DNA of 36,230 nt, taken from positions 1 to 36,230 of the IMG/VR virus record IMGVR_UViG_3300037475_000094. One strand, 5' to 3'. The notes below the pieces were generated by a model. It had not been told where the DNA came from. It did not search any database and was given only the letters and a program-made list of their open reading frames with translations. Made by a program: the position numbers and the translations under genes. Positions within the stretch are counted from its first letter, which is position 1. The number at the start of each line of letters is the position of its first letter. Source of the stretch: a virus. Positions 1-36,230 of this stretch are shown here, piece after piece.

Positions 1-12
1 TGACACCAACAC
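1..12. repeat. Left copy of 12-nt terminal repeat (candidate cos end)
   Basis: The first 12 bases, TGACACCAACAC, are repeated exactly as the last 12 bases of the window. They are followed by CGCA (13-16), the inverted complement of the TGCG that precedes the right copy (36215-36218). Joined head to tail this reads TGCG-12 nt-CGCA. A filled-in 5-prime overhang of 12 nt would give exactly this duplication, and GpA-type terminases such as lambda's cut 12-nt staggered ends. Alternative: residual overlap left by an assembler on a circular contig. Confidence 0.7.
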
Positions 13-43
13 CGCAGCCGATAGTAAATTCAAAAAGATTCCT

Positions 44-1384
44 TTAATGGGAAGCGGGTAGGGCGCGAGACATTGATTCAATCTTGGACTGCCCATCGCC
101 TGAGATGGTGAAGCCCTGTCTGTCTGCGGCTGGGTAGGCCTTCAACTTTTCCCCCCGCGCAATGGCATCTAAAGGGCTTCCTTCGATGGTGGCTGTGCCT
201 GAGAGTTGGTGGGTGTGGTGGAGTCCTTGGGCGTAGAGGCGTTCGATCATCCGTAAGGTTTCGTTGGCTTCGGAGGGCGTTTCACCGGGGAGGCCGACTG
301 TCCATGTGGTGTGGACTTTGAGGCCGATTGCTTTAAGGTGTGGGAGGATGCGGGATTCAATATCTGCTAGGTCTAGGCGTTTGTTAATGATGCCATCTAT
401 CACCCGTTGGGAGCCTGACTCCATGCCGATCTTGACCCCCACACACCCTGAGTCTTTCATTAGATTCCAAATGGGGAGGTTGATAGTGTCGGCCCTGCAC
501 ATGGCCGTCCACGGCAGACCGATACGCTTGAAGACTGCACACATTTCAATGGTGTGCTTCTGGACTAAATTGAATGTATCGCTATCATCGTAAATGCATT
601 TGATAGATGGATTTATTTCCAATCTAGCGCGAATCATAGCCTCAATGTATTCTGGTTTATAGAGACGGACTGATCGCTTACCAGAGCCCGTTGGGTCGTT
701 ACCTGTCATTACGGCTGGCCAAGCACAAAACACGCAACGAAATGGACAGCCCCTACTAGACCAAATTTGCAGGTGGGGCATTTGCTGCCCCTCTGGACAT
801 GCATCCCAGTAAGCAAGCGCATAGGGTTCATCAAACATTGGAAATGGGGCGGAATTCATTTCCTCAACCGTGAGCAAATCGTTTTCGATTGTTCCCCGTG
901 CTCCGTTTATGACTTTCACAATCCCCTTTTCATATTCTCCCTTAATAGCCGTATATCCAAGCGCGTTCATTTCTGCGCTTCGTGTGGATGTGATTGTTCC
1001 TGTGATTACGATGTGGGCAGTTGGGCACGCCTCGGCGATGAGTTTGCAAACATGACGATCATGTTCCCATGAGGGTGTGGCTGATTCGATTACAACAATA
1101 TCAGGGGCGGCTTTCTGAATGTAGTTTAGATATGTTTCGTAAGATTCGCGGCGCACAAGTGAATCACGAATGATAACATCTGCATCGGTGAATTTCTTTG
1201 CATACGCCGCCGCATAACAAAGGAAAAACGGAAACGGCGCATATTCTCCGTGAACAGGCGCGTCATATCGGCTATTTGTAGCCATAGTAAATGGCCATCT
1301 GCTGCCCGCTCTGATTCCACCGCGAATTTCGCCATGCTCTCCACGGCCCCACCATGGGGGATTGCTGAAAATTATTTTAGTCAT
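44..1384 (-). CDS. B12-binding-type radical SAM enzyme
   Basis: Radical SAM protein of 446 residues, probably cobalamin dependent. The N-terminal 160 or so residues look like a Rossmann B12-binding domain (DIVVIESAT near 95, GEYEKG near 149). The [4Fe-4S] motif CxxxCxxC is complete at C213, C217 and C220 (RGCPFRCVFC). Family-typical IGMESGSQ and VGLPGET strands follow. Relatives transfer methyl groups or rearrange carbon skeletons on sugars, lipids or antibiotics; the substrate here is unknown. It is the last gene before the cos junction and overlaps the upstream HNH gene by ATGA (1381-1384), so it should be co-expressed with late genes. It may work with the methyltransferase and glycosyltransferases elsewhere in the genome, but that is inference. 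Class assignment is firm. Confidence 0.9.
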   Translation of the reverse strand: MTKIIFSNPPWWGRGEHGEIRGGIRAGSRWPFTMATNSRYDAPVHGEYAPFPFFLCYAAAYAKKFTDADVIIRDSLVRRESYETYLNYIQKAAPDIVVIESATPSWEHDRHVCKLIAEACPTAHIVITGTITSTRSAEMNALGYTAIKGEYEKGIVKVINGARGTIENDLLTVEEMNSAPFPMFDEPYALAYWDACPEGQQMPHLQIWSSRGCPFRCVFCAWPAVMTGNDPTGSGKRSVRLYKPEYIEAMIRARLEINPSIKCIYDDSDTFNLVQKHTIEMCAVFKRIGLPWTAMCRADTINLPIWNLMKDSGCVGVKIGMESGSQRVIDGIINKRLDLADIESRILPHLKAIGLKVHTTWTVGLPGETPSEANETLRMIERLYAQGLHHTHQLSGTATIEGSPLDAIARGEKLKAYPAADRQGFTISGDGQSKIESMSRALPASH

Positions 1385-1953
1385 GCTGCGTTAATGTTGA
1401 TAGATCGATTTCCCTTCTTTCTATTTTCTAATTTCCATGCCGGTCTAAGATTGGCGTAAAACCAAGCAGCCTTTGCATCTCCGTCTTTATTTAAATCAAA
1501 CCATGATAATGGGATTATATGATCTATTTCCCAATCGGTGCCGTGATTATCCCAAGTCATTCCCGGTTTGAATAAGTATTCAATCCAAGTCCGTAGGCCG
1601 CCATAAGATGTTCCAAAATATGCAGCTGATTTTCCATTCTTGACGCCGCCAAGTTGAACATTTCTCCATAGGGCGCATCTCATTAGTCTAGCAATGCGAT
1701 ATGTTGGCTCTGTTGCATATCTATATTTCTGCCGAGCGAGCGCCTTATCGCGCCCCTTCAGTTTATATATTTTATTTCTCGCTCGGATTTTATCTATGTT
1801 CTTAGATTTATATTCCTTTGTCTTTTTCTTTAGCTGTTCTCTGTTTGCCCGCTTATAGATGGCATGCCGCGCTAATTCGGATTTCCTGTTTTTCTCATAC
1901 CATTTGCGCCACATTTGTTTTTTGTGTGCCTTAATTTCATCAGGAGTTTTCAT
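1381..1953 (-). CDS. HNH endonuclease (paralogue A)
   Basis: A 190-residue HNH endonuclease. The first 85 or so residues are very basic and repetitive, probably for DNA binding. The C-terminal nuclease carries FKPGMTWDNH, then WEIDHIIPLSWFDL with the catalytic D-H at 144-145, and the later ANLRPAWKLEN with N168 and N177. It is one of three paralogues here, with 32655-33254 and 35452-36144, sharing the order GMTWxN...IDHxxPL...NLxPxW. The gene is visibly richer in A and T than its neighbours, suggesting recent arrival. It overlaps genes on both sides by 4 nt. A free-standing homing endonuclease is the simplest reading. Confidence 0.85.
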   Translation of the reverse strand: MKTPDEIKAHKKQMWRKWYEKNRKSELARHAIYKRANREQLKKKTKEYKSKNIDKIRARNKIYKLKGRDKALARQKYRYATEPTYRIARLMRCALWRNVQLGGVKNGKSAAYFGTSYGGLRTWIEYLFKPGMTWDNHGTDWEIDHIIPLSWFDLNKDGDAKAAWFYANLRPAWKLENRKKGNRSININAA

Positions 1954-2348
1954 TTATCTACTTCTGTAATACTTGCGGTAATATGGCGAAGTTCAATTAT
2001 TGCCACCGCAAGATTAGGGAAATGTGTGTTGATGGCTTTTATTGAGCGTTCAATTGACTGTTGGACCGCCTGTTTTGTTTTTGCTGATTCCTTGCCAATA
2101 TCTGCATAACTTCGGGTTATCTGAGATAGGTCGCCGGTCAGTAATGCCATTACAAGCCATAGCGCTTCTGGATGCATGACGGATAGCGCATGTAATTTAG
2201 AAATCAGAGAGGCGGCGCGGTGGGCTGATGTTGCCTCTTTCAATTCAATAAATCGAATCGCCATCTCAGAAACTATCGCCGCTTCTTCGCTCCGCTCTAC
2301 TTCATGTGATCGGTCCTGCTGGTTAACCGTTAAAATCTGCGTATGCAT
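1950..2348 (-). CDS. Helix-turn-helix protein, possible late regulator
   Basis: Predicted protein of 132 residues with no family I can name. Residues 78-106 (SYADIGKESAKTKQAVQQSI and following) read like a sigma-region-4 or LuxR-type helix-turn-helix: a YxxIG turn, then TKQAVxxxxxRxxKAI as recognition helix. The rest is predicted helical. The first ATG is at 2348; the TTG codon before it is not needed. ATG and the upstream stop share one base (TGATG), implying translational coupling. As one of the first genes of the minus-strand block, a role in regulating late transcription is plausible but not shown. Overlaps the HNH gene by ATGA. Confidence 0.65.
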   Translation of the reverse strand: MHTQILTVNQQDRSHEVERSEEAAIVSEMAIRFIELKEATSAHRAASLISKLHALSVMHPEALWLVMALLTGDLSQITRSYADIGKESAKTKQAVQQSIERSIKAINTHFPNLAVAIIELRHITASITEVDK

Positions 2349-2599
2349 CAATCCAATCCATGCAGGGGCGATTCTAGGAGCTTCTGTAATTCAGGATTCA
2401 GTATTTCTTTCGGGTCGAAAAGCTCAACTTGCTCATCTAATTGCTTAATTAGGAGAACGCTTGTCAGGGCATTCAATTTTCTTAGCCGTTCATCATACCC
2501 CGAGCACCTTTGCTTTCTGGCAGCCTCAATTTCTGAGATGGCTAAACCTGCTTTCAGATATTGGGCAGAAATCCATGCTGTCTTTGATTCTTGTTTCAT
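2348..2599 (-). CDS. Hypothetical protein
   Basis: An 83-residue protein I do not recognise. It is largely helical, with a WISAQYLKAGLAISEIEAARK stretch near the start and LIKQLDEQVELFDPKEILN further on. The gene is coupled to the next one through a TGATG stop/start. It follows a 58-nt gap holding the inverted repeat 2632-2661, so it may start its own transcript or be controlled there. Membership of the late block is clear from strand and spacing; function is unknown. Confidence 0.6.
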   Translation of the reverse strand: MKQESKTAWISAQYLKAGLAISEIEAARKQRCSGYDERLRKLNALTSVLLIKQLDEQVELFDPKEILNPELQKLLESPLHGLD

Positions 2600-2631
2600 G
2601 GCGTCCTATGTTGTAGGGCGATTCATAATAC

Positions 2632-2661
2632 ATGATTTTACATTTGCGAGTGTAAAATCAT
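2632..2661. repeat. 11-bp perfect inverted repeat, candidate operator
   Basis: ATGATTTTACA (2632-2642) and TGTAAAATCAT (2651-2661) form a perfect inverted repeat with an 8-nt spacer. It is A/T rich and overlaps the stop codon of gene 2658-2888. No U-run follows on either strand, so an operator for a dimeric repressor fits better than an intrinsic terminator. It sits 33 nt ahead of the start at 2599. Confidence 0.5.
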
Positions 2662-2888
2662 TTACGTTTCTCTGAAGGTCTTAAAATCGGTTCCCTGATT
2701 TCCCCTAGCTGGCGTTTAGTGGATTGCGGGCGTTCCTGTGCCTTTGGCGGGGCGATCTGACCTTTGTAGGACTTCCAATATGCGATTGCCTTCTGCCTGT
2801 TGGCTTCGGTCTTTCGGGGCGATTTGGCCTTGCCCCCTCGTGAAGCAAGTTCGCGCATGACCGCGTTGATTTCGTCCTGTGTTACCAT
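2658..2888 (-). CDS. Small basic GGK-type protein
   Basis: A 76-residue, strongly basic protein. The core, ASRGGKAKSPRKTEANRQKA then YWKSYKG, is a pattern seen in small bacterial and phage proteins thought to bind DNA; no function is established here. I chose the ATG at 2888 because the region upstream (to 3005) is low-complexity in this frame and holds the regulatory element 2908-2956. It is the first gene of the minus-strand block, divergent from gene 3090. Related GG-rich microproteins lie at 6036 and 8331. Confidence 0.6.
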   Translation of the reverse strand: MVTQDEINAVMRELASRGGKAKSPRKTEANRQKAIAYWKSYKGQIAPPKAQERPQSTKRQLGEIREPILRPSEKRK

Positions 2889-3089
2889 TGGGGAGGATGG
2901 TAAGCGGGCGGGCATTACAAACGCAAGTCTGAAATGTTTCATCTTAGGGCTTGCTAAGCGGGTCAGCATCGGATTGCCTCCCCTTGTCAGACCGCCCACA
3001 CCCACGAAAAAACTGATTCTGGATTACACAATCGCACGCCGCCTTCGTCCTCCCACTCGCAACCAATAACCCGCTCTCTTCCCAATCCA
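2889..3089. promoter_or_regulatory. Divergent control region with repeated element R0
   Basis: A 201-nt gap between the two divergent blocks, so the natural place for promoters of both. It holds GCGGGCATTACAAAC (2908-2922), 24 nt, then GGGCTTGCTA (2947-2956). The same two words with the same 24-nt gap recur at 7828-7876 ahead of gene 7906. TTGCTA could be a -35, but no good -10 lies 16-18 nt downstream (TTGCCT). No convincing sigma-70 promoter was found on the minus strand either, so a phage or alternative sigma factor may be used. Confidence 0.5.
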
Positions 3090-3407
3090 ATGACAACCCA
3101 CCTCCACCTGCAAACCGCTAAACTGTGCGTTTCCACTAATGGCGAAAGCCTCGGAATCCATTACGTCTGCCCCGATGGCGAGCCGGGCGATCATGTCGAG
3201 TGCGATGCAGGGGCCGCTAACGTGCTGGCCGAACGCCTGAATCGCCCCACGGCAGAATCCCATGCAGTCCTCGTGAAGGCGCTGAATCAAACGCAGGCCG
3301 AAATCGTGACGCTAATCGCCCGCCTTCCCCAGCCCTTCGCCCGCAACATGCAGGCCCTTTACGACGCCAACAAAGCTGCCCTGAAAGCTTCCCAATCCGC
3401 CCAATGA
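3090..3407 (+). CDS. Hypothetical protein, first gene of plus block
   Basis: A 105-residue protein with no recognised family. The N-terminal half contains YVCPDGEPGDHVECDAG, possibly beta-rich; the C-terminal half is helical and Ala-rich. The ATG at 3090 follows CCAATCCA, with no Shine-Dalgarno, like most starts in this genome. Its end overlaps the next start by ATGA (3404-3407). Position as the first gene after the divergent control region suggests early expression. Confidence 0.6.
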   Translation: MTTHLHLQTAKLCVSTNGESLGIHYVCPDGEPGDHVECDAGAANVLAERLNRPTAESHAVLVKALNQTQAEIVTLIARLPQPFARNMQALYDANKAALKASQSAQ

Positions 3408-3880
3408 AAACTCCTACGCTTACCGAGTGGGGCGAACCACAAGCACTTATGAACAATGACGACAACAACGGTGCCTCCTTCCTAAAGGCGCACGGCCTGC
3501 GGTGGCAGCGTTTCGCCCGCCAGAAAGGCCCATCCGGCCTCGACAATGGCTTCCGTGTCCTGCTGCTCAGCGGCTCACATGTGGTCGGTGAAATCATGGG
3601 CCTAGAGGGCGTCCTAGATGCCCCCAGCGGAACCCGCGAAGCCTTCGCCAACCATATCTGCCAGTCCGTCGCCCAAGCCGCCCACCACTCCGCCCAGCTA
3701 GAAAAATCCTTGGGGCGTATCGCTCAGTTGGAGGGGGCGCTTCGTGGCCTCATGGCTGGCAGCGTGTTCAAGTCCTACGATCAATCTCCGCCGTGCTGGC
3801 AGTCTATCCAGATGCCCACGGAATCCGCGCTGAATGTCGCCCGCGCCCTCCTCCACCCCGATTCCCCCAAAAAATCCTGA
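3404..3880 (+). CDS. Hypothetical protein
   Basis: A 158-residue protein, not recognised. The segment 32-70 (HGLRWQRFARQKGPSGLDNG and the following VLLLSGSHVVGEIMGLEGVL) looks like a small alpha/beta fold. Residues 85-118 are a predicted amphipathic helix (SVAQAAHHSAQLEKSLGRIA), suggesting oligomerisation. It is coupled to gene 3090 by ATGA. Nothing in the sequence indicates an enzyme active site. Confidence 0.6.
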   Translation: MKTPTLTEWGEPQALMNNDDNNGASFLKAHGLRWQRFARQKGPSGLDNGFRVLLLSGSHVVGEIMGLEGVLDAPSGTREAFANHICQSVAQAAHHSAQLEKSLGRIAQLEGALRGLMAGSVFKSYDQSPPCWQSIQMPTESALNVARALLHPDSPKKS

Positions 3881-3951
3881 CCTCTGGGTTACCCCTTCGC
3901 GCTCTACGTCCTGAACTAAATCACACCGCAACTTAATCGTTTCCTGAAACC

Positions 3952-4221
3952 ATGAAATCTGCATTCGACCGCTTCTACCAAGACGGACATCACCCCGAGG
4001 ACGCCATGGATTTGGCGATCTCAGATGCCATTCACGCAAAGATGGAACACGCCGACGCCCTTATGGCTTACCGCGAACAACGGAACGCCCTACGCGCTGC
4101 GGTTGAAATGCTCCTTCCGTATGCGGAGGCCAAGGCCAATCTTTACGCGGAAATAGGCTGGGCGTCCCGCTCGCAAGCCGCTGTTGATGCCGCCAAGAAG
4201 GCGCTTCGCCCCAAAGCCTAA
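3952..4221 (+). CDS. Hypothetical helical protein
   Basis: An 89-residue, mainly helical protein of unknown function: FDRFYQDGHHPEDAMDLAIS at the start, then a long helix around MAYREQRNALRAAVEMLLPY. The ATG at 3952 follows CCTGAAACC. The 71-nt gap before it includes TCGTTTCC, a variant of the CGTTTCCCAAG word found ahead of other genes. Small helical early proteins of this kind are common in phages. Confidence 0.6.
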   Translation: MKSAFDRFYQDGHHPEDAMDLAISDAIHAKMEHADALMAYREQRNALRAAVEMLLPYAEAKANLYAEIGWASRSQAAVDAAKKALRPKA

Positions 4222-4228
4222 CACGCCA

Positions 4229-4456
4229 ATGCCCTACAAGCCGAAAAGAACCAACGCGGAGCATGAGTCCTATCCGCAATATTCCCGAGACCATTTTGTG
4301 TATCGTCTCGTGCGTTGGGACTATGCCGCCCGCATGGAAACGCTTCTCCGCGAGGCTTTGGCTGAACTGCATGAACTTCATCGCGCCTCCACAGAAACAA
4401 GCGCATGGCCCAACCCAGAACTGCGCGAACGAATCAGCCACTTCCTAAAACCATGA
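4229..4456 (+). CDS. Hypothetical protein
   Basis: A 75-residue protein beginning MPYKPKRTNAEHESYPQY. I chose the ATG at 4229 rather than the earlier in-frame start at 4184, which would run inside gene 3952-4221. The C-terminal half is a predicted helix (METLLREALAELHELHRAST). It overlaps the next gene by ATGA at 4453-4456. Function unknown. Confidence 0.55.
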   Translation: MPYKPKRTNAEHESYPQYSRDHFVYRLVRWDYAARMETLLREALAELHELHRASTETSAWPNPELRERISHFLKP

Positions 4457-4800
4457 AACCAAAACCCTCCCCCTCCCTTACCAAGCGGCGGGCGAAGCGA
4501 CCAAAGGCCACGCTAATGTGGGCGACCTACGGCCTCGGTTATGGCAACCTGTCGTGCGTGTATAACAAGAAGTTCACCGATGAAATGACTGACGCCACTC
4601 TGCCCGTCGCCGTCCTCCCAGTCCGCACCCAGCAACAGGCCCGCCAGCTCGTCCGCTGGCACAACAAAACGTATGCTCAGAAGGTGGAGGCGGTGGCGAT
4701 GGCCATTTGCGAAGAACAGATGCTCCCTGCTCCGTTTCATTTCAAGTTTGCCCGTAATGTCCTCAATTTGTTGGGCGAATCGCCCGACCCTGAAAACTGA
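4453..4800 (+). CDS. Hypothetical protein with basic N-terminus
   Basis: A 115-residue protein starting at the ATG that overlaps the previous stop (ATGA). The first 18 residues are very basic (SLTKRRAKRPKATLMW), then an alpha/beta-looking body with LPVAVLPVRTQQQARQLVRW. No family recognised. The in-frame ATG at 4405 would extend the protein into the upstream gene and is less likely. The palindrome GGGCGAATCGCCC lies inside the 3-prime end of the gene (4773-4785). Confidence 0.6.
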   Translation: MKPKPSPSLTKRRAKRPKATLMWATYGLGYGNLSCVYNKKFTDEMTDATLPVAVLPVRTQQQARQLVRWHNKTYAQKVEAVAMAICEEQMLPAPFHFKFARNVLNLLGESPDPEN

Positions 4801-4806
4801 AAAGAC

Positions 4807-5166
4807 ATGAACACTCCCAACCTAGAACAGCGCGTGATGGACGCCATTACGCAGGGCCTTTCCGAGGCCATTATGAAGAAATTCGAGGGCTACCAGTCCC
4901 CGCTGGATACGCTGCTCAAGGACGTTTGCACGCGGCGGGGCGCTGAAATCTCGGCGCTAATGGACGACGCTATCACCGGGGCGATTCGCACCGAGACGTT
5001 CAAGCAGGATTTGCGCGATGCCTTCGACAAGAAGCTGGCCAAAGTTCTCCTGGCTGGCTTTGAGGGCGAGATTGAACGCCGGGCCAACAAACTCCGCGAA
5101 GACCCCGCCTTCCGCGCCAAGATCACCGTCGCCATTGATGCAGCCGTCAAATCCGCCACCCCATGA
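4807..5166 (+). CDS. Hypothetical phage protein, helical
   Basis: A 119-residue, helical, charged protein (MDAITQGLSEAIMKKFEGYQ; later AFDKKLAKVLLAGFEGEIER). I believe similar proteins occur in other phages ahead of a gene like the next one, but cannot name the family. Coupled to gene 5163 by ATGA. The gene contains one GGGCGATTC copy (4978-4986). Confidence 0.65.
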   Translation: MNTPNLEQRVMDAITQGLSEAIMKKFEGYQSPLDTLLKDVCTRRGAEISALMDDAITGAIRTETFKQDLRDAFDKKLAKVLLAGFEGEIERRANKLREDPAFRAKITVAIDAAVKSATP

Positions 5167-5816
5167 AATCCCCCCGCAAGTCCCAACCGAAAGCGAAGGC
5201 GCTGACCAAGGCGGTCAGGGTGGCTATCAAGTATGACCCACCGTGCGGATACCATATCCGTGACGCTTGCGCTGAGGCCGTGAAGATGGCCCGCACCAAT
5301 GGTCGCAATGTCGCGTTCTCCTTCAATGGCGTTGACCTGATCGCCAAGCCCACCACGAAGCCTGCCGCGTTGCAGCGAAGGTTTTCTGCCGGCATGGAGG
5401 CCAACTCGAAGGCTTACCGTGAATCGCCGGAGGGCATCGCCTCTGCCGCGGCCCGCGTGAAAGAAATCGCCACCAAGCAGTGGTTGCATGACACACTAGT
5501 TGCCGGACTTCCCGCCACGCTCACGCAGCCCGAAGCTCGAATCGTTGAGTGGGTGCGCGAGTTTCAAGACCCGGCAGATGACATTGGCGTGGTGAGAGAC
5601 TTCCCCGCCGTAATCGCGGCTTTTGAAAGCGCTGGCTACAAGGCAAACGACTGCACTAACCTCCCGCGTGAACGCTACAAGGAACGCTCCATCATGGGCC
5701 GATACATTATCGGCCAAGCCATTTCGTGCATGAAGTCGGGCCTCCCTCCCCACCAGATCACCCACACCTTCGTTGAGCAGTATTTCAACTCCCCCGCCCA
5801 TGAAGCCCACCACTAA
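5163..5816 (+). CDS. Conserved phage hypothetical protein
   Basis: A 217-residue protein whose N-terminus (YHIRDACAEAVKMAR, then VAFSFNGVDLIAKP) I associate with uncharacterised phage proteins. The rest is helical and mixed in charge, with a C-terminal GRYIIGQAISCMKSG segment. No enzyme motif is visible. It overlaps the upstream stop by ATGA and the next gene by 17 nt. Among the larger early genes, so possibly important for takeover or replication, but that is only inference. Confidence 0.65.
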   Translation: MKSPRKSQPKAKALTKAVRVAIKYDPPCGYHIRDACAEAVKMARTNGRNVAFSFNGVDLIAKPTTKPAALQRRFSAGMEANSKAYRESPEGIASAAARVKEIATKQWLHDTLVAGLPATLTQPEARIVEWVREFQDPADDIGVVRDFPAVIAAFESAGYKANDCTNLPRERYKERSIMGRYIIGQAISCMKSGLPPHQITHTFVEQYFNSPAHEAHH

Positions 5817-5967
5817 AATCTACATTCTCGGAATCGTCTTTTGCTTGATAGGGGCGATTCTTGCCGACCTCCACATCTTCTTCACGGGGGCGATGTGCGT
5901 CGTGCTCGGATTCCTCATTATTATGATTGGCCCAATGGTATTTGACCTTTTGGAGGATAAAAAGTGA
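5800..5967 (+). CDS. Two-helix membrane peptide
   Basis: A 55-residue protein with two predicted membrane helices: about 6-22 (IYILGIVFCLIGAILA) and about 28-49 (TGAMCVVLGFLIIMIGPMVF), with charged ends. Size and topology resemble small holins or other phage membrane peptides, but its place in the early block, far from any lysis gene, argues for caution. I took the ATG at 5800, within the end of the upstream gene. The stop at 5967 precedes the promoter at 5996. Confidence 0.6.
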   Translation: MKPTTKIYILGIVFCLIGAILADLHIFFTGAMCVVLGFLIIMIGPMVFDLLEDKK

Positions 5968-5995
5968 AGCCTGACACCACGCAAGCAGGGGGCGC

Positions 5996-6032
5996 TTGAC
6001 AAACCCAAGCATTAGGCCGATAACCCAAGCAT
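5996..6032 (+). promoter_or_regulatory. Sigma-70-like promoter with direct-repeat operator
   Basis: TTGACA (5996-6001), a 17-nt spacer, then GATAAC (6019-6024): a perfect -35 and a 4/6 -10. The expected start site is about 6031, exactly an ATG, with a second ATG at 6036. A direct repeat AACCCAAGCAT occurs at 6002-6012 and 6022-6032, 20 bp apart (about two helical turns). It covers the spacer, -10 and start, which suits a repressor or activator site. Confidence 0.7.
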
Positions 6033-6035
6033 GAC

Positions 6036-6188
6036 ATGCCAATCAAAACCAAACGATTCTACAGCCGTATCGGAAGCGCCGGCAGAGCCCGTAATTCGGA
6101 TGCCCAACAAGCGGCATCTCGCAATAACGGAAAGCTCGGCGGAAGACCGAGAAAGGTTCTGGTCATTCGTAAGCAACGAGCCACATGA
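6036..6188 (+). CDS. GKLGGRP microprotein 1
   Basis: A 50-residue basic protein that overlaps the start of the HNH gene in another frame. It contains NSDAQQAASRNNGKLGGRPR, which closely matches NTPAQNEARKRNGKLGGRPP in the protein of 8331-8471. Two copies of one motif in one genome support real coding. The motif resembles short bacterial proteins with AQxxAxxxNGxxGGRP; their role is unknown, possibly nucleic-acid binding. The ATG at 6036 lies 5 nt after the predicted transcription start, so translation would be nearly leaderless. Confidence 0.6.
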   Translation: MPIKTKRFYSRIGSAGRARNSDAQQAASRNNGKLGGRPRKVLVIRKQRAT

Positions 6189-6585
6189 GAAAGGCTGCCA
6201 TCTGTGGACCGGGAGGCTCGACCCAAAAGGCTACGGCTTTTTCAATGTCGGGGGACGCGATGTTTTCGCCCATCGGTTCGCGTTCTTTGTCTCCTTTGGA
6301 CATATCAACGCTGATCTATTTGCCTGCCATAGTTGCGACAACCCTCAATGCGTTAACCCTGACCGCATATTTCTCGGGACTACCACCGAGAATATGCGGG
6401 ATGCCGTCAGCAAAGGACGATTCAAGGGCCAGCAGCAACGTTTCTGCAAACGCGGCCATGAATTTACCCCTGAGAACACCATCACGAAGCGCAAGCGTCC
6501 CGGTCAGCGGGAATGCCTTCTTTGCCAGCAATTCCATGAACGCAAACGATTCAAGAAATGGGAACACCTCAACTTACTAAAATGA
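6100..6585 (+). CDS. HNH endonuclease, HNH_3 type
   Basis: A 161-residue HNH endonuclease, of a different family from the three paralogues on the minus strand. It shows RFWSFV, CHLWTGRLDPKGYG, AHRFAF (58-62), then CHSCDNPQCVNPDRIFLGT with metal-binding Cys and the catalytic region, and TTENMRDAVSKGR, all typical of phage HNH_3 proteins. A second Cys/His cluster (FCKRGH and ECLLC) follows at 115-142. The frame is open back to an ATG at 6031, but the conserved part begins near residue 18 counted from 6100, and 6036-6188 encodes another protein. Either start is possible. Overlaps gene 6582 by ATGA. Confidence 0.8.
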   Translation: MPNKRHLAITESSAEDRERFWSFVSNEPHEKGCHLWTGRLDPKGYGFFNVGGRDVFAHRFAFFVSFGHINADLFACHSCDNPQCVNPDRIFLGTTTENMRDAVSKGRFKGQQQRFCKRGHEFTPENTITKRKRPGQRECLLCQQFHERKRFKKWEHLNLLK

Positions 6586-7412
6586 ATACTGAAATACCGC
6601 AGTGGGCGCTCAAGGCGGCGAACGAGATTTGCTTCCGGGAGGAAGTGCATCTTAACGAACCAAGGGTTGCCGCCATCATCGCCCGCTTCGCCCCACAATC
6701 GGCCACCGCGAGCACGCAGGAGGGGGAACTGGAAAAGCTCAGGGCCACGCTCGAAGCCTACCGCAAGCGGGCTCGCAAACTCTACACGCCCGACGTTGCC
6801 GCGACCAAGATCGCCGAGGATGAGGCACGGATGCGCGATGTGGACAAGCGGCTAGAGGTCGCTGAAGCCGTTCTGCGTTACTACGGGTTGGAGGTCGTCA
6901 ATGAAATCAGCGAAGGCGTGAAGATGCTAGTGACTGACGAGAAGGATGGCGTGAAGCAATGCGCTTACGTTCGCGTGATTCCCGGTGGCGAATACGCCAA
7001 GGACCAATCCGAGCTTGCGCTGTTGCGCCCAATCCCACCGCCCCCGCCTGCTACGGGCGAACCGCCGGCCAAGGAGGGGGAGACGCCCCGCGTGGACAGT
7101 GCCATGTTCGACCGCGAAGAAGTCTGGGTGCATACGACGCACGAGGATAGGTTCGTTTATGTGCAGTTCGCCCGCCAACTCGAACGCGAGCTAACGGCGG
7201 CGAAGGCGGAACTGGCCGAGGCGCAACTCCAAAAGCAGGGGCCGTTGATTCAGTTGCAGGCCATCAAATCCACGACCCAGCCGCTCATCCAAGAGAACGA
7301 CGCCCAGCGGGATCGCATTGCCGAACTAGAGCAGCACATCGTCACTATAAAGACCCGCCTCGCCCAACTGGAAGCCGCTGCCGACGAGGGGAAGAAACCC
7401 CAGAAAGGGTAG
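6582..7412 (+). CDS. Coiled-coil protein, hypothetical
   Basis: A 276-residue protein of unknown function. It starts at the ATG overlapping the HNH stop (ATGA). Two coiled-coil stretches are evident: about 44-100 (EGELEKLRATLEAYRKRARK and on) and about 190-265 (ARQLERELTAAKAELAEAQL; later DRIAELEQHIVTIKTRLAQL). Between them lies a mixed domain and a Pro-rich linker (RPIPPPPPATGEPP). The shape suggests a scaffold or tether. No catalytic motif seen. Confidence 0.6.
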   Translation: MNTEIPQWALKAANEICFREEVHLNEPRVAAIIARFAPQSATASTQEGELEKLRATLEAYRKRARKLYTPDVAATKIAEDEARMRDVDKRLEVAEAVLRYYGLEVVNEISEGVKMLVTDEKDGVKQCAYVRVIPGGEYAKDQSELALLRPIPPPPPATGEPPAKEGETPRVDSAMFDREEVWVHTTHEDRFVYVQFARQLERELTAAKAELAEAQLQKQGPLIQLQAIKSTTQPLIQENDAQRDRIAELEQHIVTIKTRLAQLEAAADEGKKPQKG

Positions 7413-7459
7413 TTAGTTTACCCAGAACGCCCCGTAACCCCCCCAACCCACTCAACACC

Positions 7460-7699
7460 ATGCCGCCACCCGATTCCCAAGCCGCCGTAGCCAATGGGGC
7501 GCGCCCGTCCTGCCAATGCTGGTTCTCCCTCAACACCGGCCCGAACTGGGAATGTGAGAACTGCGGACTACCTCGCGTCCCTCCCGGTGCTTCGCCCACC
7601 AGACCCCTCCCAGCCGATTCCAAACCCCTTCCTGAGCCTTTCCTGCCGGGGGGGCCAACCCTATCCAGACCAAAGAACTGCTTTCTAGGGCAAATCTAG
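7460..7699 (+). CDS. Putative zinc-ribbon microprotein
   Basis: A 79-residue frame with SCQCWFSLNTGPNWECENCG near 17-36: CxC followed by CxxC, a plausible zinc knuckle resembling double zinc ribbons. The C-terminal half is Pro-rich and low complexity, which weakens the case. The ATG follows CAACACC, like other starts here. The open frame is compatible with chance, so confidence is moderate. It is one of several Cys-rich small proteins in the plus block. Confidence 0.45.
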   Translation: MPPPDSQAAVANGARPSCQCWFSLNTGPNWECENCGLPRVPPGASPTRPLPADSKPLPEPFLPGGPTLSRPKNCFLGQI

Positions 7700-7796
7700 C
7701 CTATTGGCGGGGCGATAAGGTGGGCGCTTCGATCTGCATGTGGGTTCTGCTTTACACCAACACGGGCGGTCGTCCTGAACTTACCGAAGCCCACAA

Positions 7797-7905
7797 CTAG
7801 ATCGTTTCCCAAGCCGTCATAGCCGCAGCGGGCATTACAAACTAGGTGGGCGTTTTATTTGATTCGGGGCTTGCTATATCCTGAGCGGTCAGGTTTAGTT
7901 ACGCC
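7797..7905 (+). promoter_or_regulatory. Composite control region R1 ahead of gene 7906
   Basis: Order of modules: CTAGATCGTTTCCCAAG (7797-7813), GCGGGCATTACAAAC (7828-7842), AGGTGGGCG (7844-7852), GGGCTTGCTA (7867-7876). TTGCTA (7871-7876), 17 nt, TTTAGT (7894-7899) forms a moderate sigma-70 promoter whose expected +1 is 7906, the A of the ATG. So gene 7906 would have a leaderless mRNA, the same geometry as at 5996-6031. Modules recur at 2908 (R0) and 8488 (R2). Confidence 0.6.
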
Positions 7906-8082
7906 ATGAAATCTTACTCCTTCAAGTATCGCCACACGGCCAAGAGGACCGTTCGCAGCCATGTCGAACGCCTCAACAACGACGCCGAGGCTATTGAGTT
8001 CGCCCGTGGCCTCCGCATGGGTGGGGGCTATCGGGTCGAAATCTTCAACGGAAAACGCCAAGTCGAATACCGCAACTCCTAA
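7906..8082 (+). CDS. Small basic protein, leaderless start
   Basis: A 58-residue basic protein (MKSYSFKYRHTAKRTVRSHV and on) with alternating strand/helix/strand pattern: RTVRSHVERLNNDAEAIEFARGL reads as a helix and YRVEIFNGKRQVEYRN as a C-terminal hairpin. No family recognised. The predicted transcription start falls on the ATG. It is followed after 4 nt by gene 8087, so the two are likely co-expressed. Confidence 0.6.
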   Translation: MKSYSFKYRHTAKRTVRSHVERLNNDAEAIEFARGLRMGGGYRVEIFNGKRQVEYRNS

Positions 8083-8086
8083 TCCC

Positions 8087-8347
8087 ATGAAACTCACAGA
8101 TCATCAAGACAGCGCCATGCGCTCGCTCTCAAATCATGTTGGCAAAACGGTTGAAGTCCTGACCTCTCAATATGATGCCAACGTTTCGCCTGCCTATCGT
8201 GCTCGCTCAGTCGGAACATTCAAAAGCGCGGCCCTTCGGGGTCTGGAAATCAAAGGCTTTATCAAGATCGTGGATGCCTACTGGAAAGGCGCTACCGTCA
8301 CCGTTCTAAAGTGCCACCCCGATTACGCCAATGACCACCAAGCCTAA
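8087..8347 (+). CDS. Hypothetical protein
   Basis: An 86-residue protein starting MKLTDHQDSAMRSLSNHVGK. The C-terminal half (KGFIKIVDAYWKGATVTVLK) looks like the beta wing of a winged helix: helices first, then GLEIKGFIKI and a beta hairpin. So a small DNA-binding winged helix is possible. I chose the ATG at 8087, 4 nt after the previous stop. It overlaps gene 8331 by 17 nt. Confidence 0.6.
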   Translation: MKLTDHQDSAMRSLSNHVGKTVEVLTSQYDANVSPAYRARSVGTFKSAALRGLEIKGFIKIVDAYWKGATVTVLKCHPDYANDHQA

Positions 8348-8471
8348 GAATACCGCCGCTGTGGCCCTCGGACGCATGGGGGGAAGCCGGAACACCCCCG
8401 CCCAGAACGAAGCCCGTAAACGCAACGGAAAGCTAGGGGGCAGACCTCCCACCAAGAAACCCCAATTGTAA
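8331..8471 (+). CDS. GKLGGRP microprotein 2
   Basis: A 46-residue basic protein: ALGRMGGSRNTPAQNEARKR then NGKLGGRPP and a Lys/Pro tail. It shares the AQ..A...NGKLGGRP motif with the 6036-6188 product. Short proteins of the form ALGRxGGxxxTxAQ..AR..NGKxGGRP are widespread and uncharacterised. It ends the 7906-8471 mini-operon just before control region R2 and the structured RNA. Confidence 0.6.
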   Translation: MTTKPKNTAAVALGRMGGSRNTPAQNEARKRNGKLGGRPPTKKPQL

Positions 8472-8487
8472 AATTCCCACCCCGCAG

Positions 8488-8605
8488 CTAGTTCGTTTCC
8501 CAAGGCAATCCGTCCGGCCTAGTGAATCAGGGGAGGTGGGCGATTCGCCCTAATCTTTTCCATTAGGGGCTTGACCGTAGGGGAAAACCTGATTCTTTCT
8601 CGCTC
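8488..8605 (+). promoter_or_regulatory. Control region R2, putative promoter of the structured RNA
   Basis: Diverged copy of R1: CTAGTTCGTTTCCCAAG (8488-8504; 16 of 17 bases as at 7797), then AGGTGGGCG 46 nt further (47 in R1), then GGGGCTTG. The palindrome GGGCGATTCGCCC lies at 8538-8550. TTGACC (8571-8576) is a good -35; the -10 position (8594-8599, TCTTTC) is poor. By the spacing seen in R1 (first T of -35 plus 35), transcription would start at 8606, the first base of hairpin 1. Confidence 0.5.
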
Positions 8606-8699
8606 GCTGAATGTGAGTCAGCCGTAAGTTTCATTTTGGGAGGGGAGACCCTTTCGAGAAGCCCGGTCCAGCTCACATCTGGCCGGGTTTCTTATTTTA
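8606..8699 (+). ncRNA. Three-hairpin structured RNA with kissing loops
   Basis: No open frame. H1: GCTGA/TCAGC (8606-8610/8618-8622) with loop ATGTGAG. H2: 9 pairs between 8636-8644 and 8649-8657 (three of them G-U) capped by GAGA, a GNRA tetraloop. H3: 9 pairs with one bulged T (8662-8671/8679-8687), loop CTCACAT, then a T-rich tail. The H1 and H3 loops are exact reverse complements over all 7 nt, as in kissing loops of plasmid antisense RNAs. I know of no named RNA family that matches. Expression is inferred. Confidence 0.65.
8662..8699 (+). terminator. Intrinsic terminator of the structured RNA
   Basis: GC-rich stem CCCGG(T)CCAG / CTGGCCGGG with loop CTCACAT (8672-8678), extended by G-U and two A-U pairs at the base, followed by TTTCTTATTTTA (8688-8699). 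This is a good rho-independent terminator for plus-strand transcripts, and doubles as hairpin 3 of the RNA above. Confidence 0.8.
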
Positions 8700-9043
8700 G
8701 GCCGCGATTATCGAACGAACCTACTGTGAGCCCCGCAAGTTCTTTGGGTGTGTGTGAATGCGGTGTAACTCCGAGGTAGCGCACAAGGAAATGGCAGACG
8801 GGAGCTAGGAGGCCCGTCTCTCTGTGTGAGTAGCGACAAAGACGGGAGCAACGAGGGGCCAAACCCACCCGAGCGAAAACATGGCATTGGTCTTCGGACT
8901 GGTGGGAGGGAGGACTTAATTTGAGTCTGACTTCTTGGCGCTCTCTTCAACTCATGCAAGTGCGCATGGGGGAAGGGGGCTTTTGGCAGGAGAGAGAAGC
9001 TTAATTTGAATGAGTCTGACGAACAACTAACCAACTAAAAGAA
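8700..9043 (+). other. Noncoding structured stretch ahead of gene 9044
   Basis: A 344-nt gene-free stretch, possibly a long leader or second RNA. AGACGGG (8796-8802) can pair with CCCGTCT (8813-8819), which can instead pair with a second AGACGGG (8840-8846): mutually exclusive hairpins. CCCACC/GGTGGG (8864-8869/8901-8906) brackets a c(TTCG)g hairpin at 8890-8899. CTCTCTT/AGGAGAG (8941-8947/8988-8994) encloses CATGC/GCATG (8953-8957/8964-8968). A direct repeat, CTTAATTTGA then GTCTGAC, flanks that element (8915-8931 and 9000-9020). No promoter is obvious. The minus-strand frame across it looks like a shadow. Confidence 0.4.
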
Positions 9044-9343
9044 ATGAATGTTACTCTGGAATGGGAAGAATTATCGGGAGACGGGAAAAGAGCTTATGTG
9101 AACGCCAAGGAGAACGATGGATGGCACGACCTACGAATTGAGGTCGATACGGATGATGTGGATAGCGACCATGCTAAGGCCGCCATGCAGACGGTCATTG
9201 ATCGATGCAATGGGTGGGAAGAGATGAAGGCTCATTTGGCCCGCTCTGTTACACTGCTTGAGCAGTATCAGGATTCGTCAATGGGGCAGTCAAAAAACCT
9301 TCGCACTCATTTGAAAAACTGCCATAAACTGATTTCACCATGA
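9044..9343 (+). CDS. Hypothetical acidic protein
   Basis: A 99-residue protein with an acidic N-terminal half (LEWEELSGDGKRAYVNAKEN; EVDTDDVDSDHAKAAM) and a helical, more basic C-terminus. No family recognised. The ATG at 9044 follows AACTAAAAGAA, which is A-rich but without a clear Shine-Dalgarno. It comes straight after the 344-nt structured stretch, whose fold could control it. Overlaps gene 9340 by ATGA. Confidence 0.65.
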   Translation: MNVTLEWEELSGDGKRAYVNAKENDGWHDLRIEVDTDDVDSDHAKAAMQTVIDRCNGWEEMKAHLARSVTLLEQYQDSSMGQSKNLRTHLKNCHKLISP

Positions 9344-9741
9344 GCAACGATAAACACGCCTACGGCTGGATGGGTCACATCATCACTTCAATTGACGAGG
9401 GCGAGAGCGACCCGAAGCACAACGTGGTGGCAATTCCGCGCCTGACATGGGAACGGCTCGTATCCGACTACGAATCCTGCAAGCTAGACGAACGTATTGA
9501 GATCGAGCAGTTGGGGCTTCTTGCCAATGGCGAAGTATATTATCTCGCTTGCGGCTATGCCTTTTCTCGGGGCTATCAGCACTATGGCACCATTTTCGAG
9601 GAGGCCGAAATGCTAGAGGGCGGAAACAATGCCGTGAGCCGCGTTGAACAAGCCCGCGAATATATGACGGCCATGAAGGAAATCTATGGCGTCGATCTTC
9701 CGCCCGCTATGCTCATGGTGGGCTGTTCTTCGGAACATTGA
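9340..9741 (+). CDS. Hypothetical protein
   Basis: A 133-residue protein starting at the ATG overlapping the previous stop. Opening residues HAYGWMGHIITSIDEGESDP, then VVAIPRLTWERLVSDYESCK, look like a small alpha/beta domain; a Tyr-rich strand (GEVYYLACGYAFSRGYQHYG) follows. No known family. It is probably made together with gene 9044. Confidence 0.6.
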   Translation: MSNDKHAYGWMGHIITSIDEGESDPKHNVVAIPRLTWERLVSDYESCKLDERIEIEQLGLLANGEVYYLACGYAFSRGYQHYGTIFEEAEMLEGGNNAVSRVEQAREYMTAMKEIYGVDLPPAMLMVGCSSEH

Positions 9742-9748
9742 CACGATT

Positions 9749-9997
9749 ATGAGCCTCCCGAAAGAATACCCGTGCAGCGAATCCGCCTCGGGAAAGTGCC
9801 GTTACGGTGGCGGCAAGATTTTCAATCATGGATTCTGTCGAGGAGTAGGCGCGTTCTGCCGCCACAAAGACCAGAAACGTTTTGTTTCATCTACCGGTTT
9901 CGTGTGTCCGCTAAAACGCCCGCCCCCAGTTATCACTGGTTCGGAGAACGATCAGGTTATCAGGGAGCGTTACGGCAGAGCGTCCGACCGAGGCTAG
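9749..9997 (+). CDS. Cys-rich small protein, probable zinc binder
   Basis: An 82-residue protein with six Cys and two His in its first 55 residues: CSESASGKCRYGGGK, FNHGFCRGVGAFCRHKDQKR and FVCPLKR. The spacing suggests two metal sites. I took the ATG at 9749, 7 nt after the previous stop; an in-frame start at 9686 would overlap gene 9340. Function unknown, possibly nucleic-acid or protein binding. Confidence 0.55.
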   Translation: MSLPKEYPCSESASGKCRYGGGKIFNHGFCRGVGAFCRHKDQKRFVSSTGFVCPLKRPPPVITGSENDQVIRERYGRASDRG

Positions 9998-10088
9998 TAA
10001 TCCAAATCCTGTTTCGGTTAGTTGCGTGGTGGGCTTGTCTCAGGACTCACGAGGGGGCGAATCGGGCGATTTACAATTAAATGGTGGC

Positions 10089-10117
10089 TTGTGCTAAATA
10101 GTGCTTGAATCGCACAA
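10089..10117. repeat. Inverted repeat ahead of gene 10140
   Basis: TTGTGC (10089-10094) and GCACAA (10112-10117) form 6-bp arms 17 nt apart, with an inner GTGC/GCAC option. It lies in the 142-nt gap before the ribbon-helix-helix-like gene and could be its operator. The gap also holds a GGGCGAATC copy (10055-10063). No clear promoter seen. Confidence 0.3.
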
Positions 10118-10139
10118 AGACTTCTGATTCGTTCCCGTC

Positions 10140-10325
10140 ATGCCCAAACAAGAACGATGCACCAAGCGGGTGGTTTTCTATATCACCCCCACCGAGTTTA
10201 AGCGTGCCGAGAAAATCCGCGCCCGTTTCCCCCAAGTCCGCAGCGTGAACGCCTATTCGTGCGCCGCCCTTTTTGTCCAGATGGCAATGGATGAAAAGCA
10301 ATCCATGTCTGCCGCCTCCCGCTGA
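10140..10325 (+). CDS. Ribbon-helix-helix-like small protein
   Basis: A 61-residue basic protein. RVVFYITPTEFKRAEKIRAR reads as the beta strand and first helix of a ribbon-helix-helix (Arc/MetJ-like) fold, and SVNAYSCAALFVQMAMDEKQ as the second helix. Such proteins are usually dimeric transcription repressors. The ATG at 10140 follows TTCCCGTC. The inverted repeat 23 nt upstream could be its own target (autoregulation), by inference. Confidence 0.55.
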   Translation: MPKQERCTKRVVFYITPTEFKRAEKIRARFPQVRSVNAYSCAALFVQMAMDEKQSMSAASR

Positions 10326-10369
10326 TTCGCCCTCCACGTTTCCCAAACCAGCCATATCCCAATCGCACA

Positions 10370-10741
10370 ATGACCACGCTAGACCCAACTTTTCTACGCT
10401 CGATCATTCTTATGACGGGTTTCCGGGGAGGGGCGATGCAGGGGGCGCAAGCCGCTTTGCTGATGATTGGGCTGCGGGGGGATTTTTCGGGGGCGAGTCT
10501 CCCGGCGGAAATCTCCAACGGCTCCAAGAACCTCGCGGGGGCTGCCTGCGGGGCGCTACTGGCCCAAGGATTGATTGAAAGCGTGGGGCGGGTCAAATCC
10601 CCCCACCCCGACGCCAAGGGCCGTAAAGTGAATCTCTACCGCATCCCCAACGACCGCGTGCAGACCGTCAGGACTTGGCTCCGCACCCACGGTTTCACCC
10701 AACCTGATTCGCCCGAACAACTCAGCCTCCTACAAGCATGA
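10370..10741 (+). CDS. Winged-helix-like protein
   Basis: A 123-residue protein resembling a winged helix: helices around AMQGAQAALLMIGLR and SNGSKNLAGAACGALLAQGL (recognition region), followed by IESVGRVKSPHPDAKGRKVN and LYRIP, a beta wing with the typical glycine-lysine turn. The layout is like transcription factors of the MarR/Rrf2 type, but I cannot assign a family. Overlaps the next gene by ATGA. Confidence 0.55.
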   Translation: MTTLDPTFLRSIILMTGFRGGAMQGAQAALLMIGLRGDFSGASLPAEISNGSKNLAGAACGALLAQGLIESVGRVKSPHPDAKGRKVNLYRIPNDRVQTVRTWLRTHGFTQPDSPEQLSLLQA

Positions 10742-10845
10742 ACCCCGACCCGCGCAAAGAAGACTTCCTCGTGGTGGGCGCTTGCCTCCTCCTTATTGTC
10801 GGGTTTGTGGCCGTTATGATTTTCTGTTTTTCACTTCCCCTATGA
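10738..10845 (+). CDS. Single-helix membrane peptide
   Basis: A 35-residue peptide: a short charged start (MNPDPRKED) then one predicted membrane helix (FLVVGACLLLIVGFVAVMIF). It fits exactly between the ATGA of the preceding gene and the ATGA of the next (10842-10845), which is the main reason to believe it is translated. Function unknown. Confidence 0.55.
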   Translation: MNPDPRKEDFLVVGACLLLIVGFVAVMIFCFSLPL

Positions 10846-11111
10846 GCCCCTTCGCCCGCGAAATGTTCGATATGCTCAAAGAGACGTATCGCCCGCCATC
10901 CCACTCCGAGCTTCAACGCCTTATGGGCGAAGCGAACGAAGGTCTGCCCGCCCTCCCACTGGATGAATCGGACATTGACGGCCTATGTCATTCCTTTTCG
11001 GGGAGGCCCGTCCACCTGCCGACCGTTTCCCCCAAGCTCGTTGCCGATGAATTGGCCAAGCTTGAAAGGGCGCGGAGCCGGGAGAACCGTGGAACGCCCC
11101 ACGAATTTTAA
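10842..11111 (+). CDS. Hypothetical protein
   Basis: An 89-residue protein beginning MSPFAREMFDMLKETYRPPS. The start overlaps the preceding stop (ATGA); earlier in-frame ATGs would run through the membrane peptide. Largely helical with a loop rich in Pro and a charged C-terminus (LAKLERARSRENRGTPHEF). No family recognised. Confidence 0.55.
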   Translation: MSPFAREMFDMLKETYRPPSHSELQRLMGEANEGLPALPLDESDIDGLCHSFSGRPVHLPTVSPKLVADELAKLERARSRENRGTPHEF

Positions 11112-11112
11112 C

Positions 11113-11349
11113 ATGATCTTAGGCACCCTAGAATCCACTGAGCAGCGGGCGAACCGGCAGCTTTATCCCAAGAGGGAGCGCCAGATTTATTGTGGTGGGG
11201 GCGAATCAAACCCCCGCTACATGCATTGCCCAATTACCCCACGAGTCAGAAAGGACTTCCCCGTTCTCTCCCACCTCCGTAACATGGAACTGATGGGGCT
11301 GTGCTCCCTCTGGCCCAAGCCGGATTATTCCAAGAACCACATTTTATGA
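11113..11349 (+). CDS. Hypothetical protein with GGGESNPR
   Basis: A 78-residue frame supported by its ATGA overlap with gene 11346 and a start 2 nt after the previous stop. It contains CGGGESNPRYMHCP, which resembles translations of antisense tRNA T-arm DNA, a known source of false proteins. The DNA there (about 11190-11245) has tRNA-like pieces but does not fold as a tRNA. Coding is therefore likely but not certain. Confidence 0.45.
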   Translation: MILGTLESTEQRANRQLYPKRERQIYCGGGESNPRYMHCPITPRVRKDFPVLSHLRNMELMGLCSLWPKPDYSKNHIL

Positions 11350-11636
11350 GCGCAGAAACTTCTTTTGGGAGAATCGCCACGCCTTTTGAGAAAGCGGCAA
11401 ATGAACGTGCGTTGGCTCGTCTGTTTGAACTTTTCCCAAGGCTACCCAAACGGGATGTGGGCGATTTTCTGCTTAACTGCTCTGCCTATCCATTCGCAGA
11501 TATTCCCTATTTAGTCCACAAACAGCTATCGGAACTTTCGCGCCGTTGCCACAAGGACGTTACTCGCGCCTATCGTCTTTCCTTTAAGGAATATTCCCTC
11601 CGCCCATCCCGCAAAGAACGCTTTCCAAAACCATGA
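11346..11636 (+). CDS. Hypothetical helical protein
   Basis: A 96-residue protein starting MSAETSFGRIATPFEKAANE, coupled to its neighbours by ATGA at both ends (11346-11349 and 11633-11636). All-helical pattern with basic C-terminus (LSFKEYSLRPSRKERFPKP). It precedes the SSB-like gene and may share its job, but no family is recognised. Confidence 0.6.
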   Translation: MSAETSFGRIATPFEKAANERALARLFELFPRLPKRDVGDFLLNCSAYPFADIPYLVHKQLSELSRRCHKDVTRAYRLSFKEYSLRPSRKERFPKP

Positions 11637-12229
11637 ACATCGCTAGAATCGTAGCTATCACCCCAGCCGGTAAGGCTTGGACAAACGAACACGGCACGCT
11701 TTATCCGTTCACCGTTGCCTTTGATGACGGTAGGGCGGGCGAAGTGAACGCCAAAAGCAATCCCCCGGGTTATCGCGTCGGGGAGGTTTGCGGATATGAC
11801 GTTACCGGCCAAACCCCGCGTGGCGTGGACAAATTCAAGGTTACGCGCAATCCTGACCCCTCAAAGGGACGTTTTACTGGCCAACCAGAGGCCGAGAACA
11901 TGCCGGGCGACCCAATACCTATTTCCCGCCCTCCTGCCCGTAGCGTGGCGCAAAAGCAGGTTCCCGTGGCTCCCATCAAATGGGACGGAGCACCCGACCT
12001 TCCGGTTAATTTACCGCACGGCGCTACAGTGGGCGGTGCGCTTGCCCGTGCTGTGGACATTGCGATTGCTACCGGGGCGCTGCCCATGTCGGCATTTGGT
12101 GTCGGGCAAATTGCCATTATTGAGCGCATCACCCGCGACCTTATTGAAATTCAGGGGCGTATCGAGCGGGGCGAACCCATGCCCCATCCAATCGCCCGCG
12201 AACAAGATGAAAACGACCCTCCCTTTTAG
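11633..12229 (+). CDS. SSB-like protein with acidic DPPF tip
   Basis: A 198-residue protein. The N-terminal 75 or so residues are beta-rich (MNIARIVAITPAGKAWTNEH, LYPFTVAFDDGRAGEVNAK, EVCGYDVTGQTPRGVDKFKV), as in an OB fold. The C-terminus is acidic and ends ENDPPF, very like the DDxPF tip by which bacterial single-strand DNA-binding proteins recruit repair and replication partners. A Pro-rich linker and a helical section (ARAVDIAIATGALPM; IIERITRDLIEIQGRIERGE) lie between. I infer a phage single-stranded DNA-binding protein using the host SSB interactome. No primary SSB match can be claimed without a search. Confidence 0.55.
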   Translation: MNIARIVAITPAGKAWTNEHGTLYPFTVAFDDGRAGEVNAKSNPPGYRVGEVCGYDVTGQTPRGVDKFKVTRNPDPSKGRFTGQPEAENMPGDPIPISRPPARSVAQKQVPVAPIKWDGAPDLPVNLPHGATVGGALARAVDIAIATGALPMSAFGVGQIAIIERITRDLIEIQGRIERGEPMPHPIAREQDENDPPF

Positions 12230-12248
12230 TCACCCACCCCGTAACTTT

Positions 12249-12401
12249 ATGAACCGAAACAATTCTAATGAAAAGTGGGAGATTCTAGCCCTCGGATTTG
12301 CATCCATGCTTTTCTTTTTAGGGATTGGGGGATGCATGAAATTGGCCGGATGCCAAACCGTGAACGGAAGCCCCACAATTAACGCCGCCCCCACCAAATG
12401 A
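12249..12401 (+). CDS. Small lipoprotein-like membrane peptide
   Basis: A 50-residue peptide with one hydrophobic segment (ILALGFASMLFFLGIGG) ending in IGGC, which could be a lipobox, and a short polar tail. It may be a lipoprotein or a membrane anchor. The ATG is at 12249, 19 nt after the SSB-like gene. Its end overlaps gene 12398 by ATGA. With the lipoprotein at 12490 it could form a two-component spanin, but nothing else supports lysis here. Confidence 0.5.
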   Translation: MNRNNSNEKWEILALGFASMLFFLGIGGCMKLAGCQTVNGSPTINAAPTK

Positions 12402-12493
12402 CCCTCTCCCTCCAAATCTCCTCCCAAGTAACCAAAGGGAAGGATTATTTTTACACCTTCTCGCCCGCTCCTTCGTCCGACATTTCCACATGA
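12398..12493 (+). CDS. 31-residue peptide
   Basis: A short frame (MTLSLQISSQVTKGKDYFYT and a Ser/Pro-rich end) joined by ATGA overlaps to both the preceding (12398-12401) and following (12490-12493) genes. This exact fit is the only evidence for translation; it may mainly serve to carry ribosomes to the lipoprotein gene. Function unknown. Confidence 0.45.
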   Translation: MTLSLQISSQVTKGKDYFYTFSPAPSSDIST

Positions 12494-12753
12494 AAAATAA
12501 ACTCGTTCTCCTTGCCGCCATAGCCGCGCTCCTACTTCTAGCCGGATGCGGAAGAAAAAGCGAGATTGTCGCTGTGCAATGCATTACCGTTCACGTTTAC
12601 GGCGATTCGCCCGCCAAGGGAACATTGAGCGAGCGTTTCACCTACATGACAGCCGAACGCCTTGACACCCACGAGCGGCGCAACTTTGTCCAAATCTACG
12701 GCCAGCCCGGAGAAAAATTCCTGATGGACTGGAATGAACGCCATTATGACTGA
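12490..12753 (+). CDS. Outer-membrane-type lipoprotein
   Basis: An 87-residue protein with a classic lipoprotein signal: MKNKLVLLAAIAALLLLAGC, with the lipobox LAGC and lipidated Cys at 20. The mature part is about 68 residues, mixed strand/helix (VAVQCITVHVYGDSP; ERFTYMTAERLDTHERR). Phage lipoproteins often block superinfection or act as outer spanins; which applies here cannot be told. It argues for a diderm host. Coupled to the 31-residue frame. Confidence 0.75.
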   Translation: MKNKLVLLAAIAALLLLAGCGRKSEIVAVQCITVHVYGDSPAKGTLSERFTYMTAERLDTHERRNFVQIYGQPGEKFLMDWNERHYD

Positions 12754-12768
12754 TTCGCCCCACCCCGC

Positions 12769-13107
12769 ATGAACCAACTAGAAACCATCAAGGCTAAAGG
12801 CAATCTGTTCCGCGAGCCCCCGAAGGTAAAGAAGGGGGCGCGCAAGCGGGTCAGTCGGGTTTCCCCCAAGAGGGCGAAGCAGCTTCATTTCTACCGGATT
12901 CTTAGGAAGGGATTTCTCGGGGCGCATCGGGAATGTCAGGTTAATTGGCGTGGATGCCTCGGGCTATCCTCGGAAGTCCATCACCGCGCTTCGCGCATCG
13001 GGGAGAAGCTGAACGACATCAAAGATTTCGTAGCAACGTGCGCCCCATGCCATCGGGCAATTCATCGCAACCCGTCCCGTGCTCGCAAACTAAATTTACT
13101 CCAGTGA
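12769..13107 (+). CDS. HNH protein with zinc Cys pairs
   Basis: A 112-residue nuclease. After a basic N-terminus (PKVKKGARKRVSRVSPKRAK) come C56 and C63, then EVHHRAS with His 71-72, and CAPCHRAIH with C91, C94, H95 and H99. This Cys-x-Cys pair framing an HH..H core is the layout of small phage HNH nucleases, including some annotated as recombination endonucleases (NinG-like). A role in recombination or Holliday-junction processing would suit its place near the SSB-like gene. Overlaps gene 13104 by GTGA. Confidence 0.75.
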   Translation: MNQLETIKAKGNLFREPPKVKKGARKRVSRVSPKRAKQLHFYRILRKGFLGAHRECQVNWRGCLGLSSEVHHRASRIGEKLNDIKDFVATCAPCHRAIHRNPSRARKLNLLQ

Positions 13108-13271
13108 AAGCATATCTCATATGGGTTGGCTTAATGCTTGGTTTTATAATCTACGCCGTGTGGAATCCATTCGGCCCAGTGGTTACTTCCGAGGCATCCT
13201 TTGAGCGGGCATATTTTGCATCCATTGGCTACTGGTGGGCCTTCTTTGTCTTTGGAAGAAAGAAAACTTGA
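13104..13271 (+). CDS. Membrane peptide with GTG start
   Basis: A 55-residue protein starting at GTG 13104, which overlaps the HNH stop (GTGA). A first membrane helix is clear (LIWVGLMLGFIIYAVW), and the C-terminus has a second hydrophobic stretch (FASIGYWWAFFVFG) before a basic end (RKKT). Function unknown. One of several small membrane peptides in the plus block. Confidence 0.55.
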   Translation: MKAYLIWVGLMLGFIIYAVWNPFGPVVTSEASFERAYFASIGYWWAFFVFGRKKT

Positions 13272-13280
13272 TTCGCCACA

Positions 13281-13823
13281 ATGAGCCTATCCGCCCGCAT
13301 CATTGCCCGATTTCTGGGGGAGTTTCCGAAGGCATCCCAGCCAGCTATTGATAGGCTTAGGGCGATCATAGACGAGGAGTCGCGGGGCGAACCGACAGCC
13401 AAGGCCGCACCCATCCCGCGCAAGAGAAACGACCTCCTAGATGCCCTAGTATCGCTCTGCGGGGGTGTCCCTGAATCCACCACCAAGTCAGAGTTCAGGT
13501 CAGCGGCCACCGCCCTAGCCGAAATCAAGACCGTTTGCCCCGACCTCACCGTTGCCGAACTGACCGCCCGCGTGGACTGCTACAAGCGAAAGAACAAGGA
13601 TTGGGCGCTTACCCCTCCCGCCCTCGCAAAATGGTGGTCCCATCTAGGGGGGGGGCCGCGCACCCAAAGCGAACGAGCAGACATTTACATGGAGCCCCCC
13701 GGCTGGCGCGGTATTCTTCAAAGCATGTATGGGCTTTCCCCTGACGGCATCCGAGACAAGCAATGGTTGGACTTGGGGCCGGATACTCGCAGGGACGTTC
13801 TTAAAAGGATGCACGCCGTATGA
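13281..13823 (+). CDS. Hypothetical protein, replication-protein-like C-terminus
   Basis: A 180-residue protein, mainly helical. The segment 101-127 (ELTARVDCYKRKNKDWALTP then PALAKWWSHLGGG) resembles the end of some phage replication initiators and loaders, where helices with YKxxxPxxxLTPxALxKxW recur. No ATPase motif is present, so it is not a helicase. A role in replication initiation is a guess. Starts at ATG 13281; overlaps gene 13820 by ATGA. Confidence 0.55.
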   Translation: MSLSARIIARFLGEFPKASQPAIDRLRAIIDEESRGEPTAKAAPIPRKRNDLLDALVSLCGGVPESTTKSEFRSAATALAEIKTVCPDLTVAELTARVDCYKRKNKDWALTPPALAKWWSHLGGGPRTQSERADIYMEPPGWRGILQSMYGLSPDGIRDKQWLDLGPDTRRDVLKRMHAV

Positions 13824-14077
13824 CCGGAGTTTACCCAGTAGCCGGAAGGCCCCTCTGTTATCTCGTGGACAGCCGCAAAGGGGGAGGCCAACATTTCGTG
13901 AACTTGCGGGATTGCGAGATGAACGGAAGTTGCACCTGTGGCGACTGGTCTTGCCGATGTGTTTCCAACATGAAGGGGCCGCACGAACTACTCACCGATG
14001 CCACAATGTGTTTCCACATCCGAAAGGCCCACCGCTATAATCTGGGCGTGCAGGAAGAATGTATTTTAGCCTTATGA
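13820..14077 (+). CDS. SWIM-like zinc-finger protein
   Basis: An 85-residue protein with CEMNGSCTCGDWSCRCVSNM followed by TMCFHIRKAHRYN. The CxC ... CxH spacing, with an aromatic after the first pair, matches the SWIM zinc finger (CxC-n-CxH), a DNA- or protein-binding module. SWIM proteins are found in recombination complexes and transposases. Coupled upstream and downstream by ATGA (13820-13823, 14074-14077). Confidence 0.55.
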   Translation: MTGVYPVAGRPLCYLVDSRKGGGQHFVNLRDCEMNGSCTCGDWSCRCVSNMKGPHELLTDATMCFHIRKAHRYNLGVQEECILAL

Positions 14078-14163
14078 AAATCTCCCGCCCATCGAGCAAA
14101 GAAGAACTCACGTGTGCTGTTCTGAACCTAGTGCTTTGCCACAGGCGGGGGAACCCTTTATGA
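14074..14163 (+). CDS. 29-residue peptide
   Basis: A short frame (MKISRPSSKEELTCAVLNLV ending CHRRGNPL) that fits exactly between the ATGA of gene 13820 and the ATGA of gene 14160. Its reality rests on that double overlap. No function can be suggested. Confidence 0.4.
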   Translation: MKISRPSSKEELTCAVLNLVLCHRRGNPL

Positions 14164-14513
14164 ACCTCCCGCTAAATCCCAAAGCCATCGCAGCCGAGGC
14201 CCTTAAATCGGGGGCGCTAAGGGTGGCCGAACCGTGCGTGCATGATTGGGCGATTCACATGATATGGGGGGCGAACGGTTACGAAAAGCCCGGACTCACG
14301 AAATGTTTGAAGTGCGGGGAAGTAGACCCGACTTGCACAAAAGCGTTTCGCCCCCTACTCACCCCAGAGGAAGCGGGAATTTCCGTCGTTCACCCCACCC
14401 CTAAATCCGATGGTCGTAAATCCCCCCGCTTAAGACCTCTCAAACCTAATCATAGACCACGTTATGTGATTTCAAAGGGGGAGGCCCAAAAACTAGGATA
14501 TAAAATACCATGA
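14160..14513 (+). CDS. Zinc-ribbon-like hypothetical protein
   Basis: A 117-residue protein with CVHDWAIHMIWGANGYEKPG and then TKCLKCGEVDPTC: C...H and CxxC pairs like those of small zinc-ribbon phage proteins. The C-terminus is basic (RPLKPNHRPRYVISKGEAQK). Start at ATG 14160 overlapping the previous stop; a longer in-frame start at 14112 is less likely. Contains GGGCGATTC at 14248. Confidence 0.55.
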   Translation: MNLPLNPKAIAAEALKSGALRVAEPCVHDWAIHMIWGANGYEKPGLTKCLKCGEVDPTCTKAFRPLLTPEEAGISVVHPTPKSDGRKSPRLRPLKPNHRPRYVISKGEAQKLGYKIP

Positions 14514-14728
14514 AAACCAATGAAGAACTAGAGAAAGAAATCGAGCAGCTTAAACACGAGCTTTGTGAACTGCGCTTGAAACTATTGCAGCAACCCGCGT
14601 TTTTACCGATGCCTTATCCTGTGTGGCCGACTATTCCCGCCCCAAGCTATCCTTACAATCCTTGGTATCCGACGCCGCCCTACACGGTGACTTGCTTTGC
14701 CGGAATGCCAAAAACTGACCACGGTTGA
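14510..14728 (+). CDS. Leucine-zipper plus Pro/Tyr-rich tail protein
   Basis: A 72-residue protein with two parts: an N-terminal coiled coil (EELEKEIEQLKHELCELRLK, with Leu heptads) and a tail rich in Pro, Tyr and Trp (PYPVWPTIPAPSYPYNPWYP). This looks like a dimeric or trimeric anchor with a flexible, aromatic interaction tail. No known family. Coupled to gene 14160 by ATGA. Confidence 0.55.
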   Translation: MKTNEELEKEIEQLKHELCELRLKLLQQPAFLPMPYPVWPTIPAPSYPYNPWYPTPPYTVTCFAGMPKTDHG

Positions 14729-14846
14729 AACGCCCCCCAGCTCGCCCAACATCCTAACCTGAAACTGCCGAACTGAGGTTGGATTACTAGCCGCGCTCCC
14801 CACCAAGAAACCATTCCACATGATGACTCCAACGATTTCCCAAACC

Positions 14847-15212
14847 ATGACAGCCGAGGCGCAGCGTATAGCCATTGCGGAAGTTTGTGGTTACATTCGT
14901 GGCACTCACTCGCTGGGCTTTGAGGTGTGGCGCAAGGATGGATATTTCTGCCGCGCCCTGACCCTCCCCGACTACCTGAACGACCTCAATGCCATGCATG
15001 GAGCGGAGAAGGTGCTGAACAGGGAACAAGAAAATCAATTCTGTGTTCACCTGAATTATGCGGTCGGAAATGTGGACGTTGAATACTTCGACGTTATCCA
15101 CGCCACCGCCGCCCAACGCGCCGAAGCCTTCCTTCGCACCCTTGGAAAGTGGACCGATTCGCCCCCTTCGCCCCCCACCCCGCAAGCCCAAGGGGGAGAA
15201 TCGAAGCCATGA
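14847..15212 (+). CDS. Conserved phage hypothetical protein
   Basis: A 121-residue protein starting MTAEAQRIAIAEVCG, with LPDYLNDLNAMHGAEKVL and a C-terminal HATAAQRAEAFLRTLGKW. I have seen this combination in many uncharacterised phage proteins. I prefer the ATG at 14847, preceded by TTTCCCAAACC as at other genes, over 14820 or 14823. Overlaps gene 15209 by ATGA. Confidence 0.65.
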   Translation: MTAEAQRIAIAEVCGYIRGTHSLGFEVWRKDGYFCRALTLPDYLNDLNAMHGAEKVLNREQENQFCVHLNYAVGNVDVEYFDVIHATAAQRAEAFLRTLGKWTDSPPSPPTPQAQGGESKP

Positions 15213-15355
15213 GGGCAACATTCTACTGTGGGTGGGTAATTTCGTTTTTGGGCGTTCTATGCCTTGCGAAAGTCGGCATATTGTGGCCGTTCTTTACGAT
15301 TCTTGTTGGCATGGCGATAATGACCTATGCCCTGCACAAAGGACGCGCCTTGTGA
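15209..15355 (+). CDS. Two-helix membrane peptide
   Basis: A 48-residue peptide that is almost wholly hydrophobic: about 5-20 (FYCGWVISFLGVLCLA) and 25-42 (LWPFFTILVGMAIMTYAL), ending in HKGRAL. The topology is like a small class II holin, though no adjacent endolysin is visible. Overlaps its neighbours by ATGA (15209-15212) and GTGA (15352-15355). Confidence 0.55.
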   Translation: MRATFYCGWVISFLGVLCLAKVGILWPFFTILVGMAIMTYALHKGRAL

Positions 15356-15603
15356 CCGTCTGCGCTAGGTCTTGGCGGGTGCCCAACCCTCCCGGAGTTT
15401 TACAATCCAATCCGTGGAATTGGTGTTCGTTACCCCGAGGACATGACGGCATATGCCATTCTGCGGGCGTTCCTAAGCCCCCCACGGCCCTCTTTTACGA
15501 GGAGGATACAGATTATCAGGCTGAACTGGAAAAAGCCCGCCTAGACGAACAGAAATCCATATCCAAGAAGGTGGCGAAAAAGGCGCTTGCCAGCCTTCAA
15601 TAA
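15352..15603 (+). CDS. Cys/His zinc-binding small protein
   Basis: An 83-residue protein starting at GTG 15352. WNWCSLPRGHDGICH is the C-x(2)-P-x-G-H-D-G-x-C-H pattern seen in many short phage and actinobacterial proteins, a likely metal site. The C-terminal half is a charged helix (DYQAELEKARLDEQKSISKK). It is the last gene of the plus-strand block. Confidence 0.55.
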   Translation: MTVCARSWRVPNPPGVLQSNPWNWCSLPRGHDGICHSAGVPKPPTALFYEEDTDYQAELEKARLDEQKSISKKVAKKALASLQ

Positions 15604-15709
15604 GGTGGTAATTGTAAAAGCAGGCCAGAGCACCGCCCGTGAGACGGCGGAAAAACAGCGCGTTGAAGCAGTAACCTTAGCGTGAGGGGGAGGCGACACC
15701 CTCCCCCTC
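15601..15709. terminator. Structured region separating convergent blocks
   Basis: The main element is a perfect 10-bp stem GAGGGGGAGG/CCTCCCCCTC (15684-15693/15700-15709) with loop CGACAC. It ends 2 nt from the stop of the minus-strand gene 15712 and 80 nt after gene 15603. Upstream there is a CCGC..CGT/ACGGCGG hairpin near 15637-15654 and a long-range TAAGGT/ACCTTA pair (15601-15606/15674-15679). U-runs are weak on both sides, so it may be a bidirectional block rather than a classic terminator. Confidence 0.6.
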
Positions 15710-15711
15710 CA

Positions 15712-15828
15712 TCATTTACAAAGCAGCCAGAGGCCAACAGCGGTAACGAGCACTCCAATGCCGAAGCCCTCTAAGCAGGCGCGGAAGTTAGGACTCAGTT
15801 TGCCCCATTGGGTGAGAAGGTAGTTCAT
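15712..15828 (-). CDS. 38-residue membrane peptide, end of late block
   Basis: Peptide MNYLLTQWGKLSPNFRACLE then one membrane helix (GIGVLVTAVGLWLLCK). The start overlaps the receiver gene stop by ATGA (15825-15828), and the stop is directly followed by the convergent hairpin. Last genes of late operons are often lysis genes, so a holin or pinholin-like role is conceivable, but unproven. Confidence 0.55.
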   Translation of the reverse strand: MNYLLTQWGKLSPNFRACLEGFGIGVLVTAVGLWLLCK

Positions 15829-16274
15829 GTGATAGGTTTCGCCCCGATATACCGCATTAAATCGGCTAGGAAGTTCAGGGTGTTAGCTGTGGGTTTGTAG
15901 TAGATGGGGGCGCTCCCGATGGCGTGAACCTTGGGGGAAATCTCGTCAATCGAACCCCCCGTTAAAAAGATCACACTCATCTTGGGAAAGTTGTCCTGAA
16001 TCCACCGATAGAGTTCAATTCCGTCCCCGTTCAAAATCCCCACATCAAGGATAGCCAAATCAAACTGTTTGGATTGAATCATGGCCTTGGCGCTGGAAGC
16101 GGTTGATGCCCCGACAATCTCCACCCTCATCCTCTTCTGCACCCGCTGCATGATGCTTTGCAGGTTAACATCATCATCCACGAACAGAATGTTTTTCTTC
16201 CCATAGACACTTAGTTTCTCCTCCAACTTATCGGCAAGGGAGGGCTGGGGAGAGGGCTTGAATAGGTTAATCAT
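15825..16274 (-). CDS. Stand-alone response-regulator receiver domain
   Basis: A 149-residue protein. From residue 27 it is a full REC (CheY-like) domain: ILFVDDD with the acidic pocket at 33-35, phospho-acceptor D77 in LAILDVGI, T105 in FLTGG, and K127 in YYKPT. All key residues are present, so it should accept phosphate from a host histidine kinase or small phosphodonors. There is no output domain; the first 26 residues form a short helical extension. I start at ATG 16274, overlapping the upstream gene by ATGA. A receiver in the tail/lysis end of a phage late operon is unusual; it may rewire host signalling. Confidence 0.9.
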   Translation of the reverse strand: MINLFKPSPQPSLADKLEEKLSVYGKKNILFVDDDVNLQSIMQRVQKRMRVEIVGASTASSAKAMIQSKQFDLAILDVGILNGDGIELYRWIQDNFPKMSVIFLTGGSIDEISPKVHAIGSAPIYYKPTANTLNFLADLMRYIGAKPIT

Positions 16275-16516
16275 GGCGCTTTCACCCAGAGTTGAACCAA
16301 CGCATACACTTGGGGTAAGCAAGCCGCTAGGACAAGCAAAAGCAGATAACGGTTCGTTACTGCCACGTCAGCCAGCCATAATGACCTCTGGTCCAGAACG
16401 TCTATCGTTTCCAGAATGTCCTTAACGTCCGGGTCCAAGTCCTTGCGCTGGCCTAGATGCTTCCTTGGTTGGAGGGCATCAAATTCTGAACGGGCGACGA
16501 TGAATGGAAGTTTCAT
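16271..16516 (-). CDS. Membrane-anchored small protein
   Basis: An 81-residue protein: a charged, helical N-terminus (VARSEFDALQPRKHLGQRKD; VKDILETIDVLDQRSL) and one C-terminal membrane helix (YLLLLVLAACLPQVYALVQL). Linked by ATGA to both the receiver gene and the lipoprotein gene, so the three are probably translated as a unit. It could anchor the receiver or be part of a lysis complex; both are guesses. Confidence 0.6.
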   Translation of the reverse strand: MKLPFIVARSEFDALQPRKHLGQRKDLDPDVKDILETIDVLDQRSLWLADVAVTNRYLLLLVLAACLPQVYALVQLWVKAP

Positions 16517-17145
16517 GGGGTTTTCTTATCATCTGGAACCGGGGTGTATAACCCTCGTTCGTGACCGAGGAACATCATACCGCCGCCGACTACGGCAGCC
16601 AGAGCAATCGCCGCCACCCAACCGGGAAGTTCAATATGCCACGCGAGGAAGAATACCACTGAAGCCGCACCCGCGCAAATGGCCGGAGTAGGGTAGGAGC
16701 GATAGACGAAGAACCCCGCAATCAGGGCGCAAACGATGCAGGCATATAGCAATGGCTTTTTAGCCTCCACGTCTATCTCATGTTCTCTGATGGCCGTTGA
16801 AACGGTTCCCGTGCTCGCTGCCGTCTTGCTTTCTGTCTGGTGGTATTCCGTAGGGGCACTTGCCTTAATTTCGGTCACTTCGCGGGCAGGTTGAGCGGGC
16901 GTTTTATCGGTAGCCGGAACTGCCTCATATTTGGTCAAAGTGAGGCTTGAACCCGTAGGCAGCGGAATGGATACCCCCGCTTCAGATTTGGCTATGGTGG
17001 CGGGAGAACCGGCGTCCTTGACCCCTTGGACTGTCGTTCCGCCTGAGGTGATTCGCCCCGCCCCAAACCAAGCGCACCCCGTCAGGTAAACTAGGGCCGC
17101 TGCACAAAGCGCAGAATAAACCGCACGTCCTTTTTGAGCGTCCAT
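16513..17145 (-). CDS. Lipoprotein with three C-terminal membrane helices
   Basis: A 210-residue protein. MDAQKGRAVYSALCAAALVY then LTGC gives a lipoprotein signal with Cys 24. A periplasmic Thr/Ser/Pro-rich part follows, then three membrane helices (about 132-152, 156-174, 176-195; for example LLYACIVCALIAGFFVY). A lipidated N-terminus with polytopic C-terminus is odd; it may lie wholly in the inner membrane. I start at 17145, since the longer open frame to 17448 is the shadow of the peptidase gene. Confidence 0.6.
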   Translation of the reverse strand: MDAQKGRAVYSALCAAALVYLTGCAWFGAGRITSGGTTVQGVKDAGSPATIAKSEAGVSIPLPTGSSLTLTKYEAVPATDKTPAQPAREVTEIKASAPTEYHQTESKTAASTGTVSTAIREHEIDVEAKKPLLYACIVCALIAGFFVYRSYPTPAICAGAASVVFFLAWHIELPGWVAAIALAAVVGGGMMFLGHERGLYTPVPDDKKTP

Positions 17146-17438
17146 CCGTCGTTGAATTTGTTCGCATCCCCGCTGGTCAGAATCGCCCGCTCGTTCATGG
17201 CCGTTATCCGATGGGTTACTTTCCCCGTGTCCACTATATCGCCGATCTTCCAGATCGTTTTCGGGGAGGGGATTTCGGCCCAGCAAAATTCCCCCCCGCG
17301 CAATGCTGGCCTCATGCTGCCCGTCATTGTGATTGGGCCGACCCGAATCAATCCTGATGGCACGACGAACCCCTTGGGCACCCAAATAGGATTCGCCCAG
17401 CAAGTCGCCCCTAACAGCAGGAATAGAATTATTCTCAC
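17091..17438 (-). CDS. S26-like signal peptidase homologue
   Basis: A 115-residue protein beginning with a hydrophobic signal or anchor (MRIILFLLLGATCWANP; GTG start). The body has the S26 signal-peptidase boxes: TGSMRPALRGGE with candidate catalytic Ser 41, GDIV and VTHRI with His 76, and AILTSGDANKFND with Asp 91 and 97. A Ser with His (not Lys) and a GD.N..D box fits the archaeal/ER-type branch (S26B). It is short but has all three boxes. It overlaps the lipoprotein gene by 55 nt in another frame. It could mature a virion or membrane protein, or act during lysis. S24 LexA-like peptidases are an alternative family. Confidence 0.7.
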   Translation of the reverse strand: MRIILFLLLGATCWANPIWVPKGFVVPSGLIRVGPITMTGSMRPALRGGEFCWAEIPSPKTIWKIGDIVDTGKVTHRITAMNERAILTSGDANKFNDGWTLKKDVRFILRFVQRP

Positions 17439-17489
17439 GGGTTAACATTACACGAAGGGGTAATTACAATTCTATGGGACTGCTTGGAA

Positions 17490-18875
17490 TCAGGAGAGGG
17501 GGCCGACTGTCGCGCCGTTGATGCGCACGAATAATCCAGCCGTAGTTGTCCACATATCCCCATTTACCGGAGAAGCAGGGGCCGCACCATGCGGGATTCT
17601 CAAAGAAGAAAGCGCCGTTGTTCCAACCGGGAACACCGCACCGCTCGTTGCCGATATGGCTGCCCCTGCAAAAGCTGTCACCCCCGCAAATAATGCGGAT
17701 TGGTCAGCTCCAAGCGTAAGCGCCGTTGTGGCTGCGCTCCCGCTCGTCGTCGTCTGAAGTGTCAGCGTCCGGCTCGCGCCCGTGCCCGCAGTGATGGTCA
17801 TGTTGCCGGCGCCGCCTGTGATTTTGGCACTCGCGGCCCCCGTAACAAAAAGCGTATTCGCATTTGCCGAAGCCGCCGTGCCAACTGCGGTCGTGTTAAT
17901 CACGAATGTCGAACCGTTTGTCGTATCGGTCCAGTTTTCGTTAGCAATAAGCGAGAATGAGCCAGACACCCCAGAGTATGCCGTGGTCGCATAACCACTC
18001 CCACGAACCACAACGAGAGCTTCGTTATTTTGAACGGCGGATGGGCTGGCGAACGATGTATCCGTCCTGCGGCCCCATAAAATAGGGTCAGTTGCCGCTG
18101 CATCAATTGCCACTCTGGTACTGAATTGATTGGTGATTAGAGCGGCGGGAGTCGGAAGCGTGGAAGGGCCAAATCGGTTAAATCCGCTTCCGCTCGGCGT
18201 CAGCGTGATGTTCTTATTACTTCCCCCCGCCGTCAGCGAAATCGAGCCGGCGCTGCTGACCACAAACCCATCCGGGACGCTCAGGGTGGGCGAAACATAA
18301 GTCAGGTCTGCGGGGGTTATCGCAGAAGTCCCGGCCCCAAGAAGAAGGGCGGTATTCGTTAAGCTCGTAAAATTGAATGGCCCAGCCAAAGAAAGTGTCA
18401 CGGCCCCGGTCGAAGCACTAGCCGTAATCTGGTTGGCGGTTCCCGCAAGCGAAGTGACAATGCCAGTGAGCGAAGCCCCCGAACCACTAAATGAAGTGGC
18501 CGATAGTACCCCCGTGCCAGAATTAAAAGTAAGCGCGGAGGAATCAGTCAAAAGCCCAGCCGTGGTGGCAAACGGAACCCGCCCGGAAGTAAGTGCCGAA
18601 GAAGTCAGCGCACCCGTGCTAACGCTGCTCGGGGTAATCGCACCAAGCGTTAAGGTGATTGCCGGGGTGGTGGTAGGATTCGCCACCGAACCTGAAACCC
18701 CATTAGCCGTGACAACGGAAACTGTCGTTACCGTGCCGCCCCCAATGAGGGTCTTTATATCCGTGAGGGCGAATCTCCGCTCCCCCCCAGACACAGCCGT
18801 ATCATACCCAACAATGAACTGGGTCAAGGATGGCGAGTTTGCCTGTGTGAAGGATGAGAAATTTACGCCAGCCAT
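17490..18875 (-). CDS. Tail fibre / receptor-binding-type protein
   Basis: A 461-residue protein rich in Ala, Gly, Ser and Thr, with repeats typical of phage fibres (TVTTVSVVTANGVSG; IVTSLAGTANQITASASTG; later GGAGNMTITAGTGASRTLTL). The C-terminus (PHGAAPASPVNGDMWTTTAG then LFVRINGATVGPLS) matches endings often seen in fibre proteins. It is the largest gene downstream of the tape measure. It likely forms a trimeric beta-structured fibre and may bind the host receptor. No chaperone domain was seen. Confidence 0.75.
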   Translation of the reverse strand: MAGVNFSSFTQANSPSLTQFIVGYDTAVSGGERRFALTDIKTLIGGGTVTTVSVVTANGVSGSVANPTTTPAITLTLGAITPSSVSTGALTSSALTSGRVPFATTAGLLTDSSALTFNSGTGVLSATSFSGSGASLTGIVTSLAGTANQITASASTGAVTLSLAGPFNFTSLTNTALLLGAGTSAITPADLTYVSPTLSVPDGFVVSSAGSISLTAGGSNKNITLTPSGSGFNRFGPSTLPTPAALITNQFSTRVAIDAAATDPILWGRRTDTSFASPSAVQNNEALVVVRGSGYATTAYSGVSGSFSLIANENWTDTTNGSTFVINTTAVGTAASANANTLFVTGAASAKITGGAGNMTITAGTGASRTLTLQTTTSGSAATTALTLGADQSALFAGVTAFAGAAISATSGAVFPVGTTALSSLRIPHGAAPASPVNGDMWTTTAGLFVRINGATVGPLS

Positions 18876-18876
18876 A

Positions 18877-19068
18877 TTAGAATGTCTCCATTTGGTTGCC
18901 CGCGAAAGTCAGGATTGGAATGAAATCAACCAACGTCACCATGTCATCCGATTGGGCAAAGTTAAACACCCGGCAGAATCCACTCGTGCCGGGGTTGGTG
19001 TTTTCGCCCAATGCCCCAGATGGGTTTGTATCTTGGGCGAGTCCTGAAGATAATTCTTGGCAGGGCAT
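18877..19068 (-). CDS. Hypothetical tail-region protein
   Basis: A 63-residue protein starting MPCQELSSGLAQDTNPSG and containing FCRVFNFAQSDDMVTLVDFI. Its ATG shares a base with the upstream stop (TAATG), and its stop lies 1 nt before the fibre start. The N-terminus is Gly/Pro/Thr-rich and unstructured. Function unknown; probably a small structural or assembly factor. Confidence 0.5.
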   Translation of the reverse strand: MPCQELSSGLAQDTNPSGALGENTNPGTSGFCRVFNFAQSDDMVTLVDFIPILTFAGNQMETF

Positions 19069-19307
19069 TAGGGTTTAACGGCAGCGCCGAAAGCACCCTT
19101 TGGCTTCGGGCCTCGTTTCTTGGGGGCATCAGGCACAAGGGGCGTTTCCTCTTTCGGGGTATTCGCCTGAACAAATGCAGACAGACAACCAAGGGCGATC
19201 TGGATATTGATATAATCCTCGCGGTTCAGTTTACCGGCGTTCTGGGGAGTCGTAGCAACGTCCAAAACCTGCAAGGCTTTGGCGGGAGTGATGTTATTTT
19301 GGTTCAT
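19068..19307 (-). CDS. Hypothetical tail-region protein
   Basis: A 79-residue protein: an N-terminal helical part (ITPAKALQVLDVATTPQNAG; NREDYINIQIALGCLSAFVQ) and a basic Pro/Lys-rich C-terminus (PDAPKKRGPKPKGAFGAAVK). The ATG at 19307 is preferred over the longer frame to 19415, which lies inside the next gene. Function unknown. Confidence 0.55.
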   Translation of the reverse strand: MNQNNITPAKALQVLDVATTPQNAGKLNREDYINIQIALGCLSAFVQANTPKEETPLVPDAPKKRGPKPKGAFGAAVKP

Positions 19308-19318
19308 GTTGTTTTTGG

Positions 19319-19684
19319 CTAAAAAGGAATGGCAGGGATACCGGGCATTACGGCGATGCGCCCCCTGTCCAAAGTATAGACCTCCCCCGATGAAGTATTC
19401 GACCGAAGGAACCATTGGGCTACGTTCGCTTGAGGTATATTCGCGGTGAAGGTGGAGTTTAGGGAAACGGTCACATTGGCATTGTTAGCACCTGAAATCA
19501 CGACTTGTCCTGTATTTGTGTTAGCCGTGAACAAAATCAATTCGCCCGTTAAATCAGGATTTGCCACTGCATACATGGAAATATCAGCGCCGTAAACATT
19601 TTGCTCCACCCCATCAAGGGTGACTTGGGTTGAAAAAGTGTAAGAGTCCCCAATGAGAACGTGAAGATATGCGCCACCGGCCAT
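19319..19684 (-). CDS. Hypothetical virion protein, beta-rich
   Basis: A 121-residue beta-rich protein (AYLHVLIGDSYTFSTQVTLD; VVISGANNANVTVSLNSTFT; GEVYTLDRGRIAVMPG). The GDSYTFSTQVTLDG start is reminiscent of the N-terminal domain of baseplate upper proteins, where a short immunoglobulin-like fold begins with polar strands. Position between distal tail genes supports a virion role. Confidence 0.55.
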   Translation of the reverse strand: MAGGAYLHVLIGDSYTFSTQVTLDGVEQNVYGADISMYAVANPDLTGELILFTANTNTGQVVISGANNANVTVSLNSTFTANIPQANVAQWFLRSNTSSGEVYTLDRGRIAVMPGIPAIPF

Positions 19685-19686
19685 GT

Positions 19687-19863
19687 TTATTTGGGCTTTT
19701 GGTCAACGGCCTTGAATGGGAAGGCTTTATTTAAAGATTCCTGTCTTTTGGCACAACCGCGACAAGGCTTAATCCCCACCAGTTTAGTGGCAGAGGCGAT
19801 AACATCCCCAATGCCTTTCCAGCGGGCAGCCCGTTCAGCGGCGGTGATAAGCCGGGCAGTCAT
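19687..19863 (-). CDS. Small CxxC phage protein
   Basis: A 58-residue protein containing GIKPCRGCAKRQESLNKAFP. I associate the pattern GDxxxxxTxxxGIKPCxGCxxRxxxLN with a short, conserved phage protein of unknown function. Starts at ATG 19863, overlapping the upstream gene by ATGA; the longer frame to 19899 is unlikely. Confidence 0.65.
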   Translation of the reverse strand: MTARLITAAERAARWKGIGDVIASATKLVGIKPCRGCAKRQESLNKAFPFKAVDQKPK

Positions 19864-21050
19864 GGGCAGGAGTCGCCGCAATCCAAAAGGGCGGCGCAAG
19901 TGAGGCTGGCATCCCAGCGAGCCTGAATGGTATTGACCGTCATTGTCACGGACGCGGTGATGACCACATTCCCCGGCAAATGCGTCATGTCTGTTGATTG
20001 CGTGGTATTCAGTGTATATCTCCCCGGTGGCAAAGTTCCCGTTGTGAATGGGCCGGCTCCTAGAAAATTCTGAACAAGTGTTCCCGTATCATCATAAACA
20101 GCGAAAAATCCACCCAATGCATTTGAGAAAGTAGCCGTAATTGTTCCGGCAGCGGCCAAACTAATCCCACCCCAGCAATCCAAACCACCTGTTCCGCCCG
20201 ATGTGCTTCCGGCCAAAGTTAGTGAACTTCCCCCATCCGTGGCCGTGAAGGAATCAACCGACGAGCTATCAGTGAATCCGACACAATTACTGACCTGTAG
20301 GGCATCTGATAAAACTGCATGAGCATCCGCACAACTCGCATACCAGTCGCCCGTCAACTCCGTCAGGGGCGGCAGCAGCAGCTTCGGGCACGCCCACAGC
20401 TTGCGCGTCGTGCCGGAGTCGTCCCATAGAGCGATGACGGGGAGGAGTATCCATACCGCCGAAGACGTAACGCTCCACGTAACATCTGTGTTCTCCGGGA
20501 AATTCGACCCTCCAAAATCCTGGCTCCCATTCATACGGACGTAATATATCCCGTCATCGGGAGCAGTGAGGGTTAACGTCCCACTCCCACTGGCCGATGT
20601 ATCGGAGTCCGGAATATCTCCGGTCGCGCAATCAACGAGCTGGGCCAATGTTTCGCTTGTGTCGCCATCCCCCGTATTGGTGAAAGCCAGAGAAAGCACA
20701 TCTCCAGACGCCATTGAAACGGCGATTAGGATGCTAACCGTCAGGTGTTCCGCGGCCTCAAAAGAGGCATTGGCCTCGCCAGCGGCGGTGTATGTCGTGC
20801 CATCAAATGATGAGGTGAACGTGCCGGGTAGGTCCGCACCGGGAAACGAATATATGGTGTCGCAGTCCGAGACGGAAGCTGCTATAAACGCCGCTGCTGT
20901 CGCGTAGTCCGGAAATGTCGGTGTTATAGACCATGGCGCGGGTATCAGCAACGCACACGAGCACTCCGCCGGAGTGGGGCCAGCGCCCGAGCAACAAGGG
21001 AAACAAGTGGCCTTTGGGGCCAAACTATACGTTGTCCAGTTAAGAGGCAT
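19860..21050 (-). CDS. Structural protein with prepeptidase-like beta domains
   Basis: A 396-residue protein, Thr/Ser/Gly rich, starting MPLNWTTYSLAPKATCFPCC 1 nt after the upstream stop. Two halves look like bacterial pre-peptidase C-terminal (PPC) or similar beta-sandwich domains: LTLTAPDDGIYYVRMNGSQD, and later SLTLAGSTSGGTGGLDCWGG with GTLPPGRYTLNTTQ. Many Cys are present (about 15), unusual for a virion protein, and the C-terminus ends LLDCGDSCP. Probably a tail-tip or adsorption protein. Confidence 0.6.
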   Translation of the reverse strand: MPLNWTTYSLAPKATCFPCCSGAGPTPAECSCALLIPAPWSITPTFPDYATAAAFIAASVSDCDTIYSFPGADLPGTFTSSFDGTTYTAAGEANASFEAAEHLTVSILIAVSMASGDVLSLAFTNTGDGDTSETLAQLVDCATGDIPDSDTSASGSGTLTLTAPDDGIYYVRMNGSQDFGGSNFPENTDVTWSVTSSAVWILLPVIALWDDSGTTRKLWACPKLLLPPLTELTGDWYASCADAHAVLSDALQVSNCVGFTDSSSVDSFTATDGGSSLTLAGSTSGGTGGLDCWGGISLAAAGTITATFSNALGGFFAVYDDTGTLVQNFLGAGPFTTGTLPPGRYTLNTTQSTDMTHLPGNVVITASVTMTVNTIQARWDASLTCAALLDCGDSCP

Positions 21051-21051
21051 C

Positions 21052-21678
21052 TCAGCTAACCTGCAAAAAATAGGTTCCGGGGGTGGTCGCGGGGTCGCTC
21101 GTATTGCGATTGCACGCCACAAAGCTCTGAGAATACAAAAGGCTTTGGTCTATCACGGTCACGATATTGTTCACCACTTGGATATTCCCAATCAGGCTGT
21201 AAGCCTTGGTTGCGGTGTTTGGCGAAGGGACCGCCCCCGTGTTGATACTGCACGCTGTCACGGTCGCATTGTTATCAATCGTGATGTTCAGGTAAACGGT
21301 CGTGTTGCTGTTAGGGATTGATAGGTTTATGCTCGTGCCGATGCCTGCGGGGATATTGTTTCCGACTGTGGCAAAGCGGACGTTCACCGATGCAAAGTTG
21401 GCATTCGGAGAAGTGTCATTGATTCCGAATGGAAGAATCCCCGCCGTGCCGCCACCACTAGAGCCACCCTCAACCGCCCGTAACCGCGCATCGAACAAAG
21501 ACAGGTCTAGAATAAATTGCCCACCGGCCAGCATCATTTTACCGACGTTATTAATCGGCGCAATCTGCCCCCCACCGATTGCATTAACGAAATCAATCAA
21601 CTGATTGGCGTAGTTAGCCGATATAAGAGAGGTGCCACCGGGTAGGCATCTAGGAATGTTTTTCCAGCCGTCAGCCAT
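21052..21678 (-). CDS. Tail-associated structural protein
   Basis: A 208-residue protein. The N-terminus (CLPGGTSLISANYANQLIDF then VNAIGG) is like short phage proteins encoded downstream of the tail tip, where xxANxLIDxVNAL recurs. After a Gly-rich linker (GGSSGGGTAG), the C-terminal part is beta-rich (TTVYLNITIDNNATVTACSI). Likely a distal tail component. Confidence 0.6.
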   Translation of the reverse strand: MADGWKNIPRCLPGGTSLISANYANQLIDFVNAIGGGQIAPINNVGKMMLAGGQFILDLSLFDARLRAVEGGSSGGGTAGILPFGINDTSPNANFASVNVRFATVGNNIPAGIGTSINLSIPNSNTTVYLNITIDNNATVTACSINTGAVPSPNTATKAYSLIGNIQVVNNIVTVIDQSLLYSQSFVACNRNTSDPATTPGTYFLQVS

Positions 21679-21680
21679 TG

Positions 21681-22292
21681 TTAGATGGGCTTGTTAACCG
21701 TTACGGAAGTCTTTTCCCAGATTAGTCCTGTGAGCAAATGTGATTCGCTGGAAACATTATAGATAGCCGGCTCCGCTGATGGATTGGTTAGAACGGCTCC
21801 TATGTTCGGATTTCCAAAACCAATGTAATCAACCACGTTATTTCCGTCAGTAACTATAAACGTGTTGTCTAATGTTGGAGATGTGGCCCCATGCGAAAAT
21901 GTATGCGTTACCGTTGCAATGCGGTATAGCGTGATCGGTGAACGGTAGAAATATGGGTTCCAAGAAGAACCAGCCCCGAAAGACAAACCGGGGAATGTAT
22001 ATGCCACCTGTTGAGTCTCGGCCCACGTTACAGGGATTTGAACATAGGCCCGTGAATACCTGACCGCGCCCGGGGCGATCTTACGAAGCGGCCCCTGTTC
22101 AACCATGAATGCAGAAGGGGCATCGCCCGATGTAGAATCAAGCGCCGCTGTCGTATAGGCGTTGGCCCACACAACATATTCCAAATCAAAACGCGCAACG
22201 TTTGAATTATTCGGCCATGGGTAAGGATAACTAACCGTATTTGAAACGAGTAGTGGGGTAGAATATGAGCCGTCTGAATATAGGTTAGCCAT
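21681..22292 (-). CDS. Distal tail / baseplate structural protein
   Basis: A 203-residue, beta-rich protein (STPLLVSNTVSYPYPWPNNS; RYSRAYVQIPVTWAETQQVA; LYRIATVTHTFSHGA) encoded directly after the tape measure. In siphoviruses this position belongs to the distal tail or tail-hub proteins. No motif settles the exact role. Aromatic-rich sequence suggests a stable beta sandwich. Confidence 0.6.
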   Translation of the reverse strand: MANLYSDGSYSTPLLVSNTVSYPYPWPNNSNVARFDLEYVVWANAYTTAALDSTSGDAPSAFMVEQGPLRKIAPGAVRYSRAYVQIPVTWAETQQVAYTFPGLSFGAGSSWNPYFYRSPITLYRIATVTHTFSHGATSPTLDNTFIVTDGNNVVDYIGFGNPNIGAVLTNPSAEPAIYNVSSESHLLTGLIWEKTSVTVNKPI

Positions 22293-22293
22293 G

Positions 22294-23457
22294 TTACTTT
22301 TGGGCCTTCAGCATTCCCTCTAATTGTTTTCTAACGCCCTCAAGTTCTTTGTTGGTTGATTCTAGTTTACCATTGGTTTCCTCAAGGGCTGATTTAACGG
22401 CCTGTTCTGCCGTCTGGGCATTCAATGCCGACCCCGTTCCGGCCACATCGTTTAATGAGTCGCGCATCTTCTTGGCCTCAAGACCCAATTTCATTGCTCC
22501 TCTAATATCACCACGGCCCCCGGCTTCCGAAGCAAATTTTTCCTTTTCCATTATCTGCTTGGCAACAATGATTGGGTCTTTCTGAGAAGCGAATCCGCCC
22601 GCGCTCATATTGGCTAACTGTTCCACTGATGGCGCAAACTTTTCCCGCACCTCCTTGCGCTTCTCTTTCTCCATATCTACCGCCGCGATAACATCCTCGT
22701 TGTCCTCGCGGTTACGCTTGGAATCTTCTTCTTGGGCCTTCTGCCTTTTCTCCTCAGCTTCCTTATCAACGCCGGCAGTCGCCTCTTTAATGTCCATCTG
22801 ATTTTTCAGAATCGCTGCTTCCAACTCCTTGTGTTTAACAGTGGCCTTGCCAGTCCCTTCTAGTTGCTTCTCTAGATCGGCGCGTTCATTCATCAGGTTA
22901 ACGAGCTTCTTTTGCGCGTCAGTTCCCTTAACGTCCGATTGAACCTTGACCTTATCAAGCTTCTCTTGGGCTTCAGTTTGTTTCTCTGGGCTATTATCCT
23001 CCTTGGATTTCTTCAGGCGCTTCTCTGCCTCGTCAGCAGCCTTTCCGGTTTCATCAACCATCTTCTTTGCGGCGTCCTCCTGTTCCTGCGTCACATCCTG
23101 AAAGAAATGTCGGGCGGCATCGCCAATCTTCGTGAAGAATGAAAGCCCCTTAACGGCGGCATCCATGAACCCGTCTGAAATATGACCAACGGCATCACCA
23201 AATTCTGCCACACTCTTGGTTCCAGAATCAACGGTGTGGCCTAGTTTCTCTGCTTCTTCTCTGGCCTTTCTCGCGTGTTCAACCGTCATCTTGAAGCCTT
23301 CGACAACGCCAAAGATGCCGATGGCATGGCCCAGCTTACCGCCGCCCCATTCATGCAGTTCTTTCTTCAGCCCTTTAAGGCTGTTGTTTGCCGCTGCAAC
23401 GCCCTGCGTAAACCCCGTTGAGCTTGCCCGCAGAATGAAATCAATCCCGATGCTCAT
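22294..23457 (-). CDS. Tape measure protein (short)
   Basis: A 387-residue protein, mostly helical and coiled. The N-terminus (IDFILRASSTGFTQGVAAAN, NSLKGLKKELHEWG) is typical of tape measures that begin with DxxFxxxxxGFxxGV. A central hydrophobic part (FMDAAVKGLSFFTKIG) and a long charged coiled coil (for example AAKKMVDETGKAADEAEKRL; later KLESTNKELEGVRKQLEGML) follow. Length would specify a short tail, near 60 nm at the usual 0.15 nm per residue. Overlaps the upstream gene by ATGA. Confidence 0.8.
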   Translation of the reverse strand: MSIGIDFILRASSTGFTQGVAAANNSLKGLKKELHEWGGGKLGHAIGIFGVVEGFKMTVEHARKAREEAEKLGHTVDSGTKSVAEFGDAVGHISDGFMDAAVKGLSFFTKIGDAARHFFQDVTQEQEDAAKKMVDETGKAADEAEKRLKKSKEDNSPEKQTEAQEKLDKVKVQSDVKGTDAQKKLVNLMNERADLEKQLEGTGKATVKHKELEAAILKNQMDIKEATAGVDKEAEEKRQKAQEEDSKRNREDNEDVIAAVDMEKEKRKEVREKFAPSVEQLANMSAGGFASQKDPIIVAKQIMEKEKFASEAGGRGDIRGAMKLGLEAKKMRDSLNDVAGTGSALNAQTAEQAVKSALEETNGKLESTNKELEGVRKQLEGMLKAQK

Positions 23458-24095
23458 TTGATACCTTTGGCGATATGCTCAACCGCGATCATATCACTTG
23501 GATTTGTTAGGGTGGCATCATTAATGCGCGCCACAGCTGCCCGCCAATGCTGCCAAAGGCGGCGCAAGGGCATATCCATGATTTCATCAAAAGTGAATGG
23601 AAGTCCGGCCTCCGCAAACTTATCCACAATATAGGTCGGATATGAGGCATAGCTGGGTGAATCAACCTCATTGTTCCCCGTTCCTGTCGGTGCGTCCATC
23701 AGGGCGTTTTCAATCCATTCATTTACCTCTTTTATTACCGTCTCGGCTGGATGCGCGCTTAACACCTTCCTGAAAAATGCCTGCTGTTGGATGGACTGCC
23801 GAAGGCTGGACCAGAAAGAGAACTTGGGAGAATCTGGAACCTCAAACTGCGGGGTGCAAAAATAAATCACCTGCAACGCATGGGCCAAAATCTCGTTCTC
23901 AGATTCAAACCGATACTGACCCACAAGGCCATTTCTGGCGTGTTCCAACCAGAGCAAACGGCGTAACGAAATTGGGTGAACGACAATCCCACAAATCATT
24001 TCCTTACCACCCAAATATGCAGAATCGCGCAAGGTTGTTTCCTTGCGCCGCGCCTCTGCATATCCGGGGATTACTACTCTTTGCAATGTGACCAT
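23454..24095 (-). CDS. Putative tail assembly protein before the tape measure
   Basis: A 213-residue protein between the tail tube candidate and the tape measure, the place of tail assembly chaperones. It is helical, with ISLRRLLWLEHARNGLVGQY and FDEIMDMPLRRLWQHWRAAV, the latter resembling the helix of gpG/GT-like chaperones. No frameshift product is evident. Overlaps the tape measure by ATGA. Confidence 0.6.
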   Translation of the reverse strand: MVTLQRVVIPGYAEARRKETTLRDSAYLGGKEMICGIVVHPISLRRLLWLEHARNGLVGQYRFESENEILAHALQVIYFCTPQFEVPDSPKFSFWSSLRQSIQQQAFFRKVLSAHPAETVIKEVNEWIENALMDAPTGTGNNEVDSPSYASYPTYIVDKFAEAGLPFTFDEIMDMPLRRLWQHWRAAVARINDATLTNPSDMIAVEHIAKGIK

Positions 24096-24118
24096 TGGGC
24101 GGGTCGGCCCGATGGCCT

Positions 24119-24484
24119 TTAATTGATACGGGCTTGCCAGCTACCGCTGGCGGTCCACGGCCCGCGTTGGGGCTTGGTGAGCGTGACTTCAGTAATGAAG
24201 CAGTTGGTGTTAACGGAGGCAATGTTCACGTTCACGAACACGCCCTTTACTGCGTTTTCCGCTGCGGTCGTAAGGACATTGCTATTGGCCGCTGCCATTT
24301 GAACCTCGAAAGAGCCCGTGGTGAAACCGAGGAACTGAAGCGCACCCGAAGGTGCGCCATTTTCGTCCAAAATCTGAACAGTGTCAGCGGCTTTGGCGAT
24401 GGTGAAGCTATTGCACTTATAGGCGTCTAACGCCGTGCTCAGAATAGGAGAGCCTGAAGGAAATGTGCCGTCTTGGTAAGCCAT
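24119..24484 (-). CDS. Major tail tube protein candidate
   Basis: A 121-residue protein of alternating strands (YKCNSFTIAKAADTVQILDE; LQFLGFTTGSFEVQMAAANS; CFITEVTLTKPQRGPWTASG). Size, beta content and position (after neck genes, two genes before the tape measure) fit a minimal tail tube subunit. No sheath gene lies next to it. The assignment is by context. Confidence 0.6.
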   Translation of the reverse strand: MAYQDGTFPSGSPILSTALDAYKCNSFTIAKAADTVQILDENGAPSGALQFLGFTTGSFEVQMAAANSNVLTTAAENAVKGVFVNVNIASVNTNCFITEVTLTKPQRGPWTASGSWQARIN

Positions 24485-24508
24485 GAGAGTATGAGATTAA
24501 GGGTTTCG

Positions 24509-25036
24509 TCAACTGTTAGGAAAAGAGGAGGGTGGAATGAACACATCCATCGTATAGGCCAGTGAGGTGATGATTGCATCGTTCTCAGGGTCTAGGGTCT
24601 GTGTGGATGCCCCGGGGTTCATAAATGCCGTCTGATAATAGGGAATGGTCGTATTATTTAGGGTGGCCGTGTATTCGAGCATCCCCTGCCTTACAGCACC
24701 CCTATAAAGCCCGTGGGGCTGGCTTGTGTTCTGCCTCTGGGTAATAACGTCCAAGGCCACAGAAAGGGTGTAATAGCTGTAATAGGCCGTATTGGTGTTG
24801 GCTAGAGTGACACTCGTTTCCTGCACGCCTGACCCGGAAGGAGCCAAACCAATAATCCCACACTTGATCTGCAAGCGGGGAGTTTCCTGAAACGCTTCAA
24901 CATTGGCGTTCGTCCTTGGGGTTAAGACCTGATTAAACCGGAATCCGCCCACGTTCACGTTAACGAAGTAATTACGCAGGGCGTCCTCATAAGGACTCTC
25001 TAGGTCGTACAGGTAAGCGATATTGGGAGCGGTCAT
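24509..25036 (-). CDS. Tail terminator / neck protein candidate
   Basis: A 175-residue protein. Opening residues NIAYLYDLESPYEDALRNYF suggest an alpha/beta fold; strands follow (SYYTLSVALDVITQRQ; MLEYTATLNNTTIPYYQTAF). Coupled by ATGA to gene 25033. In siphoviruses the tail terminator lies between the neck protein and the tail tube, which matches. Confidence 0.55.
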   Translation of the reverse strand: MTAPNIAYLYDLESPYEDALRNYFVNVNVGGFRFNQVLTPRTNANVEAFQETPRLQIKCGIIGLAPSGSGVQETSVTLANTNTAYYSYYTLSVALDVITQRQNTSQPHGLYRGAVRQGMLEYTATLNNTTIPYYQTAFMNPGASTQTLDPENDAIITSLAYTMDVFIPPSSFPNS

Positions 25037-25803
25037 GCGGCTTGGGCCTTATCTGCGGCCAGTTTCATCATGCGGTAATAGTAGGACTCCATATCCCTAG
25101 CGCGGGATTCAATCGCGTTACGGATAATACGCTCTCCCTCACCCTTACCAGACTTTGCCCAGCCAGTATTATTGCTAACCTTAACGAATGGGTCGCTTGA
25201 TGCGGTTCCGTTAACATACCCACCATCGCCCAGCCCATGTCGGGAAACCCAAGGGGCTTTGACCGTGCCGCCAAAGCCAATGATGCCTTGGTTCCATCCA
25301 GCCCTAGCCCAGCCAACCAGCTTCTTTTTCTCGGCAATATAACCCCGCGCCTGCCGGCCTTCTGCGCCAAGGGTAACGAAACCGATATTGCCATACTTTG
25401 CCTTAAACGTCCGACCTCGCTTGTTCCGCCATTTCTGGTGAAGCGTTCCGCCATCGAAGCCGATAGCCGTGGTGTTTTGCAGGTTATGGGTTCCCTTGAA
25501 ATTGAGGGCCATTTTATTCCACGCTGGGCGGTCATCCGTCCTAACGATCTTCTTAACGGAAGGCGTCGTGAACGTGGTTTGGCTTAGGGGGCGGTAGATG
25601 GTCGTTATATCCCGCGCCACAGCGGCCTTTCCTTGCCCCACATTTCGCGGTGGCGTGAATGTCTGACACCGTTCGGCCAGAAGCCTAGCCTGCATCGGCA
25701 AAAGCCCGTATTGGGGGTCTATGAACCCAGAGCGCACGCCCGAGCGAAGCCGCTGCATAGCGGCCTCAAACTGAACTGTATCCACCGTGATAGTCGTTTC
25801 CAT
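25033..25803 (-). CDS. Neck (head-tail joining) protein candidate
   Basis: A 256-residue protein. The N-terminus (VDTVQFEAAMQRLRSGVRSG) is like the HK97 gp10 / minor neck family, which starts with a helix spanning a VxxFxxALxRL pattern. A basic central part (QKWRNKRGRTFKAKYGNIGF) follows. Larger than the usual 110-180 residues. Start shares one base with the upstream stop (TGATG). Confidence 0.55.
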   Translation of the reverse strand: METTITVDTVQFEAAMQRLRSGVRSGFIDPQYGLLPMQARLLAERCQTFTPPRNVGQGKAAVARDITTIYRPLSQTTFTTPSVKKIVRTDDRPAWNKMALNFKGTHNLQNTTAIGFDGGTLHQKWRNKRGRTFKAKYGNIGFVTLGAEGRQARGYIAEKKKLVGWARAGWNQGIIGFGGTVKAPWVSRHGLGDGGYVNGTASSDPFVKVSNNTGWAKSGKGEGERIIRNAIESRARDMESYYYRMMKLAADKAQAA

Positions 25804-26144
25804 CAGGTCAATTTCTTACAGGTCAGGGTAAAGGCCGGTTCGGCGGGGGTGTCCGACCCATCAATCCGCTCAATCTGATAGCCAATGGAATTATATGAAA
25901 TCACCCCACGATCTGCCGGGACAACCGCTCCCCATTGCGTCTTACTGCTAACGCAAATCAGACCAGTCTTTTTCTTGGTGGAGAACTCGTCAAACTGGTA
26001 TTCGATTTCAACCTGATTGAACACGCCGATAAGCCCGCTAGTTGTAGCTCCCCCATTCGGTGCCGTATAGGTGAAGCTTTCCCCGAAGATGGAAGTCCCT
26101 TCGGAGAAAGACTGGCCTGCGGCGGTGACTTCATTGAATCCCAT
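25803..26144 (-). CDS. Head-tail connector candidate
   Basis: A 113-residue beta-rich protein (SIFGESFTYTAPNGGATTSG; VEIEYQFDEFSTKKKTGLIC; SIGYQIERIDGSDTPAEPAF and TLTCKKL). The ending, a strand pair on IGYQIERID..PAFTLTCKK, recalls gpFII-type or ATP-binding-sugar-transporter-like connectors (head closure). Position after the coat gene supports it. Assignment by shape and context only. Confidence 0.55.
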   Translation of the reverse strand: MGFNEVTAAGQSFSEGTSIFGESFTYTAPNGGATTSGLIGVFNQVEIEYQFDEFSTKKKTGLICVSSKTQWGAVVPADRGVISYNSIGYQIERIDGSDTPAEPAFTLTCKKLT

Positions 26145-26147
26145 ACT

Positions 26148-27047
26148 CTAGGCCGGAACGGCAATAGGCTCCGCTTTATTTTCAACGAAGTGTTCAGGTG
26201 GGCCGACCTTAACCACCTTGGGTTTCTGCTGTTGGGCGATCATCTCAAACGCCTTCTTGTAATAATCGCCAGCTTCAATGATTTCCTGCGGATTACCGGG
26301 ATAACTGAATGTCCCGATGTGCATACAACTCGTCTTGGTGTGCATTAGAATTTTGCCGCCAAGGGAGCGCCACCGTTGGCAGAAATACCAATCCTCAGAC
26401 AAGAAACGCTTCCGCTTAAGATCAGGGTCCATGCGAACCCCAACAGAGAAGAAGTCCCACGATATGATGGCAGGGTTCGATGGGTCGCCCGAATCAACCA
26501 CATATTCAATCTCATCTTTGCACTTATCCATCATCTGCTCAAACACGTTACGGTGAATAAGCATGAAGCCAGTCCCCGCTTCGCGCACCTCCACAATTCC
26601 TTCTTCATCGGGGACGCATCCCGCGATGTTATTGAAAACCACCTTGGGCTTGAGCTGTTTAATCGGATAGGTTCCGGCATAGATGCCCGGCCCCTTCTTC
26701 ATACCCAGGTCATATAGCTTTTGCACATCCTCGGGGCGGAACACCAAATCTGTATCGAGGAAAAGGAGCCAATCATGTTTTACGGTGACGGGATTCCCAG
26801 CCCCATCCTGCCCCGCATAACCCTCTAGGAACCTCTTCGCCAGATTGTTTCTGGCCCGATTAACAAGGGAATCACCCGGAAGGAAATCCCACATTTGAAC
26901 GACTGTTGAACTAGCCAGCATCCCCATCAGGCATTGCACAAAAGGCACATCAATCTTGCCATAAACAGGCATGGCAAGGCAGATGCGGGGGTCGCGGATT
27001 ACAGGCAAAGCGGCTTTAGCCGCGCTATCGGTTTTGTTTGGTTCCAT
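26148..27047 (-). CDS. GT-A glycosyltransferase (family 2-like)
   Basis: A 299-residue protein. RICLAMPVYGKIDVPFVQCL begins a GT-A fold; DWLLFLDTDLVFRPEDVQKL gives the DxD metal/nucleotide-sugar motif (D98, D100), and SEDWYFCQRWRSLGGKI resembles the acceptor-side ED/W region of family 2 enzymes. It sits between coat and head-tail genes, just downstream of a terminator (27068-27092). It may glycosylate virion proteins or host surface. With the moron genes and the radical SAM enzyme it suggests a phage glycan pathway; acceptor unknown. Confidence 0.8.
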   Translation of the reverse strand: MEPNKTDSAAKAALPVIRDPRICLAMPVYGKIDVPFVQCLMGMLASSTVVQMWDFLPGDSLVNRARNNLAKRFLEGYAGQDGAGNPVTVKHDWLLFLDTDLVFRPEDVQKLYDLGMKKGPGIYAGTYPIKQLKPKVVFNNIAGCVPDEEGIVEVREAGTGFMLIHRNVFEQMMDKCKDEIEYVVDSGDPSNPAIISWDFFSVGVRMDPDLKRKRFLSEDWYFCQRWRSLGGKILMHTKTSCMHIGTFSYPGNPQEIIEAGDYYKKAFEMIAQQQKPKVVKVGPPEHFVENKAEPIAVPA

Positions 27048-27067
27048 GTTGTGTGGAGTTAAAGGAA

Positions 27068-27092
27068 AACCACCGGGGCTAATCCGGTGGTT
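27068..27092 (-). terminator. Terminator after the coat gene
   Basis: Perfect 9-bp stem AACCACCGG/CCGGTGGTT with a 7-nt loop, followed on the minus strand by TTCCTTTAACT. It lies 36 nt after the coat gene stop. It would end most coat transcripts and lower expression of the glycosyltransferase and tail genes relative to coat. No promoter was seen between it and gene 27047, so read-through is needed. Confidence 0.8.
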
Positions 27093-27128
27093 CGTGAAGG
27101 AGAAACGCTCACTAGCCGAGCGGTGGAA

Positions 27129-28010
27129 TTACTCCGCGACGTTGGTGATGCGGGTAAGATTACCCGGATTGCCAATCTGGCAGCCATAGATGAAGCACCA
27201 TTCCGTGCGCTGCTGCGTACCGTCATAGTAATCGCGGAACTGAATCGTAAGGCCGGTTGCCGGGTCAGTGATGTTACGCACCTCACCATACCAGTTGCGG
27301 GGAAGCACCGGGGGGCGAATCGCCAGCAAGAGTGCCTGCGGGGCAAACGCGATAGCCGCCAGATTATTCGTGGTCGGGATGGTGCCGTTCCACTCGTGAA
27401 TCTGGTAGTTATACACCAGCGGGATAGCGCCCGTGCGAATCGTATTACCCGGGCCGTAGGCATAAGCCGCCTGAACGCTGGAATCCTTCTTCAGAACTTC
27501 AGCATAGTTCGGGGAACAGATGATATGGCGGGGTTCAGTCGGAACCTTAAGGGCCGTCTGGATGCGCCCGATGCGGGCCACGTTCGCGGCAGTGAAGTCC
27601 GCAGCGGCAATAACGTTGTTGCTGGAGAAGTTCGCAACTGTCACCAGCGCAAGCTGGGTCGCCATGACATTCTCAAACAGCGCATTGATGGCCGGCTTGA
27701 CGAACATCTGTAGAAGCTGAACGTCCGAGAATGACATTTCCGTATCCGTGAACTGCACCGGAACACCCACATACTTGTCGAGCGTGATCGTGCGGCTGAC
27801 GGTGTTTGAATCAATCGCGGTCTTTGCGGAGGCGAAGTTTTGAACCGTAAGGGCGTTGGGATAACGGGTAGTCACCGCGTTGCCGTAGGTCGAAACATCA
27901 TTGGAGAAATCCGTCCACATCGTAGTGACGGGAAGCGGACTCGAAAGCAGAGCTTCCAGCGTAAGCTGGGAGATGCGGGTCATGAAGACACCATTTAGTG
28001 CGTTAGCCAT
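27129..28010 (-). CDS. Major capsid (coat) protein
   Basis: A 293-residue protein in the coat position, right after the protease/scaffold gene. Features typical of HK97-fold coats: an N-terminal helix with ISQLTLEALLSSPLPVTTMW, a beta/E-loop-like part (SRTITLDKYVGVPVQFTD), a long spine-helix-like stretch (LLQMFVKPAINALFENVMAT) and an A-domain (RHIICSPNYAEVLKKDSSVQ). Closest in feel to P22-type or related coats of this size. A strong terminator follows. Confidence 0.8.
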   Translation of the reverse strand: MANALNGVFMTRISQLTLEALLSSPLPVTTMWTDFSNDVSTYGNAVTTRYPNALTVQNFASAKTAIDSNTVSRTITLDKYVGVPVQFTDTEMSFSDVQLLQMFVKPAINALFENVMATQLALVTVANFSSNNVIAAADFTAANVARIGRIQTALKVPTEPRHIICSPNYAEVLKKDSSVQAAYAYGPGNTIRTGAIPLVYNYQIHEWNGTIPTTNNLAAIAFAPQALLLAIRPPVLPRNWYGEVRNITDPATGLTIQFRDYYDGTQQRTEWCFIYGCQIGNPGNLTRITNVAE

Positions 28011-28044
28011 GATAGTAGATTTTTAGATTGGTTGAAAAATAAGG

Positions 28045-29094
28045 TTACTTGCGGACAAGATAGCTTTCGCGGAACCGCTTAGCGGCGGGGGTTTCCTTGG
28101 TGGCCGTGACGTTGCCCCGGTCATCCTTGGTGATATCACAAAGGGCAGTGTATTGCTCCCATTTGGCCTTGTCGGTGTCAGCCGGGGCAGGGATTTTATC
28201 CTGCCGGGACTCAAGCGCAATTGCGAGGGCTGGCGCACCGGCCTTACGCATATCATATTTGGCGGCTTCCTCGGCCTCAAGGGTCTTGGCGGCGAGCGCG
28301 GCCTTCATGGACTTCTCGCTTTCCTGAACGACCGCGAGCGCGGCAACCGCGTCATTGGCCTTCTTTTCCAGAATGGCGACGGCATCCTTGTGCTTGGTTT
28401 CTAGCGCCGAAACGGCGTCCTTATGCTGGGTCTGGAGAGAAGTAACTTCCTCCGTATGCTTCGTAAGTAGAATGGTATCTGCGGACATGGTTGAAGAGTT
28501 AGTTGAGGTTGTTTCGTCAACCTGGGCTTCAAATAGCCCGAGATTGGCGGCTGGTTTCTGGACAAAATCACAGGAAAGTAGGTCGCGCAGGCGCATCGAA
28601 GGATGCTTGTTCATGGCGGAAGCCGGGACGTTATCCCCATCGGCCTTAATCTCTGAACCGTCCTTGTTCACCCACGCCCGGAAATGGCGCATAACCGGGG
28701 AAATGCCTAGATTCTCGGCAAAGTTCTTAGCCATTTCTACGAGTGTTGCATGGGTCTTGGGCTCAGCTGATTTGAAGGAGTCTAGAAATTGGAAATTCTT
28801 GGCGCGAACCTTATTTCCATCTCTGTAGAATCCCGAGAACATGCCAATTTCTTTGCCTAGCCGATCTAGCGGGCGTCCCGTCTCCTTATCTTGCGCCCCC
28901 TCATGGGTCAGATAAGCGGGGATAGTCTTGCCCATTGAAAGTTTGATGAAGTCAGAGATGGTTTTTTCATCCACCAGCATCCCGTGGCCATTGGCCTCCC
29001 CAATGGTGAGGATTGAAACGTCCTGAAGCCCCTTCTCTGTCGCTTGGGCAAACTGGATTTGTTCAAAGCAAATATGTTCTGAGTCGGTGTTCAT
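28045..29094 (-). CDS. Capsid maturation protease fused to scaffold
   Basis: A 349-residue protein. The N-terminal 190 residues look like a prohead protease: TIGEANGHGMLVDEKTISDF, then IPAYLTHEG with His 64 and NLGISPVMRHF with Ser 132, spaced as in serine prohead proteases. The C-terminal 145 residues are a coiled coil (TEEVTSLQTQHKDAVSALET and on), i.e. scaffold. An internal ATG at 28488 (M203, MSADTILLTKHTEE) could give a separate scaffold product, as with lambda C/Nu3. Overlaps the portal gene by ATGA. Confidence 0.75.
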   Translation of the reverse strand: MNTDSEHICFEQIQFAQATEKGLQDVSILTIGEANGHGMLVDEKTISDFIKLSMGKTIPAYLTHEGAQDKETGRPLDRLGKEIGMFSGFYRDGNKVRAKNFQFLDSFKSAEPKTHATLVEMAKNFAENLGISPVMRHFRAWVNKDGSEIKADGDNVPASAMNKHPSMRLRDLLSCDFVQKPAANLGLFEAQVDETTSTNSSTMSADTILLTKHTEEVTSLQTQHKDAVSALETKHKDAVAILEKKANDAVAALAVVQESEKSMKAALAAKTLEAEEAAKYDMRKAGAPALAIALESRQDKIPAPADTDKAKWEQYTALCDITKDDRGNVTATKETPAAKRFRESYLVRK

Positions 29095-30638
29095 TCTTTC
29101 TTAGTGTCCGCAGAGTCAACGCCTTGGTCATCATCCGTGCTTTCACCATTACCATCTACATCATCAATGGGGGGTCCACCAGCGTCCGTGCTTTGGGCAA
29201 TTACGGGTGGCGTCATTGAGATACCAGCCGCAGCCAGTTTCTCCCGTTCCTCTTTCAGCGTCTCAATATGTTCATCCAAGTCGCGCCCCTCCTCGCCCAG
29301 AATATCGGTCATCGTAGTTAATCCCGCCTGATAATCAGCTAGGTCTGCCTTCGCATCACGCCCATAATCGGCAGTCATTCGAGCAGGCATTGTGAAGCGC
29401 CAAGCATACCATTCGTCATTAGGGGGCAAAAGACCCGACTTGATGGCCTTGGCGACGGCGTAACCGACACAGCGTTTTGCAATGGGGCGAAGCAAGTCCT
29501 GACGGTCCTCAACCGCCCGCATGGCCTTTGCGAGTAATAGACGAACATTCGCCCCGCCCAACTTGCTAGAATCCCAAGTGAGTTCAAACGGCCAGCCGGC
29601 ACCAACACAAGCATTGCGGATAAGCCTGTCCATGAAGGCATCCAACTGCACGGATGGGCGTTCGTTCTTCAGTTGTTCAATCTTGGAACCGCTCTGGCTC
29701 CGCATGTATTTCACGTTTCCCCCACCGGGGATTTGCTCGATGGTAACAGCCGGCATTGGGTTAGACCCAATGAACGTCTGTCCCTTCAGAATGGCAGCCG
29801 GGTCTAGGTCCGGTGCGCCGGATTCGTTCCATTCAAGGATACCGATGGATGACATTAACTCAGCGGCAATCTTCTCATAGCCCTGAATTTGGCGAAGGTC
29901 TTTCAGGTCGAGGAGGGCGTGCATGAATACCGGAAATCCCCTCACTTGGTCAGCCCAACGCGGATCAAAGACTTGGATTAGGTCGCGGGCGGAAATATAC
30001 GTATCCTGTTTGATCGTCGGCCCTAGAACGTGATAGGCCACCGCCTGCCCAACATCATTCGTAACCACGCCCTGCCGGCATTGCATCCCAGAATACGGAC
30101 CTTCCGAGATATAACCGTCCACATTGTTCCGGTCCCCGATCATATGGGCGGGGAGAAGCTGAATCTGCGGCCAACCGTCTGCCGTCGAAGTCAGGTAAAC
30201 ATAGATTTCCCCATCACGGTCGATACTGACAGACTGAAGGAAAAGGTCTGTTTTGAAATCAAACATGGGGCCGCGTGCATCGCTCATCGGATACCATATT
30301 TCATTTACCCACTGTTCCGCCTTCGCGCCCCACTCTTTATCTGCGCCGGTAAACTTGGCGTTCCATGCCCGGCCTACGGCGTAAGTCGCCTTGTCATCAA
30401 TCGCCCCCGTGACCGGCCCGAGGTTGCAATAAAGTTTTCGTGAGTCTGAAAGGAGTTTGAACCAGTCGTATTGATTGACCTCTTGGGCAATCGTATTGAC
30501 CGTCATCACCTCAAAGGGGCGGCGATAGACCTCCCGCCAGTTTGCGGCGTCCACGAGATAAGAAAGCGCGGCTGTTTCTTCCTTGGATTTGGCTTCAAGA
30601 CCAAGCCAGCCGGCGATTGTTTTTTGAACCTTGTTCAT
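29091..30638 (-). CDS. Portal protein, lambda type
   Basis: A 515-residue portal protein of the lambda gpB family. It starts MNKVQKTIAGWLG at 30638, overlapping the gpW-like gene stop by ATGA. Features: YRRPFEVMTVNTIAQEVNQY near the start, the wing region with FLQSVSIDRDGEIYVYLTST, the stem region with RGFPVFMHALLDLKDLRQIQ and ELMSSIGILEW, and an acidic tail (DDVDGNGESTDDDQ). Forms the dodecameric DNA channel at one head vertex. Confidence 0.85.
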   Translation of the reverse strand: MNKVQKTIAGWLGLEAKSKEETAALSYLVDAANWREVYRRPFEVMTVNTIAQEVNQYDWFKLLSDSRKLYCNLGPVTGAIDDKATYAVGRAWNAKFTGADKEWGAKAEQWVNEIWYPMSDARGPMFDFKTDLFLQSVSIDRDGEIYVYLTSTADGWPQIQLLPAHMIGDRNNVDGYISEGPYSGMQCRQGVVTNDVGQAVAYHVLGPTIKQDTYISARDLIQVFDPRWADQVRGFPVFMHALLDLKDLRQIQGYEKIAAELMSSIGILEWNESGAPDLDPAAILKGQTFIGSNPMPAVTIEQIPGGGNVKYMRSQSGSKIEQLKNERPSVQLDAFMDRLIRNACVGAGWPFELTWDSSKLGGANVRLLLAKAMRAVEDRQDLLRPIAKRCVGYAVAKAIKSGLLPPNDEWYAWRFTMPARMTADYGRDAKADLADYQAGLTTMTDILGEEGRDLDEHIETLKEEREKLAAAGISMTPPVIAQSTDAGGPPIDDVDGNGESTDDDQGVDSADTKKE

Positions 30639-30913
30639 CTCATTACCGCCCAAGTGGTGGAAGGAACGCGGGTCAGCCCACACTCTAGGGCTTGAAGGGC
30701 GAGCATCGCGGCGTTCAAATAGTCGGCAATGGTCGTGCCGGGAATGGCTTGGAATGTAACGGATTTGCCGTTGACGGTAGTGCTTATGATGGCACCTCCC
30801 TGCCCCGAAACCGTTGTCAGTTTGGAAGCGATTAAATCATCCAGATATTGACGCGGATTTTGCTGCTTCTCCGCCTGCCGTAAGATGATGTTCGCAAGGC
30901 TTCTCGTGTCCAT
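30635..30913 (-). CDS. gpW-like head completion protein
   Basis: A 92-residue protein just upstream of the portal, the lambda W position. It has helices around YLDDLIASKLT and IADYLNAAMLALQALECG bracketing a beta hairpin (VNGKSVTFQAIPG). In lambda, gpW seals the packaged head so the tail can attach; its layout (helix, VxxxGRxVEFT hairpin, helix) is the same. The moron terminator lies just upstream. Confidence 0.7.
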   Translation of the reverse strand: MDTRSLANIILRQAEKQQNPRQYLDDLIASKLTTVSGQGGAIISTTVNGKSVTFQAIPGTTIADYLNAAMLALQALECGLTRVPSTTWAVMR

Positions 30914-30945
30914 TGACTATATGGGGCGGGTCAACCAAAGAAGAA

Positions 30946-30981
30946 GGGGTGGCCGCAGGGTCTTACGCCCGCAACCACCCC
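30946..30981 (-). terminator. Terminator closing the moron cassette
   Basis: Outer stem GGGGTGG/CCACCCC (30946-30952/30975-30981), with an inner GC(A)GGG/CCCGC stem, followed on the minus strand by TTCTTCTTT (30937-30945). It comes 43 nt after the end of the glycosyltransferase-like gene 31025-31771 and before gpW. Together with the promoter at 32607-32634 it brackets three genes. Confidence 0.75.
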
Positions 30982-31024
30982 CACAACATGGACGCCCTTG
31001 CGGACGCCATGAATAATGCTTAGG

Positions 31025-31771
31025 TCAACTCTTGAAATGCGCCAAGTCGATCATGGTAATCTCAGGTGGGCGCATCTCGCCCGTCTTGCGTAGCGTGCTG
31101 AACTCGGCCTTCATGTCGTCACAGATTGAGATACCCACTCGCTTCATTGCATAGTGAACTAGGGTTTCAGGATGGAGGGGTGCGCCCTCTGAAATCATGG
31201 CATGGATATGATCGTATGCAGTGAAATAGGCCTCTGCGGCCTTTGTTCCTAGCAGGGCGAATCGGTCATTGCAGCCGCCGAACCTCCCCCACCAAGGAGT
31301 GAAGGCAAGCGCCCCACCACCGTCTATATATGTCGTTGCCGGATTCGATTTCCATGCTCGGATAAAACTGGGCATATCAAACGAATGAAACCACAGGTCA
31401 GGGCGAATCCGAATAATTAAATCTGCCGGTTCATTCGCTTCCTGATAAAGCCTCCACCCCTCACGCAGCATCCACAATTGCCCGAGGACGGCCCGAGGGT
31501 CCACGCTGATATGATAGGGCTCATGCATGTAAGGGCGTCCCGGTTGCCATTCATCGGGGCACCCCTTGGGGATAACCATTTCTGGCTGTTTCACCTCTCT
31601 CACCGTCGCATCAAATGCCCCAAATAAAAGCGACTTACCTGCGTCCTCATCTTGTTCAGTTACGCAATAAATCTTGGCGTCTTGAAAATGACGGAGCACA
31701 TGCCATTTGTGATTGGCCCAACATTTGTCGAAGCTTCTCATTGCCCCAGTGTAAATGATGGCTATTTTCAT
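31025..31771 (-). CDS. Glycosyltransferase-like protein
   Basis: A 248-residue protein starting MKIAIIYTGAMRSFDKCWAN. ADLIIRIRPDLWFHSFDMPS carries the R-x-R-P-D-L-x-F motif I associate with uncharacterised glycosyltransferase-like proteins of bacteria and large viruses, and HPETLVHYAMKRVGI is the usual late helix. The DxD equivalent is not clear. Linked by ATGA to the membrane peptide gene. It is probably a sugar-transfer enzyme that works with the adjacent methyltransferase; acceptor unknown. Confidence 0.65.
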   Translation of the reverse strand: MKIAIIYTGAMRSFDKCWANHKWHVLRHFQDAKIYCVTEQDEDAGKSLLFGAFDATVREVKQPEMVIPKGCPDEWQPGRPYMHEPYHISVDPRAVLGQLWMLREGWRLYQEANEPADLIIRIRPDLWFHSFDMPSFIRAWKSNPATTYIDGGGALAFTPWWGRFGGCNDRFALLGTKAAEAYFTAYDHIHAMISEGAPLHPETLVHYAMKRVGISICDDMKAEFSTLRKTGEMRPPEITMIDLAHFKS

Positions 31772-31923
31772 TTGAATAGATCGAACCAAATTGAAACTGC
31801 CCAAGAACAAAAAGAGAACGCGCCAAGTAGCGCCCACCCAATAGCGACACGTTTCTTTTGCTGGCGCATGTATTCCCCATCCAGTGCGGCATTACACCGC
31901 TTCGCAATCTCGGCATCCGTCAT
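31768..31923 (-). CDS. Membrane peptide in the moron
   Basis: A 51-residue peptide: charged start (MTDAEIAKRCNAALDGEYMR), a basic cluster (QQKKR) and one membrane helix (VAIGWALLGAFSFCSWAVSI). It overlaps both neighbours by ATGA, so methyltransferase, peptide and glycosyltransferase are one translational unit. It may anchor the enzymes at the membrane. Confidence 0.6.
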   Translation of the reverse strand: MTDAEIAKRCNAALDGEYMRQQKKRVAIGWALLGAFSFCSWAVSIWFDLFK

Positions 31924-32594
31924 AGGTAATCCTCCGCGCCCGCAAACCATACCCGATAGCTGATATGGTGGTGAAACTTGAAAGCTTCTTTGACGGCCTC
32001 AGTCACACCCCATCCGGGTTGCACATTTGAGTAATCATCACCCGCTACAATCGTATTCGGATGACAGAGTTTATGAACTGCCCGAATCTGCCGGCTAATA
32101 GATGCATACTCATGGCTGGCATCTAGGAAAATCAGATCGTAAGTCCCCGTTGCCGACTCAAGCCAGTCCTTGTCATCGGCCTTAATCAGTCGGACTTCAT
32201 GCGGAAGTTTCGGGGCGATATTCTCTAATGCCTTTTCCATGTCAGGCGGCGGGCAGTTGAACGCCTCCTCCCATGTCATGTGCAGCTTTTCCTTGGGCCA
32301 GTCGTCGCAGGGTTCCGCGTTGAACTTATCCACCCCGGTAACGTGAAGGGGACGGCTGCCTGCGGCGTCGAGCATGAATGTAATATCCCGCCCGAGATAA
32401 ACACCGACAATGAGGACGCGCATCGCCCTACCCTCCTCCGCAAATGCGTCCATCCATGCTTTGAAAAACCAATAGTGCTGAAGGATGGACCAACCCCTAA
32501 TACGAGATGAAATGGCGTCCGTGCGTTTCTGCATCTCGGGGATTTGGCTTTCACTATCCCCCAATGCCTTGTGGAGCTTATCGGCGTTTGTCAT
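31920..32594 (-). CDS. Class I SAM-dependent methyltransferase
   Basis: A 224-residue methyltransferase. Motif I is VLIVGVYLGRD (60-70), the acidic end of strand 2 is GVDK (D89), and YDLIFLDASHEYASISRQIR (152-171) with IVAGDDYSNVQPGWGV matches the Methyltransf_24 type, often sugar or lipid methylases. Follows its own sigma-70-like promoter (32607-32634). It likely modifies the product of the glycosyltransferase in the same cassette. Confidence 0.8.
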   Translation of the reverse strand: MTNADKLHKALGDSESQIPEMQKRTDAISSRIRGWSILQHYWFFKAWMDAFAEEGRAMRVLIVGVYLGRDITFMLDAAGSRPLHVTGVDKFNAEPCDDWPKEKLHMTWEEAFNCPPPDMEKALENIAPKLPHEVRLIKADDKDWLESATGTYDLIFLDASHEYASISRQIRAVHKLCHPNTIVAGDDYSNVQPGWGVTEAVKEAFKFHHHISYRVWFAGAEDYL

Positions 32595-32606
32595 GTTGTG
32601 CGGGCG

Positions 32607-32634
32607 TTTATAGATTAGGCTTTCGATGGTTCAA
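32607..32634 (-). promoter_or_regulatory. Promoter of the moron cassette
   Basis: On the minus strand: TTGAAC (32629-32634), 16-nt spacer, TATAAA (32607-32612), 12 nt before the methyltransferase ATG (12 bases lie between). A good sigma-70-type promoter in the middle of a late operon; it would let the cassette be expressed independently, as in lambdoid morons. Confidence 0.65.
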
Positions 32635-32654
32635 CTTCTTCTTTTGTAATCGTA

Positions 32655-33254
32655 TCAGAAAAGAATCATTTGTCCGGGTGGCTGTTGCCATTTATCGCTT
32701 TTGATAATGTTTTCTTTCCACCATAGGGGCTGGAGATTTGTATAATGCATTGCTGCCGCCATTTGGTCGGGTTGAGTTAAATCGAACGATGCGAGCGGCC
32801 GGATGTGATCTATATGCCAGCCGAATTTGCTATGGTTCTGCCAAGTCATGCCCGGTTTAAATTGAGCCTCAATGTGGGCCTTTAGTTCTTCCCAAGTGCA
32901 TCCAATCAGTTCCGCGCTTCTATGCCGCTTCGTCCATCCCGCCTTAACCATTCTATGTGAGGCAGTACCCGCAAGAACGCGCAATTTATATTTAACATCC
33001 GTGTTCCATCTGATCTTCATTCGCGTTCTTTCGGCCTCTCTGACTTTCGCCTTATGGCGTAACTTATAGTTTCTTTTTGCGCGCCGCGCCGATTCTGGAT
33101 TTCTTTTTTTCTCCAGAAAATCGAGTCTTTCTTTATTCGCCTTCCTGTATGCGCGGAAATACTGAAGAACCTTTTCTTTGTTCCTCTCCTTCCATTTCCT
33201 CATGTATTCTTTGGCTTCAGGCGTTCGGTGCCGTAGCCGTCTCGATTCTTTCAT
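32655..33254 (-). CDS. HNH endonuclease (paralogue B)
   Basis: A 199-residue HNH endonuclease. Basic, repetitive N-terminus (about 1-85), then [28 protein letters not shown] (D149, H150), and [12 protein letters not shown] (N173, N182). Closest to paralogue C (35452-36144) in the core. It overlaps the last 38 nt of the TerL gene in another frame, which is more than the usual 4 nt and suggests insertion. A/T rich compared with TerL. Confidence 0.85.
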   Translation of the reverse strand: MKESRRLRHRTPEAKEYMRKWKERNKEKVLQYFRAYRKANKERLDFLEKKRNPESARRAKRNYKLRHKAKVREAERTRMKIRWNTDVKYKLRVLAGTASHRMVKAGWTKRHRSAELIGCTWEELKAHIEAQFKPGMTWQNHSKFGWHIDHIRPLASFDLTQPDQMAAAMHYTNLQPLWWKENIIKSDKWQQPPGQMILF

Positions 33255-35013
33255 CCTCTTTAATTACATCGGGTGGGATTAAAATACTCAACATCATAGC
33301 GACACAAACCTGCATTGCTTCGAGGTCGTGGGCATGGTTGGCCCGCGTCCTTTGCCATCTCCACTCCTGCCTTCCACTTCGTTTATTTAAAAACGGTTTT
33401 TTGGCGTCACCTCCGAGTTGTGATGCATATTCCTGACCAATATCGTCAGGGGTTTCCCACTTCGCCCCGCGTCCACTCCGAAGATTATAGAGCACATCCT
33501 TAACCGGGTCCGATGACCAATGAAACAGATTGAGCATCTTCCCTTGATGCTGAATCCGGTTGGCATCCGACCACAGGCGCTTAATCTTTCCGCCCCGAGT
33601 TTCCACTGTGAAATAGTTTTCTCCGCTTCCCTTTAAGGCGGTCCACCCATAGGTGACGCAATCGGTATAGACACCCTCCGGGAAATACCCTGCGTCCTCA
33701 AAGGTTAACTGTCTCTCCACCCCGTAAAGTATTCGCACATCCTCGCATTGCTCTGGGGTTGTGACGCGGGAGAAATAGAGCAAGCGGGAGGACCCATCCC
33801 GGAACCAGACGCGAACGCTAATCCAGAAGTGGTCGCGCTGGCGATCAATGGTAACGAACCTATGCGCCTCGTTGGGTAACTTCTCTGCTGGGGCTTTGAT
33901 TTCTGCCAGAGTATAACCGCTGCCCTTCAGAAGAATAACCTCGCTCATGTCGTCCTCAACCCAAGGTAGCGCCCTCCGCTGCCGGGTGAAGTCCATCATG
34001 GCCTGCGACACGCCCGCCTTCTGTGCTTTGCGTGCCTCTAGGAATTGGCTGACCAATGCCCCGAAGTCTCGTGCCACAAGAGCCTCCCATCGGAAGCTTC
34101 TATTTTCAGGTGAAGCATCTGGTCGCTGACTGACATATTCCCCGTCACTGTTCCATCTAGCGCGAGTTCTAGCATCATTCGCGTGTTCCATGCCGCAAAG
34201 GCGGCAGGTATAGCGAGCCGTCTCCACGGCACGGGCGACGTTCCAACTTCCGTCTTGTCGCCGCGCATCTTCATTCCAGACAACACACGATTTCTTCTTT
34301 GGGTCGTCAAGCATTCTCCCGCTAAACTCCAATGGACTCAGTTTACCACACGCAAAGCATTTGACTGACCAAATTGCTTGATGCCCGGCCTGCCAAGCTA
34401 GGTCAAAGTCATCGCCCGCATTGCCCCCCTGACTTTCATTCACCACCTTGCTATTCCCCGCCTTCTCAAAGGCTGATACGCGCCCCCTTGCATGGGCGAG
34501 CAATCCCTGTTTCCAAAGCCATACCTCAGAGTTAAACTTCCACCGGATAGAGACGCGCTGAAGGTTGTTAAGGTTGGCCCCGTTAACCTCTAGGAAGAAC
34601 GGCCCGAAATAAACCGCCGCCATCTGCTTTAGATGCCTATCCTCCGGTAGCATCGCCCTAATGTGCGGCACAGTCCGGTAAGCCTCCATGAACCTCTGAT
34701 TGCAATGCTCCCTAGCATCCTCGTCCGTCTGGAGCGTCCACATCATTGGCCCCGGGCTGTTGCATGTCGCCCAAGTCGCCGCCCCCTCCACCACCAGCGT
34801 CTTGCCAGTCTGAATCGCCCCCGCTAGTGACACCTCTCTCACGCCATCCGACTGGATGGCGTCAAAGGGTGCGATCAAATGCCGACTCGTGCTAACGTCG
34901 AATCTCCCCGGTTGGGCATAGCTCGCCGGCAGCACCCAATGGTCATGTAACCATTCATGGATGGGACGCCTATCAGGCTTCTTCCAACCCGCCCGCCAAG
35001 TCTGGTATCTCAT
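33217..35013 (-). CDS. Terminase large subunit (GpA family)
   Basis: A 598-residue packaging motor of the lambda gpA family. Walker A is GAIQTGKT (65-72); two CxxC pairs (C219/C222 and C270/C273) lie in the region where gpA-family proteins have a zinc-binding insertion; the nuclease follows (FVTIDRQRDHFWISVRVWFR, TFEDAGYFPEGVYTDCV, and a late NHAHDLEAMQ segment). GpA enzymes cut cos sites giving 12-nt 5-prime overhangs, matching the terminal repeat. Overlaps TerS by ATGA. Confidence 0.9.
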   Translation of the reverse strand: MRYQTWRAGWKKPDRRPIHEWLHDHWVLPASYAQPGRFDVSTSRHLIAPFDAIQSDGVREVSLAGAIQTGKTLVVEGAATWATCNSPGPMMWTLQTDEDAREHCNQRFMEAYRTVPHIRAMLPEDRHLKQMAAVYFGPFFLEVNGANLNNLQRVSIRWKFNSEVWLWKQGLLAHARGRVSAFEKAGNSKVVNESQGGNAGDDFDLAWQAGHQAIWSVKCFACGKLSPLEFSGRMLDDPKKKSCVVWNEDARRQDGSWNVARAVETARYTCRLCGMEHANDARTRARWNSDGEYVSQRPDASPENRSFRWEALVARDFGALVSQFLEARKAQKAGVSQAMMDFTRQRRALPWVEDDMSEVILLKGSGYTLAEIKAPAEKLPNEAHRFVTIDRQRDHFWISVRVWFRDGSSRLLYFSRVTTPEQCEDVRILYGVERQLTFEDAGYFPEGVYTDCVTYGWTALKGSGENYFTVETRGGKIKRLWSDANRIQHQGKMLNLFHWSSDPVKDVLYNLRSGRGAKWETPDDIGQEYASQLGGDAKKPFLNKRSGRQEWRWQRTRANHAHDLEAMQVCVAMMLSILIPPDVIKEDERIETATAPNA

Positions 35014-35459
35014 CGGGTTTCAAAGTCATTAATCAAATCGCCCATCTTCTCGCATATCGAATCAGCCATCTCCCGAAGAATCGGCCTCATCTGTGCCGCA
35101 CTCATCCCATCCAATTTAGGCGGGGCTTCCGTCTCCATGAACTGATAAAGCACCGTCCGGCTCTGCGTGCTCAAATGTAAAAGAAGCGCCTGCACTTCCT
35201 CTGCCGGGATAACCGTCCGTTTCTCCCGCGCCAGCTTCGCCTTCAGTATCTCAATCTCATGGCGCGTTTTCTCATCCTTGAGTTCCCCGCTTGAACGCGG
35301 ACCACGCGCCCCAAGTTTTGAAGTCGCAATAAACTCTTTCCATTTGTCGGGGTCGCGGTCTTTCGGTGCGCCCTCTAGGTTGCGCCAGTTTACGATTGAT
35401 TGCCGAGACACGCCCAGCCGCACGGCAAGGGCATCCCATGAGAGTTCTGCATCAGACAT
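35010..35459 (-). CDS. Terminase small subunit
   Basis: A 149-residue protein with an N-terminal helix-turn-helix ([20 protein letters not shown]) like lambda Nu1, a basic linker, a long helix ([20 protein letters not shown]) and a C-terminal helical region that would contact TerL. It should bind the cosB sites next to the cos end, expected between 35460 and 36218; an HNH gene occupies much of that interval. Overlaps the HNH gene by 8 nt. Confidence 0.85.
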
Positions 35460-36144
35460 GGTTCGCCCCCTTGCTTAGATTGTCCTTGGCCCATAGCGGC
35501 TGAAGGTTCGTATAATGCGCTGCCTGTTTCATTTGTTCGGGTTCAGTTAGATCGAATGATGCCAGAGGTTTCTTGTGGTCGATATGCCAACCGTGAACGC
35601 CATAGTTATCCCAGCTCATACCATCTAGCCAAAGGCTTTCAATGTGCGCCCGCACAACCCCAAAGTCCGCGCCAAGATGATGGCTCGTCCGGTGTGATTT
35701 AACTCCACCCCATTCCACCATGCGCTGAATGGAACGCCGCAACGAATGTTTTAGACGACCCTCAACCGTCTGTCGTTTAGCAATGAATATAAGCCGGGCC
35801 TTTTCCCGATAATGCTCAATGCGTCGTAGCCTTCTCTCCTTTCTATCTGCTCGCTTCTTATCCTTGTTTGCCTGATATGCTGCCCTTTGCCTTTCGGCTA
35901 ACATGGCACGGAAGACTGGGTTTTTCATGCGTTCCGCATGCTTCTCACGCGCTCGGGCCTTTTTCTGTTCCGGGGTGAAAGGAATTTTATCTGATTTAAG
36001 ATGCGCCGCATAGTAGGCCCGGCTTCGAGCGATCAATTCCCGTCTATGCTTCTGGTAATAGGCTATGCGATATTTCTTCTGCCATTCTTTTTTTCTTAGA
36101 AGTGCGGCGGCTTTTTCTTCCGGTGTATATGGTCGTCTTCCCAT
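35452..36144 (-). CDS. HNH endonuclease (paralogue C), next to cos
   Basis: A 230-residue HNH endonuclease, the longest of the three paralogues. Residues 1-128 are strongly basic and repetitive. Core: [30 protein letters not shown] (D189, H190) and [12 protein letters not shown] (N213, N222). It lies between the candidate cos end and TerS. HNH proteins next to terminases, such as HK97 gp74, can be required for packaging; otherwise this is a homing nuclease. Overlaps TerS by 8 nt. Confidence 0.85.
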
Positions 36145-36146
36145 CG

Positions 36147-36162
36147 TGGTTCAATCGAACCA
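36147..36162. repeat. Inverted repeat beside cos
   Basis: TGGTTC (36147-36152) and GAACCA (36157-36162) are perfect 6-bp arms around AATC, 2 nt upstream of the HNH start codon. It may be an operator for the HNH/terminase transcript or part of the TerS-binding (cosB-like) region. Confidence 0.4.
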
Positions 36163-36218
36163 GATTAGACTGCGTTTGTAAATCTATATTGTCGTTGTCC
36201 TCACAGCGAAGTTATGCG

Positions 36219-36230
36219 TGACACCAACAC
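36219..36230. repeat. Right copy of 12-nt terminal repeat (candidate cos end)
   Basis: TGACACCAACAC again, identical to bases 1-12, preceded by TGCG. The minus-strand block continues across the join (radical SAM gene ends at 44; HNH/TerS start at 36144), so the join is natural. The location upstream of TerS and TerL in the direction of transcription is the lambda position of cos. Confidence 0.7.

Follow-up and report, generated by a model that had tools for sequence, protein, structure and literature searches.

Terminators and kissing loops

Intrinsic terminators are normally treated as a self-contained hairpin followed by a U-tract. Pairing between loops, or "kissing," is known from other RNAs. 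In the plasmid copy-control RNAs ColE1 RNAI/RNAII and R1 CopA/CopT, about 6 to 7 complementary bases are located in two hairpin loops; in the purine and guanidine-II riboswitches, two hairpins of one RNA are joined by loop-loop pairing; and the pRNA of phi29 possesses two complementary loops, the letters of which vary among relatives, and acts between molecules in packaging. The open-access literature on kissing loops at terminators yielded only riboswitches, sRNAs, and engineered attenuators. A terminator linked to an upstream hairpin of its own through paired loops was absent from it, which is weak evidence. The terminator and the kissing loop are each known, and their combination as a recurring feature of one lineage appears to be undescribed.

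A candidate for this combination is located in the 36,230-base virus record analyzed here, which in its full length is referred to as "the window," and recurs in related phages. As in an intrinsic terminator, an intergenic GC-rich hairpin precedes a U-rich tail, but the loop is large, with 6 to 7 nt, and can pair with that of a dedicated hairpin upstream, while ordinary terminators of the same and other phages are without a complementary upstream loop. The number of complementary bases across the two loops agrees with the ColE1/R1 copy-control RNAs, in contrast to which both loops are on one strand and in one transcript. The sequence-only reading had drawn a link to these RNAs. It is not supported so far: no antisense partner was seen, and scoring both strands of 8300 to 9100 with the sigma-70 consensus gave no promoter-like site. 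Two hairpins of one RNA pair by their loops as in the riboswitches, but there is no conserved ligand-binding core and no Rfam match, the loop letters change freely, and one partner is the terminator itself. The phi29 pRNA is likewise a phage RNA with complementary loops of varying letters; here, however, the loop partner is a terminator. The Rfam search gave no match in the window or in any of three relatives, nor in positions 8450 to 8900 when E values as high as 5 were allowed.

The unit in the early region

The following features were assigned at positions 8606 to 8699 of the window.

8606 to 8622, plus strand: H1, partner hairpin for kissing; 5 bp, loop AUGUGAG (8611 to 8617), from the fold
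8638 to 8655, plus strand: H2, between H1 and the terminator; 7 bp, loop GAGA, from the fold
8656 to 8693, plus strand: H3, hairpin of the intrinsic terminator; stem of 11 bp and 4 bp parted by a bulge, loop CUCACAU (8672 to 8678)
8688 to 8699, plus strand: U-rich terminator tail, from the sequence; overlaps the 3' end of the H3 stem

All three hairpins, the last of them a terminator, had been read from the sequence before and were reproduced by the fold, in which the centroid and the minimum-energy structure were the same (−39.5 kcal/mol, z = −4.5, with none of 200 shuffled sequences equally stable). H3, which has a bulge of one 5' base at 8667, is a GC-rich hairpin of −23.2 kcal/mol with UUUCUUAUUUU, as is characteristic of intrinsic terminators. 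The loops of H1 and H3 are exact reverse complements over 7 nt, again as claimed and visible both in the sequence and in the fold, and the H1 loop was accessible when this hairpin was folded alone.

A predicted start site on the first base of H1 had also been claimed. No sigma-70-like promoter was found between 8300 and 9100 on either strand, with only the sigma-70 consensus scored, which leaves this start site without a promoter match. The idea of a free-standing RNA is weakened in addition by a unit in the relative G001 that begins 7 nt after an open reading frame and by the copies of the unit 3' of the capsid gene, both described below.

Related phages and the unit behind the capsid gene

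A small clade comprising G003, G001, G005, G002, and G004 was obtained from a terminase scan. For long stretches G003 is nearly identical to the window, with 99.8% identity in the region 5785 to 8533 of the window, a sharp break at 8533/8534, and no identity directly thereafter. This abrupt divergence places the 8606 element just past a recombination junction and indicates that the RNA was swapped as a block together with the genes that follow it. At the homologous locus, G003 contains a similarly built but unrelated terminator (stem of 9 bp and 4 bp with a bulge between them, loop GUCGCA), which ends about 16 nt before the gene for a replication initiation protein. A hairpin upstream of it with the sequence UGCGGC would form six pairs with GUCGCA, one of them G-U (p = 0.0035). 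This unit was counted as doubtful because its H1, in the best fold, keeps most of the matching loop closed, and opening it would cost about 4.6 kcal/mol. The early unit of G001 (L137:3153-3230; p = 0.001 by shuffling) follows the same three-hairpin plan as the one at 8606 with wholly different letters, its paired loops being GUACUAA/UUAGUAC.

The window phage possesses a second unit, on the minus strand.

27129 to 28010, minus strand: major capsid gene (PHROG 283), just upstream of the second unit
27106 to 27122, minus strand: H1 of the second unit; loop GGCUAGU, 6 nt past the capsid stop codon
27067 to 27093, minus strand: terminator hairpin of the second unit; 10 bp, loop AUUAGCC

The product of 27129 to 28010 was assigned to the PHROG 283 major head protein with an E value of 2.7e−25. 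The terminator, again a GC-rich hairpin (−16.0 kcal/mol) with a U-rich tract, follows the capsid gene and precedes the next gene of that strand, and its loop forms seven pairs with that of H1, one of them G-U. The capsid-site unit is a two-hairpin form without H2, and the H2 loop of the early G001 unit is AUAG, so that the GNRA hairpin, regarded before as a defining part, is not one; a conserved GNRA receptor was rejected since H2 is not conserved.

In G000/G003, G004, and G005/G001, the unit is present in the intergenic space that follows the capsid gene, and G002 has a degenerate version there. The loop pairs were GGCUAGU/AUUAGCC (p < 0.0005) and, in the relatives, GGCAGU/ACUGCC(C) (p = 0.002) and GGCAAU/AUUGCC (p = 0.0015). 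Among the relatives, the H1 stem and the terminator stem vary in sequence and retain their pairing. In G002, H1 has an 11-nt loop, and only GGCG/CGCC remains, with 4 loop pairs and a p value of 0.14. The sequence-only reading had proposed that loops drifting without keeping complementarity would speak against it. By this measure G002 fails and G003 is doubtful, while the loops of the early G001 unit and of the capsid sites of G004 and G005 differ and nevertheless match their own partners with 6 to 7 pairs. Complementary loops that stay complementary when their letters change are thus present, except for G002 and with G003 in doubt. A conservative alignment of the capsid-site loops, with a gap in each of them, reduces the variation to a single pair lost on both sides together and a single pair that alternates among G-U, G-C, and A-U; judged from these three distinct loop pairs, covariation at the capsid site is real but thin. 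The early units count as separate evidence, since their loop sequences are entirely different.

Outside of the clade, distant protein similarity to the Verrucomicrobia phage P8625 (34% identity for the capsid and 25% for the terminase) suggests a verrucomicrobial host for the window phage. A terminase-alignment scan of genome contigs identified one 3.2-kb contig in a Gemmatimonadetes metagenome-assembled genome, with no further terminase match among 298 Gemmatimonadetes genomes, and the corresponding capsid-alignment scan identified no relative.

Chance expectation and distribution

A probability of 1 in 16,000 had been given for the complementarity of the loops at 8606, which holds for one preset pair. 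When any hairpin within 60 nt upstream was allowed as a partner and the upstream sequence was shuffled, the p value was 0.0005. Since the window contains about 19 terminator-like hairpins, the chance is about 1% for the window alone, and the observation at 8606 by itself is suggestive, not conclusive.

Terminators with a loop matching the loop of an upstream hairpin were therefore counted in larger sets. The six related phages contain 109 terminator-like hairpins, four of which scored at least 6.5, compared to 0.25 in shuffled sequences; these four matches represent three distinct units, one of which was counted in two near-identical phages. The capsid site of G004 was chosen by its position and not from the scan output. 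The matches listed by a loose ATGTGAG...CTCACAT pattern search over viral contigs were informative only as background DNA. Other viral contigs (3.4 Mb) had units with a score of at least 6 at 3 of 306 terminators versus 0.8 expected, considering good terminators with a loop length of at least 6 nt. In viral terminators generally, loop-matched units occur near chance frequency. Two scan units were discarded as chance matches, one in L149 that was not formed in the predicted fold and one in P8625 inside the annotated gene gp37. A candidate on the minus strand of the unrelated viral contig L119 (about 6280 to 6180), in which the upstream-hairpin loop CUUCCAC matches the terminator loop GUGGAAG, directly precedes a DNA helicase gene and looks genuine in its position.

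Terminators of the clade with short loops had no upstream loop partner, nor had the strong terminator at 30946 to 30982 on the minus strand of the window with the loop CGUAAGA. These partnerless terminators indicate that a loop partner is not required for termination in these phages. The exact complement of the latter loop, UCUUACG, occurs about 57 nt downstream in the next reading frame, probably by chance because relatives have tetraloop terminators in that region.

Specificity and geometry of the loop pairs

When the seven loop pairs were reassigned in all 5040 ways, only the true assignment reached the observed pairing total. Pairing in trans between the two units of the window phage was rejected, with scores not exceeding 2.5. 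The complementarity ends at the edge of the loop or at most one base past it, which fits kissing and not a mutually exclusive antiterminator, and an antiterminator formed by strand exchange was rejected for this reason.

A stacked rod of H1, the kissing helix, and H3 would be 50 to 78 angstrom long. If each linker nucleotide spans about 6 angstrom, the linker is long enough to bridge this rod in every one of the seven units; textbook values were used for the length of a base pair and of a nucleotide. The longest terminator stems go with the longest linkers. The closed intramolecular fold proposed earlier is possible on these grounds, and we regard a kissing fold in cis as likely.

Interpretation of the unit

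Selection on the pairing between the H1 loop and the terminator loop is well supported by the comparison of the related sequences. The common denominator of the units would be a terminator at a transcript boundary. We assign a probability of about 0.55 to a lineage-specific intrinsic terminator, the loop of which kisses an upstream hairpin in cis and thereby sets the termination strength or guards the 3' end. H1 would be transcribed about 26 to 50 nt before the terminator hairpin, and its 6- to 7-nt loop would then kiss the complementary terminator loop of the same RNA, resulting in an almost coaxial, closed 3' end. This may tune the strength of the terminator or shield the finished 3' end from exonucleases. 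We infer that kissing occurs in the cell and influences termination strength or 3'-end stability. At the capsid site, where another gene follows in the same direction, incomplete termination would in addition determine how much capsid protein is made relative to the downstream proteins, and the 8606 unit may mark the end of a transcript in the early region.

The same loops may instead pair between two RNA molecules, leading to dimers or chains as in dimerizing sRNAs or the phi29 pRNA rings. Exact complementarity would serve loops of two molecules no less than loops of one, and each H1 loop fits the terminator loop of its own unit specifically, but the linkers are long enough for cis pairing in all seven units and the local concentration of the cis partner should be far higher. 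Moreover, the capsid-site unit, being 3' of a gene, belongs to a long mRNA, and the terminase of the window is of the lambda GpA and not of the phi29 type, which does not agree with a phi29-type packaging motor; pairing between molecules is accordingly rather improbable. A regulatory role of the 8606 unit as a stand-alone RNA or as a leader attenuator of a replication gene, with the loops as a switch comparable to plasmid rep-leader attenuation, would agree with the G003 terminator just ahead of the replication initiation gene and with the L119 candidate ahead of the helicase gene. The next plus-strand open reading frame of the window is, however, about 345 nt away from the unit, the capsid-site units are not rep leaders, the sigma-70 search of 8300 to 9100 gave no match on either strand, and no alternative terminator/antiterminator pairing is visible since the complementarity does not run into the stems. 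We regard this role as unlikely.

Coincidence, meaning ordinary terminators next to ordinary upstream hairpins, has to be considered because the units are few, one relative fails and another is doubtful, and chance loop matches occur in other viral DNA (the 3 of 306), one of them not formed in the predicted fold. It would have to account for five clean units with 6 to 7 pairs and individual p values of at most 0.002, including two units from the corresponding capsid site in other genomes, against a scan expectation of 0.25, and is quite unlikely. A protein or an antitermination complex similar to put or nut may read H1 and the terminator loop, with complementarity as a by-product of a shared recognition sequence. 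The H1 loops at the capsid site indeed have GGC in common and the terminator loops GCC; the loops of the early units, in contrast, have no letters in common, neither among themselves nor with those at the capsid site, leaving no common recognition sequence and making this explanation highly improbable.

The self-kissing terminators may, tentatively, represent an undescribed class, restricted to one lineage, in which a lock in cis fixes the termination strength or seals the 3' end of the mRNA, and which would be used where major transcripts meet or end, for example behind the capsid gene. If so, structure outside of the terminator hairpin is under selection, and a tunable terminator part with programmable loops would be on offer.

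Additional observations

In more distant relatives, no unit was found after the capsid gene, and the same was true for the cultured phage P8625. In the distant phages, the capsid gene is followed by a hairpin CCGGCC-ACCGCTCGC-GGCCGG with a TTTAT tail.

L187, 9868 to 9982: post-capsid hairpin region
L179, 13864 to 13978: post-capsid hairpin region
L173, 18433 to 18554: post-capsid hairpin region
L180, 8482 to 8596: post-capsid hairpin region
L177, 18461 to 18575: post-capsid hairpin region
L176, 12382 to 12498: post-capsid hairpin region

The loop GCUCGC of this hairpin is complementary to GCGAGC, an invariant segment that follows at a distance of about 60 nt within a region enclosed by the pair CGUGUG/CACACG. 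This may be a terminator-loop pseudoknot, with no covariation in the two segments.

Downstream of the 8606 unit, the plus strand has no obvious gene for about 345 nt, at positions 8700 to 9043. These positions contain the repeat AGACGGGAGC at 8796 and 8840 and two more TGTGAG words, and possibly constitute a replication or control region. Upstream of the unit, the module AGGTGGGCG is present in three copies at 7718, 7844, and 8534 of the window, and a 24-nt repeat, CCCACAACTAGATCGTTTCCCAAG, and a variant of it are located at 7790 and 8481. These repeats between 7718 and 8534 may represent an operator or a recombination site.
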